This document shows, one piece after another, positions 1 to 64,000 of a DNA stretch of 64,000 nt. The stretch is taken from positions 1 through 64,000 of the forward strand of contig NZ_JAKTNT010000014.1 of the NCBI RefSeq assembly GCF_022760925.1, in the 5' to 3' direction. Below the pieces are notes generated by a model. It saw only the letters and a list, made by a program, of their open reading frames with translations, did no database searches and had not been told where the DNA came from. The position numbers were made by a program, and so were the translations under genes. The DNA is from Thermus hydrothermalis (GTDB lineage: Bacteria > Deinococcota > Deinococci > Deinococcales > Thermaceae). The stretch's first letter is position 1. Each line of letters begins with the position of its first letter.

Positions 1-53
<53 letters not shown>

Positions 54-77
54 CTTCGCTCTCCTTTCGGCAAACAC

Positions 78-99
78 GGGTGGGCCCCAGGGCCCACCC
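78..99 (-). promoter_or_regulatory. Intercistronic hairpin between fusA and tuf
   Basis: A 9-bp perfect G+C-rich stem (78-86 with 91-99, 4-nt loop) fills most of the fusA-tuf gap. On the transcribed (minus) strand it is not followed by a T-tract, so it is a poor terminator. It may adjust tuf expression relative to fusA or block exonucleases. The structure is seen; the role is inferred. Confidence 0.6.
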
Positions 100-110
100 C
101 TAAAGCGTCC

Positions 111-2186
<2,076 letters not shown>

Positions 2187-2189
2187 GGC

Positions 2190-2660
2190 TTACCACCGGT
2201 AATGGGCGTAGGCGCGGTTGGCCTCGGCCATGCGCTCCACGTCCTCCTTCTTCTTGACCGCCCCGCCCTTGCCCTCGGCAGCGTCCATGAGCTCGTGGGC
2301 GATGCGCACCGCAGCGCCGCGTTCGGGGCGTTGGTTGGCCGCCTGCACCAGCCAGCGCAGGGCCAAGGACTGCTGCCTGCGGGGAGGAACCTCCATGGGC
2401 ACCTGGTAGTTGGCCCCACCCACGCGGCGGGAACGCACCTCCATGCGGGGCTTCACGTTCTCCACCGCCTGCTTAAAGACCTTCAAAGGCTCCTGCCCGG
2501 TCTTTTCCTGGATGATGCGGCAGGCCTCGTAGAAGATGCGGGCGGCCAGGTTCTTCTTCCCATCCCGCATGATTTTGTTGATGAAGGCCGACACCACCAC
2601 ATCCCCGTAGACCAGGTCGGGCTGGAGTTGGCGTACCTCTGCTCTTCTTCTCCGCGCCAT
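2190..2660 (-). CDS. rpsG: Small ribosomal subunit protein uS7
   Basis: 156-residue S7, a primary 16S rRNA-binding protein that nucleates assembly of the 30S head. The start [20 protein letters not shown] and the basic, helical body are typical, and the length equals that of Thermus S7. It sits between rpsL (7 bp gap) and fusA (3 bp gap). In many bacteria S7 represses translation of its own operon; no S7-binding structure was identified here. Confidence 0.98.
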
Positions 2661-2667
2661 AGTTCAC

Positions 2668-3081
2668 CTACTTCTTCTTGGCCGGGGCCGCGCCCTTGGT
2701 CTCCTTGGGCTTCTTGGTCCCGTACTTGGAGCGGCTCTTCTTCCGGTCCTTCACGCCCTGGGCGTCGTAAACCCCACGGACGATGTGGTAGCGCACACCC
2801 GGAAGGTCCTTCACACGGCCGCCCCGGACGAGGACCACGGAGTGCTCCTGGAGGTTGTGCCCCTCGCCGGGAATGTAGGCGGTGACCTCGTAGCCCGAGG
2901 TCAGGCGCACCTTGGCCACCTTCCGCAAGGCGGAGTTGGGCTTCTTGGGGGTGACCGTACGCACCACCGTGCACACTCCCCGGCGGAAGGGCGAGCCCTT
3001 CAAGGCCGGAACCTTGCTCTTCTTTTGGACCTTCTCGCGGCCCTTTCTGACTAGCTGGTTGATCGTCGGCAGTGCCACCAC
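2668..3081 (-). CDS. rpsL: Small ribosomal subunit protein uS12
   Basis: 137-residue S12, first gene of the str operon; it guards decoding accuracy in the A site. The decoding-loop motif [12 protein letters not shown] carries the wild-type lysine whose substitution gives streptomycin resistance, so the allele looks streptomycin sensitive. The conserved [18 protein letters not shown] segment follows and the tail is Lys/Ala-rich. The start is the GTG at 3081 (MVALPTINQ), which matches the family. The leader is about 115 nt long, counted from the promoter at 3203-3231. Confidence 0.98.
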
Positions 3082-3202
3082 TCCCTTCTTCTTGGACTTG
3101 CCCCCGTGTTCTCAAGATCCACCCGGGAAGGTTCCCGGTTTAGCCCGCACAGGGCACCACCCTCAGGACCAGGGGCTGGCCCTGAGGGCCCTCAACTTGC
3201 CT

Positions 3203-3231
3203 AGTGTACAGGGCCTTGGACCTTTTGGCAA
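3203..3231 (-). promoter_or_regulatory. str operon promoter
   Basis: On the minus strand TTGCCA (3226-3231) is separated by exactly 17 bp from TACACT (3203-3208), a good sigma-A promoter. The expected transcription start is near 3196, leaving a leader of about 115 nt with a CCGGGAA-TTCCCGG hairpin (near 3120-3137) before rpsL. The IS element begins only 10 bp upstream of the -35; the A/T tract 3235-3241 (part of the target duplication) lies where an UP element would be. Confidence 0.8.
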
Positions 3232-3234
3232 GCG

Positions 3235-3241
3235 CAAAAAA
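3235..3241. repeat. Target-site duplication, left copy (CAAAAAA)
   Basis: Seven bases CAAAAAA directly outside the left inverted repeat are repeated exactly at 4556-4562 outside the right one. This marks a transposition event and fixes the IS boundaries. Confidence 0.88.
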
Positions 3242-3256
3242 CAGGACTTTACCCAC
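3242..3256 (+). repeat. IS left terminal inverted repeat
   Basis: CAGGACTTTACCCAC; pairs with 4541-4555, differing at positions 5 and 15. Confidence 0.85.
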
Positions 3257-3320
3257 ATCTCCGTTTCGTGGTAAATCTCCCCTTGCGGGCGCAGCCCGTA
3301 TCTGGTACCGGGGGTGATCC

Positions 3321-4548
3321 ATGGACATGCTCAAGGTGGCCGAGGCCAGGCTCCAGGAGTTCACGGGCCGTTTTGCGAGCGTTTTCCCCCGATAAGCGCC
3401 TCCACCGACGGTTTGAAGAGGTGGTGCGGGGCGCCTTGGCCGCAGGCTCAGCCCGGGTGAGCGAGATGGTGGCCTCGCTCCCTTCTCCCCTCCAGAACCG
3501 CTTCCACCAGGCCAAAGCCCTTTACCGCTTCCTGTCCAACCCACGGGTGGAGGCAGAAGCCCTCCTTGACCGGGTCTATCAGGAGAGCGCGACTGCCCTG
3601 GAGGGTGAGGAGGTTCTGGTCCTCCTGGACCTGAGCCCGGTGGCCAAGCCCTATGCCCGGGCCCTGGAGGGGATAGCCCGGGTGGGGAAGGATAGGCGGC
3701 CCGGGTACGAGCTCCTCACCGCCCTGGGGTTGGACCCCGCGGGGCGGCTGGCCCTGGGGTACGCCCACCTGGTGGCCTACGGGGAGAGGGGGTTTGCCAG
3801 CCTGCCCAAGGAGGTGGAGGGAGCCATTGAGGCGGCCCGGGAGCGATTGGGGGGCGTGGGCAGGAGGCTGGTGTATGTGGCGGACCGGGGGTTTGACGAC
3901 CGGAAGGTGTTTGGGCAGGTGCTGGCCCTGGGGGAGGAGTTCGTGGTGCGGGTCTACCGGGACCGGAAGCTTGGGGAGGGGGGTTCTCTGGCGAAGGTGG
4001 CTTCTTCCCTGGCCCTTCCCTGTGGGGAGGAGGTGGAGCTGAGGGTAGGGGGCAGGTACCAGCGGGTGCGGCTCCACTTCGGATGGAGGGAGGTGGAGGT
4101 GGAGGGGAGGCGGCTCCACCTGGTGGTCTGCCGGGTGCCAGCCCTGGGGCGGCGTGGGGAGTGGTGGCTACTGACCAGCTTGCCGGTGAGGGGGAGGGAG
4201 GAGGCGGCGCAGGTGGTGGAGGCGTACCGCAGGCGGTGGGAGGTGGAGCGGTTCTTCCGGCTTTTGAAGACGGGGCTGGGGCTTGAGACCTTCCAGGTGC
4301 GGGGGCTTGCCCGGATCCGGAAGGTGGTGGCGGTTTTGCTGGGGCTGGCGGTGTTCCTTTGGGAAGTTGAGCGGTTGGGGGATCCGTTCAAGGGGTTTCT
4401 TTTGCAGCTCGGGGGCAAGCTGGGGCTGCCCAGCGAGAGGGATGGTCCGTACCTGCTCCTGAGGGGCCTGGTTCGCCTGCTCAACTATGAAGTCACCCAA
4501 GAACTCTTGAAGCAGGCTAAGGGAGGGCGAGGAAGGAGTTTTGGGTAA
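3321..4548 (+). CDS. IS4-family DDE transposase, needs a +1 frameshift near its N-terminus
   Basis: Cut-and-paste transposase of the RNase H-like DDE class. The first Asp is in LLDLSP, the second in ADRGFDD, and the signature Y-x2-R-x3-E-x6-K is exact in YRRRWEVERFFRLLK (from 4225). A well-formed N-terminus (MDMLKVAEARLQEF...) starts at ATG 3321 but hits TAA at 3393; the rest of the protein is in the +1 frame, entered at GAT 3391. The switch falls on TTTTCCCCC (3382-3390), so one surplus C, or +1 slippage on CCC-C, explains it. The +1 frame is itself open from 3268, so a shorter product from an internal start is possible. It could be an inactivated copy or use programmed frameshifting. Confidence 0.85.
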
Positions 4549-4555
4549 AGCCCTG
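4541..4555 (-). repeat. IS right terminal inverted repeat
   Basis: Complement reads CAGGGCTTTACCCAA; partner of 3242-3256. It overlaps the end of the transposase gene (stop at 4546-4548). Confidence 0.85.
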
Positions 4556-4583
4556 CAAAAAAGACCCCCGCCCGCAGGCGGGG
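4556..4583 (-). terminator. tRNA-Thr terminator, with T-tract duplicated by the IS
   Basis: On the minus strand a 7-bp stem CCCCGCC/GGCGGGG (4566-4572 with 4577-4583) is followed by GTCTTTTTTG, a canonical intrinsic terminator for the tRNA gene upstream. The run TTTTTTG is the target duplication (4556-4562), so the IS entered exactly at the terminator T-tract. Confidence 0.82.
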
Positions 4584-4588
4584 AGGTT

Positions 4589-4663
4589 TGGAGCCGGTGG
4601 CCGGATTTGAACCGGCGGCCTACCGCTTACGAGGCGGTTGCTCTACCGCTGAGCTACACCGGC
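4589..4663 (-). tRNA. tRNA-Thr (anticodon CGU, codon ACG)
   Basis: 75-nt cloverleaf with encoded CCA. The acceptor arms GCCGGTG and CACCGGC pair fully, the D arm is GCTC/GAGC, and the anticodon arm is ACCGC-CTCGTAA-GCGGT with CGT at positions 34-36. The T arm is GCCGG-TTCAAAT-CCGGC. All stems are perfect. It reads ACG, a common Thr codon in this G+C-rich genome. Confidence 0.96.
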
Positions 4664-4703
4664 CCGCCCAGAAGAGTTTAGGGCACAGGCCCCGCTTGTG
4701 CAA

Positions 4704-5819
4704 CTACCTTAGGACCACCCCGGGCTGGACCCGGAGGGCGCGGAAAAGGGGAAGGAGGGAGGAGAGGAAGGTGGCGAGAAGGCTCGCCCCGCTCACCACC
4801 AGGAAATCCCCTGGGCGCATCTCCACCGGCAGGTGGGTGAGGAAGTATAGCTCCCCCGGGAGGTCCAAGGGCCGAAGGGCCAGGTAGAGGCAGAGGAGGT
4901 AGCCGAGAAGGTTGCCCAGGAGAACGCCCCCCGCCCCCAAAAAGACCCCCTCCAGGGCGAAGACCAAGCCCACGGTGGCCCTCGAGGCGCCCATGGCCCG
5001 CAGGAGGGCGATCTCCGGGGTCTTCTCCACCACCTTGAGCACCAAGAGGTTCGCCACCCCCAGGGCGGCCACGGCCACGATGAGGAAGACCAGGATGCCC
5101 AAAACCCGCTTTTGCAGGGAAAGCTGCTCCAGGAGGGTGCGCTGGGTGTCCTGCCAGGCCTGGGGGAAGAAGCGGGTACCCGCCAGGGCGAGCCCCACCT
5201 CTTTGGCCCGCCAGGGGTCCTTAAGCCGCACCTGGTAGCCCTGGGCCTTTAGGCCCGAAAGCTTTTCCACGGCGCCCAGGTCCACGAAGGCGTAACCGGA
5301 GTCCAGGAGATAGTTCCCTGTGCGAAAGGACCCCAGGACCCGAAGCGCCACCCGCTCCTGGGTGGCGGAGAGGGCATAGATCCGGTCCCCCACCACCGCC
5401 CCCAAGGACTGCATCAGGGCCGAGCCCAGGTAGATGCCCCCCGGCTCCAGCCTCAGGCCGAGCTCGGGATAGAGGGCCTCCCCCCCTTCCCCTAGGCCCA
5501 CCAAGGTGGCGAAGTCCACCCCAGGCCCCCGGGCCCCTTCCGCCGGGCGGGTGAGGAGGGCCTTGGTGGCGGCGAAGGGCGCCGCCCTCTCCACCTCGGG
5601 GTGGGGAGGGAGGGGCGGAAGCGCCTCCCCTAGGCTAAAGAGGACGAGGTGGGGGTACGCCTTGAGCGTGGCCCGGACCAGGCCGCTCACGAAGCCATTG
5701 GTGAGGGAAAGGGCGGCGAGGAGCACCGCCACCCCCACCCCTATACCGAGAAGGGCCAAGGCCGTCTGAAGCGGTCTTCGCTTTAGGTGGGCCCAGGCGA
5801 GGAAGAGGGCGAAGCGCAC
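4704..5819 (-). CDS. ABC transporter permease of the FtsX/MacB/LolC family
   Basis: 371 residues with the LolC/FtsX layout: one N-terminal membrane helix (about 19-42), a large extracytoplasmic domain, then three helices in the last third (about 240-265, 285-315, 340-362). The motif EIALLRAMGAS is the coupling segment typical of MacB/LolC-type permeases. Such proteins do mechanotransmission or extract lipoproteins rather than form a channel. No ATPase gene lies beside it, so it must pair with one encoded elsewhere. The start is the GTG at 5819, 6 nt after TATCCT (5826-5831). It follows the 3D-domain gene by 13 bp. Confidence 0.85.
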   Translation of the reverse strand: MRFALFLAWAHLKRRPLQTALALLGIGVGVAVLLAALSLTNGFVSGLVRATLKAYPHLVLFSLGEALPPLPPHPEVERAAPFAATKALLTRPAEGARGPGVDFATLVGLGEGGEALYPELGLRLEPGGIYLGSALMQSLGAVVGDRIYALSATQERVALRVLGSFRTGNYLLDSGYAFVDLGAVEKLSGLKAQGYQVRLKDPWRAKEVGLALAGTRFFPQAWQDTQRTLLEQLSLQKRVLGILVFLIVAVAALGVANLLVLKVVEKTPEIALLRAMGASRATVGLVFALEGVFLGAGGVLLGNLLGYLLCLYLALRPLDLPGELYFLTHLPVEMRPGDFLVVSGASLLATFLSSLLPLFRALRVQPGVVLR

Positions 5820-5825
5820 GAGGCC

Positions 5826-5831
5826 AGGATA
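5826..5831 (-). promoter_or_regulatory. -10 element TATCCT of a likely leaderless mRNA for the ABC permease
   Basis: TATCCT on the minus strand is followed by 6 nt and then the GTG start. It lies just before the end of the 3D-domain gene and would let the permease be transcribed separately. Confidence 0.55.
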
Positions 5832-5832
5832 C

Positions 5833-6258
5833 CTAGCGCCGGGGGTACTCCACCACCTCCAGCGCCACCCAGCGGCGGCCGAAGCGCACCGCCGTGGCCC
5901 GGTCGGGAAGCCAGACGTCCACCTTTTCCCGCATCCTGGGGTGCATCACGTCCGCCACCACGAAGATGCGGCCTTGGAAGAGGTAATCAAACTGGCCCTT
6001 CCCCCTCCCGTACACGCTCCCCAGATCCCGTAGGCGCACCTTGGTCCCGTAGGGGAGCACCTTGAGGAGGTCCCGGCTCACCGCCAACACCCCAAGCCGG
6101 GTGCGCATCCCCGTGGCGGTGACGAAGGGGGTGGCGTCGGTTTCCCGAACGCTGGACGTGTAGGCCGTGGCCTGGAGGACCAGGACCTTTTTCGCCTCCT
6201 GGGCGAAGCCCCCCGCAATGGCGAGGGCGAGGAGGAGCGTCATGGCTAAACCCCGCAT
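5833..6258 (-). CDS. Secreted 3D-domain protein (possible murein hydrolase fold)
   Basis: 141 residues from ATG 6258; the frame is open further upstream, but the signal peptide begins here (MRGLAMTLLLALAIAGGFAQ). The mature part has the double-psi barrel 3D domain seen in MltA-like and Rpf/YocH-type wall proteins: QATAYTSS near its start, YGTKVRLRDLG in the middle and ADVMHPRMREKVDVWLPD near the end with the conserved aspartates. It probably acts on peptidoglycan outside the membrane. Activity is inferred from the family only. Confidence 0.75.
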   Translation of the reverse strand: MRGLAMTLLLALAIAGGFAQEAKKVLVLQATAYTSSVRETDATPFVTATGMRTRLGVLAVSRDLLKVLPYGTKVRLRDLGSVYGRGKGQFDYLFQGRIFVVADVMHPRMREKVDVWLPDRATAVRFGRRWVALEVVEYPRR

Positions 6259-6360
6259 AGCGCCCCCAAGTATGCGTGGAAAGCCAGGAGGTCTCTGAGA
6301 ACCATGAGGGGCTTCCCTCATGGAGCGCGGCGCTGAGCACTTTAGGGTAGCTCTAATGTC

Positions 6361-6398
6361 TTAAAAACCCCGCCAGACAGGGACAAGTTCTGGCGGGG
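6361..6398 (-). terminator. Intrinsic terminator after the lipoprotein gene
   Basis: A 10-bp perfect stem CCCCGCCAGA/TCTGGCGGGG (6368-6377 with 6389-6398), followed on the minus strand by TTTTTAAG. It ends the transcript of the 6454-7248 gene. The rest of the 6259-6453 gap shows only a CATACT -10-like box (6269-6274) ahead of the 3D-domain gene. Confidence 0.85.
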
Positions 6399-6453
6399 TG
6401 CGATTAGAAATCGCTAAAGGACCTTTAGCTTAGCCTCATTCCCTTCAAACAGC

Positions 6454-7248
6454 CTAAGGGCAGGGGGTGTCGGAGAGGGTGAGGGTGTACCGCCCGCTTC
6501 CCTCCTCGTCAAACCCCGCCCGCGCCCACCCCCGGTCCCGCACCACCAAAAGCGTGGCCGGGGAAACGGGGGCGCAGTTCACCACCGGGTCCAGGACCCT
6601 GGGGTACAGGTCCCCGTGGCCGTTATAGAGAAGGGCCACCAGGTCCAAGGGGCCCGCGTAGGCGAAGCGCAGGTAGCCCGTGGCCGAGTTCACGTTGTAG
6701 CGGTCAAACTCGCCCACGAACTCTATGGCCCCCGTTTTCGTTCCCGAAGAGAAAGCCTCCCCCTGCCCTGCGGGATTGGGGGTGAAGGCTTGGGCGTAAA
6801 GGGTCACCCGGTCCCCGCTTAGGGCGTAGTTCTCCACCCGGAGGTAGTAGAACCGCCCCCCCTCGCCCTTAAAGTTCAGGCGGTAGCCGGGGTCCAGGGT
6901 AATCTGGGGGCGGAGGGCCAGGGGGGTAAGCTCAGAAGAGGCGGCGAACCAGTTCCGGGCTACGCTCACCGCCTGGAACACGCCCCTATCGTCCAGAAGG
7001 ACGAGGCGGAGGCGAGCGCTAAGCCCCAAGGTGGAGGAAACCGCCGCTATCTGGAGGGCCTGGGTGGCGGAAGGGGCGATGCGGTACACCTTTACCCCGG
7101 GCCTTAAGGTGCTCCCGCTTTCCTGGGCCGGGGGCAGGTCGGCCATGGCGTAGCCGCCCACCGGAAGGTCCCCGCTCACCGGGGGTGCGGCCTCGAGGCC
7201 ACACCCCGCCAAGGCCAGCAACAAGAGGAGTCCCAAACCGGTACGCAA
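6454..7248 (-). CDS. Secreted lipoprotein of unknown function
   Basis: 264 residues, TTG start at 7248 with a purine-rich GGGAAAGGGGG about 8 nt upstream. The signal MRTGLGLLLLLALAGC ends in a lipobox (LAGC), so the mature protein is anchored by a lipidated Cys16. The rest looks like beta-sandwich material (FYYLRVENYALSGDRVTLYAQA, YLRFAYAGPLDLVALLYNG), reminiscent of pre-peptidase C-terminal type domains that follow secreted proteins, but I do not recognise a family. It is transcribed alone and has its own terminator. Confidence 0.75.
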   Translation of the reverse strand: MRTGLGLLLLLALAGCGLEAAPPVSGDLPVGGYAMADLPPAQESGSTLRPGVKVYRIAPSATQALQIAAVSSTLGLSARLRLVLLDDRGVFQAVSVARNWFAASSELTPLALRPQITLDPGYRLNFKGEGGRFYYLRVENYALSGDRVTLYAQAFTPNPAGQGEAFSSGTKTGAIEFVGEFDRYNVNSATGYLRFAYAGPLDLVALLYNGHGDLYPRVLDPVVNCAPVSPATLLVVRDRGWARAGFDEEGSGRYTLTLSDTPCP

Positions 7249-7314
7249 CCTAGAAACCCCCTTTCCCTTCAGGATAACCCGAGGAAAAGGGGGAAGGCTT
7301 AGGGCTTCCTTTAG

Positions 7315-8880
7315 CTACTCTAAGACCCCCAGGTAGGCGTAGAGGTCCGGCCCCCCCGGCAGGATCTCCACCGCAAGCTCGGGGAACCTCTGGGCCACCT
7401 CCTCCGCCTTCTCCTTGGGGGTGTTGGGGCCGAGGAAGAGGGTGAGGACCTCCTTCCCCTCCTGGGCCAGGCGCACGAGGCCCTCCAAGACCTCCTCCGG
7501 CGTTTCCCCCACCAGGACGAGCTTCCCGTCCAGAAGGCCGATGGGCTTGTCCTTGAGGACCCTAACCCCATCCACCTCCGCATCCCGGCTCGCCCAGGTG
7601 ACCTCGAGGGTAGTAGCCCCCTTGGCCGCCTCCTCCATCTCGGGAAGGAGCTCCTCGGGCTCCGCCTCAGGGAGGTAGCGCACCGCCGCCGCCAACCCCT
7701 GGCCCAGGGTACGGGTCTTGAGGACGTACACCTCCTTGCCCGCCTCCTTCGCTAGCTTGGCCGCCTCCTCCGCCGCCAGGAAGACGTTGGGGTTGTTGGG
7801 CAGGAGGATCACCTTGGGGCTCGGCACGCTCCTGATGGCGGAAAGCAGGTCCTCCACGCTAGGGTTTTGCGTCTGCCCCCCCGCCACCACCCGCGCCCCT
7901 AGGCTGCGGAAGACCCGGGCCACCCCATGGCCCAAGGCCACGGCCACCAGGCCCGTGGGGGGCGGGGGCACCTCGGAGGCCCCGGCCATGGCCAGGATCT
8001 CCGTGTGTTGCTCGGTCATGTCCTCCACCTTGGTCCGCACCATGCGGCCAAAGCGGGCCACGGCGGAGAGAAGGCCATCGGGGTCGTCGGTGTGGATGTG
8101 CCCCTTCACGTAGCCCTCCGCCCCCACCACCAAGAGGGAGTCCCCAAAGGGCGCCACCACCTCCCGGATCTTCTCTATGGGGACCTCTACCCCCTCCATG
8201 AGGAACTCGGTGCAGTAGCCGAACACCTCCGTGGCGAAGGCGGTCTGGGCGTAGCGCTCCACCTTGGGGGGCTCGGGGAGGGGGAGCTTTAGGGCATAGC
8301 CTTGAATGCCCTCCAAAAAGCGCACGTACCCCGCCCCCCCGGCGTCCACCACCCCCGCCTGCTTGAGCACGGGAAGGAGCTCTGGGGTGCGGGCCAAGGC
8401 TTCCCGGGCCGCCTGAAGGGCGGAGGTGAGGACGGCCTCGAGGGTATCCCCCCTGGCCCCCTCCCCCGCCGCCCGGGCCACGGTGAGGATGGTCCCCTCC
8501 ACGGGCTTCATCACCGCCTTGTAGCCCGTTTCCGCCCCCAGGCGCAGGGCTTCCACCAGGGTGGGAGGGTCCAGGGCCTCCTTTTTGCGAAGGGCCTCGG
8601 CGAAGCCCTTGAGGATCTGGGAAAGGATGACCCCGCTATTCCCCCGGGCCCCCAAGAGGCTCCCATAGGCGATGGCCCGGGCCACCTCCGCCATCTGGGA
8701 GGTGTCGGCCAGGTCCAGCTCCCGCCGGGCGGACTGCAGGGTTAGGTGCATGTTGGTGCCTGTGTCCCCATCGGGCACCGGGTAGACGTTCAAGGCGTTG
8801 AGCTCTTCCACGTACACCCGGAACCAGTCCGTGGCGTAGCGGAAGGCCTCAGCCAGCTCGCCCGGGGCCCAGCTACGCAC
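7315..8880 (-). CDS. fakA: FakA-like fatty acid kinase / DAK phosphatase-domain protein
   Basis: 521 residues. An N-terminal DhaL kinase domain carries the Mg-ATP loop PVPDGDTGTNMHLT (about 35-48). A middle domain and a C-terminal DegV-like region follow. Characterised relatives (YloV/FakA) phosphorylate fatty acids carried by a FakB (DegV) protein for phospholipid synthesis. No fakB is nearby. It overlaps the Asp23 gene by 8 bp, the same pairing as yloU-yloV in Firmicutes, which supports the call. Confidence 0.88.
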   Translation of the reverse strand: MRSWAPGELAEAFRYATDWFRVYVEELNALNVYPVPDGDTGTNMHLTLQSARRELDLADTSQMAEVARAIAYGSLLGARGNSGVILSQILKGFAEALRKKEALDPPTLVEALRLGAETGYKAVMKPVEGTILTVARAAGEGARGDTLEAVLTSALQAAREALARTPELLPVLKQAGVVDAGGAGYVRFLEGIQGYALKLPLPEPPKVERYAQTAFATEVFGYCTEFLMEGVEVPIEKIREVVAPFGDSLLVVGAEGYVKGHIHTDDPDGLLSAVARFGRMVRTKVEDMTEQHTEILAMAGASEVPPPPTGLVAVALGHGVARVFRSLGARVVAGGQTQNPSVEDLLSAIRSVPSPKVILLPNNPNVFLAAEEAAKLAKEAGKEVYVLKTRTLGQGLAAAVRYLPEAEPEELLPEMEEAAKGATTLEVTWASRDAEVDGVRVLKDKPIGLLDGKLVLVGETPEEVLEGLVRLAQEGKEVLTLFLGPNTPKEKAEEVAQRFPELAVEILPGGPDLYAYLGVLE

Positions 8881-9214
8881 GCCCCACCCCCACCACGTGC
8901 ACCCGCACCTGGGAAAGCTCCACCCCCGCCAGATGCTTGGCGGCGAAGGCCACCCGTTCCGCCAAGGACTCCACCACCGTGGGGATGCGGGCCCCCAAAG
9001 CCACCACCACGTAGAAGTCGGCGGCGTACTTCCCCGGGTTCGCCGGGTCCGGGCGCACCACCACCCCCTCGCTCGCCTCCTGCCGCCCCAGGATGCGCAC
9101 CACCTGCTCCTTAAGGCCCGCCGGGGCCATGCCCACCACCCCCGGCACCTCGTGGGCCGCCAGGGCCAGAAGGGAGGCCAAGGCGGCTTCCGTCACCGTC
9201 ACGCGCCCTTGCAC
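8873..9214 (-). CDS. Asp23/Gls24 family protein (YloU-like)
   Basis: 113 residues matching the Asp23/YloU family: GRVTVTEAALASLLALAAHEVPGV at the start, an acidic/basic middle and ESLAERVAFAAKHLAGVELSQVRVHVVGV at the end. GTG start at 9214, 1 nt after the ald stop. Relatives are envelope-stress or membrane-associated proteins of unclear biochemistry. Its coupling to fakA suggests a link to membrane lipid supply (inference). Confidence 0.88.
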   Translation of the reverse strand: MQGRVTVTEAALASLLALAAHEVPGVVGMAPAGLKEQVVRILGRQEASEGVVVRPDPANPGKYAADFYVVVALGARIPTVVESLAERVAFAAKHLAGVELSQVRVHVVGVGRA

Positions 9215-9215
9215 G

Positions 9216-10325
9216 CTACCTCCTTAAGGCCTCCTCGGGAGGCGTGTAAGGGAGGCCAAAGGCCTCCGCCACCCCCGGGTGGGTGAGGAGGCCCTTGTGG
9301 GTGTTTAACCCCTTGAGGAGGGCCCCGTCTTCCCAGAGGGCCTCCAAGCCCTTCTCCGCCAGCTTGAGCACGTAGGGCAGGGTCTGGTTGGTGAGGGCAA
9401 AGGTGGAGGTGCGGGGCACCGCCCCGGGCATGTTGGCCACCCCGTAGTGCACCACCCCGTCCACCACGTAGGTGGGCTCGGCGTGGGTGGTGGGGCGGAT
9501 GGTCTCCACGCACCCCCCCTGGTCCACGGCCACGTCCACGATGACCGAACCCTCCTTCATCAGGGGGAGCATGTCCCGGGTGACCAGCTTGGGCGCCTTG
9601 GCCCCCGGCACCAAGACCGCCCCGATGAGGAGGTCGGCGTGCTGGATGCTCTTCTTGATGTTGGCCTCGGTGGCGGTGAGGGTCACCACCCGCCCGCCAA
9701 ACACGTCGTCCAGGTACTGGAGGCGCTTGTGGTTCACGTCCAGGATGGTCACCTGCGCCCCCATCCCCAAGGCGATCTTGGCGGCGTTGGTGCCCACGGT
9801 GCCGCCCCCCAGGATGACCACGCTGGCCGGGGCCACCCCGGGCACCCCACCCAAAAGCACCCCCCGCCCCCCGTGGGGCTTCTCCAGGAACTGCGCCCCC
9901 ACCTGGGGAGCCATGCGCCCCGCCACCTCGCTCATGGGAACGAGAAGGGGCAAGGAGCCATCGGGAAGCTGCACCGTTTCGTAGGCGATGCCCGTGACCC
10001 CGCTTCGGAGCATGGCCTCGGTGAGGGCGCGGTCCGCCGCCAGGTGGAGGTAGGTGAAGAGGATGAGCCCCTCCCGCAAAAAGGGGTACTCCTCGGGCAG
10101 GGGCTCTTTCACCTTCACCACCATCTCCGCCTTCCAGGCCTCCTCGCGGCTTACCAGGTGGGCCCCGGCCCGCTCGTACTCGGCGTCGGATAGGCCCGAG
10201 CCTACCCCCGCCCCCCGCTCCACCAAAACGGTATGCCCCCGCTTCACCAGGCTCTCCACCCCGCCCGGGGTCAGGGCCACGCGGTTCTCCAGGGTCTTGA
10301 TCTCCTTGGGTACGCCGATGGTCAT
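9216..10325 (-). CDS. ald: L-alanine dehydrogenase
   Basis: 369 residues. Catalyses L-alanine + NAD+ + H2O = pyruvate + NH3 + NADH. N-terminal [17 protein letters not shown] is diagnostic of the AlaDH/PNT family. K73 (KVKEP) and H94 (TYLHL) fit the catalytic pair, and the Rossmann glycine motif GGGTVGTNA is at 173-181. DQGG (about residue 268) is also conserved. It sits between truB (1 nt gap) and the Asp23 gene. A divergent paralogue lies at 50141-51202. Confidence 0.96.
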
Positions 10326-10326
10326 C

Positions 10327-11265
10327 TCACGCCTCCTTTACGAACACCCGTTTGATCTTAAGCTTGAAGCCGTCGCCCTCCGCGATGGCCAGAAGCCGCC
10401 TGCGGGAGTCTACCAGGGTCACGTATCCCAGGGCGGGGATGGGAAGGGGCACCCCTTCCAAGACCCGCCTGGCCTCGGTGTGGGAAAGCTCCACCACGGG
10501 GAAGGGCAGGACGTCCACCTCGGGGATGGCCTTCTCCGGGGAAAGCTCCGAAAGCCGCACCGCCCGTTCCAGGCCCACCTTGCCGATGCGGGTGCGCACG
10601 AGCCCCGAGAGGAAGGCCTTGGTCCTGAGCTTTTCCCCCAGGTCCCGGGCGAAGGCCCGCACGTAGGTGCCCGGGCCCACCACCAGGCGGATGACCGCCG
10701 TGGGATAGTCCCCAAGGGGCTTCGGGAGCTCCACCTTGCGCCCGCCCTTCTCCGCAAGCCGCCACCCCTTGGCCGAGGGGGCGATGGGGTGGGGAATGGG
10801 CTTGGGGTCAAAGGCGAGGAGCTCCACCTCCACATACCGCACCGGTCTCGGGCCGAGCTCCAGGGGTTTCCCCTCCCGGGCCGCCTCGTAGGCCCGCTTG
10901 CCCCCCACCTTGATGGCGGAGTAGAGGGGCGGCACCTGCTCCTTTAGGGCCAGGAAGGAAGGGAGGGCGCTTTCCAGGTCCTTGCGGTCAAAGCGCACCG
11001 GGGCCTCCTCGCTCACGGGGCCTTCCGCATCCAAGGTGGGCGTGGTGGCCCCGAAGGAAACCCAGGCGATGTACTCCTTGTCCTCCCCGGAGAGGAAGGG
11101 CACCAGTTTGGTGCTCTCCTCGGATACCAGGAGCAAAAGCCCCGTGGCCAAGGGATCCAGGGTGCCGGTGTGCCCCACCCGGCGGGTGCCGAGGCGCTTT
11201 CTCGCCTCCTCCACCGCATCGTGCGAGGTGAGGTGGAGGGGCTTGTCCACCGCGTAGAGGGCCAT
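10327..11265 (-). CDS. truB: tRNA pseudouridine(55) synthase
   Basis: 312 residues. Makes the universal pseudouridine 55 in the T loop. The catalytic motif [12 protein letters not shown] gives Asp37, and the AYEAAREGK and [12 protein letters not shown] segments are typical of TruB. The C-terminal extension is PUA-like. It heads a cotranscribed series with ald, the Asp23 gene and fakA. The extended -10 at 11275-11283 lies 9 nt before the ATG. Confidence 0.95.
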
Positions 11266-11274
11266 GCCTAGGGG

Positions 11275-11283
11275 ATTGTATCA
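11275..11283 (-). promoter_or_regulatory. Extended -10 promoter for truB
   Basis: The minus strand reads TGA-TACAAT, a TGN-extended -10 with five of six consensus bases, 9 nt before the truB start. It overlaps the promoter elements for the divergent gene at 11311. Confidence 0.65.
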
Positions 11284-11304
11284 CCGGAAAGGGGCGGGAA
11301 GAAT
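11276..11304 (+). promoter_or_regulatory. Probable promoter for the enoyl-CoA hydratase gene
   Basis: TTGTAT (11276-11281), 17 bp, AAGAAT (11299-11304), then 6 nt to the ATG at 11311. The -10 is moderate (4/6); the spacing to the start suggests a leaderless mRNA. Confidence 0.45.
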
Positions 11305-11310
11305 GGACGT

Positions 11311-12099
11311 ATGGACCTAGCCGAACGGTACCCCTCCCTGCGCTTCGCCTGGCCCAGGCCCGGGGTCCTGGAGATCTCCTTCCGAGGGGAAAAGCTCAAC
11401 GCCATGGACCCTCCCCTTCACCGGGCCCTCTCCCAGGTATGGCGGGACCTCGAGGCCCTCCCCCACCTCCGCGCCGTCCTCCTTCGCGGCGAAGGGGGCG
11501 TCTTCTCCGCCGGGGGGTCCTTTGCCCTCATTGAGGAGATGCGCGCCTCCCACGAGGCCCTGATGCGCGTTCTAGAGGAGGCGCGGGACCTGGTCCTAGG
11601 CCCCCTCAACTTCCCCAGGCCCGTGGTGGCGGCGGTGGAGAAGGTGGCGGTGGGGGCGGGGCTCGCCCTGGCCCTTGCGGCGGACATCGCCGTGGTGGGA
11701 AAGCAAGCCCGCCTCCTGGACGGCCACCTCCGCCTCGGGGTGGCGGCGGGGGACCATGCGGTCCTCCTCTGGCCCCTTCTGGTGGGCCTGGCCAAGGCCA
11801 AGTACCACCTCTTCCTCAACGAGCCCCTCACCGGGGAGGAGGCGGAAAGGCTTGGCCTGGTGGCCCTGGCGGTGGAGGACGAGGCGGTCTACGCAAAGGC
11901 GCTTGAGGTGGCGGAGCGCCTGGCCAAGGGGCCCAAGGAAGCCCTAAGCCACACCAAGCGGGCCCTCAACCACTGGCTCCGCACCTTCCTCCCCCACTTT
12001 GAGCTCTCCTTGGCCTTGGAGTTTTTGGGCTTTTCCGGAAAGGAACTGGAAGAAGGCCTGAAGGCTCTGAAGGAAAAACGGGAACCCCACTTTCCATGA
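11311..12099 (+). CDS. Enoyl-CoA hydratase/isomerase family protein
   Basis: 262 residues with the crotonase fold. The oxyanion-hole segment [18 protein letters not shown] (about 60-77) and the second motif [19 protein letters not shown] (about 111-129) are both present, as is the helical trimerisation end. In [10 protein letters not shown] the usual hydratase Glu at the first catalytic site is not obvious, so it could be an isomerase or a PaaG-type enzyme rather than a beta-oxidation hydratase. The stop overlaps the rsuA-like gene by 4 bp (ATGA). Confidence 0.85.
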
Positions 12100-12794
12100 T
12101 GCGGCTACAGGCTTTTCTGGCCCGGGCCGGGGTGGCGAGCCGCCGGAAGGCGGAGGCCCTGATCCAACAGGGCCTCGTCCGGGTGAATGGGGAGGTGGCT
12201 CGCCTGGGACAGAAGGTGGGGCCCGAGGACCTCGTGGAGGTGGCGGGCCGGCGGGTGGCCCTGCCCGAGCGGGTGGTCCTCGCCCTGCACAAGCCCAAGG
12301 GCTACGCCACCACCCGCTTTGACCCCCATGCGGAAAAGACCGTGTACGAGCTCCTACCGGAGATCCCCGGCCTCCACCCCGTGGGCCGCCTGGACCGGGA
12401 CTCCGAGGGGCTTCTCCTCTTTACCAACGACGGCGAGCTCACCTTCCGCCTCACCCATCCCCGCCATGGGGTGAAAAAGGTCTACCGGGTCTGGACGGAA
12501 AGGGGCACCCTGCCGGAAGCCGTCTGCCGGAGGCTCTTGAAGGGGGTCCTTTTGGAGGACGGCCCCGCCAAGGCCCTCGCCTGCCGCCCCGCCCCGGGCG
12601 GCGCCCTCCTCACCCTAGGGGAGGGGCGGAAGCGGGAGGTGCGCCGGATGCTCAAGGCCGTGGGCTACCCGGTGCGGCGGCTTCTCCGGGTCCAGGTGGG
12701 GCCCATCCGGCTCGGGGACCTGCCCCCGGGCAAGTGGCGCAGGCTTTCCCCAGAGGAGGAGAAGGCCCTCTTGCGCCAGGTGGGGCTAGAATAA
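12096..12794 (+). CDS. rRNA pseudouridine synthase of the RsuA/RluB/E/F family
   Basis: 232 residues: an N-terminal S4 RNA-binding domain (about 3-50, LARAGVASRRKAEALI), then the catalytic core with PVGRLDRDSEGLLLFTNDG giving catalytic Asp100, and the KxYRV and GRKREVRRMLKAVG motifs near the end. It modifies 16S or 23S rRNA; which site cannot be told from sequence alone. Translationally coupled to the gene upstream. Its last codons contain the -10 of hpt. Confidence 0.92.
   Translation: MMRLQAFLARAGVASRRKAEALIQQGLVRVNGEVARLGQKVGPEDLVEVAGRRVALPERVVLALHKPKGYATTRFDPHAEKTVYELLPEIPGLHPVGRLDRDSEGLLLFTNDGELTFRLTHPRHGVKKVYRVWTERGTLPEAVCRRLLKGVLLEDGPAKALACRPAPGGALLTLGEGRKREVRRMLKAVGYPVRRLLRVQVGPIRLGDLPPGKWRRLSPEEEKALLRQVGLE
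12787..12792 (+). promoter_or_regulatory. -10 element TAGAAT before hpt
   Basis: TAGAAT overlaps the last codons of the pseudouridine synthase gene and lies 7 nt before the hpt ATG. It supports 12800 as the hpt start and an internal leaderless promoter. Confidence 0.55.
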
Positions 12795-12799
12795 GGGGC

Positions 12800-13336
12800 A
12801 TGTTCGCGCCGGGGAACGGACCCGTGCAGATCAGCGCCGAGGCCATACGCCAACGGGTGGCGGAGCTAGGGGCCCAGATCGCCCAGGACTACCAGGGGAA
12901 GACCCCCCACCTCATCTGCGTGCTCAACGGGGCCTTCATCTTCATGGCCGACCTGGTGCGGGCCATCCCCCTCCCCCTCACCCTGGACTTCATCTCCATC
13001 AGCTCCTACGGCAACGCCTACCGCTCCAGCGGGGAGGTGGAGCTCATCAAGGACCTGAGGCTACCCATCCACGGCCGGGACGTCATCGTGGTGGAGGACA
13101 TCGTGGACACGGGGCTTACCCTTTCCTATCTTTTGGACTACCTCGAGGCCCGCAAGCCCAACTCCATCCGCGTGGCCGCCCTCCTCTCCAAGCCCTCCCG
13201 CCGCCAGGTGGAGGTCCCCATCCACTACCTGGGCTTTGAGATTGAGGACGCCTACGTCTACGGCTACGGCCTGGACCGGGCCCAGTTTGACCGGAACCTG
13301 CCCTTCATCACGTCCATCCGCCCGGAGGAGGAATGA
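12800..13336 (+). CDS. hpt: Hypoxanthine phosphoribosyltransferase
   Basis: 178 residues. Salvages hypoxanthine (and guanine) to IMP/GMP with PRPP. The PRPP loop VIVVEDIVDTGLTL (about 96-109) is exact, as is the LNGAFIFMADL segment. An in-frame upstream start at 12734 exists but would add residues unlike the family; ATG 12800 is preferred because of length and the TAGAAT 7 nt upstream. It overlaps the next gene by 4 bp. Confidence 0.95.
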   Translation: MFAPGNGPVQISAEAIRQRVAELGAQIAQDYQGKTPHLICVLNGAFIFMADLVRAIPLPLTLDFISISSYGNAYRSSGEVELIKDLRLPIHGRDVIVVEDIVDTGLTLSYLLDYLEARKPNSIRVAALLSKPSRRQVEVPIHYLGFEIEDAYVYGYGLDRAQFDRNLPFITSIRPEEE

Positions 13337-14001
13337 GGTACCTGGACCTCATCACCGCCCTGTTCGCCACGGTGCTCCTCGTCTCCAACGTGGCCTCCAC
13401 CAAGCTCGTGGTCCTGGGGCCTTTCACCTTTGACGGGGGAACCCTCCTCTTCCCCTTGGCCTACATCTTCGGGGACGTCCTCACGGAGGTCTACGGCTAC
13501 CGCAAAAGCCGGCGGGTCATCTGGATCGGGTTCTTGGCCCTGGTCCTCGCCACCCTCACCTTCCAATGGGTGGCCGCCCTCCCCACCCCAGAGGACGGGG
13601 AAAGCCGCCGCTTTGGCGAAGCCTTCGGCCTCCTCCTCGGCCTCACCCCCAGGATCGTCCTGGGAAGCCTCCTCGCCTACTTCGCCGGGGAGTTCGCCAA
13701 CGCCTACGTCCTGGCCAAGCTCAAGGTGCGCACGGGGGGGCGCTTCTTCTGGCTGCGCGCCCTAAGCTCCACCCTGGTGGGCCAGGGGCTGGACACGGGG
13801 CTCTTCCTCCTCGTGGCCTTCTACGGCGTCCTCCCAAGCGAGGTGCTCCTCGCCGTCTTCCTCTCCAACTACGTCTTCAAGGTGGGGGTGGAGGCCCTGA
13901 TGCTCCCCATAACCTACGGCGTGGTGGGCTTCCTCAAGCGGGCCGAAGGGCTGGACGTTTACGACAAGGACACGGACTTCAACCCCTTCCGCCTGGCATG
14001 A
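13333..14001 (+). CDS. Queuosine precursor transporter (YhhQ family)
   Basis: 222 residues, about six membrane helices. The family signature FPLAYIFGDVLTEVYGYRKSR (about 40-60) is clear, with the second conserved segment STLVGQGLDTGLFLLVAF. YhhQ proteins take up preQ0/preQ1 for queuosine synthesis in tRNA. It overlaps hpt and the next gene by 4 bp each, consistent with a nucleobase-salvage grouping. Confidence 0.9.
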   Translation: MRYLDLITALFATVLLVSNVASTKLVVLGPFTFDGGTLLFPLAYIFGDVLTEVYGYRKSRRVIWIGFLALVLATLTFQWVAALPTPEDGESRRFGEAFGLLLGLTPRIVLGSLLAYFAGEFANAYVLAKLKVRTGGRFFWLRALSSTLVGQGLDTGLFLLVAFYGVLPSEVLLAVFLSNYVFKVGVEALMLPITYGVVGFLKRAEGLDVYDKDTDFNPFRLA

Positions 14002-14885
14002 ACCCCCTTTGGGAACACCCCATGGGCGTGGGCACTTGGGCCTGGGGGGACCGGCTTTTCTGGGGCTACGGCGAGGCCTATGGGGAAGCCGAGCTCAAGG
14101 AGGCCTTCCGGGAAAGCTTAAGGGCAGGCCTCCGCCTCTTTGACACCGCCGAGTTCTACGGGTTCGGCCTTTCGGAAAGGCTCTTGGGCCGCTTCATGGC
14201 CGAGACGGGGGAAAGGCCTTTTCTCGTCACCAAGTTCTTCCCCTACCCCTGGCGCCTTTCCAGAAAGAGCCTCCTAAAGGCCCTGAAGGGAAGCCTAGGG
14301 CGGCTTGGGGTGGAGGCGGTGGACCTCTACCTCCTCCACTGGCCCTGGCCCCCCGTGCCCCTCAGGGTCTGGGCCGAGGCCCTGGCGGAGGCCTACGAGC
14401 GGGGCCTCGCCCGGGGGGTGGGGGTGGCGAACTGCTCCTTGGCCCAACTGGAGGCGGTGAAGGGGGTCTTGGAGCGCCACCGGGTACCCCTTTGGGCCAA
14501 CCAGGTGGAGTTTAGCCTCCTCAAGCGGGACTGGGAGGCCCACCTGCCCGCCCTCCGGCGGGAGGGCATCGCCCTCATGGCCTATAGCCCCCTGGCCATG
14601 GGCTGGCTCACGGGCAAGCTGGACCCCGACCGCCCCCCAAGGGGCTACCGGGGAAGCAAGTACCGCCCCATCCTGGGCCGGGTGCGCCGCCTTCTTCCCG
14701 TGCTCAAGGGGCTTGCCGAGGCCAAGGGGACAAGCCCCGCCGCCATCGCCCTCCGCTACCTGATGGAGAAGGGGGCCCTCCCCATCCCCGGGGCCAAAAA
14801 CGCCCACCAGGCCCGGCAAAACGCCGACGCCCTGCGGATCTCCCTAACCCCGGAGGAGATGGCCCTTTTGGAGGGGGCATCGTAA
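13998..14885 (+). CDS. Aldo/keto reductase
   Basis: 295 residues from the ATG at 13998, which overlaps the preceding stop (ATGA). TIM-barrel NADP-dependent oxidoreductase with the tetrad Asp and Tyr in FDTAEFYGFG, Lys in VTKFF and His in LYLLHWPWP. The C-terminal cofactor motif ALRYLMEKGALPIPGAKNAHQ is typical. Substrate unknown. An ORF in this frame extends to 13566 through the transporter gene and should not be used as the start. Confidence 0.92.
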   Translation: MNPLWEHPMGVGTWAWGDRLFWGYGEAYGEAELKEAFRESLRAGLRLFDTAEFYGFGLSERLLGRFMAETGERPFLVTKFFPYPWRLSRKSLLKALKGSLGRLGVEAVDLYLLHWPWPPVPLRVWAEALAEAYERGLARGVGVANCSLAQLEAVKGVLERHRVPLWANQVEFSLLKRDWEAHLPALRREGIALMAYSPLAMGWLTGKLDPDRPPRGYRGSKYRPILGRVRRLLPVLKGLAEAKGTSPAAIALRYLMEKGALPIPGAKNAHQARQNADALRISLTPEEMALLEGAS

Positions 14886-14888
14886 GCT
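14883..14888 (+). promoter_or_regulatory. -10-like TAAGCT before purA
   Basis: TAAGCT includes the stop codon of the preceding gene and lies 7 nt before the purA ATG, the same arrangement as before many other starts here. Confidence 0.45.
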
Positions 14889-14895
14889 TAAGGGG

Positions 14896-16122
14896 ATGCC
14901 GGGGATCGCCATCATCGGGGCGCAGTGGGGGGACGAGGGCAAGGGCAAGGTGGTGGACGCCTTGGCCCGGGACGCGGACTACGTGGTCCGCTACCAGGGC
15001 GGGGCCAACGCCGGGCACACCGTGGTGGCGGAGGGCCGGGTTTTCAAGCTCAACCTCCTGCCCTCCGGGGTCATCCACCCCCATGCGGTGAACGTCCTGG
15101 GGGACGGGATGGTCATAGACCCCTTCCGCTTCCAGGAAGAGCTGGAAGGCCTGCGGAAAGAAGGGTTTGACCCCAAGGTCCTGGTATCGGAAAGGGCCCA
15201 CCTGGTCCTACCCCACCACAAGTACGTGGAAAGCCGCCACAACTTCGTGGGCACCACGGGCCGGGGCATCGGCCCCGCCTACTCGGACCGGGCCAGGCGG
15301 GTGGGGATTAGGGCGGGGGACCTTTTGGACGAGGAGGTCTTGCGGGAGAGGGTGCGCCGCCTCCTCCACGAGAAGCCCAACTCCACCCGGGAGGCGGGCT
15401 GGGACACGGAGGAGAAGGCCCTCGCCGACCTCCACCGCATGCGGGAGATCCTGAGGCCCTACATCGCCGACACCGGGGCCCTCCTGCGGGAGGCCTGGCG
15501 CAAGGGGAAGCGCCTCCTCTTTGAAGGGGCCCAGGCCACCCTCTTGGACCTGAACTACGGCACCTACCCCTACGTGACGAGCTCCCACCCCACGGTGGGG
15601 GGCATCCTGGTGGGCACCGGCCTCCCCCACAAGGCCATCACCAAGGTCTACGGGGTGGCCAAGGCCTACGCCACCCGGGTGGGGGAAGGCCCCTTCCCCA
15701 CGGAGATCCACGGGGAGTTGGCCCACCACCTGCGGGAAAAGGGGGGGGAGTACGGCACCACCACGGGCAGGCCCCGCAGGGTGGGCTGGCTGGACCTGGT
15801 GGCCCTGAAGTACGCCTGCGAGGTGAACGGCTTTGACGGCCTGGCCCTCACCAAGCTGGACGTGCTCTCGGGCCTGGAAAAGGTGAAGGTGGCCGTGGAG
15901 TACCTGGACGGGGCCCGCCCTGGGGAGGCGAGGCCGGAAGCGGTGCGCTACCTGGAGCTTCCCGGCTGGGGGGAGCTTTCGGGGGTCAAGGGGCGGGAGG
16001 ACCTCCCGGGAAGCCTCCTCCGCTACCTGGAGCTCATTGAGGAGCACACGGGGGTGCCCGTGGTCCTCTTCTCCACGAGCCCCCGCCGGGAGGATACCTT
16101 CGGGGCGGTGAGCTGGGTCTAG
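14896..16122 (+). CDS. purA: Adenylosuccinate synthetase
   Basis: 408 residues. Joins IMP and aspartate with GTP to form adenylosuccinate, the first committed step to AMP. The GTP/IMP loop GAQWGDEGKGK is at 8-18, YQGGANAGHTVV follows, and GTTTGRPRRVGW and TKLDVLSG are present near the C-terminus. It is shorter than E. coli PurA. The stop shares the palindrome CTAG with the stop of the convergent trpD. Confidence 0.97.
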   Translation: MPGIAIIGAQWGDEGKGKVVDALARDADYVVRYQGGANAGHTVVAEGRVFKLNLLPSGVIHPHAVNVLGDGMVIDPFRFQEELEGLRKEGFDPKVLVSERAHLVLPHHKYVESRHNFVGTTGRGIGPAYSDRARRVGIRAGDLLDEEVLRERVRRLLHEKPNSTREAGWDTEEKALADLHRMREILRPYIADTGALLREAWRKGKRLLFEGAQATLLDLNYGTYPYVTSSHPTVGGILVGTGLPHKAITKVYGVAKAYATRVGEGPFPTEIHGELAHHLREKGGEYGTTTGRPRRVGWLDLVALKYACEVNGFDGLALTKLDVLSGLEKVKVAVEYLDGARPGEARPEAVRYLELPGWGELSGVKGREDLPGSLLRYLELIEEHTGVPVVLFSTSPRREDTFGAVSWV

Positions 16123-17108
16123 GCCTTAAGGAAGGCCACGTACCGCTCCAGGAGGAGGTAGGCCTCGCCGCTTGCCAGGACCTCCTGGGCCCGGCGCACG
16201 CCCGCCTCGAGGCTCCCCACCGCGCCGGCGGCGTACAACCCCGCCCCCGCCGCTAGGGCCACCGCCTGGGCCGCAGGGCCCCTTTCCTCCCCCTTCAGGA
16301 GGCGCCGGGCCCGCTCGGCGTTCTCCTTGGGGGTGCCCCCCTTGAGGGCCTCGAGGGGGGCCCGCTCCAAGCCCACCGCCTCCGGGGTGAGGGTGTAGAC
16401 CCCCTTCCCCACCTCCGCCACCCGGTTCTCCCCGAGGACGAGCTCGTCCGCCCCTTCCCCGTGCACCACGAGCCCCCGGGCCCCAAGCCGCTCCAAGGCC
16501 TCGGCCATGGGGGAAAGCCACCTTTCGCTATAGACCCCGAGGACGTAGGCCTCCGCCCCGGCGGGGTTGGTGAGGGGGCCCAAGAGGTTGAAGACAGTGC
16601 GGATGCCAAGCTCCGCCCGCACCGGGGCCACGTGGCGCATGGCGGGGTGGAAGACCCGGGCGAAGAGGAAGCCGAAGCCTAAGGCCTCTATGGCCTCCCC
16701 CACCCTTTCGGGCGGGGCCTCCAGGTCCACCCCCAAGGCCTCCAAGAGGTCGGCGCTCCCCGCCTGGGAGCTCGCCGCCCGGTTCCCGTGCTTGGCCACC
16801 GCCACCCCCCCCGCCGCCGCCACCAGGGCGGCCAGGGTGGAGAGGTTCAAGAGCCCCTTGTGGTCCCCCCCGGTGCCCACGATGTCCAGAAGGGGCCTCC
16901 GGCCCACCCTCAAGGGCCTCGCCGCCTCCCGCATGGCCCGGGCCATAGCGGCGATCTCGTGGGGCCTTTCCCCCCTTAGGGCCATGGCGGTGAGCACCCC
17001 CGCCGCCCGCACCGGGGAAACCTCCCCCCGCATCAGGGCCTGCATGAGGCGATAGGCCTCCTCCTCCTCCAACACCTCGCCCAGAAGCGCCTTCCGCACT
17101 ACTTCCAT
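16119..17108 (-). CDS. trpD: Anthranilate phosphoribosyltransferase
   Basis: 329 residues. Transfers phosphoribose from PRPP to anthranilate, the second step of tryptophan synthesis. The PRPP motif DIVGTGGDHKGLLNLST (about 74-90) and KHGNRAASSQAGSADLLEALG (about 103-123) are diagnostic. It is the last gene of trpE-trpG-trpD, overlapping trpG by 10 bp, and is convergent with purA with a 4-bp overlap. Confidence 0.97.
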   Translation of the reverse strand: MEVVRKALLGEVLEEEEAYRLMQALMRGEVSPVRAAGVLTAMALRGERPHEIAAMARAMREAARPLRVGRRPLLDIVGTGGDHKGLLNLSTLAALVAAAGGVAVAKHGNRAASSQAGSADLLEALGVDLEAPPERVGEAIEALGFGFLFARVFHPAMRHVAPVRAELGIRTVFNLLGPLTNPAGAEAYVLGVYSERWLSPMAEALERLGARGLVVHGEGADELVLGENRVAEVGKGVYTLTPEAVGLERAPLEALKGGTPKENAERARRLLKGEERGPAAQAVALAAGAGLYAAGAVGSLEAGVRRAQEVLASGEAYLLLERYVAFLKA

Positions 17109-17677
17109 GGGTCCTCCAAAAAGTTCTTGAGGATGAGTTTACCCGCCTCGGTGAGGTAGCTTTCCGGGTGAAACTGCACCCCGTGGGTGGGGTAGGCCCG
17201 GTGCCGAAAGCCCATCACCGTGCGCCCCCCCGCCTCCTCCACCCAGGCGTTCACCCGAAGCTCCTCGGGCACCTCCACCACTACCAGGGAGTGGTAGCGG
17301 GTGGCGGGGAAGGGGCTATGGAGCCCCCGGAAGACCCCGGTGCCGTCGTGGTGGATCTCGCTCACCTTGCCGTGCATGATGAGGGGAGCCGGCACCACCT
17401 TCCCCCCGAAGGCCATGCCGATGGCCTGGTGGCCCAGGCAGACCCCGAGGATGGGGTAGCGGGGGGCGTAGCGGGCGATGAGGGGCAGGGAAAGCCCCGC
17501 CTCCAACGGGGTGCAGGGCCCGGGGCTAATCAGGATGCGGTCCGGGTCCAGGGCCTCCACGTCCTCGAGGGCGAACTGGTCGTTCCGCCAGACCACGGGG
17601 CTCGCCCCAAGCTCCCCCAGGTACTGCACCAGGTTGTAGGTGAAGCTATCGTAGTTGTCCACCACCAAAACCCGCAT
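17099..17677 (-). CDS. trpG: Anthranilate synthase component II (glutamine amidotransferase)
   Basis: 192 residues, class-I glutamine amidotransferase. Nucleophile Cys in LGVCLGHQAIG (about residue 79), His and Glu in GVQFHPESYLTEAGK. It supplies ammonia to TrpE. It starts directly after the trpE stop. PabA-type dual use for folate synthesis is possible, since a separate pabA is not seen in this window. Confidence 0.97.
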   Translation of the reverse strand: MRVLVVDNYDSFTYNLVQYLGELGASPVVWRNDQFALEDVEALDPDRILISPGPCTPLEAGLSLPLIARYAPRYPILGVCLGHQAIGMAFGGKVVPAPLIMHGKVSEIHHDGTGVFRGLHSPFPATRYHSLVVVEVPEELRVNAWVEEAGGRTVMGFRHRAYPTHGVQFHPESYLTEAGKLILKNFLEDPWK

Positions 17678-19066
17678 CTAAAGCCCCTCCTCCGCCATCT
17701 CCACCGCTTTCAATAGCGCCTTGGCCTTGTTCAGGCACTCCTGGTACTCCCTCTCCGGCACGGAATCCGCCACGATCCCCGCCCCCGCCTGCACGTGCAT
17801 CCGCCCGTGGGCGATGACGAAGGTGCGCAAGGTGAGGGCCACGTCCAAGACCCCATCGTAGGCCAGATAGCCGAAACTCCCCCCGTAGGGCCCCCGGCGG
17901 TGGGGTTCCAGTTCCTCAATGATCTCCATGGCCCTAATCTTGGGGGCCCCGGAAACCGTGCCCATGGGGAGGACGCTGGCCAGGGCGTCCAAGGGGGTCT
18001 TCCCCTCCGCCAAGACCCCCTCCACCGTGGACACCAGGTGCATCACGTGGGAGTAATACTCCACGTGCAAAGGCTCCACCACCCGCACGCTGCCAAAGGC
18101 CGCCACCCGGCCGATGTCGTTGCGGGAAAGGTCCAGAAGCATCACGTGCTCCGCCCGCTCCTTTTCGTCCTGTAGAAGCTCCTCCGCAAGCCGCCGGTCC
18201 TCCTCCTCGTCCCTGCCCCGGGGCCGGGTGCCGGCGATGGGCCGGGTCACCACCTTGCGGCCATCGGAGCGCAGGAGGCTTTCGGGGCTGGCGGAAACCA
18301 GAACCACCTCCCCCAGGTCCAGATAGCCCATGTAGGGGCTTGGGTTCACGCTCCTCAGGGCCCGGTAGAGGGCAAAGGGGTGGACGGTAAGGGGGGAGGA
18401 AAGCCGTAGGGAGAGGACCACCTGGAAGATATCCCCGGCCCGGATGTACTCCAGAGCCTGCCCCACCGCCTCTAGGTACGCCGCCTCCGTCATGTCCGCC
18501 TGGAACCGGGCCCGCCCCCCGGGCCTTTCCCCCGGGACCCCGGGCAAGGGCCCCTTAAGCCGCCCCTCGGCCCAGGCTAGGCGGGCCTCCGCCTCCTCGG
18601 GGTCCACCCCCGGGGCCACCAGGTGGAGGAGGTTTTTCAGGTGGTCAAAGACCGCCACCACCTCGGGCTCCACGAAGAGGAGGTCGGGCAGGCCCAGGTC
18701 GTCGGGCTTGAGGGCGGGAAGGCGCTCGTAGTAGCGGATGAGGTCGTAGGCGGCGTACCCCACCACCCCCCCGAAGAAGGGGGGAAGGTCCGGGTGGCGC
18801 TCCAGGGGGGCGTGCACCGCCTCGTAGAGGGTGCGCAAGGGGTCTCGGGTGGGCAAGGGCTTCCCGTTTACGGTAAAGACCCCGTCCTTCAGGCGGAAGG
18901 TGCGCCTCGCCCCTACCCCCACGATGGAGAAGCGGCTTTGCCGCCCCCGTTCCACGGACTCCAGGAGGAAGCTCACCGGGGCCTTCTCGGCGAGCTTGAG
19001 GTAGGCGGTCACGGGGGTTTCCAGGTCGGCGAGCAGGGTTTTGCGAAAGGGCCTTAGGGTCTCCAT
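17678..19066 (-). CDS. trpE: Anthranilate synthase component I
   Basis: 462 residues. Converts chorismate plus ammonia to anthranilate and pyruvate. N-terminal regulatory segment with LLES-type tryptophan-feedback motif (FLLESVERGRQSRFS), then the chorismate-binding core with TRPIAGTRPRG, the ERAEHVMLLDLSRNDIGRV motif and TVSGAPKIRAMEIIEELEP. A ribosome-binding site (AGGAGGT) precedes ATG 19066. Transcription is preceded by the attenuator and leader peptide described at 19079-19165. Confidence 0.97.
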   Translation of the reverse strand: METLRPFRKTLLADLETPVTAYLKLAEKAPVSFLLESVERGRQSRFSIVGVGARRTFRLKDGVFTVNGKPLPTRDPLRTLYEAVHAPLERHPDLPPFFGGVVGYAAYDLIRYYERLPALKPDDLGLPDLLFVEPEVVAVFDHLKNLLHLVAPGVDPEEAEARLAWAEGRLKGPLPGVPGERPGGRARFQADMTEAAYLEAVGQALEYIRAGDIFQVVLSLRLSSPLTVHPFALYRALRSVNPSPYMGYLDLGEVVLVSASPESLLRSDGRKVVTRPIAGTRPRGRDEEEDRRLAEELLQDEKERAEHVMLLDLSRNDIGRVAAFGSVRVVEPLHVEYYSHVMHLVSTVEGVLAEGKTPLDALASVLPMGTVSGAPKIRAMEIIEELEPHRRGPYGGSFGYLAYDGVLDVALTLRTFVIAHGRMHVQAGAGIVADSVPEREYQECLNKAKALLKAVEMAEEGL

Positions 19067-19078
19067 CCCACCTCCTAC

Positions 19079-19106
19079 AAAAAGCCCCCCGGGTGTACCC
19101 CGGGGG
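19079..19106 (-). terminator. trp attenuator (intrinsic terminator in trpE leader)
   Basis: Minus strand: an 8-bp G+C stem (19099-19106 with 19086-19093, 5-nt loop) followed by GCTTTTTG. It lies between the leader peptide and trpE. An upstream CCCCGGGG (19121-19128) can pair with the first half of this stem, giving a competing antiterminator. Confidence 0.8.
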
Positions 19107-19129
19107 AAAGACCGCCTCCGCCCCGGGGC

Positions 19130-19165
19130 CTAGCCGGGCCACCAGAGGACGGAGGGAAGGGTCAT
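19130..19165 (-). CDS. trpL: trp operon leader peptide (MTLPSVLWWPG)
   Basis: An 11-codon reading frame, ATG at 19165 and TAG at 19132-19130, contains two adjacent Trp codons (19139-19144). It lies between the promoter and the attenuator of trpE, the classical arrangement for tryptophan-controlled attenuation. The ATG is 6 nt after the TATCCT -10, so it is probably translated from a leaderless 5' end, with no Shine-Dalgarno needed. Reading through to the stop would leave segment 2 free only briefly; stalling at Trp codons would favour the antiterminator. Sequence is seen; the mechanism is inferred from the enteric paradigm. Confidence 0.8.
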   Translation of the reverse strand: MTLPSVLWWPG

Positions 19166-19171
19166 GCCCCA

Positions 19172-19201
19172 AGGATAGCCCAAAGGGCCCCTTGGGGTCT
19201 A
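19172..19201 (-). promoter_or_regulatory. trp operon promoter
   Basis: Minus strand: TAGACC (19196-19201), 18 bp, TATCCT (19172-19177). Predicted start of transcription coincides with the leader-peptide ATG at 19165. Confidence 0.6.
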
Positions 19202-19206
19202 GGGGG

Positions 19207-20757
19207 CTAGAAGCGCTCGGCCACCGTCTTCATCTGCAGGAAGTGGAGGAGGTAATCGGGCCCCCCGGCCTTGGTGTCCGTGCCCGAGAGGTTGAAGCCG
19301 CCGAAGGGCTGCACCCCCACCAGGGCCCCCGTGATCTTGCGGTTGAGGTAGAGGTTCCCCACGTGGAACTCCCGCCTGGCCCTTTCCAGGTGCTCCCGCT
19401 TGCGGGAGTAGACCCCGCCCGTGAGGCCGTAGACGGTATCGTTCGCCACCTCCAGGGCCTCGCCGAAGTCCTTCACCCGGATCACGGAGAGCACCGGGCC
19501 GAAGATCTCCTCCTGGGCGATCCTGGCCTTGGGCGGCACCTCGGTGAAGACCGTGGGGGCGATGAAGTAGCCCTCCCCCTCCAGGCGCTTACCCCCGAGG
19601 ACGAGCTGGCCTTCCCCCTTGCCGATTTCAATGTAGGAAAGGATTTTCTCCTCCTGGGCCTTGGAGGCCACGGGGCCGAGGTCGGGGTTCTCCTCCGCCG
19701 GGCCCACCACCAAGCGGCTCGCCCGCGCCAAGACCCGCTCCATCAAAGGCTCAAAGGCCTTCTCCGTGACGATGAGGCGGCTTGCCGCCGAGCACTTCTG
19801 CCCCTGGAAGCCGTAGGCGGAAACCAGGATGCCCTCCGTGGCCGCCTCCAGGTCGGCGGTCTCGTCCACGATGATGGCGTCCTTGCCGCCGAGCTCCAGG
19901 AAGACCCGCTTGATCCACCGCTGCCCAGGGGCCAGTTTGGCCGCCGCCTCCTGGATCCAAAGCCCCACCTCGAGGCTCCCCGTGAAGTTGATGAACCGGG
20001 TCCTGGGGTGCTCCACCAGGTAGGCCCCCACCTCCTTCCCTTCCCCGGGCAGGAAGTTCACCACCCCCGGGGGGAAGCCCGCCTCGTGGAAGATCTCAAA
20101 GACCTTGGCGGCGATGACCACGGTGTCCTCGGCGGGCTTGGCCACCACGGTGTTCCCCACCGCCACGGGCCCGGCGATCATCCCGGTGAAGATGGCGATG
20201 GGGAAGTTCCAGGGGGCGATGACCACCCCGGCCCCCAAGGGGATGTAGAAGCTCTCGTTGTCCTCCCCAGGGTAGGGCACCACCTCCACGGAGGGGTACT
20301 TGTACTTGAGGGCCTGGCGGGCGTAGTACTCCAGGAAGTCAATGGCCTCCGCCACCTCGGCGCTGGCCTCCACCCAGTTCTTGCCGATCTCGTAGACCAA
20401 GGTGGCCTCCAGTTCCCGCCTGCGCCTTTTCATGAGGGCGGCGGCCTTGAGGAGGAGGCGGCTCCGGTCCTCCTGGGGCCAGTCCTTCCAGGCGCGGAAG
20501 GCCCGCCAGGCGGCCTCGAGGGCAGCCTCCGCCTCCGCCCGCCCCGCCTTGGCGGTGCTCCCCACCACCTCGCTCGGGGCCGAGGGGTTTAGGGAGAGGA
20601 TCCTCGCCGGGGTGTCCACCCAAGCCCCGTCAATGTAGAGGCCCCAGTGGCGGCCAAACTCGGCCCGGACCCGCTTTAGGGCCTCCTTCATCTCCCGCTT
20701 GGCTTCCTCGGTCTGGAAGGTTTCTATGGGTTGGTTGCGGAAAGGCTCCACCGTCAT
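19207..20757 (-). CDS. 1-pyrroline-5-carboxylate dehydrogenase
   Basis: 516 residues, aldehyde dehydrogenase superfamily. Oxidises glutamate semialdehyde (from P5C) to glutamate with NAD+. Catalytic Cys is in [12 protein letters not shown] and the general-base Glu in [15 protein letters not shown] and the [17 protein letters not shown]-terminal motif are typical of P5CDH. The length equals that of the known Thermus enzyme. It is 11 bp downstream of proline dehydrogenase with a good AGGAGG site, so proline becomes glutamate through both. Confidence 0.96.
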
Positions 20758-20768
20758 GGCTTCCTCCT

Positions 20769-21692
20769 TTAGCCTCCCAAGAGGCTCCTTAGCACCAAGA
20801 AGAGGTTCTCCGGCCTCTCGGCGATGCGCCGGCTTAGGTAGGGGTACCAGTCCTTCCCGTAGGGCACGTAGGCCCGCACGGTATAGCCCTCCTGGGCCAG
20901 GCGCCGCTGCGCCTCCGGGCGCACCCCGTAGAGGAGCTGGAACTCAAAGGCGGTCCTGGGGATACCGAAGGCCTCGGTGTAGCGCTTCACCTCGGCGATG
21001 AGCCTGGGGTCGTGGGTGGCGAAGGCCACGTATAGCCCCTCCCTTAGGGCGAGCTTCCCCAGGTGCAGGTACTCGGCGTCAATGAGGCGCTTGTCCTGGA
21101 AGGCCACCTCCTTGGGCTCCCGGTAGGCTCCTTTGACAAGGCGCAGGTTGGGGCGGTAGGGCAGGAGGTCCCAAAGGTCCTTCTCCGTGCGGAAAAGGTA
21201 GCTTTGGAGCACAACCCCCACCCCGCTAAACCCCTCCTCCCTTAAGGCCTTGTAGAGGCGCAAGGTGGCCTCCACCCGGGGGGAGTCCTCCATGTCCAGG
21301 CGGACGAAGACCCCTTTGGGCTCCGCTTCCCGCAGGATGCCCCTTAGAAGCTCCAGGGCGAGGCCCTCCGAAAGGTCCAGGCCGAGCTGCGTGGGCTTGA
21401 CGGAAACGTACTTGGGCCAGGGCTTTTCGGCAAGGGCCCGGACCAGGCCCAGAATCCCCTCCTGGAAGGCCCGGGCCTCCTCCTCCGAGCGCACCATCTC
21501 GCCCAAGAGGTCCAGGATGGCGTGGACCCCTTGGGCCTCGAGGGCCTCCGCCACCTCAAGCGCCTCCTCCAGGGTCTCCCCCGCCACATAGCGGCGCACC
21601 AGGCTTCTCGCCCGCCCCTTGATGAGGGCCTCCACCCGGGGGTTTCCCGCCACGGAGAGCACCGTCTGCCGATAGATGAGGTCCAGGTTCAT
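20769..21692 (-). CDS. Proline dehydrogenase
   Basis: 307 residues, monofunctional FAD-linked TIM-barrel PRODH. Oxidises proline to P5C and feeds electrons to the membrane. Barrel motifs [48 protein letters not shown] and [17 protein letters not shown] are all conserved. The two terminal arginines of the YxxRRxxE motif are in [15 protein letters not shown]. It overlaps the GntR gene by 4 bp and precedes P5CDH. Confidence 0.96.
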
Positions 21693-22351
21693 ACGCCTCC
21701 TTTCCGAAGCTTCGCCACCACCAGGTCGCGGAAGCGGTACACGTGGGCCTCCACCGCCCGCTTGGCGCCTTCGGGGTCCTTCCGCCTCAGGGCCGAGAGG
21801 ATGGCCCGGTGCTCCCGCCTTGTGGCCTCGTCCTGGGAAAGGGTGGGGAGGGCGCTCCGGGCCAGGGCCAGTGTGGAGAGCAGGTCCTCGTAAAGCCGGT
21901 ACAGGGTCCGGTTCCCGGAAAGGCGCACCAAGGCCCGATGGAACTCCAAATCCCGGCGCATCTGCTCGGGGTAGTCCTCGGGGAGGGCCTCGTCAATGGC
22001 CCGGAGGCTTTCTTCCAGGGCATCCAGCTCCCAAGGCGCGGCCCGTAGGGCCGCTTCCCGCGCTGCCTCCCCCTCCAGAAGGGCCCGCACCCCGTAGACC
22101 TCCTCCACCTCCTCCGGGGTGAAGGCCTTGACCCTCGCCCCCTTGCCCGGCACCAGCTCTACAAGGCCCTCCTCGGCGAGACGCATCAGGGCCTCCCGCA
22201 CCGGGGTGCGGGAAACCCCGAGCTCCTGGGCCAGAAGGGGCTCGGAAAGCCTTTCCCCAGGGGCGAAACGCCCGGAGAGGAGGAGGTCTTTGAGGTGGCT
22301 GTAGACCGCCTCGCGCACCTGGTTGGGTCGGCGGAAGCCCAAGGTCTGCAT
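21689..22351 (-). CDS. GntR-family (FadR/FCD) regulator, probable regulator of proline catabolism
   Basis: 220 residues from ATG 22351 ([20 protein letters not shown]). The frame is open to 22384, but that stretch holds the promoter. N-terminal winged helix with [44 protein letters not shown]-terminal helical FCD ligand domain with the [12 protein letters not shown] metal-site motif and [24 protein letters not shown]. Sharing a transcript with PRODH and P5CDH makes proline or a catabolite the likely effector (inference). It probably represses itself through the palindrome at 22354-22361. Confidence 0.9.
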
Positions 22352-22353
22352 CC

Positions 22354-22361
22354 TGTATACA
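22354..22361. promoter_or_regulatory. Palindromic operator TGTATACA, probable GntR binding site
   Basis: TTGTATACAG lies between the -10 and the start codon of the GntR gene. It has the form of FadR-subfamily operators (xTnGTnnACnA). A bound repressor would block the start site. Confidence 0.65.
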
Positions 22362-22388
22362 ATATAGGGGACCCAGGGCCACAATCAA
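22361..22388 (-). promoter_or_regulatory. Promoter of the gntR-PRODH-P5CDH operon
   Basis: Minus strand: TTGATT (22383-22388), 16 bp, TATATT (22361-22366); start codon 9 nt later. The -35 abuts the terminator stem of the gene upstream. Confidence 0.72.
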
Positions 22389-22408
22389 GGGCGGGGTTTC
22401 CCCCGCCC
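22389..22408 (-). terminator. Terminator hairpin after the CsgG-fold pair
   Basis: Minus strand: GGGCGGGG-GAAA-CCCCGCCC, 8-bp stem with a stable GAAA tetraloop, followed by TTGATTG. The weak T-tract is the -35 of the next operon, so some read-through is possible. Confidence 0.65.
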
Positions 22409-22429
22409 CCGGCCCTAGGCTGGATCGGC

Positions 22430-23236
22430 CTAACGGACCCGCGCCTCTATGGCAAAACCGCTCACCTCCGTAACCTCCAAGGGAAGAAGCCGAAGGCCCT
22501 CTAAAAGCGCCGCAAGCTCGTCCACGGACCCCTGGAAAACCACCTCGGCCTCGAGGACGCCGTTGGCGAAGCTCTTGCGCTCCGCCGAAACCACACCCTT
22601 TTGGGCTCCCAGTTCCCTTAGCAACACCGAAGCGTCCGTAAAGCTCTTAAGGCCGGTCACCGTCAGGCGGACCACGGGGCTAGCCCCGGCGGCAGCGAAG
22701 TTCTGCTTGCGCAATTCCTGCCCCACCTGCTTGCCCAGGTTGCGCAGGGCCGCAAAGGCCGCTTCCCGCTCAGAGGTGCCTGTCCCCGTCTGCGAAGGGC
22801 TCCAACTCCCCACCACCTGGCCCGTGCTGGCCATCACCAACCGCACGTCCGCCGTGGCCTTATAGGTGTAGAAGGTGGCCACGTTGGTGCGGGTGGCCAG
22901 GACGCGGGAGGTGAAGACGCGGCTCACCACCACGGCATCGGCCTTAAAGTTGGTGGCCAGGGTAATGGCTGCCAAAGCATCCCCCTGCACCAAGCGGGTG
23001 AGGAGCTGGCGGTCCGCTACCTTTTGCACCTGCGCAGCGTCCAGCACCCGAAACCCCCCCTGGAGAAGCTCCTCCCGCAAGGCCGCCTCGTAAAGACCCG
23101 CCTCTTCATCCCACCAGTACTCTCCCTGGCTCACCAGGATTAGGGTTTTGGGCCCTTGGCCAAGGGTGACCCCTAGAACAAGGGGGATCAGGAGAAGAAC
23201 GAAGCGCCTAAGGCTGCTGCTGGTAAGGCTTCCCAT
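22430..23236 (-). CDS. Secreted protein with a CsgG/FlgT-like fold, partner of the CsgG-like lipoprotein
   Basis: 268 residues from ATG 23236; a start 3 codons upstream (23245) is also possible. Signal peptide LRRFVLLLIPLVLGVTLGQG, then two alpha/beta domains: a CsgG-like half (GFRVLDAAQVQKVADRQLL, FKADAVVVSRVFTSRVLATR, TADVRLVMASTGQVVGSW) and a C-terminal ~90-residue domain (RLTVTGLKSFTDASVLLRELGAQKGVV...). The same build occurs in FlgT and related outer-membrane assembly proteins. It overlaps the lipoprotein gene by 29 bp. No cysteine anchor; likely periplasmic. The function is not known. Confidence 0.7.
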   Translation of the reverse strand: MGSLTSSSLRRFVLLLIPLVLGVTLGQGPKTLILVSQGEYWWDEEAGLYEAALREELLQGGFRVLDAAQVQKVADRQLLTRLVQGDALAAITLATNFKADAVVVSRVFTSRVLATRTNVATFYTYKATADVRLVMASTGQVVGSWSPSQTGTGTSEREAAFAALRNLGKQVGQELRKQNFAAAGASPVVRLTVTGLKSFTDASVLLRELGAQKGVVSAERKSFANGVLEAEVVFQGSVDELAALLEGLRLLPLEVTEVSGFAIEARVR

Positions 23237-23933
23237 CCGGAGCATACTTGAAGTAACTCCTAGGCGTGCGCTTGATGATCTCCTCCACCGCCTTGGAGGT
23301 CATCACAGCCAACGCCTTACCCATGGGGGTCTTCTCGTATTGCTTCAACCCACCCACAAGGGCAGCCCCCGGCCCCAGAATGCCTAGGAGCCCCCCGTAG
23401 TCCACATCCGTAGCCTCCCCCTCCACGCGGAAAGCGGAAATGATGGCGCCGCTTTGGGCATCCACGATGCGCATATCCACCGCCACGTAAGAGCGCTTCT
23501 GCCCCCCGCCAAAGGCACCCAGGAGGCCTCCCAAAATCCCTCCGCCCCCTCCCCGGGTACCACCGGCATCGGGCTCAAAGGCTGTAATGGAGCCTACAAC
23601 CAGAAGCTCAGCCCCCTGGAGGTTGAGGGGTTTACCCCCGAGGTAAGCCTCCTGTTGGATCTGCGCCAACACAGAACGGTCGTAAAGGATGAAGTGGTTG
23701 GTGTTGATGAGGGCGGTCATCAAAAGCTCCGAAATGGAAGCCCCCACCCCCGCAGGGCACTGGGCAGCAGCGCAGATAAAGTTGGCCACCACCGCCTTAG
23801 CCCGTGGCCCCGTGTAGTTGGCATAGGGGTTTTCCCCCTCCAAACCCGAAGAGGTCTTGGTGGTCACGCTGGGGGCACACGCTGTCAAAGACGCCAATAG
23901 GGCAAGAGCAAGCAGAGCAAAGCTTTTTCTCAT
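23208..23933 (-). CDS. CsgG-family lipoprotein
   Basis: 241 residues from ATG 23933, with GAGGTGA 6 nt upstream. Lipoprotein signal MRKSFALLALALLASLTAC (lipobox LTAC). The mature part resembles CsgG/HfaB (VANFICAA..., NHFILYDRSVLAQIQQEAYL, GAELLVVGSITAFEPDA, VAVDMRIVDAQSGAIISAFRVEG, GKALAVMTSKAVEEI). A Gly-rich loop GGGGGILGGLLGAFGGG sits where CsgG has its transmembrane hairpin. CsgG forms the curli export pore; here no curli genes are near, so cargo is unknown. Confidence 0.82.
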   Translation of the reverse strand: MRKSFALLALALLASLTACAPSVTTKTSSGLEGENPYANYTGPRAKAVVANFICAAAQCPAGVGASISELLMTALINTNHFILYDRSVLAQIQQEAYLGGKPLNLQGAELLVVGSITAFEPDAGGTRGGGGGILGGLLGAFGGGQKRSYVAVDMRIVDAQSGAIISAFRVEGEATDVDYGGLLGILGPGAALVGGLKQYEKTPMGKALAVMTSKAVEEIIKRTPRSYFKYAPDGKPYQQQP

Positions 23934-23984
23934 AGGTTTCACCTCACTTCTAGGCACCTAAGGGGTCTCTAGGCGCCCGATCCT

Positions 23985-24014
23985 AACTTATTGCCACGGA
24001 ACAAATAGGGTCAA
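23985..24014 (-). promoter_or_regulatory. Possible promoter of the CsgG-like pair
   Basis: Minus strand: TTGACC (24009-24014), 18 bp, TAAGTT (23985-23990). Good -35, weak -10. Confidence 0.35.
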
Positions 24015-24053
24015 GTGCAAATGCACGCGGCTTACAACTGCCTGAGGCTAAGC

Positions 24054-24956
24054 TTAAGGGTTTTTCCCCCTATGGCTTAACCAGGCCTTGAGCCCGCTCC
24101 CCATCCGCTTCCACCAGGGCCCAAACCGGGCCCCGTAGCTTCGGGCCGCCTCCTCGGGGGATAGCTCCACCCCAAGTTCCTGGGCCAGGAAGTACCGGTG
24201 GTCCATGATCCAGAGGTAGAGGTCCGCCCCCGTGCGCCCAGGGAACTCCGCCAGGAGCCCAAGCTTCCGGATGGCCTCTAGGGTTGGCCTATAGAGGTTT
24301 TGGTACCAGTCCACCACCGCCTCCTCCCACGGGATCTCCCGGCCCTCCTCGAGGCCCCGGAAATACCGCCGGGTGGCGATGTGGTCCAGGAGGATGTCAT
24401 AGCGGCCCAGGGTGGAAAAGAGGATGTCTTCCGCCTCGGGCACGAGCGCTTTCAGGCGGGTCTTCTCTAGGAAGTTGGCATACTCCGCCTTCAGGATCAG
24501 GTCCTTCAAGGTGTCCTTGGCCTCCACGGGCACGGGGACATCCAGGGCGATCACGTAGGCGTCTATGTACTTCTGCCCCGTGGCCTTGGCCAGGGCCACC
24601 CGGTGGTTGCCGTCCTTGACAAAGTAGACCTCCCCCACCTGGTAGACCTCTATGGGGGGAAACTCGTACCCCTCTAGCTGCAAGGCCCTAAGCCGCTTCC
24701 AGCGTTCCAGGGTGTGCGGGGTCTTGGGCAGGAAACGGCGGTCAAAGTCCTCGTAGCGGTCCACCGAGCCCACCACCTTGTCCACCTCAATGGCCTTTAG
24801 GCCCAGGTGGTGCTCCCCCTTGGGCCTGAGCGCCAGGACCTGGTGGAAGGGCAAAAGCTCCGAGGGTTCCCCCCGGAAGCGGTCCAGGAGTTCTAAAAGC
24901 CTAGCCCGGCGCTCTAAGCGCTCCGCCTCGGTTTCCGCCTGCAGGTAGCCCCGCAT
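24054..24956 (-). CDS. ParB-like nuclease-fold protein (DUF4032 type)
   Basis: 300 residues from ATG 24956 (MRGYLQAETEAERLERR); upstream in-frame codons lack a good start. A ParB-like fold occupies the N-terminal half: HHLGLKAIEVDKVVGSVDRYEDFDRRFLP, then FPPIEVYQVGEVYFVKDGNHRVALAKATGQKYIDAYVI, whose GNHRVA is the ParB box. The C-terminal half (YDILLDHIATRRYFRGLEEGREIPWEEAVVDWY) is found in DUF4032 proteins of actinobacteria. No HTH for parS binding, so not a partition ParB. Role unknown. Divergent from kbl. Confidence 0.72.
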   Translation of the reverse strand: MRGYLQAETEAERLERRARLLELLDRFRGEPSELLPFHQVLALRPKGEHHLGLKAIEVDKVVGSVDRYEDFDRRFLPKTPHTLERWKRLRALQLEGYEFPPIEVYQVGEVYFVKDGNHRVALAKATGQKYIDAYVIALDVPVPVEAKDTLKDLILKAEYANFLEKTRLKALVPEAEDILFSTLGRYDILLDHIATRRYFRGLEEGREIPWEEAVVDWYQNLYRPTLEAIRKLGLLAEFPGRTGADLYLWIMDHRYFLAQELGVELSPEEAARSYGARFGPWWKRMGSGLKAWLSHRGKNP

Positions 24957-25027
24957 GGAACCGCTACCACTCCCTCCTTCAGGGTAGCCCCTTTGGGTCA
25001 GAAGAAGGTGAAAAAAAGCCCAAGGCC

Positions 25028-25057
25028 TGGACAAAGGCGAAACTCAGGGGTTTAGAT
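25028..25057 (+). promoter_or_regulatory. Probable promoter for kbl
   Basis: TGGACA (25028-25033) and TTAGAT (25052-25057) with 18 bp between; 6 nt to the ATG at 25064. The -35 is 5/6, the -10 weaker. Confidence 0.5.
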
Positions 25058-25063
25058 AGGGAC

Positions 25064-26251
25064 ATGAGCCTTTCCCTGCGTGCCAGGGTGCAAAGCGAGC
25101 TGGAGCGGCTAAAGCGCGAGGGGCTTTACATTCGCCCCAAGGTCCTCGAGGCCCCCCAGGAGCCCGTGACCCGGGTGGAGGGGAAAGAGGTAGTCAACCT
25201 GGCCTCCAACAACTACCTGGGCTTCGCCAACCACCCCTACCTCAAGGAAAAGGCCAAAGCGTACCTGGAAATGTGGGGGGCGGGAAGCGGGGCGGTGCGC
25301 ACCATCGCCGGCACCTTCACCTACCACCTGGAGTTGGAGGAGGCCTTAGCCCGGTTCAAGGGCACGGAAAGCGCCTTGGTGCTCCAGTCGGGCTTCACCG
25401 CCAACCAGGGGGTTTTGGGGGCGCTCCTACAGGAAGGCGACCTGGTCTTCTCCGACGAGCTCAACCACGCCTCCATCATTGACGGGCTCCGCCTCACCAA
25501 GGCCACCCGCCTGGTCTACCGCCACGCCGACGTGGAGCATCTGGAAGAGCTCCTGAAGACCCACGACACCGAGGGCCTGAAGCTCATCGTCACCGACGGG
25601 GTCTTCTCCATGGACGGGGACATCGCCCCCCTGGACCGGATCGTGCCCCTGGCCAAGCGGTACGGGGCGGTGGTCTACGTGGACGACGCCCACGGCTCCG
25701 GCGTCCTGGGGGAGAAGGGCAAGGGCACGGTGCACCACTTCGGCTTCCACCAAGACCCCGACGTCATCCAGGTGGCCACCCTCTCCAAGGCCTGGGCCGT
25801 GGTGGGGGGCTACGCCGCGGGGGCCTTGGAGCTTAAAGACCTCCTCATCAACAAGGCCCGGCCTTTCCTCTTCTCCACGAGCCACCCCCCGGCGGTGGTG
25901 GGGGCCCTTTTGGGGGCCTTGGAGCTCATTGAGAAGGAGCCCGAGCGGGTGGAAAGGCTTTGGGAAAACACCCGCTACTTCAAGGCGGAACTGGCCCGCC
26001 TGGGCTACGACACCTTGGGGAGCCAGACCCCCATCACCCCCGTCCTCTTCGGGGAGGCCCCCGTGGCCTTTGAGGCGAGCCGCCTGCTTTTGGAAGAAGG
26101 GGTCTTCGCCGTGGGCATCGGCTTTCCCACGGTGCCCCGGGGGAAGGCCAGGATCCGGAACATCGTCACCGCCGCCCACACCAAGGAGATGCTGGACAAG
26201 GCCCTCGAGGCCTACGCCAAGGTAGGGCGGAAGCTCGGTATAATCCGCTAA
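25064..26251 (+). CDS. Alpha-oxoamine synthase (2-amino-3-ketobutyrate CoA ligase / KAPA synthase type)
   Basis: 395 residues, PLP-dependent class II aminotransferase fold. SNNYLGFANHPYLKEKA, GAGSGAVRTIAGT, VDDAHGSGVLGE (PLP-holding Asp/His) and the Schiff-base Lys in ATLSKAWAVVGGYAAG are all clear. The Thermus enzyme of this type is known to accept several acyl-CoA and amino acid substrates, so both KBL and BioF activities are possible. No tdh or other bio genes are nearby. The stop is directly followed by the methyltransferase start with no gap. Confidence 0.93.
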   Translation: MSLSLRARVQSELERLKREGLYIRPKVLEAPQEPVTRVEGKEVVNLASNNYLGFANHPYLKEKAKAYLEMWGAGSGAVRTIAGTFTYHLELEEALARFKGTESALVLQSGFTANQGVLGALLQEGDLVFSDELNHASIIDGLRLTKATRLVYRHADVEHLEELLKTHDTEGLKLIVTDGVFSMDGDIAPLDRIVPLAKRYGAVVYVDDAHGSGVLGEKGKGTVHHFGFHQDPDVIQVATLSKAWAVVGGYAAGALELKDLLINKARPFLFSTSHPPAVVGALLGALELIEKEPERVERLWENTRYFKAELARLGYDTLGSQTPITPVLFGEAPVAFEASRLLLEEGVFAVGIGFPTVPRGKARIRNIVTAAHTKEMLDKALEAYAKVGRKLGIIR

Positions 26252-27457
<1,206 letters not shown>

Positions 27458-27458
27458 G

Positions 27459-28232
27459 ATGCGTAATGCTTTGAAAGCTTTTGAGGCATTTCTCGGAACG
27501 CTGGACCTAAGGGGATACGAAGAGAAGTACCGTTCCATAAAAACGGTGGAGCAGGACCTTCCCAGCGATCTTAACCCGTTGCCAGACCTTTACCGAGACT
27601 ATTGGAAACCAACTCACCCAAACCCCTCCTTTCCAAGCTATGAAGACTTCTTTGCCACATGGTGGAATCAACGGCTTGAGGCTCTAGACAGATTCATACA
27701 GAAATACTTTTGGGGATGCTCCTATCAGTTTGTCCGCTTAGGACTCGAGGCCAGGCTCTACCGAACCGCAATCTCCATATGGACTCAATTCCACTTTGGT
27801 TATCGTTGGTTGACTTCCTGTAGTCTATCCATAGACGCCTCTCCCGAGCTAGACCTGAAGGGAGTAGACATTCTCGTCAGATTACCTCCAGGCACCTCCA
27901 TAGGCCTTCAAGTCAAAAAGGAAACCTACCGCTCAGAAGCTCGCGGAGAAAACCGCTTCTTGAAGCAGAAACGAGCCCATGCGCTCCTCGAAGTTCCCTA
28001 CACGCTTGAAACGGAGGCAGAGCTTCTGAAAAGAGCAGAAAGGGCCCGATCCCGGGGAGAACTCTATCGCCTTTGGGCTAAGGTAGCTAGCCATTTGGAA
28101 CACCTTCCTAATGGATTCGTGATTTTCAAGGAAAGCTATGTCCTGTGCATTGAAGACTTCCTTCAAAAAAACCACCATGCGCTATCAGGCCACATCCCCT
28201 GGGAACAGGTGGCCCGAGAAGCTCTCGCCTAA
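27459..28232 (+). CDS. Type II restriction endonuclease, TaqI-like (TCGA predicted)
   Basis: 257 residues, homologous to R.TaqI over its length: YRSIKTVEQDLPSDLNPLPDLY, GLEARLYRTAISIWTQFHFGYRW, VPYTLE and LPNGFVIFKE. The putative metal-binding set D132, D137 and K153 (ELDLKGVDILV...LQVKK) matches in spacing the D137/D142/K158 described for R.TaqI as I recall it. Base composition is far lower in G+C than the flanks, with AT-rich codons rare elsewhere. The gene follows its methyltransferase by 1 nt, so protection and cutting are coexpressed from the kbl side. Confidence 0.93.
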   Translation: MRNALKAFEAFLGTLDLRGYEEKYRSIKTVEQDLPSDLNPLPDLYRDYWKPTHPNPSFPSYEDFFATWWNQRLEALDRFIQKYFWGCSYQFVRLGLEARLYRTAISIWTQFHFGYRWLTSCSLSIDASPELDLKGVDILVRLPPGTSIGLQVKKETYRSEARGENRFLKQKRAHALLEVPYTLETEAELLKRAERARSRGELYRLWAKVASHLEHLPNGFVIFKESYVLCIEDFLQKNHHALSGHIPWEQVAREALA

Positions 28233-28254
28233 AGCGGCCCCTTTTGGCCTCACC

Positions 28255-28641
28255 CTACCGTCCCGTGACGTAAACCCGCACCACGAGGCCCACGGCGAAA
28301 AGAAGCCCCAGGGCCACGAAGACCTCGGGCCGCTTAGGAGGGTCCTTGAGGCCCCGGTAAAACCACCCCCCGGGCTCGAGGCCCCCCAGGTAGTGGAGCC
28401 CCGCCGCCAAGAGAAGGCCATAGAGGAGGTGGAGCCCCTCCTTGGGCCTCAGGCCCAAGAGGAGAAGGCAAAAACCCAAGGCCACCTGGAGGATAGCCAC
28501 CCAGGCCACCCCCCGGAGCGCCGCATAAAAGCGGGAAGGCAAGGGGCGGAAAAACCCCGCTAGCCCCACCAGGGCCAAAGCGGGCACCGCTACCAGCAAA
28601 AGGAGGCCCAAAAGGGCGTGGAGGAAGAGCAGGACCGGCAT
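28255..28641 (-). CDS. Small membrane protein, four predicted helices
   Basis: 128 residues with four hydrophobic helices (about 3-28, 41-63, 67-84, 106-124) and short loops; not assigned to a family. The motif YGLLLAAGLHYLGG between helices may be a heme- or quinone-like site but this is not established. ATG 28641 lies 6 nt after TATGAT. It is convergent with the TaqI gene, 22 bp away. Confidence 0.72.
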   Translation of the reverse strand: MPVLLFLHALLGLLLLVAVPALALVGLAGFFRPLPSRFYAALRGVAWVAILQVALGFCLLLLGLRPKEGLHLLYGLLLAAGLHYLGGLEPGGWFYRGLKDPPKRPEVFVALGLLFAVGLVVRVYVTGR

Positions 28642-28647
28642 GGCCGC

Positions 28648-28653
28648 ATCATA
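28648..28653 (-). promoter_or_regulatory. -10 element TATGAT of a leaderless mRNA (small membrane protein)
   Basis: Minus-strand TATGAT (5/6 consensus) followed by exactly 6 nt and the ATG at 28641. Confidence 0.65.
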
Positions 28654-28752
28654 CCGGGGAAAGAGGGAGCTAGTTATATTCCCTCCATAAACACCCCTAC
28701 CCCAAGGCCGCCGTCCTGCCCATGCGCAAGGGCAAAATCCCCGCCCGGCTAG

Positions 28753-30678
<1,926 letters not shown>

Positions 30679-32961
30679 ATGGCGTGGCTGGACGAGGCGG
30701 TGGCCCTGCTCCTCCAAAGGGGCCGCCTTCTCCTCAAGGCCTACCCTGGGGCGGGGAAGAGCACCCTCTTCCCCCTGAGGCTTCTCAAAGCCCTACCCGG
30801 GCGGATCCTCCTCTTTGAGCCCAGGCGGGTGGCGGCCCGGGCGGTGGCGGCGAGGCTTGCGGAAAACCTGGGGGAACCCTTGGGCAAGACCGTGGGCTAC
30901 CGGGTGCGCCTCGAGGCCAGGGAGAGCCCGGAAACCCGGCTCCTCGTCATGACGGAGGGCCTCCTCACCCGGCTCCTCCTGGAGGACCCCACCCTGGAAG
31001 GGGTTTCCGCCGTCCTCCTGGACGAGGCCCACGAGCGCCACCTGGAAGGGGACCTGGCCCTCGCCCTCCTCCTAAGGGTGCAGGAAACCCTAAGGCCCGA
31101 CCTCAAGCTCGCCCTCCTCACCGCCACCCCCGACCCCGACCTGGAAAGGACCCTGGCCGGGGCCACCTTGGCGGTGGAAGGGGAAAGCCACCCCGTGGAG
31201 ATCCTTCACCTGGAAAGGGTGCCGGAAGGCCCCCTAGAGGCCCTGGTAGCCCGCTACGCCCGGAAAGCCTTCCTGGAAGGGGAAGGGGATGTCCTGGTCT
31301 TCCTGCCGGGGAAGGCGGAGATAGAGAGGACGCGCAAGCTCCTCCTGGACCTTCCCGCCTTTCCCCTCCACGGGGGGCTTCCCTTGGCGGAGCAGGCGGC
31401 CCTCCTCAGGCCGGGGCCCCGGAGGATCGTCCTGGCCACGGACGTGGCGGAAACGAGCCTCACCCTGCCCGGGGTGCGGGCGGTGGTGGACACGGGCCTG
31501 GCCAAGAAACCCCGCTTTGACCCGAGGACGGGCCTCACCCGCCTGGCCCTCGCCCCCATCCCCGAGGACTCCGCCCGGCAGCGGGCGGGGCGGGCGGGGC
31601 GGCTTGGCCCGGGGAAGGTGTACCGCCTCTACCCCATGGGCCCCTTCCCCCCCAAGCGGCCCGAGATCCTCGAGGCCGACCTCTCCCGGGCGGTCCTCCT
31701 GGCCTTGGCCTTCGGGGAAAGGCTAGAAGACCTCCCCCTCCCCACCCCGCCCCCTAAGGGGGCCCTGGAGGCGGCCCATGCCCTCCTCCACCTCCTGGGG
31801 GCGGTGCGGGAAGGCCGCCTCACCCCCTTGGGCCAGCGGATGCTCCGCCTCCCCACCCACCCCCGCCTGGCCCGGATGGCCCTGGCGGCCGAGGAGCTCG
31901 GCCTCCTCCCCTTGGCGGCGGACCTCATGGCCCTCCTGGAGGAGCGGGACCCCCTGGAAGGGGAAAGGGACCTCCTCGCCAAACTGGAAGCCCTCCTCCT
32001 GGCCCGTAAGGAGGGGCGGGGGGCTTTCCTGGGGGTGGAGCGGGCCTCGGCCCTTTGGCGAAGGCGGCTCGGCACCCAACCTTTGGAAAGCCTCCCCCAC
32101 CCGGAAGCGGTGGGGCGGCTTCTCCTCTTCGCCTACCCCGACCGGGCGGCCATGCGGGTAGGCCCCGGGCGCTACCGCCTGTGCACCGGCCCCCTCCTCC
32201 ACCTGGAAGGGGACGGCCCCCCGTACCTGGTGGCGGTGGGGGCGGAGCTACCGGGACGGGTCCTCCTCCACGCCCCCTTGGCCCGGGAAGACCTCCTGGA
32301 GCGGGCGGAGGTGGGCGCCTGGACGGGATGGGAGGAGGGGCGGCTACGGGGGTACCTGGAGAGGCGGTACGGGGCCCTTCTCCTGGAGAGGCTTCCCACC
32401 GACCCCGGCCCCCCCACCCCAGCGCAGCTAAGGGAGGTCTTCAAAGAGGGCCTCCCCCTCCCCGAGGAGGCCCGGCAGGTCCTCCTCCGCCTCGCCTTCC
32501 TTAGGGACCACGGGGTGGAGGTGCCCGAGCTCACGGAAGAAACCCTCCTTCAGGACCTCACCTGGCTCCTCCCCTGGACGCAAGGGGTTAGGCGGGTGGA
32601 AGAGCTTCGGGAACTCCCCTGGAAGGAGATCCTCCTTAGCCTTCTAGGGGAGGCGAGGAAAGCCCTCGAGGCCCTGGCCCCCGAAACCCTCACCCTCCCT
32701 TCCGGCAAGCGAAAGCGCCTCCAATACCGGGAGAGCGCCCCACCCCTCCTCTCCCTCCTCATCCAAGAGGCCTTCGGCCTCAGGGAAACCCCCAGGGTCC
32801 TGGGGGGGAAGGTCCCCGTGGCGGTGGAGCTCCTCTCCCCCGCCCGGCGCCCGGTGCAGGTGACCCAGGACCTCCAGTCCTTCTGGGAAAAACGCTACCC
32901 CGAGGTGCGGCGGGAGCTCATGCGCCGCTACCCCAAGCACCCGTGGCCGGAAAACCCCTAA
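30679..32961 (+). CDS. hrpB: ATP-dependent helicase HrpB (DEAH family)
   Basis: 760 residues. Walker A YPGAGKST (about 22-29), DEAH box LLDEAHERH (about 113-121), SAT-like LLTATPD, and motif VI QRAGRAGRLGPG. The C-terminal third with ESAPPLLSLLIQEAFGL and VTQDLQSFWEKRYPEVRRELMRRYPKHPWPENP is characteristic of bacterial HrpB. Bacterial HrpB role is not well established. Adjacent to gyrB with zero gap, its end overlaps the convergent HAD-like gene by 44 bp. Confidence 0.93.
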   Translation: MAWLDEAVALLLQRGRLLLKAYPGAGKSTLFPLRLLKALPGRILLFEPRRVAARAVAARLAENLGEPLGKTVGYRVRLEARESPETRLLVMTEGLLTRLLLEDPTLEGVSAVLLDEAHERHLEGDLALALLLRVQETLRPDLKLALLTATPDPDLERTLAGATLAVEGESHPVEILHLERVPEGPLEALVARYARKAFLEGEGDVLVFLPGKAEIERTRKLLLDLPAFPLHGGLPLAEQAALLRPGPRRIVLATDVAETSLTLPGVRAVVDTGLAKKPRFDPRTGLTRLALAPIPEDSARQRAGRAGRLGPGKVYRLYPMGPFPPKRPEILEADLSRAVLLALAFGERLEDLPLPTPPPKGALEAAHALLHLLGAVREGRLTPLGQRMLRLPTHPRLARMALAAEELGLLPLAADLMALLEERDPLEGERDLLAKLEALLLARKEGRGAFLGVERASALWRRRLGTQPLESLPHPEAVGRLLLFAYPDRAAMRVGPGRYRLCTGPLLHLEGDGPPYLVAVGAELPGRVLLHAPLAREDLLERAEVGAWTGWEEGRLRGYLERRYGALLLERLPTDPGPPTPAQLREVFKEGLPLPEEARQVLLRLAFLRDHGVEVPELTEETLLQDLTWLLPWTQGVRRVEELRELPWKEILLSLLGEARKALEALAPETLTLPSGKRKRLQYRESAPPLLSLLIQEAFGLRETPRVLGGKVPVAVELLSPARRPVQVTQDLQSFWEKRYPEVRRELMRRYPKHPWPENP

Positions 32962-33370
32962 AAAGCTCCGCCCGAAAGCCCCGTTCCCTCGCCCGCTCCA
33001 CCAGGAGGGGGTTATCGTCCAGGTAAAGGGCCTCCTCGCCCAAAACGGCCACCGCCTGGGCCAAAGCCTCTAGCTTGTTTGGGTGGAAGAAGGCGGCAAG
33101 CCCTTCCGGAGGAGGCAGGTCGGAAACCAGGTAAAAGGGCGTGGGGAAGGCCAGGGGCCGGGGGACGAAGGCCCGGGGGTAGAGCCTCGAGGCCCCCGGG
33201 AAAAGGGTGTCCAGGACCCCTGGGCCTTCCTCCTTTAGGCGGGGGAGGAGGTCATAGAAGGCCTGGGACACGTAAAAGGGGCTTTCCCCGCCCGCCTCGG
33301 CCAGGAGCCGGATGAGGCGGGGCTCCACCGGCTCGCAGTACACCCCCGAGAGGTCCAAGAGGTAGACCAC
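32918..33370 (-). CDS. HAD-like hydrolase superfamily protein, small
   Basis: 150 residues, GTG start at 33370 with AGGAGGC upstream. VYLLDLSGVY carries the first Asp (the usual DxDGT is replaced by DLSG), and LYLDDNPLLVERARERGFRAELFRG is a good HAD motif IV. The second catalytic Asp of DxD is replaced by Ser, so phosphatase activity is doubtful. The 3' end lies antisense to hrpB. Confidence 0.62.
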   Translation of the reverse strand: MVYLLDLSGVYCEPVEPRLIRLLAEAGGESPFYVSQAFYDLLPRLKEEGPGVLDTLFPGASRLYPRAFVPRPLAFPTPFYLVSDLPPPEGLAAFFHPNKLEALAQAVAVLGEEALYLDDNPLLVERARERGFRAELFRGFPATGAWGSGA

Positions 33371-33396
33371 GCCTCCTAGCCTAAGCCTTCTAGGGT

Positions 33397-33402
33397 TATA
33401 CT
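33397..33402 (+). promoter_or_regulatory. -10 element TATACT upstream of the SCP2 gene
   Basis: TATACT lies 21 nt before the ATG at 33424; a GGAGGT ribosome-binding site follows. This is a leadered transcript, unlike many neighbours. Confidence 0.5.
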
Positions 33403-33423
33403 CGGTGCAAACGGAGGTAGGGC

Positions 33424-33816
33424 ATGGAGCTTTTTAGCGAGGCGTGGGCGAAGGCGTACTGCGAGAAGCTTTCCCAAAGCGAGGCCTACCGCAAGGCGGC
33501 GGCCACCTGGGAGGGGAGCCTGGCCCTTAGCGTCCGCCCCGACCCAGGGGCGGGCCTGCCCCAGGGGGTCGCCGTGGTCCTGGACCTCTGGCACGGGGCC
33601 TGCCGGGGGGCGAGGGTGGTGGAGGGCGAACCGGAGGCGGACTTCGTCATAGAGGCCGACCTCGCCACCTGGCAGGAGGTCTTGGAGGGGAGGCTTGAGC
33701 CCCTCACCGCCCTCATGCGGGGGTTCTTGGAGCTCAAAAAAGGCTCCCTCGCCGCCTTGGCCCCTTACGCCCAAGCGGCCCAGGAGCTGGTAAAGGTGGC
33801 CCAGGAGGTAGCGTGA
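33424..33816 (+). CDS. SCP2 sterol-carrier-fold protein
   Basis: 130 residues resembling the SCP2 lipid-binding fold (GVAVVLDLWHGACRGARVVEGEPEADFVIEADLATWQEVLEGRLEPLTALMRGFLELKKGSLAALAPYAQAAQELV). Such proteins bind acyl-CoA or lipids. GTGA overlap with the dehydrogenase that follows suggests a joint role on a lipophilic substrate (inference). Confidence 0.78.
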   Translation: MELFSEAWAKAYCEKLSQSEAYRKAAATWEGSLALSVRPDPGAGLPQGVAVVLDLWHGACRGARVVEGEPEADFVIEADLATWQEVLEGRLEPLTALMRGFLELKKGSLAALAPYAQAAQELVKVAQEVA

Positions 33817-34847
33817 AAGGGGTGGTGTACCAGGGGCCCTTCCAGGTGGCGGTGGAAGAGGTCCCGGAGCCCAAGCTGGAGGCGGAAACCGACGCCATCG
33901 TGGAGGTGGAACTCGCCGCCATCTGCGGCTCGGACCTCCACATCTACCACGGCAAGATCGCCGGGGTCCTGCCGGGCACCGTCCTCGGCCACGAGTTCGT
34001 GGGCCGGGTGGTGGAGAAGGGGCCTTTGGTGCCCTTCGCCCTAGGGGAAAGGGTGGTGGGGAGCTTCCAGGTGGCCTGCGGGGACTGCGTGGCCTGCCGC
34101 AAGGGGCGCTTCTTCGCCTGCCTGAAGGGCGGCGTCTACGGCTTCGGCCTGGCCCTGGGCAACCTGCAAGGGGCCCAGGCCGAGCGGGTAAGGGTCCCCT
34201 TCGCCCGGACAAGCCTCTTTCCCATCGGGGACCTCCCGGCGGAGGAGGCCATCCTGGCGGGGGACATCCTCACCACCGCCTACGGGGGGGTGAGGCCCTT
34301 CTTGGAGCCGGGGATGGTGGTGGCGGTGGTGGGCTCGGGGCCCGTGGGCCTCATGGCCCAGATGGTGGCCCACGCCCTGGGGGCGGGGGTGGTCTACGCC
34401 ATAGACCCCGAGGAAAGCCGCCTGGAAAAGGCCAAGGCCCTGGGAAGCCTCCCCCTAAACCCCAAGGCGGAAGACCCCGTGGCCCGCCTGCGCAAGGACA
34501 CGGAGGGCCAGGGGGCCGACCTGGTGGTGGAGGCGGTGGGAGGGGATGGGGAGGCGTTGCGCCTCGCCTTCCGCCTGGCGGGGCCTGGAGGGACTGTGTC
34601 CAGCCTCGGGGTACCCACGGCGGAGAAGGTGGAGTACCCTTGGCTTTCCGCCTTCAGCCGGGGCATCACCTTCCGGAGCGCCCTGGCCAACATCCCCCGC
34701 TACATCGGCGAGGTCTTGGCCCTGCAAAGGGCAGGGAGGCTAAAGGGAAGCTTCGTCTTCAGCCACCGCCTTCCCCTGGCGGAGGCGGCGGAGGGTTACC
34801 GGCTCTTCCACGAGCGCCAAGCCACCAAGGTGGCCCTGGTGCCCTAA
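33813..34847 (+). CDS. Zinc-dependent medium-chain alcohol dehydrogenase
   Basis: 344 residues, GTG start overlapping the preceding stop. Catalytic zinc ligand Cys in CGSDLHIYHGK and the GHEFVGRV His/Glu; structural zinc Cys set CGDCVACRKGRFFAC; NAD-binding VVGSGPVGLMAQM (about 170-182). Oxidises an alcohol or polyol; substrate unknown. It has no T-tract terminator on this strand; the hairpin downstream faces the other way. Confidence 0.92.
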   Translation: MKGVVYQGPFQVAVEEVPEPKLEAETDAIVEVELAAICGSDLHIYHGKIAGVLPGTVLGHEFVGRVVEKGPLVPFALGERVVGSFQVACGDCVACRKGRFFACLKGGVYGFGLALGNLQGAQAERVRVPFARTSLFPIGDLPAEEAILAGDILTTAYGGVRPFLEPGMVVAVVGSGPVGLMAQMVAHALGAGVVYAIDPEESRLEKAKALGSLPLNPKAEDPVARLRKDTEGQGADLVVEAVGGDGEALRLAFRLAGPGGTVSSLGVPTAEKVEYPWLSAFSRGITFRSALANIPRYIGEVLALQRAGRLKGSFVFSHRLPLAEAAEGYRLFHERQATKVALVP

Positions 34848-34872
34848 AAAACAAACCCGCTGCCTTTGCGGG
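34846..34872 (-). terminator. Intrinsic terminator of the candidate small RNA
   Basis: Minus strand: CCCGC-AAAGGCA-GCGGG (34868-34872 with 34856-34860) followed by TTTGTTTTTT. The T-tract overlaps the stop region of the dehydrogenase on the other strand. Confidence 0.72.
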
Positions 34873-34895
34873 CGGCCTTCCTTCTTCGTCTGACT
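34846..34895 (-). ncRNA. Candidate small RNA, about 50 nt
   Basis: Lies between a strong minus-strand promoter (34901-34928) and the terminator at 34846-34872, with no reading frame. The 5' half is purine-rich (GTCAGACGAAGAAGGAAGG) and the 3' half is the terminator stem. The transcript would be free-standing; it could act through the single-stranded purine tract or be a by-product of a divergent promoter. No known RNA family was recognised. Confidence 0.55.
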
Positions 34896-34900
34896 CCTTT

Positions 34901-34928
34901 AGTATACCACGCTTTGCCGATATGTAAA
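34901..34928 (-). promoter_or_regulatory. Promoter of the candidate small RNA
   Basis: Minus strand: TTTACA (34923-34928), 16 bp, TATACT (34901-34906), with a TGG extension of the -10. No start codon lies at the leaderless position. One of the best promoter matches in the window. Confidence 0.72.
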
Positions 34929-35069
34929 GTGCTATGCAGAAAAACCCGGCCCGGAGGGGGTTCCTGTGGGGTGCGGCGAAGCTTTTGAGAACCATTCCCG
35001 GTACATTGTGCGCCTTCGCCCCACGCCCCCGGGCTTTCCCGGCTAGGCTTAGGGAAAGGGGGTGGTACC

Positions 35070-35480
35070 ATGCGGTACTTGGTGGTGGCCCACCGCACGG
35101 CCAAAAGCCCTGCGTTGGCGGCCAAACTCCGGGAAATCCTGGCCCAAGACCCCGAGGCCCAGTTCACCCTGTTGGTGCCCGCCGTGCCCCCGCCGGGCTG
35201 GGTGTACGAGGAGGAAGAGGTGAAAAGGCGGGCGGAGGCCGAAGCGGAGGCGGCCAAAAGGGCCTTGGAAGCCCAGGGTATCCCCATCGCCGAGGCCAAG
35301 GCGGGGGATGTTTCCCCCCTCCTCGCCCTCGAGGAAGAGCTCGCCACCCACCCGGGGGCCTACCAGGCCATCGTCCTCGCCACTTTGCCCCCGGGGCTAT
35401 CCCGCTGGCTCAGGCTGGACGTGCACACCCAGGCTGAGCGCTTTGGCCTCCCCGTGATCCACGTGATCGCCCATCCCTAG
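35070..35480 (+). CDS. Universal-stress-like small protein of unknown function
   Basis: 136 residues, ATG 35070 with GGGGGTGG upstream. An alpha/beta pattern with RYLVVAHRTAKSPALAAKLREILAQDPEAQFTLLVPA at the start, a charged helix (EEVKRRAEAEAEAAKRALEAQG) and a final YQAIVLATLPPGLSRWLRLDVHTQAERFGLPVIHVIA. It resembles the UspA/rossmannoid fold but lacks the GS-x9-G ATP motif. Role unknown. In the 34929-35069 gap I see no other feature. Confidence 0.7.
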   Translation: MRYLVVAHRTAKSPALAAKLREILAQDPEAQFTLLVPAVPPPGWVYEEEEVKRRAEAEAEAAKRALEAQGIPIAEAKAGDVSPLLALEEELATHPGAYQAIVLATLPPGLSRWLRLDVHTQAERFGLPVIHVIAHP

Positions 35481-35512
35481 GGGCCTCTTTCGCCTTTCTC
35501 ATGCTCTTTCCG

Positions 35513-35518
35513 TATACT
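35513..35518 (+). promoter_or_regulatory. -10 element TATACT of a leaderless mRNA (lptF)
   Basis: TATACT followed by 7 nt and the lptF GTG; TSS would be at or next to the start codon. Confidence 0.6.
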
Positions 35519-35525
35519 TGGCCGG

Positions 35526-36536
35526 GTGTTGGGCCGCTACGTGCTGCGGGAGGTGCTCCTCCCCTTCCTGGTGGGGGTGCTCCTCTTCGTCGCCCTCCTC
35601 ACCTTTGACCTCCTCTCCAGCCTCTCGGGGGTCCTCCTCAGCCGGGGGGCGGGGGCGGAGGATATCCTCCGCCTCATCCTCTTCCGTCTCCCCTGGACCC
35701 TGAGCCTGGCCTTGCCCCTGGGCCTCGTCTTCGCCCTCTTGGTGGGGCTATCCCGCCTGATCCGGGGGTCGGAGCTCAAGGCGGCCTACGCCGGGGGGGT
35801 GCCCCCTTGGGCCCTTCTCCGGCCCCTCCTTCTCCTTTCCCTCTTCATCGCCCTTTTGAACCTGGCGAACCTGGCGGAGGTGAGGCCCAGGGCCCTCGAG
35901 GCCTACGACGCTGCGCTTTCCCGCCTCCTCTACGGGGAAGGAGCCCTAAGCGGGGTTCTGCGCAAGGAGCTTTACGCCCCCCCGGGCCTTGGGGTGTACT
36001 ACACCGAGGAGATCCACCCCGAGGGGGCGGCGAACCGCCTGTATGGGGTGCGGGTGGTGGACGGGGAGGGCAGGGTCTATAGCGCCGCCGAAGGCGTGTG
36101 GGACAACACGGGCTGGCACCTCAAGGGCCACGTGCTGGAGGGCGAGGAGGTGCGGGCCTTCCAGGGCACCCTCCCCTTCCCCGCAAGCTTCCGCCCCAAG
36201 GAAAGCCTGGGCTCCCGCGACCCCTACGACACCACCACCCTAAGGGAGCTTTGGGAACGGGGGAAGGTGGAGGCCTCGGCCCGCTTCGCCCTGCACCGCC
36301 GCCTGGCGGACGCCCTGGGGGCCCTCTTTCTGGGCTGGGTGGCAGCGGCTCTGGGCCTTTCCTTCCGGGAGGCGGCCTGGGCCTTTTTGGCCGTGGTCCT
36401 CCTCATCTTCGGCTACTACGTGCTCTGGACCCTGAGCGCCCAGCTCGCCCGCTACGACGTGAGCCCCCTCCTGGCCCACCTGCCCAACCTCTTCTACGGG
36501 GCCTTGGCCCTTTTCCTCACCTGGAGGCTACGGTGA
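35526..36536 (+). CDS. lptF: LptF/LptG-family permease, first subunit
   Basis: 336 residues, GTG start 35526. YjgP/YjgQ family: helices near 10-35 and 51-75 and three in the C-terminal third, with a large periplasmic beta-jellyroll between (GVYYTEEIHPEGAANRLYGVRVVDGEGR). GSELKAAYAGGVPPWALLRPL after helix 2 is the conserved coupling helix to the LptB ATPase. No lptB nearby. It heads lptF-lptG-lptD-lipoprotein, each overlapping the next by 4 bp. Confidence 0.9.
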   Translation: MLGRYVLREVLLPFLVGVLLFVALLTFDLLSSLSGVLLSRGAGAEDILRLILFRLPWTLSLALPLGLVFALLVGLSRLIRGSELKAAYAGGVPPWALLRPLLLLSLFIALLNLANLAEVRPRALEAYDAALSRLLYGEGALSGVLRKELYAPPGLGVYYTEEIHPEGAANRLYGVRVVDGEGRVYSAAEGVWDNTGWHLKGHVLEGEEVRAFQGTLPFPASFRPKESLGSRDPYDTTTLRELWERGKVEASARFALHRRLADALGALFLGWVAAALGLSFREAAWAFLAVVLLIFGYYVLWTLSAQLARYDVSPLLAHLPNLFYGALALFLTWRLR

Positions 36537-37576
36537 AGACCCTGGACCGCTACCTTCTCCGGGAAGCCTTGGGGCTTTTCGGCCTGGGCCTCCTCTTCAT
36601 CGTCCTCCTCTTCCTGGCGGGGGCGGTCTACGAGGTCCTGGCCCCCCTGGTGGCCAAGGGGGCTGACCCCTACACCCTCCTTGCCTACCTCCTCTACCGC
36701 ACCCCGGAGGCCGTGGCCCGGGGGGCCCCGGTGGCCTACCTCTTCGCCCTTTTGCTCCTCCTTTCCCGTATGGCGGAGGACTCGGAGCTCAAAGCCCTCC
36801 TGGCCCTAGGCGTGCGGCGGGAGCGGGTGCTCTTACCCTTTCTGCTTTTGGGAAGCGGCGTGGCCCTCTTCACCTTTCTCCTGGGGGAAAGCCTGGTGCC
36901 TAGGGCGCTCGCCCAGGGGCAGGACCTCCTGAGGCGGCAGGTCCTGGAAAGGCCCCGCACCCTCCTCACCCCCGGGGCCACCTTCCAGGACGCAAAGGGC
37001 CGGGTGGTGTACGTGGGGGAGGTGGCGGGGGATAGGATTGGGAAGCTCCGGGTGGTTTCCCGGGAGGAGGTCCTGTTGGCGGAAAAGGGGAGCTTCCAAG
37101 GGGGGGTGCTAAGGGTGGAGGAGGGGAAGCGCCTCACCTACGAAGGGGACCGCCCCCGCACCCTGACCCGCTTCCGGCGGGGGGAGCTGGTGCTCAAGGA
37201 CCTCACCTTTGAGCCCTGGCAGAACCCGGCGAACCGGATGACCCTGGCCGAGCTCCGGCAGGAGGTCCAGAGGCTTCGGGCCCAGGGGGTGCGGGCGGGC
37301 CTCGAGGCCACCACCTACTACCGCCGCTTCGCCGAGCCCGCCGCCGCCCTGGTCTTCGCCCTCTTCGCCACGGGGCTCGCCTTCTACCTCCTCGGGGGGA
37401 GCCGGAGCCTGGGGCTCGTGGGGGTGGCGGTCCTCACCTTCTTCTACTACGCCACCTGGAGCGTGGGGCGCATCATGGGGGAGCAGAACGCCCTGGACCC
37501 CATCCTCGCCGCCTGGGGGCCCATCCTGGTCTACGGCCTCCTCGGGCTCCTCCTTTTCCTCGGGGGTAGAAGGTGA
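36533..37576 (+). CDS. lptG: LptF/LptG-family permease, second subunit
   Basis: 347 residues from the GTG at 36533, overlapping the previous stop; a longer frame begins in the lptF gene and is not used. DRYLLREALGLFGLGLLFIVLLFLAGAVYEVLAPLV helix, SELKALLALGVRRERVLLPFLLLG coupling helix, periplasmic jellyroll (FQDAKGRVVYVGEV), three C-terminal helices. Partner of lptF in extracting an amphipathic glycolipid from the inner membrane. Confidence 0.9.
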   Translation: MKTLDRYLLREALGLFGLGLLFIVLLFLAGAVYEVLAPLVAKGADPYTLLAYLLYRTPEAVARGAPVAYLFALLLLLSRMAEDSELKALLALGVRRERVLLPFLLLGSGVALFTFLLGESLVPRALAQGQDLLRRQVLERPRTLLTPGATFQDAKGRVVYVGEVAGDRIGKLRVVSREEVLLAEKGSFQGGVLRVEEGKRLTYEGDRPRTLTRFRRGELVLKDLTFEPWQNPANRMTLAELRQEVQRLRAQGVRAGLEATTYYRRFAEPAAALVFALFATGLAFYLLGGSRSLGLVGVAVLTFFYYATWSVGRIMGEQNALDPILAAWGPILVYGLLGLLLFLGGRR

Positions 37577-40041
37577 GGTGGGCCCTCCTCCTCCTCTTCC
37601 TCCTCCCCTTCGCCTGGGCGGAGGAGAACGTCCTCAAGGTCCTGGAGGCGGAGAGGCTGGAGCTACGGGAAGAAGGGGGAGAGGAGGTCTACGTCCTCGT
37701 AGGAAGCCCCGTGCGCCTGGAGCGGAACGGGGAGGCTTTAGAGGCGGAGCGGGTCACCTACTTTCGCGCCCGGAGGCTCCTTTACCTCTCGGGGAAGGTG
37801 CGCTACCGGGACAAGGAGGGCCGGCTCATTGAGGCGGAAGAGCTCCAGGTGGACCTGAAGGACGAGAGCTTTGACGCCCTCTCCGTGCGCATAGAGGCCA
37901 AGGACCTCCTCCTCACCGGACCCCTTTGCCAACGGGCGGCGGGGGCCATCCTCCTGGAAAGGGGCTACGCCACCCCTTGCGCCTCCTGCGGCCAGGAGGT
38001 GCCGGACTACGCCTTCCGCGCCCGGGAGATCGTCCTGTACCCGGGGGACCGGGTGGTGGCCCGGGGGGTGGTCCTCCTCTGGCGGGAAGAACCCCTCTTG
38101 GAGCTTCCCGTGCTCCTCCTCTACCTCTCGGAAAGGCGGCCCCGGCTGGAGGTGGGCCAGGACGAGGGGGGGTTCTTCTTCAAGGCCGACCTACCCTATG
38201 TGGCCGCCTTCGGCCTCGGGTACACCCTTTTCCGCTACTACCAGGGACGGGGGTTTGGCCTCGGCTTTGACCACCAGGGCGTGGGGGAGGCCAAGGAGCG
38301 CTACTTCTTCCTCCACACCCCACCGGACACCTTCCAGTACCGGGGGGAGTACGCCCTGAAGAAGCGGGAGTTTTCCCTCACGGCCCTCCTGGAGCGGGAC
38401 GACACCCGGGAGAAGCTTTCCCGCTTCCGCCTAGAAGCCCTCCTTCCCGGCACCCCTACCCCCCAGGACCTCCGCTACGCCCTAAGGCTCGAGGGCTTCC
38501 TGGACCACGACGAAAGCACCCCGCCCCCCCGCACCCTGCAACGCCTCCCCGAGCTCGAGGTCCAGTCCCCCACCTTCCGGGAAGGCCCCTTTAGCCTCCA
38601 GGCAAGCCTTACGGTGGGCCGCTACCTGGCGGAGACCAACCCCCTAAACCGCTCGGCCCGCGCCCTAGGGCCCTACGCCGAGGCGGGGAGGGCCCTTTTT
38701 GCCCATGCGGAAAGCCTCGCCTTGAGCCCCTGGCCTGGGGGCGCGCTCCGGGCGGAGGGCCGCTTCCGGGGCTTCTACTACACCACGCAAAACCCCGATG
38801 GGGAGTACGAGCGGCAGGTGGACTGGAGCCTAAGCGTTAGCCTCCGCCAAACCCTTGGGGGCTTTAGCCTGGAAGGGGCCTACGGGCGGAGCGTCCAGGA
38901 GGGGGAAAGCCCCTTCCGCTTTGACGCCCTCCCCACCCGGCGAAGCCACCAGGCCACCCTGGCCCTGGGCTTCCAGGAAAGGCCCTTTTCCCTAAGCCTC
39001 AAGGGGGGGCGGGACCTGGAGGGGAACAGGTACCTCCCCCTCGAGGCCGAGGCGAGGCTCCAGGACCCGGGGTACGCCCTGCGGCTCTACCACAAGCGGG
39101 GCCTGGAGGAGGAAGGCCCCCTGGAAACCCAGGCCGAGGCCAGCCTCACCCCCTACCCCTTCTCCCTCCGGGCAAGCCTCCGCTACGACCATGCCAAGGC
39201 CCGCTTTGACCCCCTCACCCTCCAGGGGGCCTACGCCCTGCCGGCGGGAAGCCTCTCCCTCACCCACCGCCACGGCCTAAACGGGGAAGGAGCCCTCACC
39301 ACCGACCTCACCTTCGCCCTCAGGGAAAGCGGGGACGCCTACACCCTCCAGGGCCGGCGGGACTGGCAGAAGGATACCCTTTCCCTCCAAGGCCAGGCCA
39401 TCCTGGGCCCCCAAAGCCTCTCCCTCCAGGCCACCCTGGACCGGGAGGCCCTGGGCTACGCCCTGGGCTTCCGCACGGGGGTGGCCCCGGGGCCCCTTCT
39501 GGACCTTCTCCTTTCGGGCCGCTTCCAGGAGGGGCCTCGAGGGACCAACCTCCGGCTTTCCCTCTCCCAGGCCCTGCCTGAAGCAGGCTTTCGCTTTGGG
39601 GCGAACCTTCACCTCCCGGAGGTGCAGGATCGGGAGATTTACCTGAAGGACGCCACCTTTAGCGGGGGCGTGGAACTTTGGCAACCCATCCCCCTGGACG
39701 AAGGGGTGCTTCCGGGGCTTTCCCTCTCGGGAAGCCTAAGCTACCTCCGCCAGCCCACTAGGCCCGAAGGGTACACCCTGGCCTTAAGGGCCTTCGGCCC
39801 CACCCTCACCTTCCTGGGCCGGGAGAACACCAAACTCCACCTCACCGCCCTCCTCACGCAGGACCTGCCGGGAGAAACGCTAAGGCCCAAGTTTATCCTT
39901 ACCTTAGACCGGTGTTGCTGGGCCTTGCGCTACACCCTGGACGCCGCCAAGGGCGAGGTGCGCCTGGCCTTCCTCTACGGGGGCCAGGCGGCGGAGGTCC
40001 TCATGGGCGAGGAGGGCGTGCGCTTGGGAGGTCTTCCGTGA
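37573..40041 (+). CDS. lptD: LptD-like outer membrane glycolipid translocon
   Basis: 822 residues. Signal peptide MRWALLLLFLLPFAWA, an OstA/LptA-type N-domain (about 20-130: LELREEGGEEVYVLVGSPVRLERNGEALEAE...YLSGKVRYRDKEG), then a long beta-barrel part with paired strands. It keeps the N-terminal cysteines (CQRAAG..., CASCG) and the C-terminal CCWALRY motif used for the disulphides of LptD. No LptE was found, and the following lipoprotein does not look like LptE by sequence. Classical LPS is not expected in Thermus, so the cargo is another lipid. Confidence 0.85.
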   Translation: MRWALLLLFLLPFAWAEENVLKVLEAERLELREEGGEEVYVLVGSPVRLERNGEALEAERVTYFRARRLLYLSGKVRYRDKEGRLIEAEELQVDLKDESFDALSVRIEAKDLLLTGPLCQRAAGAILLERGYATPCASCGQEVPDYAFRAREIVLYPGDRVVARGVVLLWREEPLLELPVLLLYLSERRPRLEVGQDEGGFFFKADLPYVAAFGLGYTLFRYYQGRGFGLGFDHQGVGEAKERYFFLHTPPDTFQYRGEYALKKREFSLTALLERDDTREKLSRFRLEALLPGTPTPQDLRYALRLEGFLDHDESTPPPRTLQRLPELEVQSPTFREGPFSLQASLTVGRYLAETNPLNRSARALGPYAEAGRALFAHAESLALSPWPGGALRAEGRFRGFYYTTQNPDGEYERQVDWSLSVSLRQTLGGFSLEGAYGRSVQEGESPFRFDALPTRRSHQATLALGFQERPFSLSLKGGRDLEGNRYLPLEAEARLQDPGYALRLYHKRGLEEEGPLETQAEASLTPYPFSLRASLRYDHAKARFDPLTLQGAYALPAGSLSLTHRHGLNGEGALTTDLTFALRESGDAYTLQGRRDWQKDTLSLQGQAILGPQSLSLQATLDREALGYALGFRTGVAPGPLLDLLLSGRFQEGPRGTNLRLSLSQALPEAGFRFGANLHLPEVQDREIYLKDATFSGGVELWQPIPLDEGVLPGLSLSGSLSYLRQPTRPEGYTLALRAFGPTLTFLGRENTKLHLTALLTQDLPGETLRPKFILTLDRCCWALRYTLDAAKGEVRLAFLYGGQAAEVLMGEEGVRLGGLP

Positions 40042-41015
40042 GAAGGCTTTTCTTCCTCCTAACCCTGGTCCTGGCCGCCTGCACGGGAAGCCAAGAACCC
40101 CCCTTGCCCGCCCTGGTGGCGGCGGGAGGAAGCGGGGAGGTGCACTTCTATAAGGCCTCGGACCTGCAACGGGGCACGGGAAGCCCCGTGGCCACCTGGA
40201 CTGCCCCGAACCTCCAAGACCTGGCCTACAGCAACGCCTTCCGAAGGCTTTTCCTCCTCTTCCCCGACCGCCTCGAGGCCTACCCCACGGCGGGCTTCAC
40301 GGAAAGCGCCGCCCCCCAGGGCACCCCGGCCACGGCCTCCTTGGGGGTGGACTGCACCGGGGGCTACCTGCGCCTGGGGGCGAACCAGGCCCTGGCCCAC
40401 TGCCCAGGGGCCAACCGGGCCTTCCTCTTCGCCCTCCCCGACCTGGGAAGCCCAAGGGAGGCCGACCTCACGGGGCTTCCTTCTGGGGTGCGCCTCGCCC
40501 TCTTCCCCCAAGGGGGGTTAGACCTCCTCGCCTACCTCGCGGAAGGGACCCTGGGCTACCGCCCCGCCGCAGATCCCACGGGCACCCCCTTCCAAGAGGT
40601 TTCCCTCCCGAGCCTCACCCCCACCGAGCTCCGCCTGGACCCGGGGGGAAGGCTTTTAGGGGCGGGCCGCACGGCCACGGACACCCTTTTCCTCGCCTGG
40701 AACGGGGTGGAAAACCCCACCTCGCAAAGCCTCGGGCTTTTCCCAGGCCCCGTCCGCCTGGCCCTGGACCCCGTGCAGGGCCTGGTGGCCTATGGCCAAG
40801 GCTTCCGGGTCCTCTCCCCCCGGGACTCGGGGGCGCGGAACGCCTATACCGCCTACGCCGCCGCCGCCGTGGGCCAGGACGCCTACCTCTACCTGGCCCG
40901 GGGGAGCTTCCTGGAGGTCTACGATCTCCAGCAAAACCCCCTCCCCACCTATCCCCAAGCGACCGCCTCCATGGGGTTTAGCCCCAACGCCCTCGCCTTC
41001 ATCCCCGTAGAATGA
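40038..41015 (+). CDS. Lipoprotein of unknown function after lptD
   Basis: 325 residues from the GTG at 40038 overlapping the lptD stop by 4 bp. Signal peptide VRRLFFLLTLVLAAC with lipobox LAAC. The mature part looks like a beta-propeller (repeats near DLAYSNAFRRLFLLFPDRLEAY, VRLALFPQGGLDLLAYLAEG, VRLALDPVQGLVAYGQGFRVLSP). Translational coupling to lptD suggests a periplasmic partner or lipid-transport accessory. It is too large for LptE. Confidence 0.75.
   Translation: MRRLFFLLTLVLAACTGSQEPPLPALVAAGGSGEVHFYKASDLQRGTGSPVATWTAPNLQDLAYSNAFRRLFLLFPDRLEAYPTAGFTESAAPQGTPATASLGVDCTGGYLRLGANQALAHCPGANRAFLFALPDLGSPREADLTGLPSGVRLALFPQGGLDLLAYLAEGTLGYRPAADPTGTPFQEVSLPSLTPTELRLDPGGRLLGAGRTATDTLFLAWNGVENPTSQSLGLFPGPVRLALDPVQGLVAYGQGFRVLSPRDSGARNAYTAYAAAAVGQDAYLYLARGSFLEVYDLQQNPLPTYPQATASMGFSPNALAFIPVE
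41008..41013 (+). promoter_or_regulatory. -10 element TAGAAT of a leaderless mRNA (SDR gene)
   Basis: TAGAAT covers the last codons of the lipoprotein gene and is followed by exactly 6 nt and the ATG at 41020. Confidence 0.6.
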
Positions 41016-41019
41016 AGCC

Positions 41020-41703
41020 ATGCTCCAAGGAAAAGCCTTCTTGGTCACGGGAGCGGGCGGGGCCCTGGCCCGGGCCCTTATCCCCGCCCTCCATCAGGCG
41101 GGAGCGAGGCTCTTCCTCTCCGACCCCCGGCTTGAGCGCATGGCGGAGAGGGCGGAGAAGGTGGGGGCTAAGACCTTCGTGGCCGACCTCACCCGCCTCG
41201 AGGAGGCCGAGGCCTTGGCCCGCTTCGTGGAGCGGGAAGCCCCCCTCTACGGCGCGGTGCACACCGTGGGCGGCTTCGCCGCCGGGCGCTTTTTGGACTC
41301 CGACCCGGGACTCTACGACTGGATGCTAGACCTCAACCTCCGCACCGCCTACAACCTCCTAAAGGCCGTCCTCCCCTACATGGAAAGGCGGGGGGAAGGC
41401 TTCTTCGCCGCCATCGCCGCCGGCCCCGCCTGGACGGGGGCGGGCCCCGGCCGGGCCCTCTACGCCATGGCCAAAACCGCCCTGGCGAGCCTTCTGAAAT
41501 CCCTCCAAGGGGAGGTGGAGGGGGTGCGCTTCCTCGTGGTCTACCCCATGGGCACCCTGGACACCGAGGCCAACCGCCGGGCCATGCCCGAGGCGGACCC
41601 GAGCCGCTGGATCGCCCCCGAACTGGTGGCGGAGGCCATCGTGCGGGCCGCCTCGGCTAGGGGCGGGAGGTTTTTGGAGCTTCCCATCTACCCCCCGCTT
41701 TAG
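41020..41703 (+). CDS. Short-chain dehydrogenase/reductase
   Basis: 227 residues. Rossmann TGAGGALARAL (about 9-19), catalytic region with the Asn in LNLRTAYNLL, then YAMAKTAL holding the Tyr-x3-Lys (Tyr148). The usual Ser is in IAAGPAW-like context and not certain. No ligand prediction. Convergent with VanZ, overlapping by 47 bp. Confidence 0.9.
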   Translation: MLQGKAFLVTGAGGALARALIPALHQAGARLFLSDPRLERMAERAEKVGAKTFVADLTRLEEAEALARFVEREAPLYGAVHTVGGFAAGRFLDSDPGLYDWMLDLNLRTAYNLLKAVLPYMERRGEGFFAAIAAGPAWTGAGPGRALYAMAKTALASLLKSLQGEVEGVRFLVVYPMGTLDTEANRRAMPEADPSRWIAPELVAEAIVRAASARGGRFLELPIYPPL

Positions 41704-41995
41704 CCCCGAAAAAGGCCCCCAAGGCGTCCGCCACCAGGTCTAGGCCGAAGGCCTCCCGGCCGGGGATGAAGCTTTGGTGGTACTCGTCCACCACCCCGTA
41801 GGCCGCCCCCAGGAGAAAGGCCCAGGGAAAGCGGCCTAGGCCCAAGCGCAGGAGAAGGCCCAAGAGGGCGTAGGCCAGGAAGTGGGCCCCCTTGTCCCAG
41901 GGGTGGGGAAGCCCAAGCCCGGTTTGGGGCTGGTCCGAAAGCCACCAGAGGAGGCCCATGTGGAGGAGAGCCAAGAGGAGGAAAAGGGGGCGCAC
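41657..41995 (-). CDS. VanZ-like membrane protein
   Basis: 112 residues from the GTG at 41995 (VRPLFLLLALLHMGLLWWLS), one base overlapping the preceding stop (TAGTG). An ATG 7 codons upstream is possible. VanZ family: DKGAHFLAYALLG, DEYHQSFIPGREAFGLDLVADALG, with the conserved Asp/Glu/His pattern and three or four helices. VanZ of enterococci gives low teicoplanin resistance; chromosomal members are of unknown role. Confidence 0.82.
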   Translation of the reverse strand: MRPLFLLLALLHMGLLWWLSDQPQTGLGLPHPWDKGAHFLAYALLGLLLRLGLGRFPWAFLLGAAYGVVDEYHQSFIPGREAFGLDLVADALGAFFGAKAGGRWEAPKTSRP

Positions 41996-42387
41996 TAGGC
42001 CTCCACCAGCTCCCAAAGGACCCCAAGGCCAAAGGAGGGGTGGAGGAAGGCCACCCTGTGCCCCCCAAAGCCGGGCCTAGGCGCCTCGTCAATAAGCTTC
42101 GCCCCCGCCGCCTTCAGCCGGGCGAGCTCCCCTTCAATATCGGGCGTGGCGAAGGCCAGGTGGTGGAGGCCAGGCCCCCGCTTGGCCAGGAAGCGGCCCA
42201 CGGGGGTTTCGGGCCCCAGGGGAGCGAGGAGCTCCAAAAGGGCCTCCCCTTCCCCCCTAAGGAGGGCCACCCGCACCCCTTGCGCCGGAACCTCCCCTTC
42301 CGCCACCACCCGGTAGCCCAAAAGGAGGTAGCGCCCCTTGGCCTTCTCCAGGTCCTCCACGGCGATGCCCACGTGGTGAAGCCGCAT
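41995..42387 (-). CDS. mce: Methylmalonyl-CoA epimerase (glyoxalase fold)
   Basis: 130 residues. Interconverts D- and L-methylmalonyl-CoA. VOC fold with metal ligands in LHHVGIAVEDL (His), ELLAPLG (Glu), GLHHLAFAT (His) and WELVE (Glu). It connects propionyl-CoA to succinyl-CoA together with a mutase encoded elsewhere. Start ATG 42387 is 6 nt after TAGAAT. Confidence 0.9.
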   Translation of the reverse strand: MRLHHVGIAVEDLEKAKGRYLLLGYRVVAEGEVPAQGVRVALLRGEGEALLELLAPLGPETPVGRFLAKRGPGLHHLAFATPDIEGELARLKAAGAKLIDEAPRPGFGGHRVAFLHPSFGLGVLWELVEA

Positions 42388-42391
42388 GGGG

Positions 42392-44028
42392 CTATTCTAG
42401 CCCCTCCAGAAGCGCCCTGGCCGCCTGGCGCCCCGTGAAGAGACACCCCCCCAAGAAGGTGCCCTCCAAGGCCTTATAGCCGTGGAACCCACCGCCCCCG
42501 AACCCCGCCGCCTCCCCCACGGCGAAGAGCCCGGGAAGGGGCTCGCCCCTCGGCGTTAGGCCCGGGCCTTGAGGTCGGTCTGGATGCCCCCCAGGGTCTT
42601 GCGGGTAAGCGTCCAAAGGCGCACCGCCACCAAGGGGCTTTTCCCCGAAAGGAAGGGGGCGGGCTTGGCCACCCGGAAAATCCGGTCGCCCCGGTAGCGG
42701 CGGAAGGCGTGGAGGGCGAGGATCTGGCTGTCCTTGGCGAAGGGGTTTAGGAGCTCTAGGTCCCGGGCCTTGACCTCCCTCTCGAGGCGCACGGGGTCCA
42801 AAACCCCGGGAGCCAGGGCGTCCATCTTCCGCAGGAGGTCGGAAAGGTGGTCCGCCACGAGGAAGTCCTTTCCCCGCTCCAAAAAGGCCCGCACGGGGGC
42901 GGCGGGGCCCAGAAGGCGGTTTTGGATCACCTGGAGCCAGCGCCTGCCGGTGAGGTCCGGGTTCTGCTCGGACCCCGAGAGGGCGAACTCCTTCTTCAGG
43001 GTGCGCAGGTCCAGGATGAACCAGCTCCAGTCAAAACCGGTATGGCGCAGGTGGCGCAGGGTCTCCAGGGCGTCAAACCCGGGGAAGAGGGGCGGGGGGA
43101 GGCGCTTGCCTGTGGCGTCCACCCAGAGGGCCGAGGGACCGGGGAGGATGCGGATGCCGTGGCCCGTCCAGATGGGGGTGTGGTTCTCCACCCCCTCGGG
43201 GTAGTGCCACATGCGGTCCAGGTTGACCAGGCGCGCCCCCGCCCGCTCCGCCAGGAAGAGGCCCGAGCCGTCCACGTGGTCGGGCACGCCGACGAGCATC
43301 CTCTCTGGGGGCCTCCCCATGCGCTCGGGCCAGTAGCGGCGCACCAGGTCCAGGTTGGCCCCAATCCCCCCCGTGGCCAGGACCACCGCCTGGGCGCGGA
43401 AGGCGAAGTCCCTTAGGGGCTTGCGGCTCGTGGGCACCCCTCGAGGCTTGGGGTCCTCCTCCAGGACCACCCCCACCACCCCCACCGCCTTCCCCCCTTC
43501 CACCAGGACCTCCTCCACCCGGTGGCGGAGGAAGACCCTCAGGCGCCCCTCGGCGGCAAAGGCCTCCACCCGGCGGAGAAAGGGCTCCAAAAGCCCAGGC
43601 CCCGTGCCCCAGACGATGTGGAAGCGGGGCACGGAGTTGCCGTGCCCCGTGGCCAAGCCCCCGCCCCTTTCCGCCCAGCCCACCACCGGGAAAAAGCGGA
43701 CGCCCAAGGAGGCGAGCCAGGCCCGCTTCTCCCCGGCGGCGAAGCTCAAATAGGCCTGGGCCCAAAGCTGGCCGTAGTAGTCCTCCTCCCGGTGGTAGCC
43801 GGCGGAGCCCAGCCAGTCTTGGAAGGCGAGCTCCACGGAGTCCCGGATGCCGAGCCGGCGTTGCTCGGGGGAGTTCACGAGGAAAAGCCCCCCAAAGGAC
43901 CAGAAGGCCTGCCCCCCCAGGTGGGGCTCCTGCTCCAGGAGGAAGACCCGCTTCCCCCGGGCCGCCACCTCCGTGGCCACCACCAGACCGGCGAGCCCCC
44001 CGCCCACCACCACCACGTCCGCATCCAT
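42392..44028 (-). pseudogene. FAD-dependent dehydrogenase (FAD_binding_2, KsdD type), broken by a 1-nt frameshift near the C-terminus
   Basis: The main frame (44028 to 42556) encodes 490 residues starting with VVGGGLAGLVVATEVAARGKRVFLLEQE and containing ATGGIGANLDLV. It then hits TAA at 42558-42556. The next frame, down to 42392, continues the family exactly: LTPRGEPLPGLFAVGEAAGFGGGGFHGYKALEGTFLGGCLF, the C-terminal FAD-contact part. Adding one G in the CCCGGGCC tract near 42559-42570 would restore an intact protein of about 545 residues. It is either a decaying gene or a sequencing/assembly error. Without the last segment the enzyme should be unable to bind FAD fully. Confidence 0.85.
42394..42399 (-). 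promoter_or_regulatory. -10 element TAGAAT of a leaderless mRNA (mce)
   Basis: Minus-strand TAGAAT overlaps the end of the broken FAD gene and is followed by exactly 6 nt and the mce ATG. Confidence 0.6.
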
Positions 44029-44040
44029 AGCTTGGCGGGG

Positions 44041-44049
44041 ATTATACCA
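44041..44049 (-). promoter_or_regulatory. Extended -10 promoter (TGG-TATAAT) before the FAD dehydrogenase
   Basis: Perfect TATAAT (44041-44046) with TGG directly upstream, 12 nt before the ATG at 44028. It lies immediately downstream of the ferredoxin gene. Confidence 0.7.
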
Positions 44050-44052
44050 GGT

Positions 44053-44997
44053 TCAAAGGTCGTACCAAGGGGGCTTGCCCCGGAAAAGTTCTAGCTCTTG
44101 GCCCAGCGCCTCCTTGGGGGCGGCCTCGAGGCGGATCACCTGGGGCGGGCAGCTTTCCACGCAGGCCCCGCACCCGGTGCAGGCCTCCACCCTGAGCCTC
44201 AGGACGTACTCCTCCCCTTCCCGCACCCGGTAGACCGCCCCCGTGGGGCAGACGTTGGTGCAGACCGGGCAGAGGGTGCACCCCTCCTCCACCCGGATGC
44301 TGGGCCAGGCCACCGCCTCCGCCCGGGAAGCGGCGAGAAGGCGAAGGCGAAGCTCCGCCGGCAGGCCCTTTTCCTCCTCGGGCGCTTGGGGCAGGGGAAG
44401 CTCGGGGACGAGGTCAGCGGCGGTGCGCTTGGCGCTTCCCAAAAGGGCCTGGAATAGCTCCCGCCTCCCCACCTTCTCCCCGGGAAGCTCCCCTTCCCGC
44501 ACCTCCACCACCACGGGGAAGTAGCGCTGGGCCTCTTCCGCCATCCGCCTAAGGTGCTCGGGCACCGAGGGCCCCCCGATGGGGCAACGGGCGCAGTCCC
44601 CCCGGGCGAGGACCACCCGGCCGAAACGGCTTCCCGCCTCGGCGAGAAGCCCGGGGGTGAGCCGGCCCAGGCAAAGGACCTCCTCCCCCTTCCCCTCCGC
44701 CTTGGAGCACCGAAGCTGTCCCTTCCCTCGGATCAGGGCCTCCTGGATGGCCCCCAAGGGGTACTCCAGGGCGAGGCCGGGGCAGACCCCCGTGCAGAGG
44801 CCGCAGCCCGTGCACAGGACCTCGTCCAGCTCCACCCGCCACCCCTCCAAACGCACCGCCCCCTTGGGACAGGCCTGGTAGCAGCGGTCGCACCCCCCCA
44901 CGCTGTTCTTGTAGAGGAGGCAGCGGGCCTCCGTGTAGCGGGGCCTGGGGTCCGTGGCCTTGAGGAAGGCGTTGAGGAGGTTGTCCAAAAGGCCCAT
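44053..44997 (-). CDS. Multi-cluster ferredoxin-type iron-sulphur protein
   Basis: 314 residues with four Cys-rich motifs: an irregular one near the start (CLLYKNSVGGCDRCYQACP), CTGCGLCTGVCP, then CTLCPVCTNVCP and CTGCGACVESCP at the end, plus a CARCPIGGP in the middle. They could hold four 4Fe-4S clusters. The layout resembles polyferredoxins of electron-transfer modules. It starts by a 1-nt overlap (TAATG) with the DAHP synthase gene. Partner oxidoreductase not found here. Confidence 0.85.
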   Translation of the reverse strand: MGLLDNLLNAFLKATDPRPRYTEARCLLYKNSVGGCDRCYQACPKGAVRLEGWRVELDEVLCTGCGLCTGVCPGLALEYPLGAIQEALIRGKGQLRCSKAEGKGEEVLCLGRLTPGLLAEAGSRFGRVVLARGDCARCPIGGPSVPEHLRRMAEEAQRYFPVVVEVREGELPGEKVGRRELFQALLGSAKRTAADLVPELPLPQAPEEEKGLPAELRLRLLAASRAEAVAWPSIRVEEGCTLCPVCTNVCPTGAVYRVREGEEYVLRLRVEACTGCGACVESCPPQVIRLEAAPKEALGQELELFRGKPPWYDL

Positions 44998-46064
44998 TAG
45001 CCCTCGGGGAGGAGGTCCCGGATGGCCTCCAGGAAGCGGTCAAACTGGGCGAAGTCCATCTGCTGCTGGTTGTCCGAGAGGGCCACCTTGGGGTTCGGGT
45101 GCACCTCCACGTGCACCCCGTCCGCCCCCACGGCCAAGGCCGCCCGGGCCAAGGGGGCGAGGAGGTCCGTGCGCCCGGCGGCGTGGGTCACGTCCACGAC
45201 GACGGGGAGGTGGGTCTCCTGCTTGGCCAAGGCCACGGCGGAGAGGTCCAGGGTGTTCCGGGTCCAGCGCTCAAAGGTGCGGATGCCCCTTTCCGCCAGG
45301 ATCACCTGCTCGTTTCCTTGGGAAAGGATGTACTCGGCGGCGTAGAACCACTCCTCCATGGTGGCGGAAAGCCCCCGCTTGAGGAGGACCGGCTTCCCGG
45401 CGCGGCCCACCTCCTTGAGGAGGGCGAAGTTCTGCATGTTGCGGGCCCCCACTTGGAGGATGTCCGCATACTCCGCCACGAGCTCCACGTCCCGGGTGTC
45501 CATGACCTCGGTGACGAAGACCATGCCGAAGGCGTCCGCCGCCTTGCGGCCAAGCTTTAGGCCCTCGAGGCCCAGGCCCTGGAAGCCGTAGGGGCTCGTC
45601 CTGGGCTTGAAGGCCCCGCCCCGGAGCACCCTAACCCCCCGGCCCGCCAGGAAGCGGGCGGTTTCCATCATCTGCTCCTCCGACTCAATGGAGCAGGGCC
45701 CGGCGATGAGGAGCGGCCTCTCCCCAAAGACCACCCCCTTCACCCGCACCCGGGTGGGCTCGGGCTTGTGCTTTTTGGAGTAGAGGAACTTCTTCTGGTC
45801 CTGGCGCTCTTCCAGGTCCAGGCTCGCCTGGAAGATCTCCTTGAAGAGCTTGCGAATGGTTTCGTTGGGAAAGGGGCCGGGGTTTTCCGCCGTGAGGTAG
45901 GCAAGCATCTCCTCCTCCCGCTTGGGGTCGTAGTGGGGGAGGCCAAGCTCGGTCTGGATGCGGCCGATCTCCTGCACCAGCCTTCCCCGCTCGGAAAGGA
46001 GGCGAAGCAACTCCCGGTTCACCCGGTCCACCTCTTTGCGCAGGGCCAGGATGCGCTCGTCCAT
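44997..46064 (-). CDS. Bifunctional chorismate mutase / DAHP synthase
   Basis: 355 residues. N-terminal AroQ chorismate mutase (about 1-85, ILALRKEVDRVNRELLRLLSERGRLVQEIG), then the type I-beta DAHP synthase barrel with LIAGPCSIESEEQMMETARFL, LRGGAFKPRTSPYGFQGLG, VLLKRGLSATMEEW and HAAGRTDLLAP. Combines PEP and erythrose-4-phosphate into DAHP, the shikimate entry step. The fused CM domain usually gives feedback by chorismate or prephenate. Feeds the trp genes at 16119-19066. Confidence 0.93.
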   Translation of the reverse strand: MDERILALRKEVDRVNRELLRLLSERGRLVQEIGRIQTELGLPHYDPKREEEMLAYLTAENPGPFPNETIRKLFKEIFQASLDLEERQDQKKFLYSKKHKPEPTRVRVKGVVFGERPLLIAGPCSIESEEQMMETARFLAGRGVRVLRGGAFKPRTSPYGFQGLGLEGLKLGRKAADAFGMVFVTEVMDTRDVELVAEYADILQVGARNMQNFALLKEVGRAGKPVLLKRGLSATMEEWFYAAEYILSQGNEQVILAERGIRTFERWTRNTLDLSAVALAKQETHLPVVVDVTHAAGRTDLLAPLARAALAVGADGVHVEVHPNPKVALSDNQQQMDFAQFDRFLEAIRDLLPEG

Positions 46065-46069
46065 GGGCT

Positions 46070-46101
46070 ATTCTATGGGGCAAAGCCCCTTCGGGTGTCA
46101 A
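46070..46101 (-). promoter_or_regulatory. Possible promoter for the DAHP synthase gene
   Basis: Minus strand: TTGACA (46096-46101), whose TGA is the tatC stop, and TAGAAT (46070-46075), 5 nt before the ATG. The 20-bp spacer is too long for a strong promoter; TAGAAT may work alone. Confidence 0.45.
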
Positions 46102-46841
46102 GCGGCTTCTTCCTTGGGCCTTTGCCGCTCGGCCAAGCGGGCCACCAGGACGGAAACCCAGTAGAGGACGAGAAGGGGCAGGGTGACGATGGAGAGGGAA
46201 ACCACGTCCACCGTGGGGGTGATGACCGCCGCCAGGCTGAGGAGGAGGACCACGGCCACCCGCCAGTTCCGGGCCAGGAAGGCGGAGGAGAGGAGGCCCA
46301 AGCGGGCCAGGAGGTAGCTCACCACGGGCATCTCAAAGACCAGGCCCATGACGGTCATCATCATGAGGACCTGGCCCATGTAGCGGCCGATGGAGATCTG
46401 GGGGGTGACCACATCCCCCAGAAAGCCCAAGAGGAAGGGGATGGCGAAGGGCAGGAAGCCGTAGTAGGCGAAAAGGGCCCCCAGGGCGAAGCTAAACCCC
46501 GCCCCTAAGAGAAAAGGGCCCGCCAAGCGCTTCTCGTGCTCGTATAGCCCCGGGGCGATGAAGGCCCAGACCTGGTAGACGATGAAGGGCAAGGCCAGGA
46601 CCAGGCCGCCGAAGGCCGCCACCTTCAAGGAGACCAAAAAGGGCTCGGTGATGTCCAGGACGATGAGGTTCACCTGGATGCCGTTCTGCTTGGCCGCCAG
46701 GTCCAAGGGGCGCTTGAGCCAGTCCAAAAGCTGCACCCGGAAGGACCAGGCCACCCCCGTGCCCACCGCCCAGGACAAAAGCGCCCAGAGGAGCCGGGCC
46801 CTAAGCTCCTCCAGGTGTTCCACCAACGGGGCTTCCTTCAA
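46098..46841 (-). CDS. tatC: Sec-independent translocase TatC
   Basis: 247 residues, six helices. Receptor for twin-arginine signal peptides. N-terminal EHLEELRARLLWAL, the conserved FQVWAFIAPGLYEHEKR region (here YQVWAFIAPGLYEHEKR) and GLVFEMPVVSYLL are all typical. Overlaps tatA by 4 bp. No tatB: a single TatA is probably used, as in minimal Tat systems. Folded cofactor proteins in Thermus use this route. Confidence 0.95.
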   Translation of the reverse strand: MKEAPLVEHLEELRARLLWALLSWAVGTGVAWSFRVQLLDWLKRPLDLAAKQNGIQVNLIVLDITEPFLVSLKVAAFGGLVLALPFIVYQVWAFIAPGLYEHEKRLAGPFLLGAGFSFALGALFAYYGFLPFAIPFLLGFLGDVVTPQISIGRYMGQVLMMMTVMGLVFEMPVVSYLLARLGLLSSAFLARNWRVAVVLLLSLAAVITPTVDVVSLSIVTLPLLVLYWVSVLVARLAERQRPKEEAA

Positions 46842-47062
46842 GCTTTGGGCTCCTCCTTGGCCGGGGCGGGCTCCGCCTTAGGCTTCACCTCTTCCTTCAC
46901 GTCCACCGCCTTCTCCAGCTCCTCGCGGATCTCCTGCGCCCCCCGCTTGAACTCCCGGATGCTCTGGCCCAAGGAGCGGCCCAGCTCAGGAAGCTTCTTG
47001 GGCCCGAAGATGAGGAGGGCCACCACCAGGATCACCAGGATTTCCGGCATGCCCAGGTTCAT
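46838..47062 (-). CDS. tatA: Sec-independent translocase TatA
   Basis: 74 residues: one membrane helix (MNLGMPEILVILVVALLIFG), the FGPKKLPELGRSLGQSIREFKRG amphipathic hinge, and a charged tail rich in Glu/Lys/Pro. Forms the variable pore with TatC. Start ATG 47062 lies 6 nt after TAAACT. Confidence 0.94.
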   Translation of the reverse strand: MNLGMPEILVILVVALLIFGPKKLPELGRSLGQSIREFKRGAQEIREELEKAVDVKEEVKPKAEPAPAKEEPKA

Positions 47063-47068
47063 AGCCCC

Positions 47069-47074
47069 AGTTTA
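47069..47074 (-). promoter_or_regulatory. Extended -10 element TGC-TAAACT before tatA (leaderless)
   Basis: Minus-strand TAAACT with TGC directly upstream, followed by exactly 6 nt and the tatA ATG. Confidence 0.6.
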
Positions 47075-47102
47075 GCACCCCTCCTGAAGGAGGAATGAAG
47101 CC

Positions 47103-48464
47103 CTAGCCCTCCTCCCGCTTCCGCTTGGCGTAGCCCTCGAGGTTCCGCTGCCGCCCCCGGGCCACGGCCAAGGCGTCCTCCGGCACGTCGTGGGTGATGA
47201 CGCTCCCCGCCCCCACCATGGCCCCATCCCCCACCCGCACCGGGGCCACCAGGACGCTATTGGAGCCGATGAAGGCGTTTTTGCCGATCAGCGTCTTGTG
47301 CTTGCGCTTGCCGTCGTAGTTGGCGGTGATGACCCCCGCCCCCACGTTGGTCCCCTCCCCCACCTCCGCATCCCCCAGGTAGGCCAGGTGCCCCGCCTTG
47401 ACCCCGGGGTGGAGGAGGCTATTCTTCACCTCCACGAAGTTCCCCACGTGGACCCCCTCCTTGAGCACCGCCCCGGGGCGGAGCCGGGCCAAGGGCCCGG
47501 CGTCGGCTCCCGGGAAGAGGTGGGCCCCCTGGACCACGGTGTGGGCGTGGACCTTGGCCCCGGGTTCCAGGGTGGTGTCCTCCAGGAGGGCGTACGCCCC
47601 CACCTCGCACCCCTCCCCGATCCGCGTCCTCCCCTTAAGCACCACCCCAGGCCAGAGGGTCACGTCGGGGGCGAGCTCCACCGAGGGCTCCAGGTAGATG
47701 GTTTCGGGGAGGACCATGCGCACGCCCCTTCGCATCCACTCGGCGCGCAGGCGGGCCAAGAGCACCCCCTCCACCCGGGCCAGCTCCTCGCGGGTATTCA
47801 CCCCCAAAGCCTCCGCCGCCTCGCCCCGCACCGCCACCACCCGCTTGCCGTGGGCCCGGTAGATGGCGATGAGGTCGGGGAGGTAGTACTCCTGGGCGGC
47901 GTTTTCGTTTTTCACCTCCTTGAGGGCCTGGAAGAGGAAGCCGTCAAAGGCGTAGGCCCCGGCGTTCACCTCCCGGATGGCCCTGACCTCGGGGGAAGCG
48001 TCCTTCTCCTCCACGTTGGCCACCACGTCTTCCCCATCCCTGAGGATGCGGCCATAGCCCGTGGGGTTTTCCAGTTCCACGGTGAGGAGGGCCATCCCCG
48101 CCCCTTCCGCCACCTTGGCCAGTAGGGCCTTTAGGGTTTCCGGGGAAAGGAGGGGGGTATCCCCCTGGGTCACCAAAAAGGGGCCGGCGAAGTCCTTAAG
48201 GAGAGCCTCCGCCTGCAAGAGAGCGTGGGCGGTGCCGAGCTGCGCCTCCTGGCGGACCGTCTCCACCGGGTAGCCCCTTAGGGCCGCCTCCACCTCCTCC
48301 GCCCCGTGGCCCACCACCACCACAAGCCTTTCCGGGCCCAGGGCCAAGGCGGTTTCCACGGCGTATAGGAGCATGGGCTTGCCCAAAAGGGGGTGCAGGA
48401 CCTTGGGCAGGCGGGACTTCATCCTGGTCCCCTGCCCTGCGGCCAGGATCACGTGCGCATGCAT
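47103..48464 (-). CDS. glmU: Bifunctional GlmU (UDP-GlcNAc pyrophosphorylase / GlcN-1-P acetyltransferase)
   Basis: 453 residues. N-terminal nucleotidyltransferase with LAAGQGTRMKSRLPKVLHPLLGKPM and TQGDTPLL; C-terminal left-handed beta helix (repeats such as GPLARLRPGAVLKEGVHVGNFVEVKN, LAYLGDAEVGEGTNVGAGVITANYDG). Makes UDP-GlcNAc for peptidoglycan. A hairpin CCTCC-TTCA-GGAGG follows the stop without a T-tract. Confidence 0.96.
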   Translation of the reverse strand: MHAHVILAAGQGTRMKSRLPKVLHPLLGKPMLLYAVETALALGPERLVVVVGHGAEEVEAALRGYPVETVRQEAQLGTAHALLQAEALLKDFAGPFLVTQGDTPLLSPETLKALLAKVAEGAGMALLTVELENPTGYGRILRDGEDVVANVEEKDASPEVRAIREVNAGAYAFDGFLFQALKEVKNENAAQEYYLPDLIAIYRAHGKRVVAVRGEAAEALGVNTREELARVEGVLLARLRAEWMRRGVRMVLPETIYLEPSVELAPDVTLWPGVVLKGRTRIGEGCEVGAYALLEDTTLEPGAKVHAHTVVQGAHLFPGADAGPLARLRPGAVLKEGVHVGNFVEVKNSLLHPGVKAGHLAYLGDAEVGEGTNVGAGVITANYDGKRKHKTLIGKNAFIGSNSVLVAPVRVGDGAMVGAGSVITHDVPEDALAVARGRQRNLEGYAKRKREEG

Positions 48465-48470
48465 AAGGCT

Positions 48471-48476
48471 ATGCTA
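48471..48476 (-). promoter_or_regulatory. -10 element TAGCAT before glmU (leaderless)
   Basis: Minus-strand TAGCAT, which begins with the lgt stop codon, is followed by exactly 6 nt and the glmU ATG. Confidence 0.5.
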
Positions 48477-49325
48477 CCCCGAGGCCACCTTTCCCTGGCC
48501 CAGGCGCCTAAGCATGTAGAGGGACAAGAGGATGAGGGGCAGGCTCACCACCTGGGTGGCGGTGAAGAGGCCGATGCCCAGCTCGTCGTTGCGGTAGACG
48601 GGAAGCCAAAGGGGGTTCAGGCGGAAAGGCTCTTCCAAGACGGAGCGGAGGACGCTATACCAAAGGAGGAAGTTCCAGAAGGCGTAGCCGGGGAAGGGGT
48701 TTTTCCGCAGCCAGTAGAGGGAAAGGGGGAGGAGGATAACCCCCACCAAGGCCCCGTAGACCTGGGTGAGGTGGACGGGCCCCCTTAAGAGCTCGGCGCA
48801 CCGGTAGACCTGGGAGATGTCGTCAACCCCCGGGCAGACCCCGGGAAACCCCTTGGCCCACTCCGGCCAGGTGAAGCCGATGGGCAAGGTGGTCAGGCGG
48901 CCCACGGTGTCCGAGCCGTTCATGAGGTTGCCGATCCGCCCGGCGATGATCCCCAAGGCCACCCCGGGGGTGGCGGCGTCCAGGTAGGGCCAAAGGGGGT
49001 AGCCCTTTTTCCGGTGGTAGTAGAAGAAGACCAGCGCCCCGCCCAAAACCGCCCCGTGGAAGGAAAGCCCCCCATGCCAGACGTAAAGGACCTCCAGGGG
49101 GTTTTGCAGGAAGTAGCCGGGGGAGGTGAGGACGTAGCCGAGCCTGGCCCCCACCACCCCAAAGACCACCGCCCAAAAGGCCACGGTTTCAAACCGCTCC
49201 GCATCCAAGCCCCACGCCTTCAGGCGGCGCTTGGCGAGCTCAAAGCCGATAAAGATGGCGAGGGTCAGGAGGAAGCCGTACCACTGGATGCGCAAGGGTC
49301 CGATCTGGATCATCGTGGGGTCCAT
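48474..49325 (-). CDS. lgt: Prolipoprotein diacylglyceryl transferase
   Basis: 283 residues, seven helices. Transfers diacylglycerol to the lipobox Cys. The Lgt signature [17 protein letters not shown] is present (GNFMN-type region), with [14 protein letters not shown] and [10 protein letters not shown]. The lipoproteins in this window (6454, 23208, 40038) are its substrates. Follows the glutaredoxin gene by 3 bp. Confidence 0.95.
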
Positions 49326-49328
49326 GGC

Positions 49329-49562
49329 TCACCCCTTTAGGCGCTCTTTTATCAGGGCCACGAGCTCCTTTTCCCCAAAAGCCCCCTCCAAAAGCACCTC
49401 ATCCCCTAGGAGGAGCACGGGGACCCGGAAGGTATAGAGGCGGAAAAGCTCCGGGTCTTGGTCCACATCCCGGCGGACGTAGGGCACTCCCAAGGTCCAG
49501 AGGGCCCTTTCCGCCTTCTCGCAAAGCCCGCACCCCTGGCGGGTGACGAAGACAAGCTCCAT
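49329..49562 (-). CDS. Glutaredoxin-like protein
   Basis: 77 residues from the second in-frame ATG (49562, MELVFVTRQGCGLC); an ATG 4 codons upstream (49574) is the alternative. Thioredoxin fold with CGLC active site, cis-Pro in RVPVLLLGD. The second start is preceded by TATGCT and 7 nt. Small thiol-redox protein of the NrdH/DUF836 type; partner unknown. Confidence 0.85.
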   Translation of the reverse strand: MELVFVTRQGCGLCEKAERALWTLGVPYVRRDVDQDPELFRLYTFRVPVLLLGDEVLLEGAFGEKELVALIKERLKG

Positions 49563-49577
49563 GCCCTCAAGCATACG

Positions 49578-50054
49578 CTAGAAGACGGCCCGGACCACCA
49601 AGAGGCCCATGGCCAGGTGGACGAGGACCTTGGCCACCACGCCCCCCATGAGGCCCACCAGGGTGCCCCAGGCGGCCCTCAGGGCCTCCTCCGGCTTTCG
49701 GCCCGCCAGGTACTCCAAGAAAAAGGCCAGGAGGAAGGGGAGCACCAAGACCCCCACCACCCCCAGGAAAAGGCCCAGGACGCCCCCCAGAAAGGCCCCC
49801 CATAACCCCGCCCGGCCCGCCCCGTAGCGCCTGGCCCCCCAGAGGGCCGCCAGGTTGTCCAGGGTCATGGCCAAAAGGGCCAGGGCACCGAGGCCAAGCC
49901 AAAGCCCCAGGGAAAGCTCCCGGAAACCCAAGAGGAGCTCGTGCACGAAGGCGGCGAAAAGGATCACCAAGGTGGCGGGCACGAAGGGCACGAAGGTGAG
50001 GAGAACCCCCGCCACCCAAAGGACCACGAAGAGCCAGTCCGCAAAGGCCTCCAC
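49578..50054 (-). CDS. DUF456 membrane protein
   Basis: 158 residues with five to six hydrophobic helices and the Gly-rich GAFLGGVLGLFLGVVGVLVLPFLLAFFLEYLAGRKPEEALRAAWGTLVG motif of DUF456. Function unknown. Start is the GTG at 50054 after TAGGCT and 6 nt. Confidence 0.85.
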   Translation of the reverse strand: MEAFADWLFVVLWVAGVLLTFVPFVPATLVILFAAFVHELLLGFRELSLGLWLGLGALALLAMTLDNLAALWGARRYGAGRAGLWGAFLGGVLGLFLGVVGVLVLPFLLAFFLEYLAGRKPEEALRAAWGTLVGLMGGVVAKVLVHLAMGLLVVRAVF

Positions 50055-50060
50055 GGCCCA

Positions 50061-50066
50061 AGCCTA
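50061..50066 (-). promoter_or_regulatory. -10-like TAGGCT before the DUF456 gene (leaderless)
   Basis: Minus-strand TAGGCT followed by exactly 6 nt and the GTG at 50054. Only TA---T of the consensus is kept. Confidence 0.45.
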
Positions 50067-50140
50067 GGGCAAGGGGAGATGAGAAGGGCAAGGGACATCC
50101 GCCACCCCTAAAGGCCGTAAGCTCAGGGGTAGGAGGCGGT

Positions 50141-51202
50141 ATGGACTTTGGCCTACCCAAGGAACGGACGCGCCTAAAAATCCCCCCTTCGCTTGGGGAG
50201 GAGGTGCGGGAAGGCCGGGTGGCCCTCACCCCTCAAGGGGTGCGGGAGCTCGTGGCCCGGGGCCACCGGGTCTACGTGGAGCGGGGGGCCGGGGAACGGG
50301 CGGGCTTCCCGGACGAGGCCTACGAGGAGGCAGGGGCCACCTTGGTGAGCCGGGAGGAGGCCTTCGGCCGGGGCGAGGTGGTGCTCAAGGTGGGGCGGCC
50401 CACCCTCGAGGAGATCGCCCTCCTGCGCCCCGGGGCCACCCTCATGGGCTTCCTGCACCTGGCGGTGGCGGAAACGGGTCTCCTGGAGGCCATGGCGGAA
50501 AAGGGCCTTAGCGCCATCGGCTACGAGCTCATCGGGGAAGGCGTCAAGCGCCCCATCCTCAAGGCCATGAGCGAGATCGCCGGGCGCATGGCCCCGCAGA
50601 TTGCGGGGAGGCTCCTCGAGGCCCCCCTGGGCCCGGGCATGCTCCTCTCCGGCCTCCCCGGCATCCCCCCGGCGGACGTGGTCATCCTGGGGGCGGGCAC
50701 CCTGGGCCGGGCGGCGGCCCGGGCCTTTCTGGGGGCCGGGGCTTCCGTCTACCTCCTGGACAAGGAGCTTTCCGCCCTGGAGGAGGCGAGCCGGGAGGCC
50801 CCCGGGGCCATCACCGCCCTGGTCACCCAAAGCCGCCTGGAGCGGTACGTGGCCTTCGCCGACGTCCTGGTGGGGGCGGTGGCGGTGCCGGGGGAAAGGG
50901 CCCCCGTGCTCCTCAGCCGGGAGCTCCTTTCCCGCATGCGCCGGGGCTCGGTGCTCTTGGACTTCGCCATTGACCAAGGGGGCGTGGCGGAAACGAGCCG
51001 ACTTGGCATCTACCAGGAGCTCGGCGTCACCCACTTCTGCCTGCCCAACGTCCCCGCCCTGGTACCCCGCACGGCGAGCCACGCCCTCACCGCCACGCTC
51101 CTTCCCTTCCTGCTCCAGGTGGAGGAGGACCCCCTTAAGGTCCCCGCCCTGCGCCAAGGGGCCTACCTCCTCCTGGGCCAGAAAGGAGGCCACCTAGAAT
51201 GA
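50141..51202 (+). CDS. AlaDH/PNT-family paralogue
   Basis: 353 residues. Keeps the N-terminal family pattern in divergent form (SLGEEVREGRVALTPQGVREL), K83 in VLKVGRP, H106 in MGFLHL, the Rossmann GAGTLGRAA at 184-192 and DQGG (about residue 283). The PKEI...NRVA start motif of true AlaDH is changed, so substrate may differ (for example another amino acid, or a saccharopine/lysine-type reaction). It overlaps the CoA-transferase gene by 4 bp, unlike the ald locus at 9216. Confidence 0.8.
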   Translation: MDFGLPKERTRLKIPPSLGEEVREGRVALTPQGVRELVARGHRVYVERGAGERAGFPDEAYEEAGATLVSREEAFGRGEVVLKVGRPTLEEIALLRPGATLMGFLHLAVAETGLLEAMAEKGLSAIGYELIGEGVKRPILKAMSEIAGRMAPQIAGRLLEAPLGPGMLLSGLPGIPPADVVILGAGTLGRAAARAFLGAGASVYLLDKELSALEEASREAPGAITALVTQSRLERYVAFADVLVGAVAVPGERAPVLLSRELLSRMRRGSVLLDFAIDQGGVAETSRLGIYQELGVTHFCLPNVPALVPRTASHALTATLLPFLLQVEEDPLKVPALRQGAYLLLGQKGGHLE

Positions 51203-52527
51203 GCTACCGCAAGAAGCTCACCTCCCCCGAGGACGCCGTGACCCTCATCCGCTCGGGGATGCGGGTCTTCGTTTCCGGCAACGCCGCCACCCCCACGCCC
51301 CTCCTCAAGGCCCTCGCCGCCCGCAAGGACGAGCTTGAAGGGGTGGAGCTCGTCCACCTCCTCCAGATGGGGGAAGACCCCTTCGCAAGCCCCGAGATGG
51401 AGGGGCACTTCCGCCGCCGCTCCCTCTTCGTGGGCCCGGCGGACCGGGAAGCGGTGAACCAGGGCCGGGCGGACTACGTGCCCATCATGCTCCACCAAGT
51501 GCCCTGGCTCTTCAAAAGGCGCATCCTGCCCCTGGACGCCGCCATCATCCAGGTATCCCCGCCGGACGAGCACGGCTTCTGCTCCTTGGGGGTGGAGGTG
51601 ATCGCCACCAAGGCGGCGGTGGAGGCGGCCCCCATCGTGATCGCCATGGTGAACCCCAGGATGCCGAGAACCCTGGGGGACACCTTCGTCCACGTGTCCC
51701 GCCTCACCGCCATCGTGGAGGTGGACTGGCCCCTGCCCGAGCTAAAGCGGGAAGGCTTCGGCGAGGTGGAGCGGAAAATCGGGGAGCACGTGGCGAGCCT
51801 CATTGAGGACGGGGCCACCCTGCAGATGGGCATCGGGGCCATCCCCGACGCCGTCTTGGCCAGCCTCTCGGGGCGGCGGGACTTGGGCGTGCACACGGAG
51901 ATGATCTCCGACGGGGTCCTCGAGGCCTGGGAAAAGGGCCTCATCACCGGGGCCAAGAAGACCCTCCACCCGGGCAAGATCATCGGCACCTTCGTCCTGG
52001 GCTCGGAAAGGCTTTACCGCTTCGTCCACGACAACCCCCTCTTTGAGCTCCACCCCGCCGACTACGTGAACGACCCCTTCGTGGTGGCGCAAAACCGCAA
52101 GATGGTGGCCATCAACTCCGCCATTGAGGTGGACCTCACGGGCCAGGTGGTGGCGGACTCCATCGGCACCCGCATCTACTCGGGCTTCGGCGGCCAGTTG
52201 GACTTCATCCGGGGAGCGGCCCGGAGCGAGGGGGGCAAGCCCATCATCGCCCTCCCCTCCACCGCCAAGGGGCATAGCCGCATCGTCCCCTACCTCCGGC
52301 CAGGGGCGGGGGTGGTGACCACCCGGGCCGACGTGCACTACGTGGTGACGGAGTGGGGTATCGCCGAGCTTTTCGGCCGCTCCTTGCGGGAAAGGGCCAA
52401 GGCCCTCATAGAGGTCGCCCACCCCGACTTCCGGGAAGAGCTCACCCGGGCCGCCTGGGAAAGGAAGCTCCTTCCCCGGAGCTACCCCGGCGCCGACCTG
52501 AAGGGCAAAAGCGGGCCCAACTCTTGA
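51199..52527 (+). CDS. Acetyl-CoA hydrolase / CoA-transferase family protein (Cat1/4HB-CoA transferase type)
   Basis: 442 residues. Two-domain CoA transferase with LTSPEDAVTLIRSGMRVFVSGNAATP, DGATLQMGIGAIPDAVLASLSG (Gly-rich CoA-binding) and IGTRIYSGFGGQLDFIRGAARSEGG carrying catalytic features. Could hydrolyse or transfer acetyl-, propionyl- or 4-hydroxybutyryl-CoA. Coupled to the AlaDH paralogue, so it may act on a keto acid-derived CoA. The stop contains the first base of the topA -35. Confidence 0.85.
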   Translation: MSYRKKLTSPEDAVTLIRSGMRVFVSGNAATPTPLLKALAARKDELEGVELVHLLQMGEDPFASPEMEGHFRRRSLFVGPADREAVNQGRADYVPIMLHQVPWLFKRRILPLDAAIIQVSPPDEHGFCSLGVEVIATKAAVEAAPIVIAMVNPRMPRTLGDTFVHVSRLTAIVEVDWPLPELKREGFGEVERKIGEHVASLIEDGATLQMGIGAIPDAVLASLSGRRDLGVHTEMISDGVLEAWEKGLITGAKKTLHPGKIIGTFVLGSERLYRFVHDNPLFELHPADYVNDPFVVAQNRKMVAINSAIEVDLTGQVVADSIGTRIYSGFGGQLDFIRGAARSEGGKPIIALPSTAKGHSRIVPYLRPGAGVVTTRADVHYVVTEWGIAELFGRSLRERAKALIEVAHPDFREELTRAAWERKLLPRSYPGADLKGKSGPNS

Positions 52528-52553
52528 CAACCCCGCCCCCACCCCCCTAAATA
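52524..52553 (+). promoter_or_regulatory. topA promoter
   Basis: Perfect TTGACA (52524-52529), 18 bp, TAAATA (52548-52553), then 7 nt to the ATG at 52561. The -35 overlaps the stop codon of the upstream gene. Confidence 0.75.
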
Positions 52554-52560
52554 GGGGGCG

Positions 52561-55032
52561 ATGCCGAAGAAGCGCACGCAAGGGACCAGCGCACCGGCCA
52601 AGGGCGGGGCCACCACCTTGGTGGTGGTGGAGTCCCCCGCCAAGGCCAAGAGCATCCAGAAGATGCTGGGCCCCGCCTACGAGGTGCGGGCAAGCCGCGG
52701 CCACGTGGCCGACCTCCCCGAGCGGGATTTGGGCGTGGACGTGGAGCGGGACTTCGCCCCCACCTACGAGGTGAAGAAGGACAAGAAGCCCGTGGTGGAG
52801 GAGCTCAAGCGGGCGGCCCAGGGCAAGCGCCTCCTCATCGCCACCGACCCCGACCGGGAAGGGGAGGCCATCGGCTGGCACGTGGCGAGGCTTTTGGGCC
52901 GCAACCCCCAAGAGCCCATCCGGGTGGAGTTCCACGAGATCACCCCCAAGGTGGTGCGCCAAGCGGTGGAACACCCCCGCCCCATTGACCAGAACCTGGT
53001 GGACGCCCAGCAGGCCCGCCGGGTCTTGGACCGCCTCTTGGGCTACAACCTCTCCCCCCTCCTCTCCCTGGAGTTCCGCAAGCGGGCCCTCTCCGCCGGC
53101 CGGGTGCAGAGCGTGGCCCTGAGGCTTGTGGTGGAGCGGGAGGAGGAGATTGAGGCCTTCCAACGGGAGGCGTACTGGCTCCTCAAAGGCCTCTTCCAGG
53201 CGGCGGGAAAGACCTTCCCCGCCCTCCTCCACGAGGTGGACGGCAAGCGCCTTTGGGCGGGGCAAGGGGAGAAGGAGGGGAAGCTCCACCTCAAGACGGA
53301 GGCGGAGGCCAAGGCCCTGGCGGAGGAGGCCCGGAAGCGCCCCTACCGGGTGGTCCGGGTGGAGGTGAAGGAAAGGCGCAAGTCCCCCCCGCCCCCCTTC
53401 ACCACCTCCACCCTCCAGCAAGCGGCAAGCAGCCGCTTGGGCTACACGGCAAGCCGCACCATGCGCATTGCCCAGCGCCTCTACGAGGGGGTGGACCTCC
53501 CCGAGGGCACCGTGGGCCTCATCACCTACATGCGCACGGACTCGGTGCGCATCTCCCCCGAGGCCCTGGCCCTGGCCCGGGAGGTCATCGCCGAGCGCTT
53601 CGGGCCAAGCTTCCTCCCCGAGGCCCCCCGGGTCTACAAAAACCGCAAGGAAGGCGTGCAGGATGCCCACGAGGCCATCCGTCCCACCGACCCAAGGCGC
53701 ACCCCGGAAAGCGTGCGCAAGTACCTTTCTGAGGAGGAGTACCGCCTCTACGACCTCATCTGGCGGCGGTTTTTGGCGAGCCAGATGAAGGACGCCCTCT
53801 ACGAGCAGACGGCGGTGGTCCTCGAGGGCCAAGGAACCCCCCGCCTCCTCTTCCGTGCCTCGGGCTCGGTGCTCAAGTTTGAGGGCTACCTGAAGGCCTG
53901 GGGCAAGGAGGAAGAGGACGAGGAACCCCCGGTGCCCCCGGTGCCGGAAGGCTCCGAGGCCCAGCTTCTGGAAATCACCCCCGAAGAGCGCTTCACCGAG
54001 CCCCCGCCCCGCTACACGGACGCCAGCCTGGTGAAGACCATGGAGGAGCTGGGCATCGGCCGCCCCTCCACTTACGCCCCCACCCTGGAAACCTTGGAAA
54101 AACGTGGGTACGTGGAGCGCAGGGGGCGCACCCTCCTCCCCACCCCCTTGGGCCGGGAGGTGACCCATTACCTGAAGGAGCGCTTCCCCCAGGTGGTGGC
54201 CTACGAGTTCACCGCCCGCATGGAAGACCGCCTGGACCAGGTGGAGGAGGGCAAGGCCCCTTGGCCCCAGGTGGTCTGGGAGTTCTACGAGCCCTTCTTG
54301 GGGGAACTGGCCCAGGTGCCCAAGAAGACCTGCCCCCGGTGCGGCCGCCCCTTGGAGCTCAAGGTGAGCCGCTACGGGCAGTTCCTGGGCTGCACCGGCT
54401 ACCCGGAGTGCACCTACACCGAGCCCCTGGAAAAGCGGGAGGCGGAGCCCATAGGGGAAGCCTGCCCCAAGTGCGGCAAGCCCCTTCTGCGCAAGGAAGG
54501 CCGCTACGGGAGCTTCATCGCCTGCTCGGGCTACCCGGCGTGCGACTACACCCGGGACGATGGCCGGCCCACGGGGCACACCTGCCCCAAGTGCGGCGGC
54601 CGGGTACTGGAAAAAAGGAGCAAGCGGGGCAAGCCCTACTACAAGTGCGAGGAAAACGCCTGCGATTTCCTCTCCTTCTATCCCCTCCTGGACCAAACCT
54701 GCCCAAGCTGCGGCTGGCCTTTGGTCAAAAAGGGGGAGGGCGCCTGCATCAACCCGGGCTGCCCGGCGCACGACCCCAAGCTCCTTCCCGCCCCCAAAAC
54801 CCCAGGCCCCGCCAAGGGCAAGCGAAAGGCCCCAAGCGCCCCCAAACTCCCCCAGGACTTTGAGGCCTTAAAGGCTTTTCTCCCAAGCCTGAAGGAGGAA
54901 GAACGCCAGGCGGTGGAGGCCTTAGCCCAGGGGAAGAAGCTTTCCCCAGAGGAAGCCGCCTTGGCCAAGCGGGCCCTCTTTAAGCTCCGGATGCAAAAGG
55001 GCCGGGCCAAGAAGGAGGTGGCCCCCGCCTGA
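52561..55032 (+). CDS. topA: DNA topoisomerase I
   Basis: 823 residues, type IA. TOPRIM TTLVVVESPAKAKSIQKML and ATDPDREGEAIGWHVA; catalytic Tyr323 in GLITYMRTDSVR. Four C-terminal zinc ribbons: CPRCGRPLEL...CTGYPEC, CPKCGKPLL...CSGYPAC, CPKCGGRVLE...CEENAC and CPSCG...CINPGCPAH. The end is Lys/Pro-rich. Relaxes negative supercoils. It overlaps the small cupin gene by 1 bp. Confidence 0.97.
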   Translation: MPKKRTQGTSAPAKGGATTLVVVESPAKAKSIQKMLGPAYEVRASRGHVADLPERDLGVDVERDFAPTYEVKKDKKPVVEELKRAAQGKRLLIATDPDREGEAIGWHVARLLGRNPQEPIRVEFHEITPKVVRQAVEHPRPIDQNLVDAQQARRVLDRLLGYNLSPLLSLEFRKRALSAGRVQSVALRLVVEREEEIEAFQREAYWLLKGLFQAAGKTFPALLHEVDGKRLWAGQGEKEGKLHLKTEAEAKALAEEARKRPYRVVRVEVKERRKSPPPPFTTSTLQQAASSRLGYTASRTMRIAQRLYEGVDLPEGTVGLITYMRTDSVRISPEALALAREVIAERFGPSFLPEAPRVYKNRKEGVQDAHEAIRPTDPRRTPESVRKYLSEEEYRLYDLIWRRFLASQMKDALYEQTAVVLEGQGTPRLLFRASGSVLKFEGYLKAWGKEEEDEEPPVPPVPEGSEAQLLEITPEERFTEPPPRYTDASLVKTMEELGIGRPSTYAPTLETLEKRGYVERRGRTLLPTPLGREVTHYLKERFPQVVAYEFTARMEDRLDQVEEGKAPWPQVVWEFYEPFLGELAQVPKKTCPRCGRPLELKVSRYGQFLGCTGYPECTYTEPLEKREAEPIGEACPKCGKPLLRKEGRYGSFIACSGYPACDYTRDDGRPTGHTCPKCGGRVLEKRSKRGKPYYKCEENACDFLSFYPLLDQTCPSCGWPLVKKGEGACINPGCPAHDPKLLPAPKTPGPAKGKRKAPSAPKLPQDFEALKAFLPSLKEEERQAVEALAQGKKLSPEEAALAKRALFKLRMQKGRAKKEVAPA

Positions 55033-55292
55033 TGGAAAGCTACAAGCTCCACCTCCTGCGCCTGGCCCGGGCGGAAAGGGTGGAGGTGCCGGGCACCCCC
55101 CTCAAGGCCTACCCCCTCCTCGAGGCGGAAGAGCGCCAAGGGGTCGCTTTTTACCTTCTCTTGGAAGGGGAGCTCGTCATAGACCTCCCCGAGGGGCGCT
55201 ACCTGCACCTCAGAAAAGGGGAAGCCGCCCGGGTCACGGAGCCCCACCGCCTCCTGCCGGTGGAACGGGCGGTGCTTTTGGAGTGGGGCTAG
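55032..55292 (+). CDS. Small cupin-like protein
   Basis: 86 residues with cupin-like beta strands (LRLARAERVEVPGTPLKAYPLLE, GVAFYLLLEGELVIDLPEGRYLHLRKGEAARVTEPHRLLPV). The His metal ligands are mostly missing, so a binding rather than enzymatic role is likely. It starts in the last base of topA. Its 3' end is antisense to the vanW gene by 59 bp. Confidence 0.65.
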   Translation: MESYKLHLLRLARAERVEVPGTPLKAYPLLEAEERQGVAFYLLLEGELVIDLPEGRYLHLRKGEAARVTEPHRLLPVERAVLLEWG

Positions 55293-56361
55293 GCCCCACG
55301 AGATAGACCGCCCCCCAGGGGCGGTAGACGCTTACAAAGCGGTCCTCCCGCACCCGGCCGTCGGCGTAGCGCACCTTGCGCCGTACCTCCACCCGGGCCC
55401 CTTCGGCGGCGAAATCCACTTGCTTGCGCACGCCCGGGGGCAAGGACGGGTCCAGGACCTCCTTGGGGGGAAGGGGCGGCTTGCGCTCGCTGAGGAAGGG
55501 GCCCTCCCAGGAAACCTCCCGGTCCTTGGTCCCGAAAAGGTGGAAGCGGAGCTTGGTGCCCACCACGGAGCGCTGGACCAGGATGTGCCCCGGGGTGTCG
55601 TTTAGGGCCTTTAGGTCCTTGTAGGGCTGGATGACCGCCGCATCCAGGCCGGGGGGCTTGTAGTAGGCCACCTGGTAGCTGTGGGCGTGGCGCTCCAGGA
55701 TGGGCAGGCCGGCGAAGAAGAAGGCGCGGAAAAGGGTGGTGGACACCTGGCACACCCCGCCCCCCACCCCCTCCTCCGTGCGGTCCCCCACGATGACGAA
55801 GGCCTCCTTGTAGCCTTCCTCCTCCGTGATGGGCCCCAGGGCCTGGTTGAAGGAGAAGGTCCCTCTGGGGATGAGGAGGCCGTCCAGCCTGCTGGAGGCG
55901 AGAAGGAGGTTATGGGCCCGCTCCCGGCTGGACCCCCTGAAGTCCGTCTCTCCCGTGGCCAGGTGCTCCCGCACCCCCAGGGCGTAAAGGTCCTTTAGGC
56001 TTGGGCTTGGCGGGGTGTAGCGTACGGGAAGCCGGAAGCTCTTCTTCCCTTGGCCCAGGGCTTCCCGGTAGGCCTGTAGGGCCAAAGCTTCGTCAAAGGC
56101 GAGCCCCTTCTTCTCCACCCCCCGCCACCGGCCTTCCTGGTAGACAAAGCGGGGCGGGCGGGGTGGGCGGGCGAGGCGCTTGAGGAGGGCTTTTAGCTCC
56201 GCCTCCGAGGCCACGGGGTAACGCTCTACCCCCGTGTAGGCCACAAGCCTCCCCTCCTCTATAACGTCCTCCTGAAGCACCAAAAGAGCCTCCAGAGGCG
56301 AACCCTGCCCCCAGGCCCCGCCAAGCCCGAGAAGGAGAAGAAGCCATAGCCCCTGGCGCAT
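55234..56361 (-). CDS. VanW/G5-domain secreted protein
   Basis: 375 residues from ATG 56361 (MRQGLWLLLLLGLGGAWG signal peptide); upstream codons run into the promoter. VanW domain: FSFNQALGPITEEEGYKEAFVIVGDRTEEGVGGGVCQVSTTLFRAFFFAGLPILERHAHS, with the conserved GGGVCQVSTTL. A C-terminal G5 domain (VDFAAEGARVEVRRKVRYADGRVREDRFVSVY) can bind N-acetylglucosamine-containing wall. Likely a cell-wall protein. Divergent from the pilin operon and sharing its operator type. Confidence 0.85.
   Translation of the reverse strand: MRQGLWLLLLLGLGGAWGQGSPLEALLVLQEDVIEEGRLVAYTGVERYPVASEAELKALLKRLARPPRPPRFVYQEGRWRGVEKKGLAFDEALALQAYREALGQGKKSFRLPVRYTPPSPSLKDLYALGVREHLATGETDFRGSSRERAHNLLLASSRLDGLLIPRGTFSFNQALGPITEEEGYKEAFVIVGDRTEEGVGGGVCQVSTTLFRAFFFAGLPILERHAHSYQVAYYKPPGLDAAVIQPYKDLKALNDTPGHILVQRSVVGTKLRFHLFGTKDREVSWEGPFLSERKPPLPPKEVLDPSLPPGVRKQVDFAAEGARVEVRRKVRYADGRVREDRFVSVYRPWGAVYLVGPSPTPKAPPVPPAGGGGAP
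55283..55299. repeat. Perfect 7-bp palindrome at the end of the cupin gene
   Basis: GTGGGGC-TAG-GCCCCAC contains the cupin stop codon as loop. No T-tract; it may stabilise the 3' end. Confidence 0.5.
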
Positions 56362-56367
56362 GCCCCA

Positions 56368-56373
56368 AGGGTA
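56368..56373 (-). promoter_or_regulatory. -10 element TACCCT before vanW (leaderless)
   Basis: Minus-strand TACCCT, exactly 6 nt before ATG 56361 and 10 nt downstream of the operator at 56384-56400. Confidence 0.6.
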
Positions 56374-56383
56374 GCACGCCCCC

Positions 56384-56400
56384 GGTGAAAGCCCTGTGAA
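56384..56400 (-). promoter_or_regulatory. Tandem operator TTCACA-N5-TTCACC in the vanW promoter
   Basis: Minus-strand half-sites TTCACA (56395-56400) and TTCACC (56384-56389), centres 11 bp apart, in place of a -35. It is 10 nt upstream of TACCCT. This is the arrangement of PhoB/PhoP-class activator boxes. Confidence 0.62.
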
Positions 56401-56456
56401 GGATGCCCCTTGCGCCCCTCGCAACCCCATGGTAATCTCCGGCCTAGGTCCCAGCT

Positions 56457-56473
56457 TTCACACCGTTTTCACA
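56457..56473 (+). promoter_or_regulatory. Tandem operator TTCACA-N5-TTCACA in the pilin promoter
   Basis: TTCACA at 56457-56462 and 56468-56473, 11 bp apart, 9 nt upstream of CATACT (56483-56488). No separate -35 is seen. Mirror image of the site at 56384-56400. Confidence 0.68.
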
Positions 56474-56482
56474 CGCCACGCC

Positions 56483-56488
56483 CATACT
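56483..56488 (+). promoter_or_regulatory. -10 element CATACT of the pilin operon
   Basis: CATACT follows the tandem operator by 9 nt and lies 24 nt before the pilin ATG, which has GGGAGGTG as ribosome-binding site. Confidence 0.5.
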
Positions 56489-56512
56489 GGGACCTGTAAG
56501 GGAGGTGCAGAG

Positions 56513-56863
56513 ATGAAGGCAAAAGGCTTCACGCTGATAGAGCTCGCTATCGTAATCGTCATCATCGGGATCCTGGTGGCCATCGCCGTGCCGCGGTTTG
56601 TGGACCTCACCGACCAAGCCAACGAAGCCAATGTCAACGCTACCGCAGCTGCAGTGCGCTCCGCTTACGCTATCGCCACTGTTCAGGCCAAAGGCGTCCC
56701 CACCTGTGCTCAGATCTTCGCTAACTTGGAAGGTGGCTCAGCCAGCGGAAATACCTGGACTTCCAGCGATGGGGGAACGAGTGTAAGCTGCAATGCCACT
56801 AACGACACGCTGACCATCACCCGAGGCACCAAGACCGTCACTCTCAGCTACGCAATCAACTGA
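56513..56863 (+). CDS. Type IV major pilin-like protein (PilA5-like)
   Basis: 116 residues. Class III signal MKAKG followed by FTLIELAIVIVIIGILVAIAVPRFVDLTDQANEANV; cleavage after Gly5, Phe at +1 and Glu at +5. The rest is a short head with two Cys (C at PTCAQIF and VSCNAT) and Ser/Thr/Gly-rich end, suited to O-glycosylation. It closely resembles the narrow-pilus pilin PilA5 described in Thermus. Strong ribosome-binding site GGGAGGTG. The O-antigen-ligase-like gene follows by 5 nt. Confidence 0.9.
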   Translation: MKAKGFTLIELAIVIVIIGILVAIAVPRFVDLTDQANEANVNATAAAVRSAYAIATVQAKGVPTCAQIFANLEGGSASGNTWTSSDGGTSVSCNATNDTLTITRGTKTVTLSYAIN

Positions 56864-56868
56864 TCCTC

Positions 56869-58299
56869 GTGGCTATGGGCACCCCCTCGAGGCCTACCCT
56901 CCTCGAGGGGGTTCTTTTACTGAGCCTGTTCGCAGGCCTCACCGCCATCAACCCTTGGGGCCAGGGGCACGAGGCCATCTGGAACGCTCCACGAGAGGCT
57001 GGAATGGCCGCCTTCGTCCTCTTGACGCTCCTCGGGGTGCTCGTCCGGAAAAGCCGCCTGCCCCACCTTGGAAGCGAGGGCTTGGCCCTCCTCGCCTCTT
57101 TGGGCTTTCTCCTTTCAGGCATCGCCGCCACGCTCCTTTCGCCCCAACCCATCTGGAGCTTTACCGGGTATTCCAGCGTGGGGGATGGGCTGCGGTTTTG
57201 GGCGCTAGGGGTGGCCTTCGCCTGGGCGACCTACCTGGCCCTAAAAACGGGCCTCGTTTCCCCCAAGCGCCTCGCAGCCACGCTTTTCCTCGGCTTGGGT
57301 CTGCATACCCTGGCCATATTCCCCCAGGTCTGGAACTGGAAGCTGGACTATACGCACACCCAAGGCCAAACGTACGTAAGGTGCTTTGACGAAGCCAAAA
57401 CCCAGTGCCAAGAAAACCCCAAGGCCACCGCCTCCGGCGTGCACCAAGGGCAGATGCCCATCGGCCTCACCTCCCACCGGGGGCACGCCGCTGGGGTTCT
57501 CGCTTTGCTTGGGCTTTTCGTGGCCGGGCATTACCTGGGTAAGCCAAGCCGGCGGCTCCTCTTCCTCTTCGCCCTGGGAAGCCTCGCCCTCTGGTTCACG
57601 CAAACCCGTGGCGGATGGCTCGCCCTTTGGGTACCCCTCCTCTCCCTGGGGCTGTTTTGGGCACGTCCCATGCGAACCCCTGGGGTCTGGAGGCTCCTCG
57701 CCGCCGGAGCCCTTACCTTCGGCGTTTACTGGGGAGCAACCCACCTCCATCTCGTGGAATTCCGAAGGTTTTTTGCCGAGCTGGGCGCAGATTTCGCCGA
57801 GGCCAACGCCTTCAGTTCTGGTCGGCTGGAGCTTTGGCAAAAGGCTCTGGAAGCCTTACCCCTACGGCCCCTTTTGGGTTGGGGTTTTGATGGGTTCGCC
57901 CGAGCTTACCCCTACGCCGTAGACTGGAACGGGAAGGAGCAAGACCAGATGCCCATCGCCCTCACGCCCCCCGTGCGGGTTATCCAAGGCGAGGACCGCC
58001 TTATTTACCTGGAAGACGCCAAAGGCCTTCGTCTCCTCGCCCCGTCCCCCTACGCCAAGGCCCACAACCTGGTGCTGGACCTCATCTTGTCGGTGGGCAT
58101 TCTAGGGGGCCTCGCCTATCTTCTATGGCTCGGCCTCACCCTCGGCCAGGCCTCTTGGGACAGGCTCCCATGGGTCCTCGTCCTGGTCGGGTATATCCTT
58201 TATGGGCTTACCTGGTACGATAGCGTCCACGTCACCCCCATCGCCCTTCTTGCCTTGGGCGCATTCTGGGTACGGGACGAAACATGGCAAAAGGCTTGA
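56869..58299 (+). CDS. O-antigen ligase/polymerase-family membrane protein (possible pilin O-glycosyltransferase)
   Basis: 476 residues, GTG start at 56869 (ATG 56875 alternative), about ten to twelve membrane helices. Wzy_C features: a periplasmic SHRGHAAGVLALLG, TRGGWLALWVPLL, SSGRLELWQKALEALPLRPLLGWGFDGFARAYP and AHNLVLDLILSVGILGGLAYL. This family includes WaaL and pilin oligosaccharyltransferases such as PilO/PglL. Between a pilin and minor pilins it probably attaches glycan to pilin (inference). It overlaps the next gene by 16 bp. Confidence 0.82.
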   Translation: MAMGTPSRPTLLEGVLLLSLFAGLTAINPWGQGHEAIWNAPREAGMAAFVLLTLLGVLVRKSRLPHLGSEGLALLASLGFLLSGIAATLLSPQPIWSFTGYSSVGDGLRFWALGVAFAWATYLALKTGLVSPKRLAATLFLGLGLHTLAIFPQVWNWKLDYTHTQGQTYVRCFDEAKTQCQENPKATASGVHQGQMPIGLTSHRGHAAGVLALLGLFVAGHYLGKPSRRLLFLFALGSLALWFTQTRGGWLALWVPLLSLGLFWARPMRTPGVWRLLAAGALTFGVYWGATHLHLVEFRRFFAELGADFAEANAFSSGRLELWQKALEALPLRPLLGWGFDGFARAYPYAVDWNGKEQDQMPIALTPPVRVIQGEDRLIYLEDAKGLRLLAPSPYAKAHNLVLDLILSVGILGGLAYLLWLGLTLGQASWDRLPWVLVLVGYILYGLTWYDSVHVTPIALLALGAFWVRDETWQKA

Positions 58300-58712
58300 C
58301 CCTAGTAGAGCTCGCCCTTGTCCTCCTAGTAGTAGGCATCCTCGCCGCTGTGGCTGTGCCTCGCTACCTGGACCTCCAGGCCGAAGCTCGCAAAGCCCAG
58401 CAACAAGAGGTTCTAAGGAACCTCCGCTCCGCCTACGCCATCTTCATCGCCCAAAACAGAACCGTACCCACATGGAACCAACTCAAAGCCCTTTTGGGAA
58501 ACCCCCAGGATCTTAGGCTTTCCTCTTCCTGCCCCTCTGGAACCACCGTGGCCTACTGGGACCATAACCACAACGCCGCCTGCAACGCCGGGGAACGTCT
58601 GGCTTACCTGTATGCGGACGAGGCCTGCTCGGTCTTTCTCATCGCGGTGAGCTCCACCACGGTTACCGTGCCCATTCGCTGCTTTCGCGGGCACCCGGAT
58701 ACGCTAGAGTGA
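58284..58712 (+). CDS. Prepilin-like protein 2
   Basis: 142 residues. Class III signal MAKG with L at +1 and E at +5 (LTLVELALVLLVVGILAAVAVPRYLDLQAEARKAQQQ). Head has Cys pairs (SSSCPSG, AACNAG, EACSV, IRCFRG). Shares the AVPRYLDL segment with the first pilin. A minor pilin or alternative subunit. Confidence 0.85.
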   Translation: MAKGLTLVELALVLLVVGILAAVAVPRYLDLQAEARKAQQQEVLRNLRSAYAIFIAQNRTVPTWNQLKALLGNPQDLRLSSSCPSGTTVAYWDHNHNAACNAGERLAYLYADEACSVFLIAVSSTTVTVPIRCFRGHPDTLE

Positions 58713-58722
58713 GGAACAGGAC

Positions 58723-59184
58723 ATGCGGGCCAAAGGCCGTGGCTTTACCCTGACAGAGCTTGCCCTGGTGCTGGTCATTTTGGGGCTTCTCGCCGCCATC
58801 GCCGTTCCCAAGTTTGTAGACCTATCCCAGGAGGCGGAAAAGGCTGCGGCGCGCCAGACCCTCATGGCCCTGAACTCCACCGTGCGCATCCTCACCGTCA
58901 AGCTTGGGCGCCCTCCGGGGCTAGATGAGGTCTGGGAAGCGCTGGACTCGCCTTATAAGAAGGATACCTGGGAAGAGCCTTTCCTAAAGCGAAACCCTTA
59001 TGGCCCCTACAACTACCAAATCATCCTCCGCTACCGGCCAGGGCGGGAGTACTGCATGGACGGGTACAACCCCTTTGGCCAGCTGGCCCAAGCGGGGAAC
59101 CCCGCCACCCAACCGGAGGCCCGCATCGTGGTATTCCGCCCTTATACCTCCGGGATAAGCGCCTATTGCCAGGGGGAGTTCTGA
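58723..59184 (+). CDS. Prepilin-like protein 3
   Basis: 153 residues. MRAKGRG then FTLTELALVLVILGLLAAIAVPKFVDLSQEAEKAAARQTLMALNSTVRILTVKLGRPPG; E at +5. The head contains DSPYKKDTWEEPFLKRNPYGPYNYQIILRYRPGREYC, like a GspG/PilA calcium-type loop. Its final TGA overlaps the next ATG (TGATG). Confidence 0.85.
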   Translation: MRAKGRGFTLTELALVLVILGLLAAIAVPKFVDLSQEAEKAAARQTLMALNSTVRILTVKLGRPPGLDEVWEALDSPYKKDTWEEPFLKRNPYGPYNYQIILRYRPGREYCMDGYNPFGQLAQAGNPATQPEARIVVFRPYTSGISAYCQGEF

Positions 59185-59642
59185 TGGGGGAAAGGGGCTA
59201 TCTCCTCCTACTGGTGGCGTTGATCCTGGTGTTTTTGGGCGTCCTCGTCCTCCCCTACTCCCTTCTTGCCCGCCTCAATGCGGAAAGGACCCTGAGGTCC
59301 CAGGCAGGTCTACAGGCCCTCTACCTGGCGGAAGCGGGAGCGTGGGAGGCCATCGCCTTCATCCAAGCAAACCCCAACAACCCCACCTACGCCGCCCAGC
59401 CCGTACTGGTATGCCAAACCTCCTCACCCTGTACCTCCAGCGCCGGAGATTACGTGGGAAGGTACTGCTACAGTACGGGAAGCCTAGGGGGAATAAACTG
59501 CGCCATTTCCCAAACCAATACTGGGGGCAAAAGGCGTTTTACCATCAACGCCGTGGGCGAGAGCGATGGGGTGGTAGCCCAGGTAAGGGCTGTCTACAAC
59601 GCCACGGATGACGTGGTGGAAGAATGGGAGGTAGTCCCATGA
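59184..59642 (+). CDS. PilX-like minor pilin component
   Basis: 152 residues. MGERGYLLLLVALILVFLGVLVLPYSLLARLNAERTLRSQAGLQALYLAEAGAWEAIAFIQAN: hydrophobic N-helix without a clear G/F cleavage motif and the AEAGAWEAI stretch typical of PilX/GspK-type proteins. An upstream in-frame start (59166) lies in the previous gene. Minor component, inferred from position and the AEAG motif. Confidence 0.78.
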   Translation: MGERGYLLLLVALILVFLGVLVLPYSLLARLNAERTLRSQAGLQALYLAEAGAWEAIAFIQANPNNPTYAAQPVLVCQTSSPCTSSAGDYVGRYCYSTGSLGGINCAISQTNTGGKRRFTINAVGESDGVVAQVRAVYNATDDVVEEWEVVP

Positions 59643-60352
59643 GCCCCAAGGGTTTTAGCCTTGTTGAAGCTGCTTTAGCCCTACTTCTCCTGTCGCTTCT
59701 CCTATTGGTGGTAGACGCCCTATCCTCCACGATCCGTAGTGGTAGCGCCACGCAAGCTTCCCAGGAAGGACTATTCGTAGCAGAAACCGTCCTGGAAAAC
59801 AATGACCCTTTTCCCAACTGCCCCACTACCCAAAGCCTCACGTTGGGAGGAAAAACCTATCAGGTTTGCCAGAGTTCTAGAAGCGAAACGCTTTCTGGCA
59901 TTTCCCGAATCATCAGCACAATAAGGGTATACGAAGGAAGCCAACTTTTAGCCGAGGTAACCCAGGTGGCGGTGGCCTCCTCGGGCCCTACCCCAATAGC
60001 GGGAAGCTGCGCCCCAGGTGGAAACCGCAGGCAGGTTGTCTTCACCTTACCTTCCACAGGCAACACTTATATTGCCTTTTCCCTAAGCTGGTCCCCACAG
60101 ACCCCTTCAAACCAACAGCTGCGAGAAATTCGGCAAGTGGCCCCGCTATTCCTAATCCACTACAGCGGGACCTACGCCTCAGGAAGCGGGTTCGCTAGCT
60201 TTGCTTCGCCCCTTTCCTTACTCACCTCTACCCAAATCCGCTTGCGGTTTTCCAGGAACTTCTCACGGAACACTACCTACACCTTCAACCTCCGCCTGCG
60301 CGATGCGCTGGGCAGGGAGTATTCGGTAAACTCTTGCGAGGTGAGGTGGTGA
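59639..60352 (+). CDS. PilV-like prepilin
   Basis: 237 residues from ATG 59639 overlapping the preceding stop (ATGA). MSPKG then FSLVEAALALLLLSLLLLVVDALSSTIRSG, E at +5. Long beta-rich head, Ser/Thr rich, with FPNCPTTQSLTLGGKTYQVCQS and GSCAPGGNRR. PilV/GspI-GspJ-type by length and position. Lower G+C than the flanks. Confidence 0.8.
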   Translation: MSPKGFSLVEAALALLLLSLLLLVVDALSSTIRSGSATQASQEGLFVAETVLENNDPFPNCPTTQSLTLGGKTYQVCQSSRSETLSGISRIISTIRVYEGSQLLAEVTQVAVASSGPTPIAGSCAPGGNRRQVVFTLPSTGNTYIAFSLSWSPQTPSNQQLREIRQVAPLFLIHYSGTYASGSGFASFASPLSLLTSTQIRLRFSRNFSRNTTYTFNLRLRDALGREYSVNSCEVRW

Positions 60353-60873
60353 AGCAACAGGGTCTAACCCTTGCGGAGCTGGCCGTCGCCATGCTCCTGG
60401 CTGGCCTTCTAGCCCTAGCCCTTTCCACCCTTCTCCTCTCCGGTATGCGAAGCCAAGAGGAGGGAAGCCTCCTACAGGCCCAAGCCCTCATGGCGGACCT
60501 CAGGGGCTACCTGGGCAAGGATCTGCGCAGCGCCACCAGCGTCGGCCTTACCAACGCTAGCTCTACAGGCTTTGTGGTCCAGGTGAGCGCTTCCCCAAAC
60601 CCCCTCTGTGTGCAGTACCGCCTGCAAGCGGGCCGCCTCCAAAGAGCCTTGTGGTCGGCAAATAGCTGCGGCAACGGCACGAATACGGGCTTCCAGGACC
60701 TCCTCGCCCCTGCCCTTCTTCCCAATGCCGCCTTCTGCTACGAAGACGAGAGGGTTTACCTGATGGACGCCCCGTGCGACCTCAATGTCCTAGACGGCAA
60801 AAACCTTACCCTCCGGGTAGGAGGACGTGACTACCGTTTCCCACCTGTGGTGGTGGCCTTGCGCACTGGATAA
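60349..60873 (+). CDS. PilW-like prepilin
   Basis: 174 residues, GTG at 60349 overlapping the preceding stop (GTGA). VKQQG then LTLAELAVAMLLAGLLALALSTLLLSGMRSQEEGS, E at +5, followed by DLRGYLGKDLRSATSV as in PilW/GspJ. Head has Cys-rich NPLCVQYRL, NSCGNG, FCYED, APCDLN. Completes the minor-pilin set needed to initiate a filament. Confidence 0.8.
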   Translation: MKQQGLTLAELAVAMLLAGLLALALSTLLLSGMRSQEEGSLLQAQALMADLRGYLGKDLRSATSVGLTNASSTGFVVQVSASPNPLCVQYRLQAGRLQRALWSANSCGNGTNTGFQDLLAPALLPNAAFCYEDERVYLMDAPCDLNVLDGKNLTLRVGGRDYRFPPVVVALRTG

Positions 60874-60891
60874 ACTGGGAGCGAACCGAGT

Positions 60892-62079
60892 ATGCCTCTC
60901 TTCCTTGTTCTGCGCCAACGCATCCTGCGCCTCGAGAGGGAACACGTGGAAAGCTTCCCGGCGGAAGGCCTTTTGGACGAGGAGGGAAGGCCCCGGTACG
61001 AGCGCCTCCTCCACCGCCTGCGCGAGCTTGGGGCCAAGGGGAGCTACATCGGCTTGGGGCCGGAGTTCGCCCTTCTCCGCTGGCAGAGCTTCCCGGCCCT
61101 CGAGGGCTTCCCCCTGGAGGAAGCCGTCCTCGCCGAGGCGGAGCGGAGCCCCCTCTTCGCCGGGGAGGAGCTTTTCGCCGACTACCTCCTCACCACCCCC
61201 GAGGACGAGCGCAGGGTGCGGGTCCTCTACGCCGCCATGCCCAAGAAGGGAGCCGCCCTCTTGGGCCGCTTGAGGCCAAGCCGCATAGAACCCTTGCCCC
61301 TCCTCCTCTGGCGCCACGCCCTCCAACGGAGCGAGGCGCACACCCTTTTGGTCCTGGAAAACCTGGCCCACACCGTGGCCCTTTTTGAAGGGGGGGTGCT
61401 CAAGGGCTTCCGCTACCTCACCCTCGAGGCCGATGCCGGCACGGAAGCCCTCGCCGAGGAAGTGGCCCGCTCCCTCGCCCTCTTTGGCCACGCAGGGCGC
61501 CCGGAGGAGGCCTGGCTCCTGGGCCTCCCCACCCCACCCCCCCTGCCCCCGGGGCTTTTGGCGGAGCGCATCCACCAGGACGCGCCCCAGGGCCTGGAGG
61601 CCCTGGCCCTGGCCCAGGCGCTTTCCCTAGACCTCAAGCCAAGGCGCCGCCCCTTGGGGGAAGGCTTGCCGCGGGAGGCCCAGCTCGCCATCTTTTTGGC
61701 CTCCCTCTTCTTCGTCCTGGGGCTCCTTGGGCAAAGCCTCCTCACCCAGATGGCCGCCCGGGAAAGGGGCCGCCTAGAGGCCCTAAAGCGGGAAGCGGCC
61801 CTCTTGCGGGAGCAAGCCTTCCAGCCGGCAAGGCCTGAGGGGCTTGGCCTGGAGGAGATCCTCAAGGTGGCGGCGGAAAAGCCGGAAAGCCTTTGGCTCA
61901 CCCGCCTCGAGGCCGAGGAGGGCCGCCTCCTCCTAGAGGGCAAGGCCCTGGACCCCTACGCTCCCCTCCTCCTCGCCCAACGGCTTGGGGGGAGGGTGGG
62001 CCCCCTGGAGCGCGCAAGCCTAGGGGGAAAGACCGTCTACGCCTGGGAGGTGGAGGTTGCAAAGGCCCAAGCTCGGTGA
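60892..62079 (+). CDS. PilM-PilN fusion, GspL-like inner-membrane protein
   Basis: 395 residues. N-terminal ~250 residues look like a degenerate actin-like cytoplasmic domain (GLGPEFALLRWQSFPALEGFPLEEAVLAEAERSPLF; LLVLENLAHTVALFEGGVLKGFRYLTLEAD), followed by one membrane helix (about 263-285, LAIFLASLFFVLGLLGQSL), a coiled coil (about 288-310, ARERGRLEALKREAALLREQ) and a small C-terminal PilN-like periplasmic domain (ILKVAAEKPESLWLTRLEAEEGRLLLEGKALDPY). This single-chain order is that of GspL, whereas type IV pilus systems usually use separate PilM and PilN. Overlaps the ATPase gene by 23 bp. The assignment rests on topology and position. Confidence 0.7.
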   Translation: MPLFLVLRQRILRLEREHVESFPAEGLLDEEGRPRYERLLHRLRELGAKGSYIGLGPEFALLRWQSFPALEGFPLEEAVLAEAERSPLFAGEELFADYLLTTPEDERRVRVLYAAMPKKGAALLGRLRPSRIEPLPLLLWRHALQRSEAHTLLVLENLAHTVALFEGGVLKGFRYLTLEADAGTEALAEEVARSLALFGHAGRPEEAWLLGLPTPPPLPPGLLAERIHQDAPQGLEALALAQALSLDLKPRRRPLGEGLPREAQLAIFLASLFFVLGLLGQSLLTQMAARERGRLEALKREAALLREQAFQPARPEGLGLEEILKVAAEKPESLWLTRLEAEEGRLLLEGKALDPYAPLLLAQRLGGRVGPLERASLGGKTVYAWEVEVAKAQAR

Positions 62080-63700
62080 ACTCCTCCTGCGCCTAGGGTA
62101 CATCACGGCGGAGCAGCTCCAGGCGGCCTTGGAGGAGCAAGCCCGCACGGGGGACCTCCTGGGCCAGGTCCTCCTCCGGCGGGGCTACGTGAAGGAGGAA
62201 GACCTGGCCCGGGTCCTGGCGGACCAGCAAAGGGCGCCCCTCATCCGCCTGGCGGAAACCTCCCCCGATCCCCAAGCCCTGCGCCTCCTGGATCCCCGCT
62301 TCGCCCGGGAGAAGCGGGTCTTCCCCTTTCGGGTGGAGGGGAACCGGCTCCACGTGGCCATGGCCCACCCCTCGGACCTGGCCCTTCTGGACGAGCTCCG
62401 CTTCCTCACGGGAAAGGAAATCGTTCCCTACCTGGCCCCAGACCGGGAGATCCTGGAGGCCCTGGACCGCCTCCTGGCGGAGGAGGCCCGGCCCAAGGAG
62501 GAGGCCCGGCGCGAGGAGACCGCCCAGGTGGACCTCACCCTCGAGGCCATGCCCGCCGTGCGCTTGGCCCAGGCCCTCCTGGAACGGGCCATCGGCCTCA
62601 ACGCCAGCGACCTCCACCTGGACCCCGAGGAAACCCACCTGGCGGTGCGGGCCCGCATGGACGGGGTCATCCAGGAGCTAGAACGCCTCCCCAAGGACCT
62701 GGAAGCCCCCCTGGCCGCCCGCTATAAGGTCCTGGCGGGCATGGACATCGCCGAAAAGCGCCGCCCCCAGGACGGCCACTTCACCTTCCCCTTTGAGGGA
62801 AAGCGGTACGAGGTGCGGGTGGCCTCCGTGGGCACCCTCCACGGGGAGAAGCTCACCCTGCGCATCATCTACCCCACGGGAGTGCGGCTCGGCCTCACGG
62901 AGCTCGGCATGCTCCCCGAGGAGCTCGCCCTCTTTCAAAAGCTCCTCCGTAAGCCTCACGGCATCCTCTTCGTCACCGGCCCCACGGGAAGCGGCAAGAC
63001 CACCACCCTCTACGCCGCCCTGGACCGCCTTTACACCCGGGAGAAAACCTTCGTCACCATTGAAGACCCCGTGGAGTTCCCCCTGGAGGGCGTGGTGCAG
63101 ATCCCCGTCCAGCCCAAAATCGGCCTCACCTTCGCCGAGGCCCTGCGGAGCGTTTTGCGCCTGGACCCCGACGTGATCCTGGTGGGAGAGGTGCGGGATG
63201 GGGATACCCTGGACACCGCCCTCCGGGCGGCCCTCACCGGGCACCTGGTCCTCGCCACCCTGCACGCCAACGACGCCATCGCCGCCATAACCCGGCTCTT
63301 AGAAATGGGAGCGGAAAGGCACCTCCTGGCCTCCACCCTCCTCGGCACCGTGGCCCAGCGCCTGGTGCGCCGGGTCTGCCCCCAGTGCGCCCGGCCCCAA
63401 CCCCTTTCCGAGGAGGCCCGCCTCTTCTTCGGGGAGGAGGCGCCCGAGGAGGAGGTGCGGGGGGAAGGGTGCCCCTTCTGTCGGGGCACGGGGTATAGGG
63501 GACGGGTAGGCCTTTACGAGGTCTACGCCCCCGACCGGGAAGCCCTCTACCGCCTGGGCCTAGGCGCCAGCGAAGGGGAACTGCGGGAGCGGGCCAAAGC
63601 CCAAGGCCACCGGGACCTGCGGGCGGTGGGGCTCCACCAAGTGCGCGCGGGGATCACCACGGGGAGCGAGCTTCTGCGGGTGCTTGGGACTTGGGAGTAG
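62057..63700 (+). CDS. GspE/PilB-type secretion ATPase
   Basis: 547 residues from TTG 62057 with GGTGGAGG before it. N-terminal MshEN-type domain with two repeats (LGELLLRLGYITAEQLQAALEEQ and LGQVLLRRGYVKEEDLARVLADQ), the kind that can bind c-di-GMP. The core has Walker A GPTGSGKTTT (about 308-317), Asp box EDPVEFP, Walker B ILVGEVRD, His box TGHLVLATLHAND, and a zinc tetra-Cys CPQC...CPFC. Only one N-domain, versus three in the competence ATPase PilF of Thermus, so it is a second, simpler motor. Confidence 0.93.
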   Translation: MQRPKLGELLLRLGYITAEQLQAALEEQARTGDLLGQVLLRRGYVKEEDLARVLADQQRAPLIRLAETSPDPQALRLLDPRFAREKRVFPFRVEGNRLHVAMAHPSDLALLDELRFLTGKEIVPYLAPDREILEALDRLLAEEARPKEEARREETAQVDLTLEAMPAVRLAQALLERAIGLNASDLHLDPEETHLAVRARMDGVIQELERLPKDLEAPLAARYKVLAGMDIAEKRRPQDGHFTFPFEGKRYEVRVASVGTLHGEKLTLRIIYPTGVRLGLTELGMLPEELALFQKLLRKPHGILFVTGPTGSGKTTTLYAALDRLYTREKTFVTIEDPVEFPLEGVVQIPVQPKIGLTFAEALRSVLRLDPDVILVGEVRDGDTLDTALRAALTGHLVLATLHANDAIAAITRLLEMGAERHLLASTLLGTVAQRLVRRVCPQCARPQPLSEEARLFFGEEAPEEEVRGEGCPFCRGTGYRGRVGLYEVYAPDREALYRLGLGASEGELRERAKAQGHRDLRAVGLHQVRAGITTGSELLRVLGTWE

Positions 63701-63703
63701 GCC

Positions 63704-64000
63704 ATGCGCTTCCTGTACGAGGCCACGGACGAAAAGGGAGAACGGATCTACCGGGGGGTCCTCGAGGCGGAAACCCCCCAAGGGGCCAGGCGCCGCCTCC
63801 GGGAGATGGGCCTCTATCCCTTGCGTTTGGAGAGGGTAAGGCGCCCGCAGAAAGGGCGGGTACCCCTTCCCGAGCTCGTCCTCTTCATGGAGGAGTTCGC
63901 CACCCTGGTGGGGGCCGGGGTGTCCGTGACCCAGGCCCTGCACACCCTCTCCTTGGAAAGCCGGCACCCCCTCCTGAAGGAAGCGGCCCGAGGGGTGCGG
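63704..64000 (+). CDS. PilC/GspF platform protein, N-terminal part (cut by window edge)
   Basis: The last 99 codons read MRFLYEATDEKGERIYRGVLEAETPQGARRRLREMGLYPL...LPELVLFMEEFATLVGAGVSVTQALHTLSLESRHPLLKEAARGVR, the first cytoplasmic domain of PilC/GspF. The protein organises pilin polymerisation on the ATPase. Starts 3 nt after the ATPase stop. Confidence 0.9.
   Translation, partial: MRFLYEATDEKGERIYRGVLEAETPQGARRRLREMGLYPLRLERVRRPQKGRVPLPELVLFMEEFATLVGAGVSVTQALHTLSLESRHPLLKEAARGVR

Follow-up and report, generated by a model that had tools for sequence, protein, structure and literature searches.

A likely ribosome-mediated trp attenuator on a predicted leaderless mRNA in Thermus and its relatives

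The trpL leader of Escherichia coli controls transcription by ribosome-mediated attenuation, and leader-peptide systems of this kind have usually been described in Proteobacteria, Actinobacteria and Firmicutes. A survey from 2010 stated that, to its authors' knowledge, such systems had been demonstrated in no phyla other than Proteobacteria and Actinobacteria until the survey itself added cases from Firmicutes (PMC2965389). Leaderless versions have been described as well. The 5' end of the Sinorhizobium meliloti trpL/rnTrpL RNA is the ATG of trpL, and this leaderless leader attenuates transcription before trpE(G) (PMC7298713). Streptomyces lividans trpL1 and trpL2 are leaderless Trp leader peptides, MFAHSTRNWWWTAHPAAH before trpE (PMC8079986). 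For Deinococcus-Thermus, the passages of one study that treat -10 boxes adjoining ORFs present leaderless expression from them as common; these passages concern ordinary ORFs and discuss no attenuator leader (PMC12340547). A 2005 paper contains a database-predicted attenuator before aroA-tyrA of Thermus thermophilus (PMC1173090). We found no description of a Thermus trp leader in the open full-text literature. In 1988, Sato et al. reportedly noted an attenuator-like structure upstream of trpE (trpE/trpG) in T. thermophilus HB8.

We analyzed a window of 64,000 nt from Thermus hydrothermalis (positions 1 to 64,000 of contig NZ_JAKTNT010000014.1). On its minus strand, a short leader lies between a gene for L-glutamate-gamma-semialdehyde dehydrogenase (19207-20757, upstream of the leader and on the same strand as trpE) and trpE-trpG-trpD. 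The three trp genes, all on the minus strand, encode anthranilate synthase component I (trpE, 17678..19066; TIGR00564, 524.9 bits against a cut-off of 517.7), anthranilate synthase component II (trpG, 17099..17677; TIGR00566, 237 bits) and anthranilate phosphoribosyltransferase (trpD, 16119..17108; TIGR01245, 367.2 bits), with trpD overlapping the end of trpG. The leader ATG (19165) and the trpE ATG (19066) are 99 nt apart. The original prediction, made from the letters of the window alone, had placed a promoter, a Trp-Trp ORF, an alternative pairing region and a terminator with a T-tract in this order before trpE; each was found at the coordinates it gave, and the minus strand, which it had left unstated, can now be added.

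The locus has in common with E. coli trpL the tandem Trp codons shortly before the stop codon, RNA segments 1-4, an intrinsic terminator and a position in control of trpE. It differs in having no Shine-Dalgarno (SD) site and a predicted 5' UTR of 0-3 nt, in the length of the predicted leader RNA (~87 nt here, ~140 in E. coli) and in having almost no spacer between the stop codon and segment 2. With S. meliloti it shares a leaderless Trp leader peptide, the 5' end being predicted in Thermus, and attenuation upstream of trpE, whereas the S. meliloti peptide has 14 aa, belongs to a proteobacterium and has reported trans functions (PMC7298713). With S. lividans it shares leaderless Trp leader peptides, MFAHSTRNWWWTAHPAAH before trpE, the leaderless start again being predicted in Thermus; that organism is an actinobacterium with a different peptide and a monocistronic trpE (PMC8079986). 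The original contrast with the SD-bearing enteric leader therefore holds, but a leaderless trp leader is not in itself without precedent (PMC7298713, PMC8079986). Because the mechanism is classical and its leaderless form has precedents, the system is of a known kind; what is new, as far as we could check, is its conservation across the order, the covariation, the geometry, and the same design before ilvB, homocitrate synthase and Meiothermus trpB. Conserved tandem Trp codons, covariation of two mutually exclusive helices and a geometry kept despite sequence change support Trp attenuation, and we consider it very likely that the leader controls the trpEGD operon by ribosome-mediated transcription attenuation on a leaderless leader mRNA.

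The leader ORF (19130..19165, minus strand; ATGACCCTTCCCTCCGTCCTCTGGTGGCCCGGCTAG) encodes the 11-aa peptide MTLPSVLWWPG* (asterisks denote stop codons), with tandem Trp codons TGGTGG at 19144-19139 and a TAG stop at 19132-19130. ORFs ending in WWPG* or WWWPG* precede trpE in Thermus (26 genomes), in Meiothermus-type genera (L007, L008) and in family f4, probably the Marinithermus/Oceanithermus family. Thermus exceptions to WWPG* were WWSG* (L086), the loss of one W (L098) and, in a genus-g5 relative, WWRPG* (L109). The alignment of other Thermus trpE leaders that had been proposed as a check showed that the WW is kept, and L098 was the one leader across f4 and family f1 (the Thermus/Meiothermus family) with a single W in place of WW or WWW. 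The TGG codons were retained while the preceding codons varied, as did the N-terminal residues of the peptide. The L098 leader, MNLTSLRPWPG* of one Thermus species, has its promoter and RNA arms intact and could serve as a natural experiment on whether a single UGG is enough.

The distribution of the leader was examined with a covariance model (leader R1, 69 positions), on which 26 of the leaders were trained, so that their scores are high by construction. In each of 61 genomes the model gave a single match of 51 bits or more; these were all 59 genomes of f1 and f4 in which trpE was detected and two drafts in which it was not; trpE itself was found in 102 of the 111 genomes of the class. The next best match anywhere scored 38 bits and lay before trpB in a Meiothermus-type genome. 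The leader of the present genome scored 75.8 bits, compared to 28.7 for its next best match. Conservation across genomes on this scale excludes chance. No WW leader was found within 330 nt of trpE in ten genomes of family f5, and families f2 and f3 have WW or WWW leaders of a different form (L142, L151, L153). The leader before trpE of one f2 genome (G028; L192), MLTRANGKGWPS*, is diverged and has a single Trp codon, a TACACT 7 nt upstream of its ATG and a CCCAG...CCTGGG pairing; judged by its sequence, it may indicate that the attenuator system reaches beyond f1 and f4.

The promoter adjoins the leader ORF. A -10 box, TATCCT (19172..19177, minus strand; extended form GGGCTATCCT), lies 18 nt after a -35-like hexamer, TAGACC (19196..19201, minus strand), and is separated from the leader ATG by the 6-nt gap TGGGGC (19166-19171, minus strand). 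A spacing of 17-18 nt and TAGAC/TGGAC were common to nearly all Thermus leaders and were not clear in L109. The -10 box of Thermus leaders reads TATCCT, TATTCT, TATCTT or TAAGGT and that of L109, a close relative of the genus, TATACT; the gap to the leader ATG is 6 nt in every case. Meiothermus-type promoters had the form TTGCA-N17/18-(CAGACT/TACACT), followed by mostly 8-9 nt to the start. Among 54 distinct promoters, the distance from the end of the -10 box to the start codon was 6 nt (24 promoters), 7 (9), 8 (3), 9 (15), 10 (1) or 11 (2), and thus 6-11 nt in all 54 and 6-9 nt in 51. One 11-nt case is L124, where a downstream GTG would give ~7 nt; the start codon used for L124 and L125 is probably the one before the true start, the downstream GTG fitting the promoter better. 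Since transcription from sigma-70-type promoters starts ~7 nt after the -10 box, the predicted start in this window is the A of the leader ATG (19165, minus strand), giving a 5' UTR of 0 nt in Thermus leaders and of 0-3 nt in most others, with ~2-3 nt in Meiothermus-type leaders. No conserved SD site precedes the leader ORF in the 54 promoters, in contrast to trpE, which has GGAGG (19071..19075, minus strand) before its ATG at 19066. The leader thus has the two features of leaderless mRNAs, a -10 box adjoining the start codon and no SD site. Both support the predicted leaderless start at this ATG, and from its sequence the leader is probably translated from a 5' end of 0-3 nt, in keeping with the -10 boxes beside start codons described in the relevant passages on Deinococcus-Thermus (PMC12340547). 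An inverted repeat, CCCCAAGGGGCCCTTTGGG, was observed between the -35 and -10 elements in this species (window 19179-19197); its absence from other Thermus makes an operator role improbable.

We consider it improbable that the same attenuator works without being truly leaderless, with the main transcript beginning tens of bases upstream and the leader ORF started internally without an SD site. By eye, there is no obvious terminator between the end of the dehydrogenase gene at 19207 and the trp promoter, and read-through from that gene would give some leadered transcripts; a few Meiothermus-type leaders also have GGAG, GAGG or AAGG 6-9 nt before the ATG. However, SD-like strings occur in a minority of leaders and differ even between close relatives, the gap of mostly 8-9 nt in Meiothermus-type promoters leaves hardly any UTR, and the distance from -10 box to ATG is kept in every lineage. 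This includes species in which the upstream gene has changed (L084, L009, L095, L098) while promoter, leader and terminator stay, so that the promoter belongs to the leader.

The leader RNA contains four segments, all read on the minus strand. Segment 1, the CCCGG within codons Pro10-Gly11 (19134..19138), pairs with segment 2, CCCCGGGG (19121..19128), through its CCGGG; segment 2 pairs alternatively with segment 3, CCCCCGGGG (19098..19106), to form the antiterminator; and segment 3 pairs alternatively with segment 4, ACCCGGGGG (19086..19094), the 3' arm of an intrinsic terminator whose T-tract, T5, lies at 19079..19083. As in trpL, the antiterminator 2:3 and the terminator 3:4 with its U-tract exclude each other and segment 1 pairs with segment 2. 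The predicted terminated RNA is ~87 nt (19165-19079). The original prediction had named the other parts of the attenuator correctly and overlooked segment 1, which changes together with its partner: the pair is CCTGG/CCAGG in L007, L124 and L140, and CCTAG/CTAGG in L115 and L117. Because the Pro-Gly codons change along with segment 2, the Trp codons appear to be kept for decoding and the Pro-Gly codons at least partly for the RNA.

Segments 2, 3 and 4 were located by pairing and T-tail in 51 distinct leaders, and segment 3 was complementary to both neighbours despite sequence drift. Segments 2/3/4 are CCCCGGGG throughout in many Thermus, CCCCAGGG/CCCTGGGG/CCCCGGGG in L007, CCCGGGGG/CCCTCGGG/CCCGGGGG in L121 and TCCAGGAC/CCCCTGGA/TCCGGGGG in L118; some Meiothermus leaders have a T-run after segment 3 too. 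Since plain MAFFT alignment loses the arm registers between lineages, pairs were counted on arms anchored in each sequence. Choosing the register per sequence to fit the pairing inflates the fraction paired, which was corrected by running the same search on shuffled leaders: the mean paired-arm score was 40.4, compared to 23.2 in dinucleotide-shuffled leaders (100 rounds, whose means had an SD of 0.68 and peaked at 25.1). L115 and L117 did not exceed their shuffles with the default search because the stop codon lies inside segment 2. Covariation was computed on 18 distinct arm sets that align without gaps. Helix 2:3 had double changes in 4 of 8 pairs and a covariation of 0.357 against 0.184 when shuffled (reached in 0/500), and helix 3:4 had double changes in 6 of 8 pairs and 0.482 against 0.256 (0/500). 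Both signals collapsed when the arms were slid by one column. The covariation supports the reading of the alternative pairing region at 19121-19128 and the terminator as an attenuator.

These results also bear on the nature of the sensor. There is very little chance that a protein or an RNA ligand (TRAP-like, T-box or riboswitch) is sensed in place of Trp codons, or that the hairpin does no more than terminate the dehydrogenase operon. The hairpin does lie between two same-strand operons and could stop read-through, but alternative pairing and leader ORF persist alongside the terminator in species with a different upstream gene. A TrpBP (TRAP) gene (PF02081) was found in 0/27 Thermus genomes with a positive Bacillus subtilis control, and no T-box, riboswitch or curated leader family reached its Rfam gathering score in the leader region. 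Nor does the leader fall into the Trp_leader family of Rfam, which had no match in this stretch up to E=5. All Rfam matches were weak and well under their gathering scores; the match on the leader itself, anti-hemB at 18.9 bits against a gathering score of 49.5, was taken as chance. Equally improbable is a role in trans, besides attenuation, for the 87-nt RNA or its peptide like that reported for S. meliloti rnTrpL/peTrpL: the predicted RNA is a small leaderless mRNA like theirs (PMC7298713), but the N-terminal half of the peptide is unconserved.

Returning to ribosome-mediated attenuation, the mean helix energies at 70 C over the 51 leaders were -9.9 kcal/mol for 2:3, -9.3 for 3:4 and -2.8 for 1:2, the last being short and weak at this temperature. 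As 2:3 and 3:4 are nearly equal, the outcome should depend on the order of synthesis and on ribosome position. In folding models without a ribosome, segment 2 of the full leader is taken up by leader sequence upstream of it and the terminator forms, while a ribosome at the first Trp codon does not clearly favour the antiterminator over the terminator at equilibrium. The switch would therefore need co-transcriptional (kinetic) folding, as attenuators generally do.

The leading edge of a ribosome lies 15 nt beyond the first base of the P site. With this value assumed, the edge stands at stop+3 when the last UGG occupies the A site and at stop+12 when the stop codon does. In 47 of 51 leaders, segment 2 begins at stop+2..5 and ends at stop+9..12; in the remaining 4 the Trp codons, stop and segment 2 are shifted together. 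On the same assumption, in all 51 leaders a ribosome waiting at the last Trp extends no further than roughly the opening bases of segment 2, and a ribosome at the stop hides either the whole segment or everything except its final base. In this window, 19128-19121 stays free during a stall at either Trp codon and is covered when the ribosome is at the stop, so that stalling would free segment 2 and arrival at the stop would mask it.

These data suggest the following model. RNA polymerase would start at or beside 19165, the first base of the leader ATG, and a ribosome, we infer, loads on the 5'-terminal AUG without an SD site. When Trp-tRNA is short, the ribosome would wait at UGG-UGG with its leading edge just short of segment 2, leaving this segment free to pair with 3 once 3 emerges; no terminator would form, and trpEGD would be transcribed. 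When Trp-tRNA is plentiful, the ribosome would reach the UAG, three codons past the last UGG, and cover segment 2, so that 3 would pair with 4 and transcription would end after ~87 nt. With no ribosome, the leader would tie up segment 2 and the terminator would form too. Such a system would make Trp attenuation old and conserved in a lineage of thermophiles that belongs neither to Proteobacteria nor to Actinobacteria or Firmicutes. It would also provide a small, naturally occurring setting in which to test how quickly ribosomes load on leaderless RNA behind RNA polymerase, with ~87 nt from start to terminator and growth near 70 C. Structural studies routinely use both RNA polymerase and ribosomes from Thermus.

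Several other genes, examined less thoroughly than trpE, are preceded by similar leaders. First, the ilvB leader of this genome (L162, G000:C4, -130), MRFALTLSLGLVLIVGPAGGRV*, begins 10 nt downstream of TATCCT, and a GC-rich hairpin with a T-run lies between it and ilvB; related leaders occur in 5/5 genomes examined (L161-L165), including Meiothermus-type and f4, and likely represent a near-leaderless Leu/Val/Ile attenuator. Second, the homocitrate synthase leader (L179, G000:C8, -122), MLARAKKLGRRGVG*, with an adjacent -10 box, a hairpin and a T-run, keeps its Lys-Lys in five genomes (L179-L183) and is likely a lysine attenuator of the same type. Third, trpB of Meiothermus-type genomes (L200-L215) has the leader MRPRTPRSYKRRHQRWWRG* or a similar one, e.g. 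MRIRTPRSYKWHHQRWWRG*, with tandem Trp codons. These leaders start ~6-9 nt after a -10 box, and most have a CTCGAGG...CCTCGAGTTTTT terminator (CTCGAGG/CCTCGAG) behind them; this is a candidate second Trp attenuator, serving trpB. Across trpE (WW), ilvB (LVLIV), homocitrate synthase (KK) and Meiothermus-type trpB (WW), the leaders start ~6-12 nt after the -10 box. On balance, we lean towards leaderless leader peptides being a general amino-acid attenuation device in Thermus and its relatives, in which case ribosome loading at the 5' end would set transcription-translation coupling in leaderless attenuators.

Upstream of trpB in f4 (L195-L199) and Thermus (L216-L221), the N-terminus MRxRTP(R/F)x(Y/F)KxxHxR is kept even in the absence of both WW and terminator; this exceeds the needs of a plain attenuator, and the peptide itself may act. 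In the present species, the trpB leader (L223, G000:C10:37295; L222) begins MRARTPFAFNKEARALPRP..., apparently out of frame relative to MRARTPFAFKRRHGRYRA in other Thermus, and looks broken. No attenuator was found upstream of DAHP synthase or trpS. The trpS gene (L175, L174), which follows a tRNA-like sequence, is itself apparently leaderless: 6 nt separate the end of a TACACT from its ATG.
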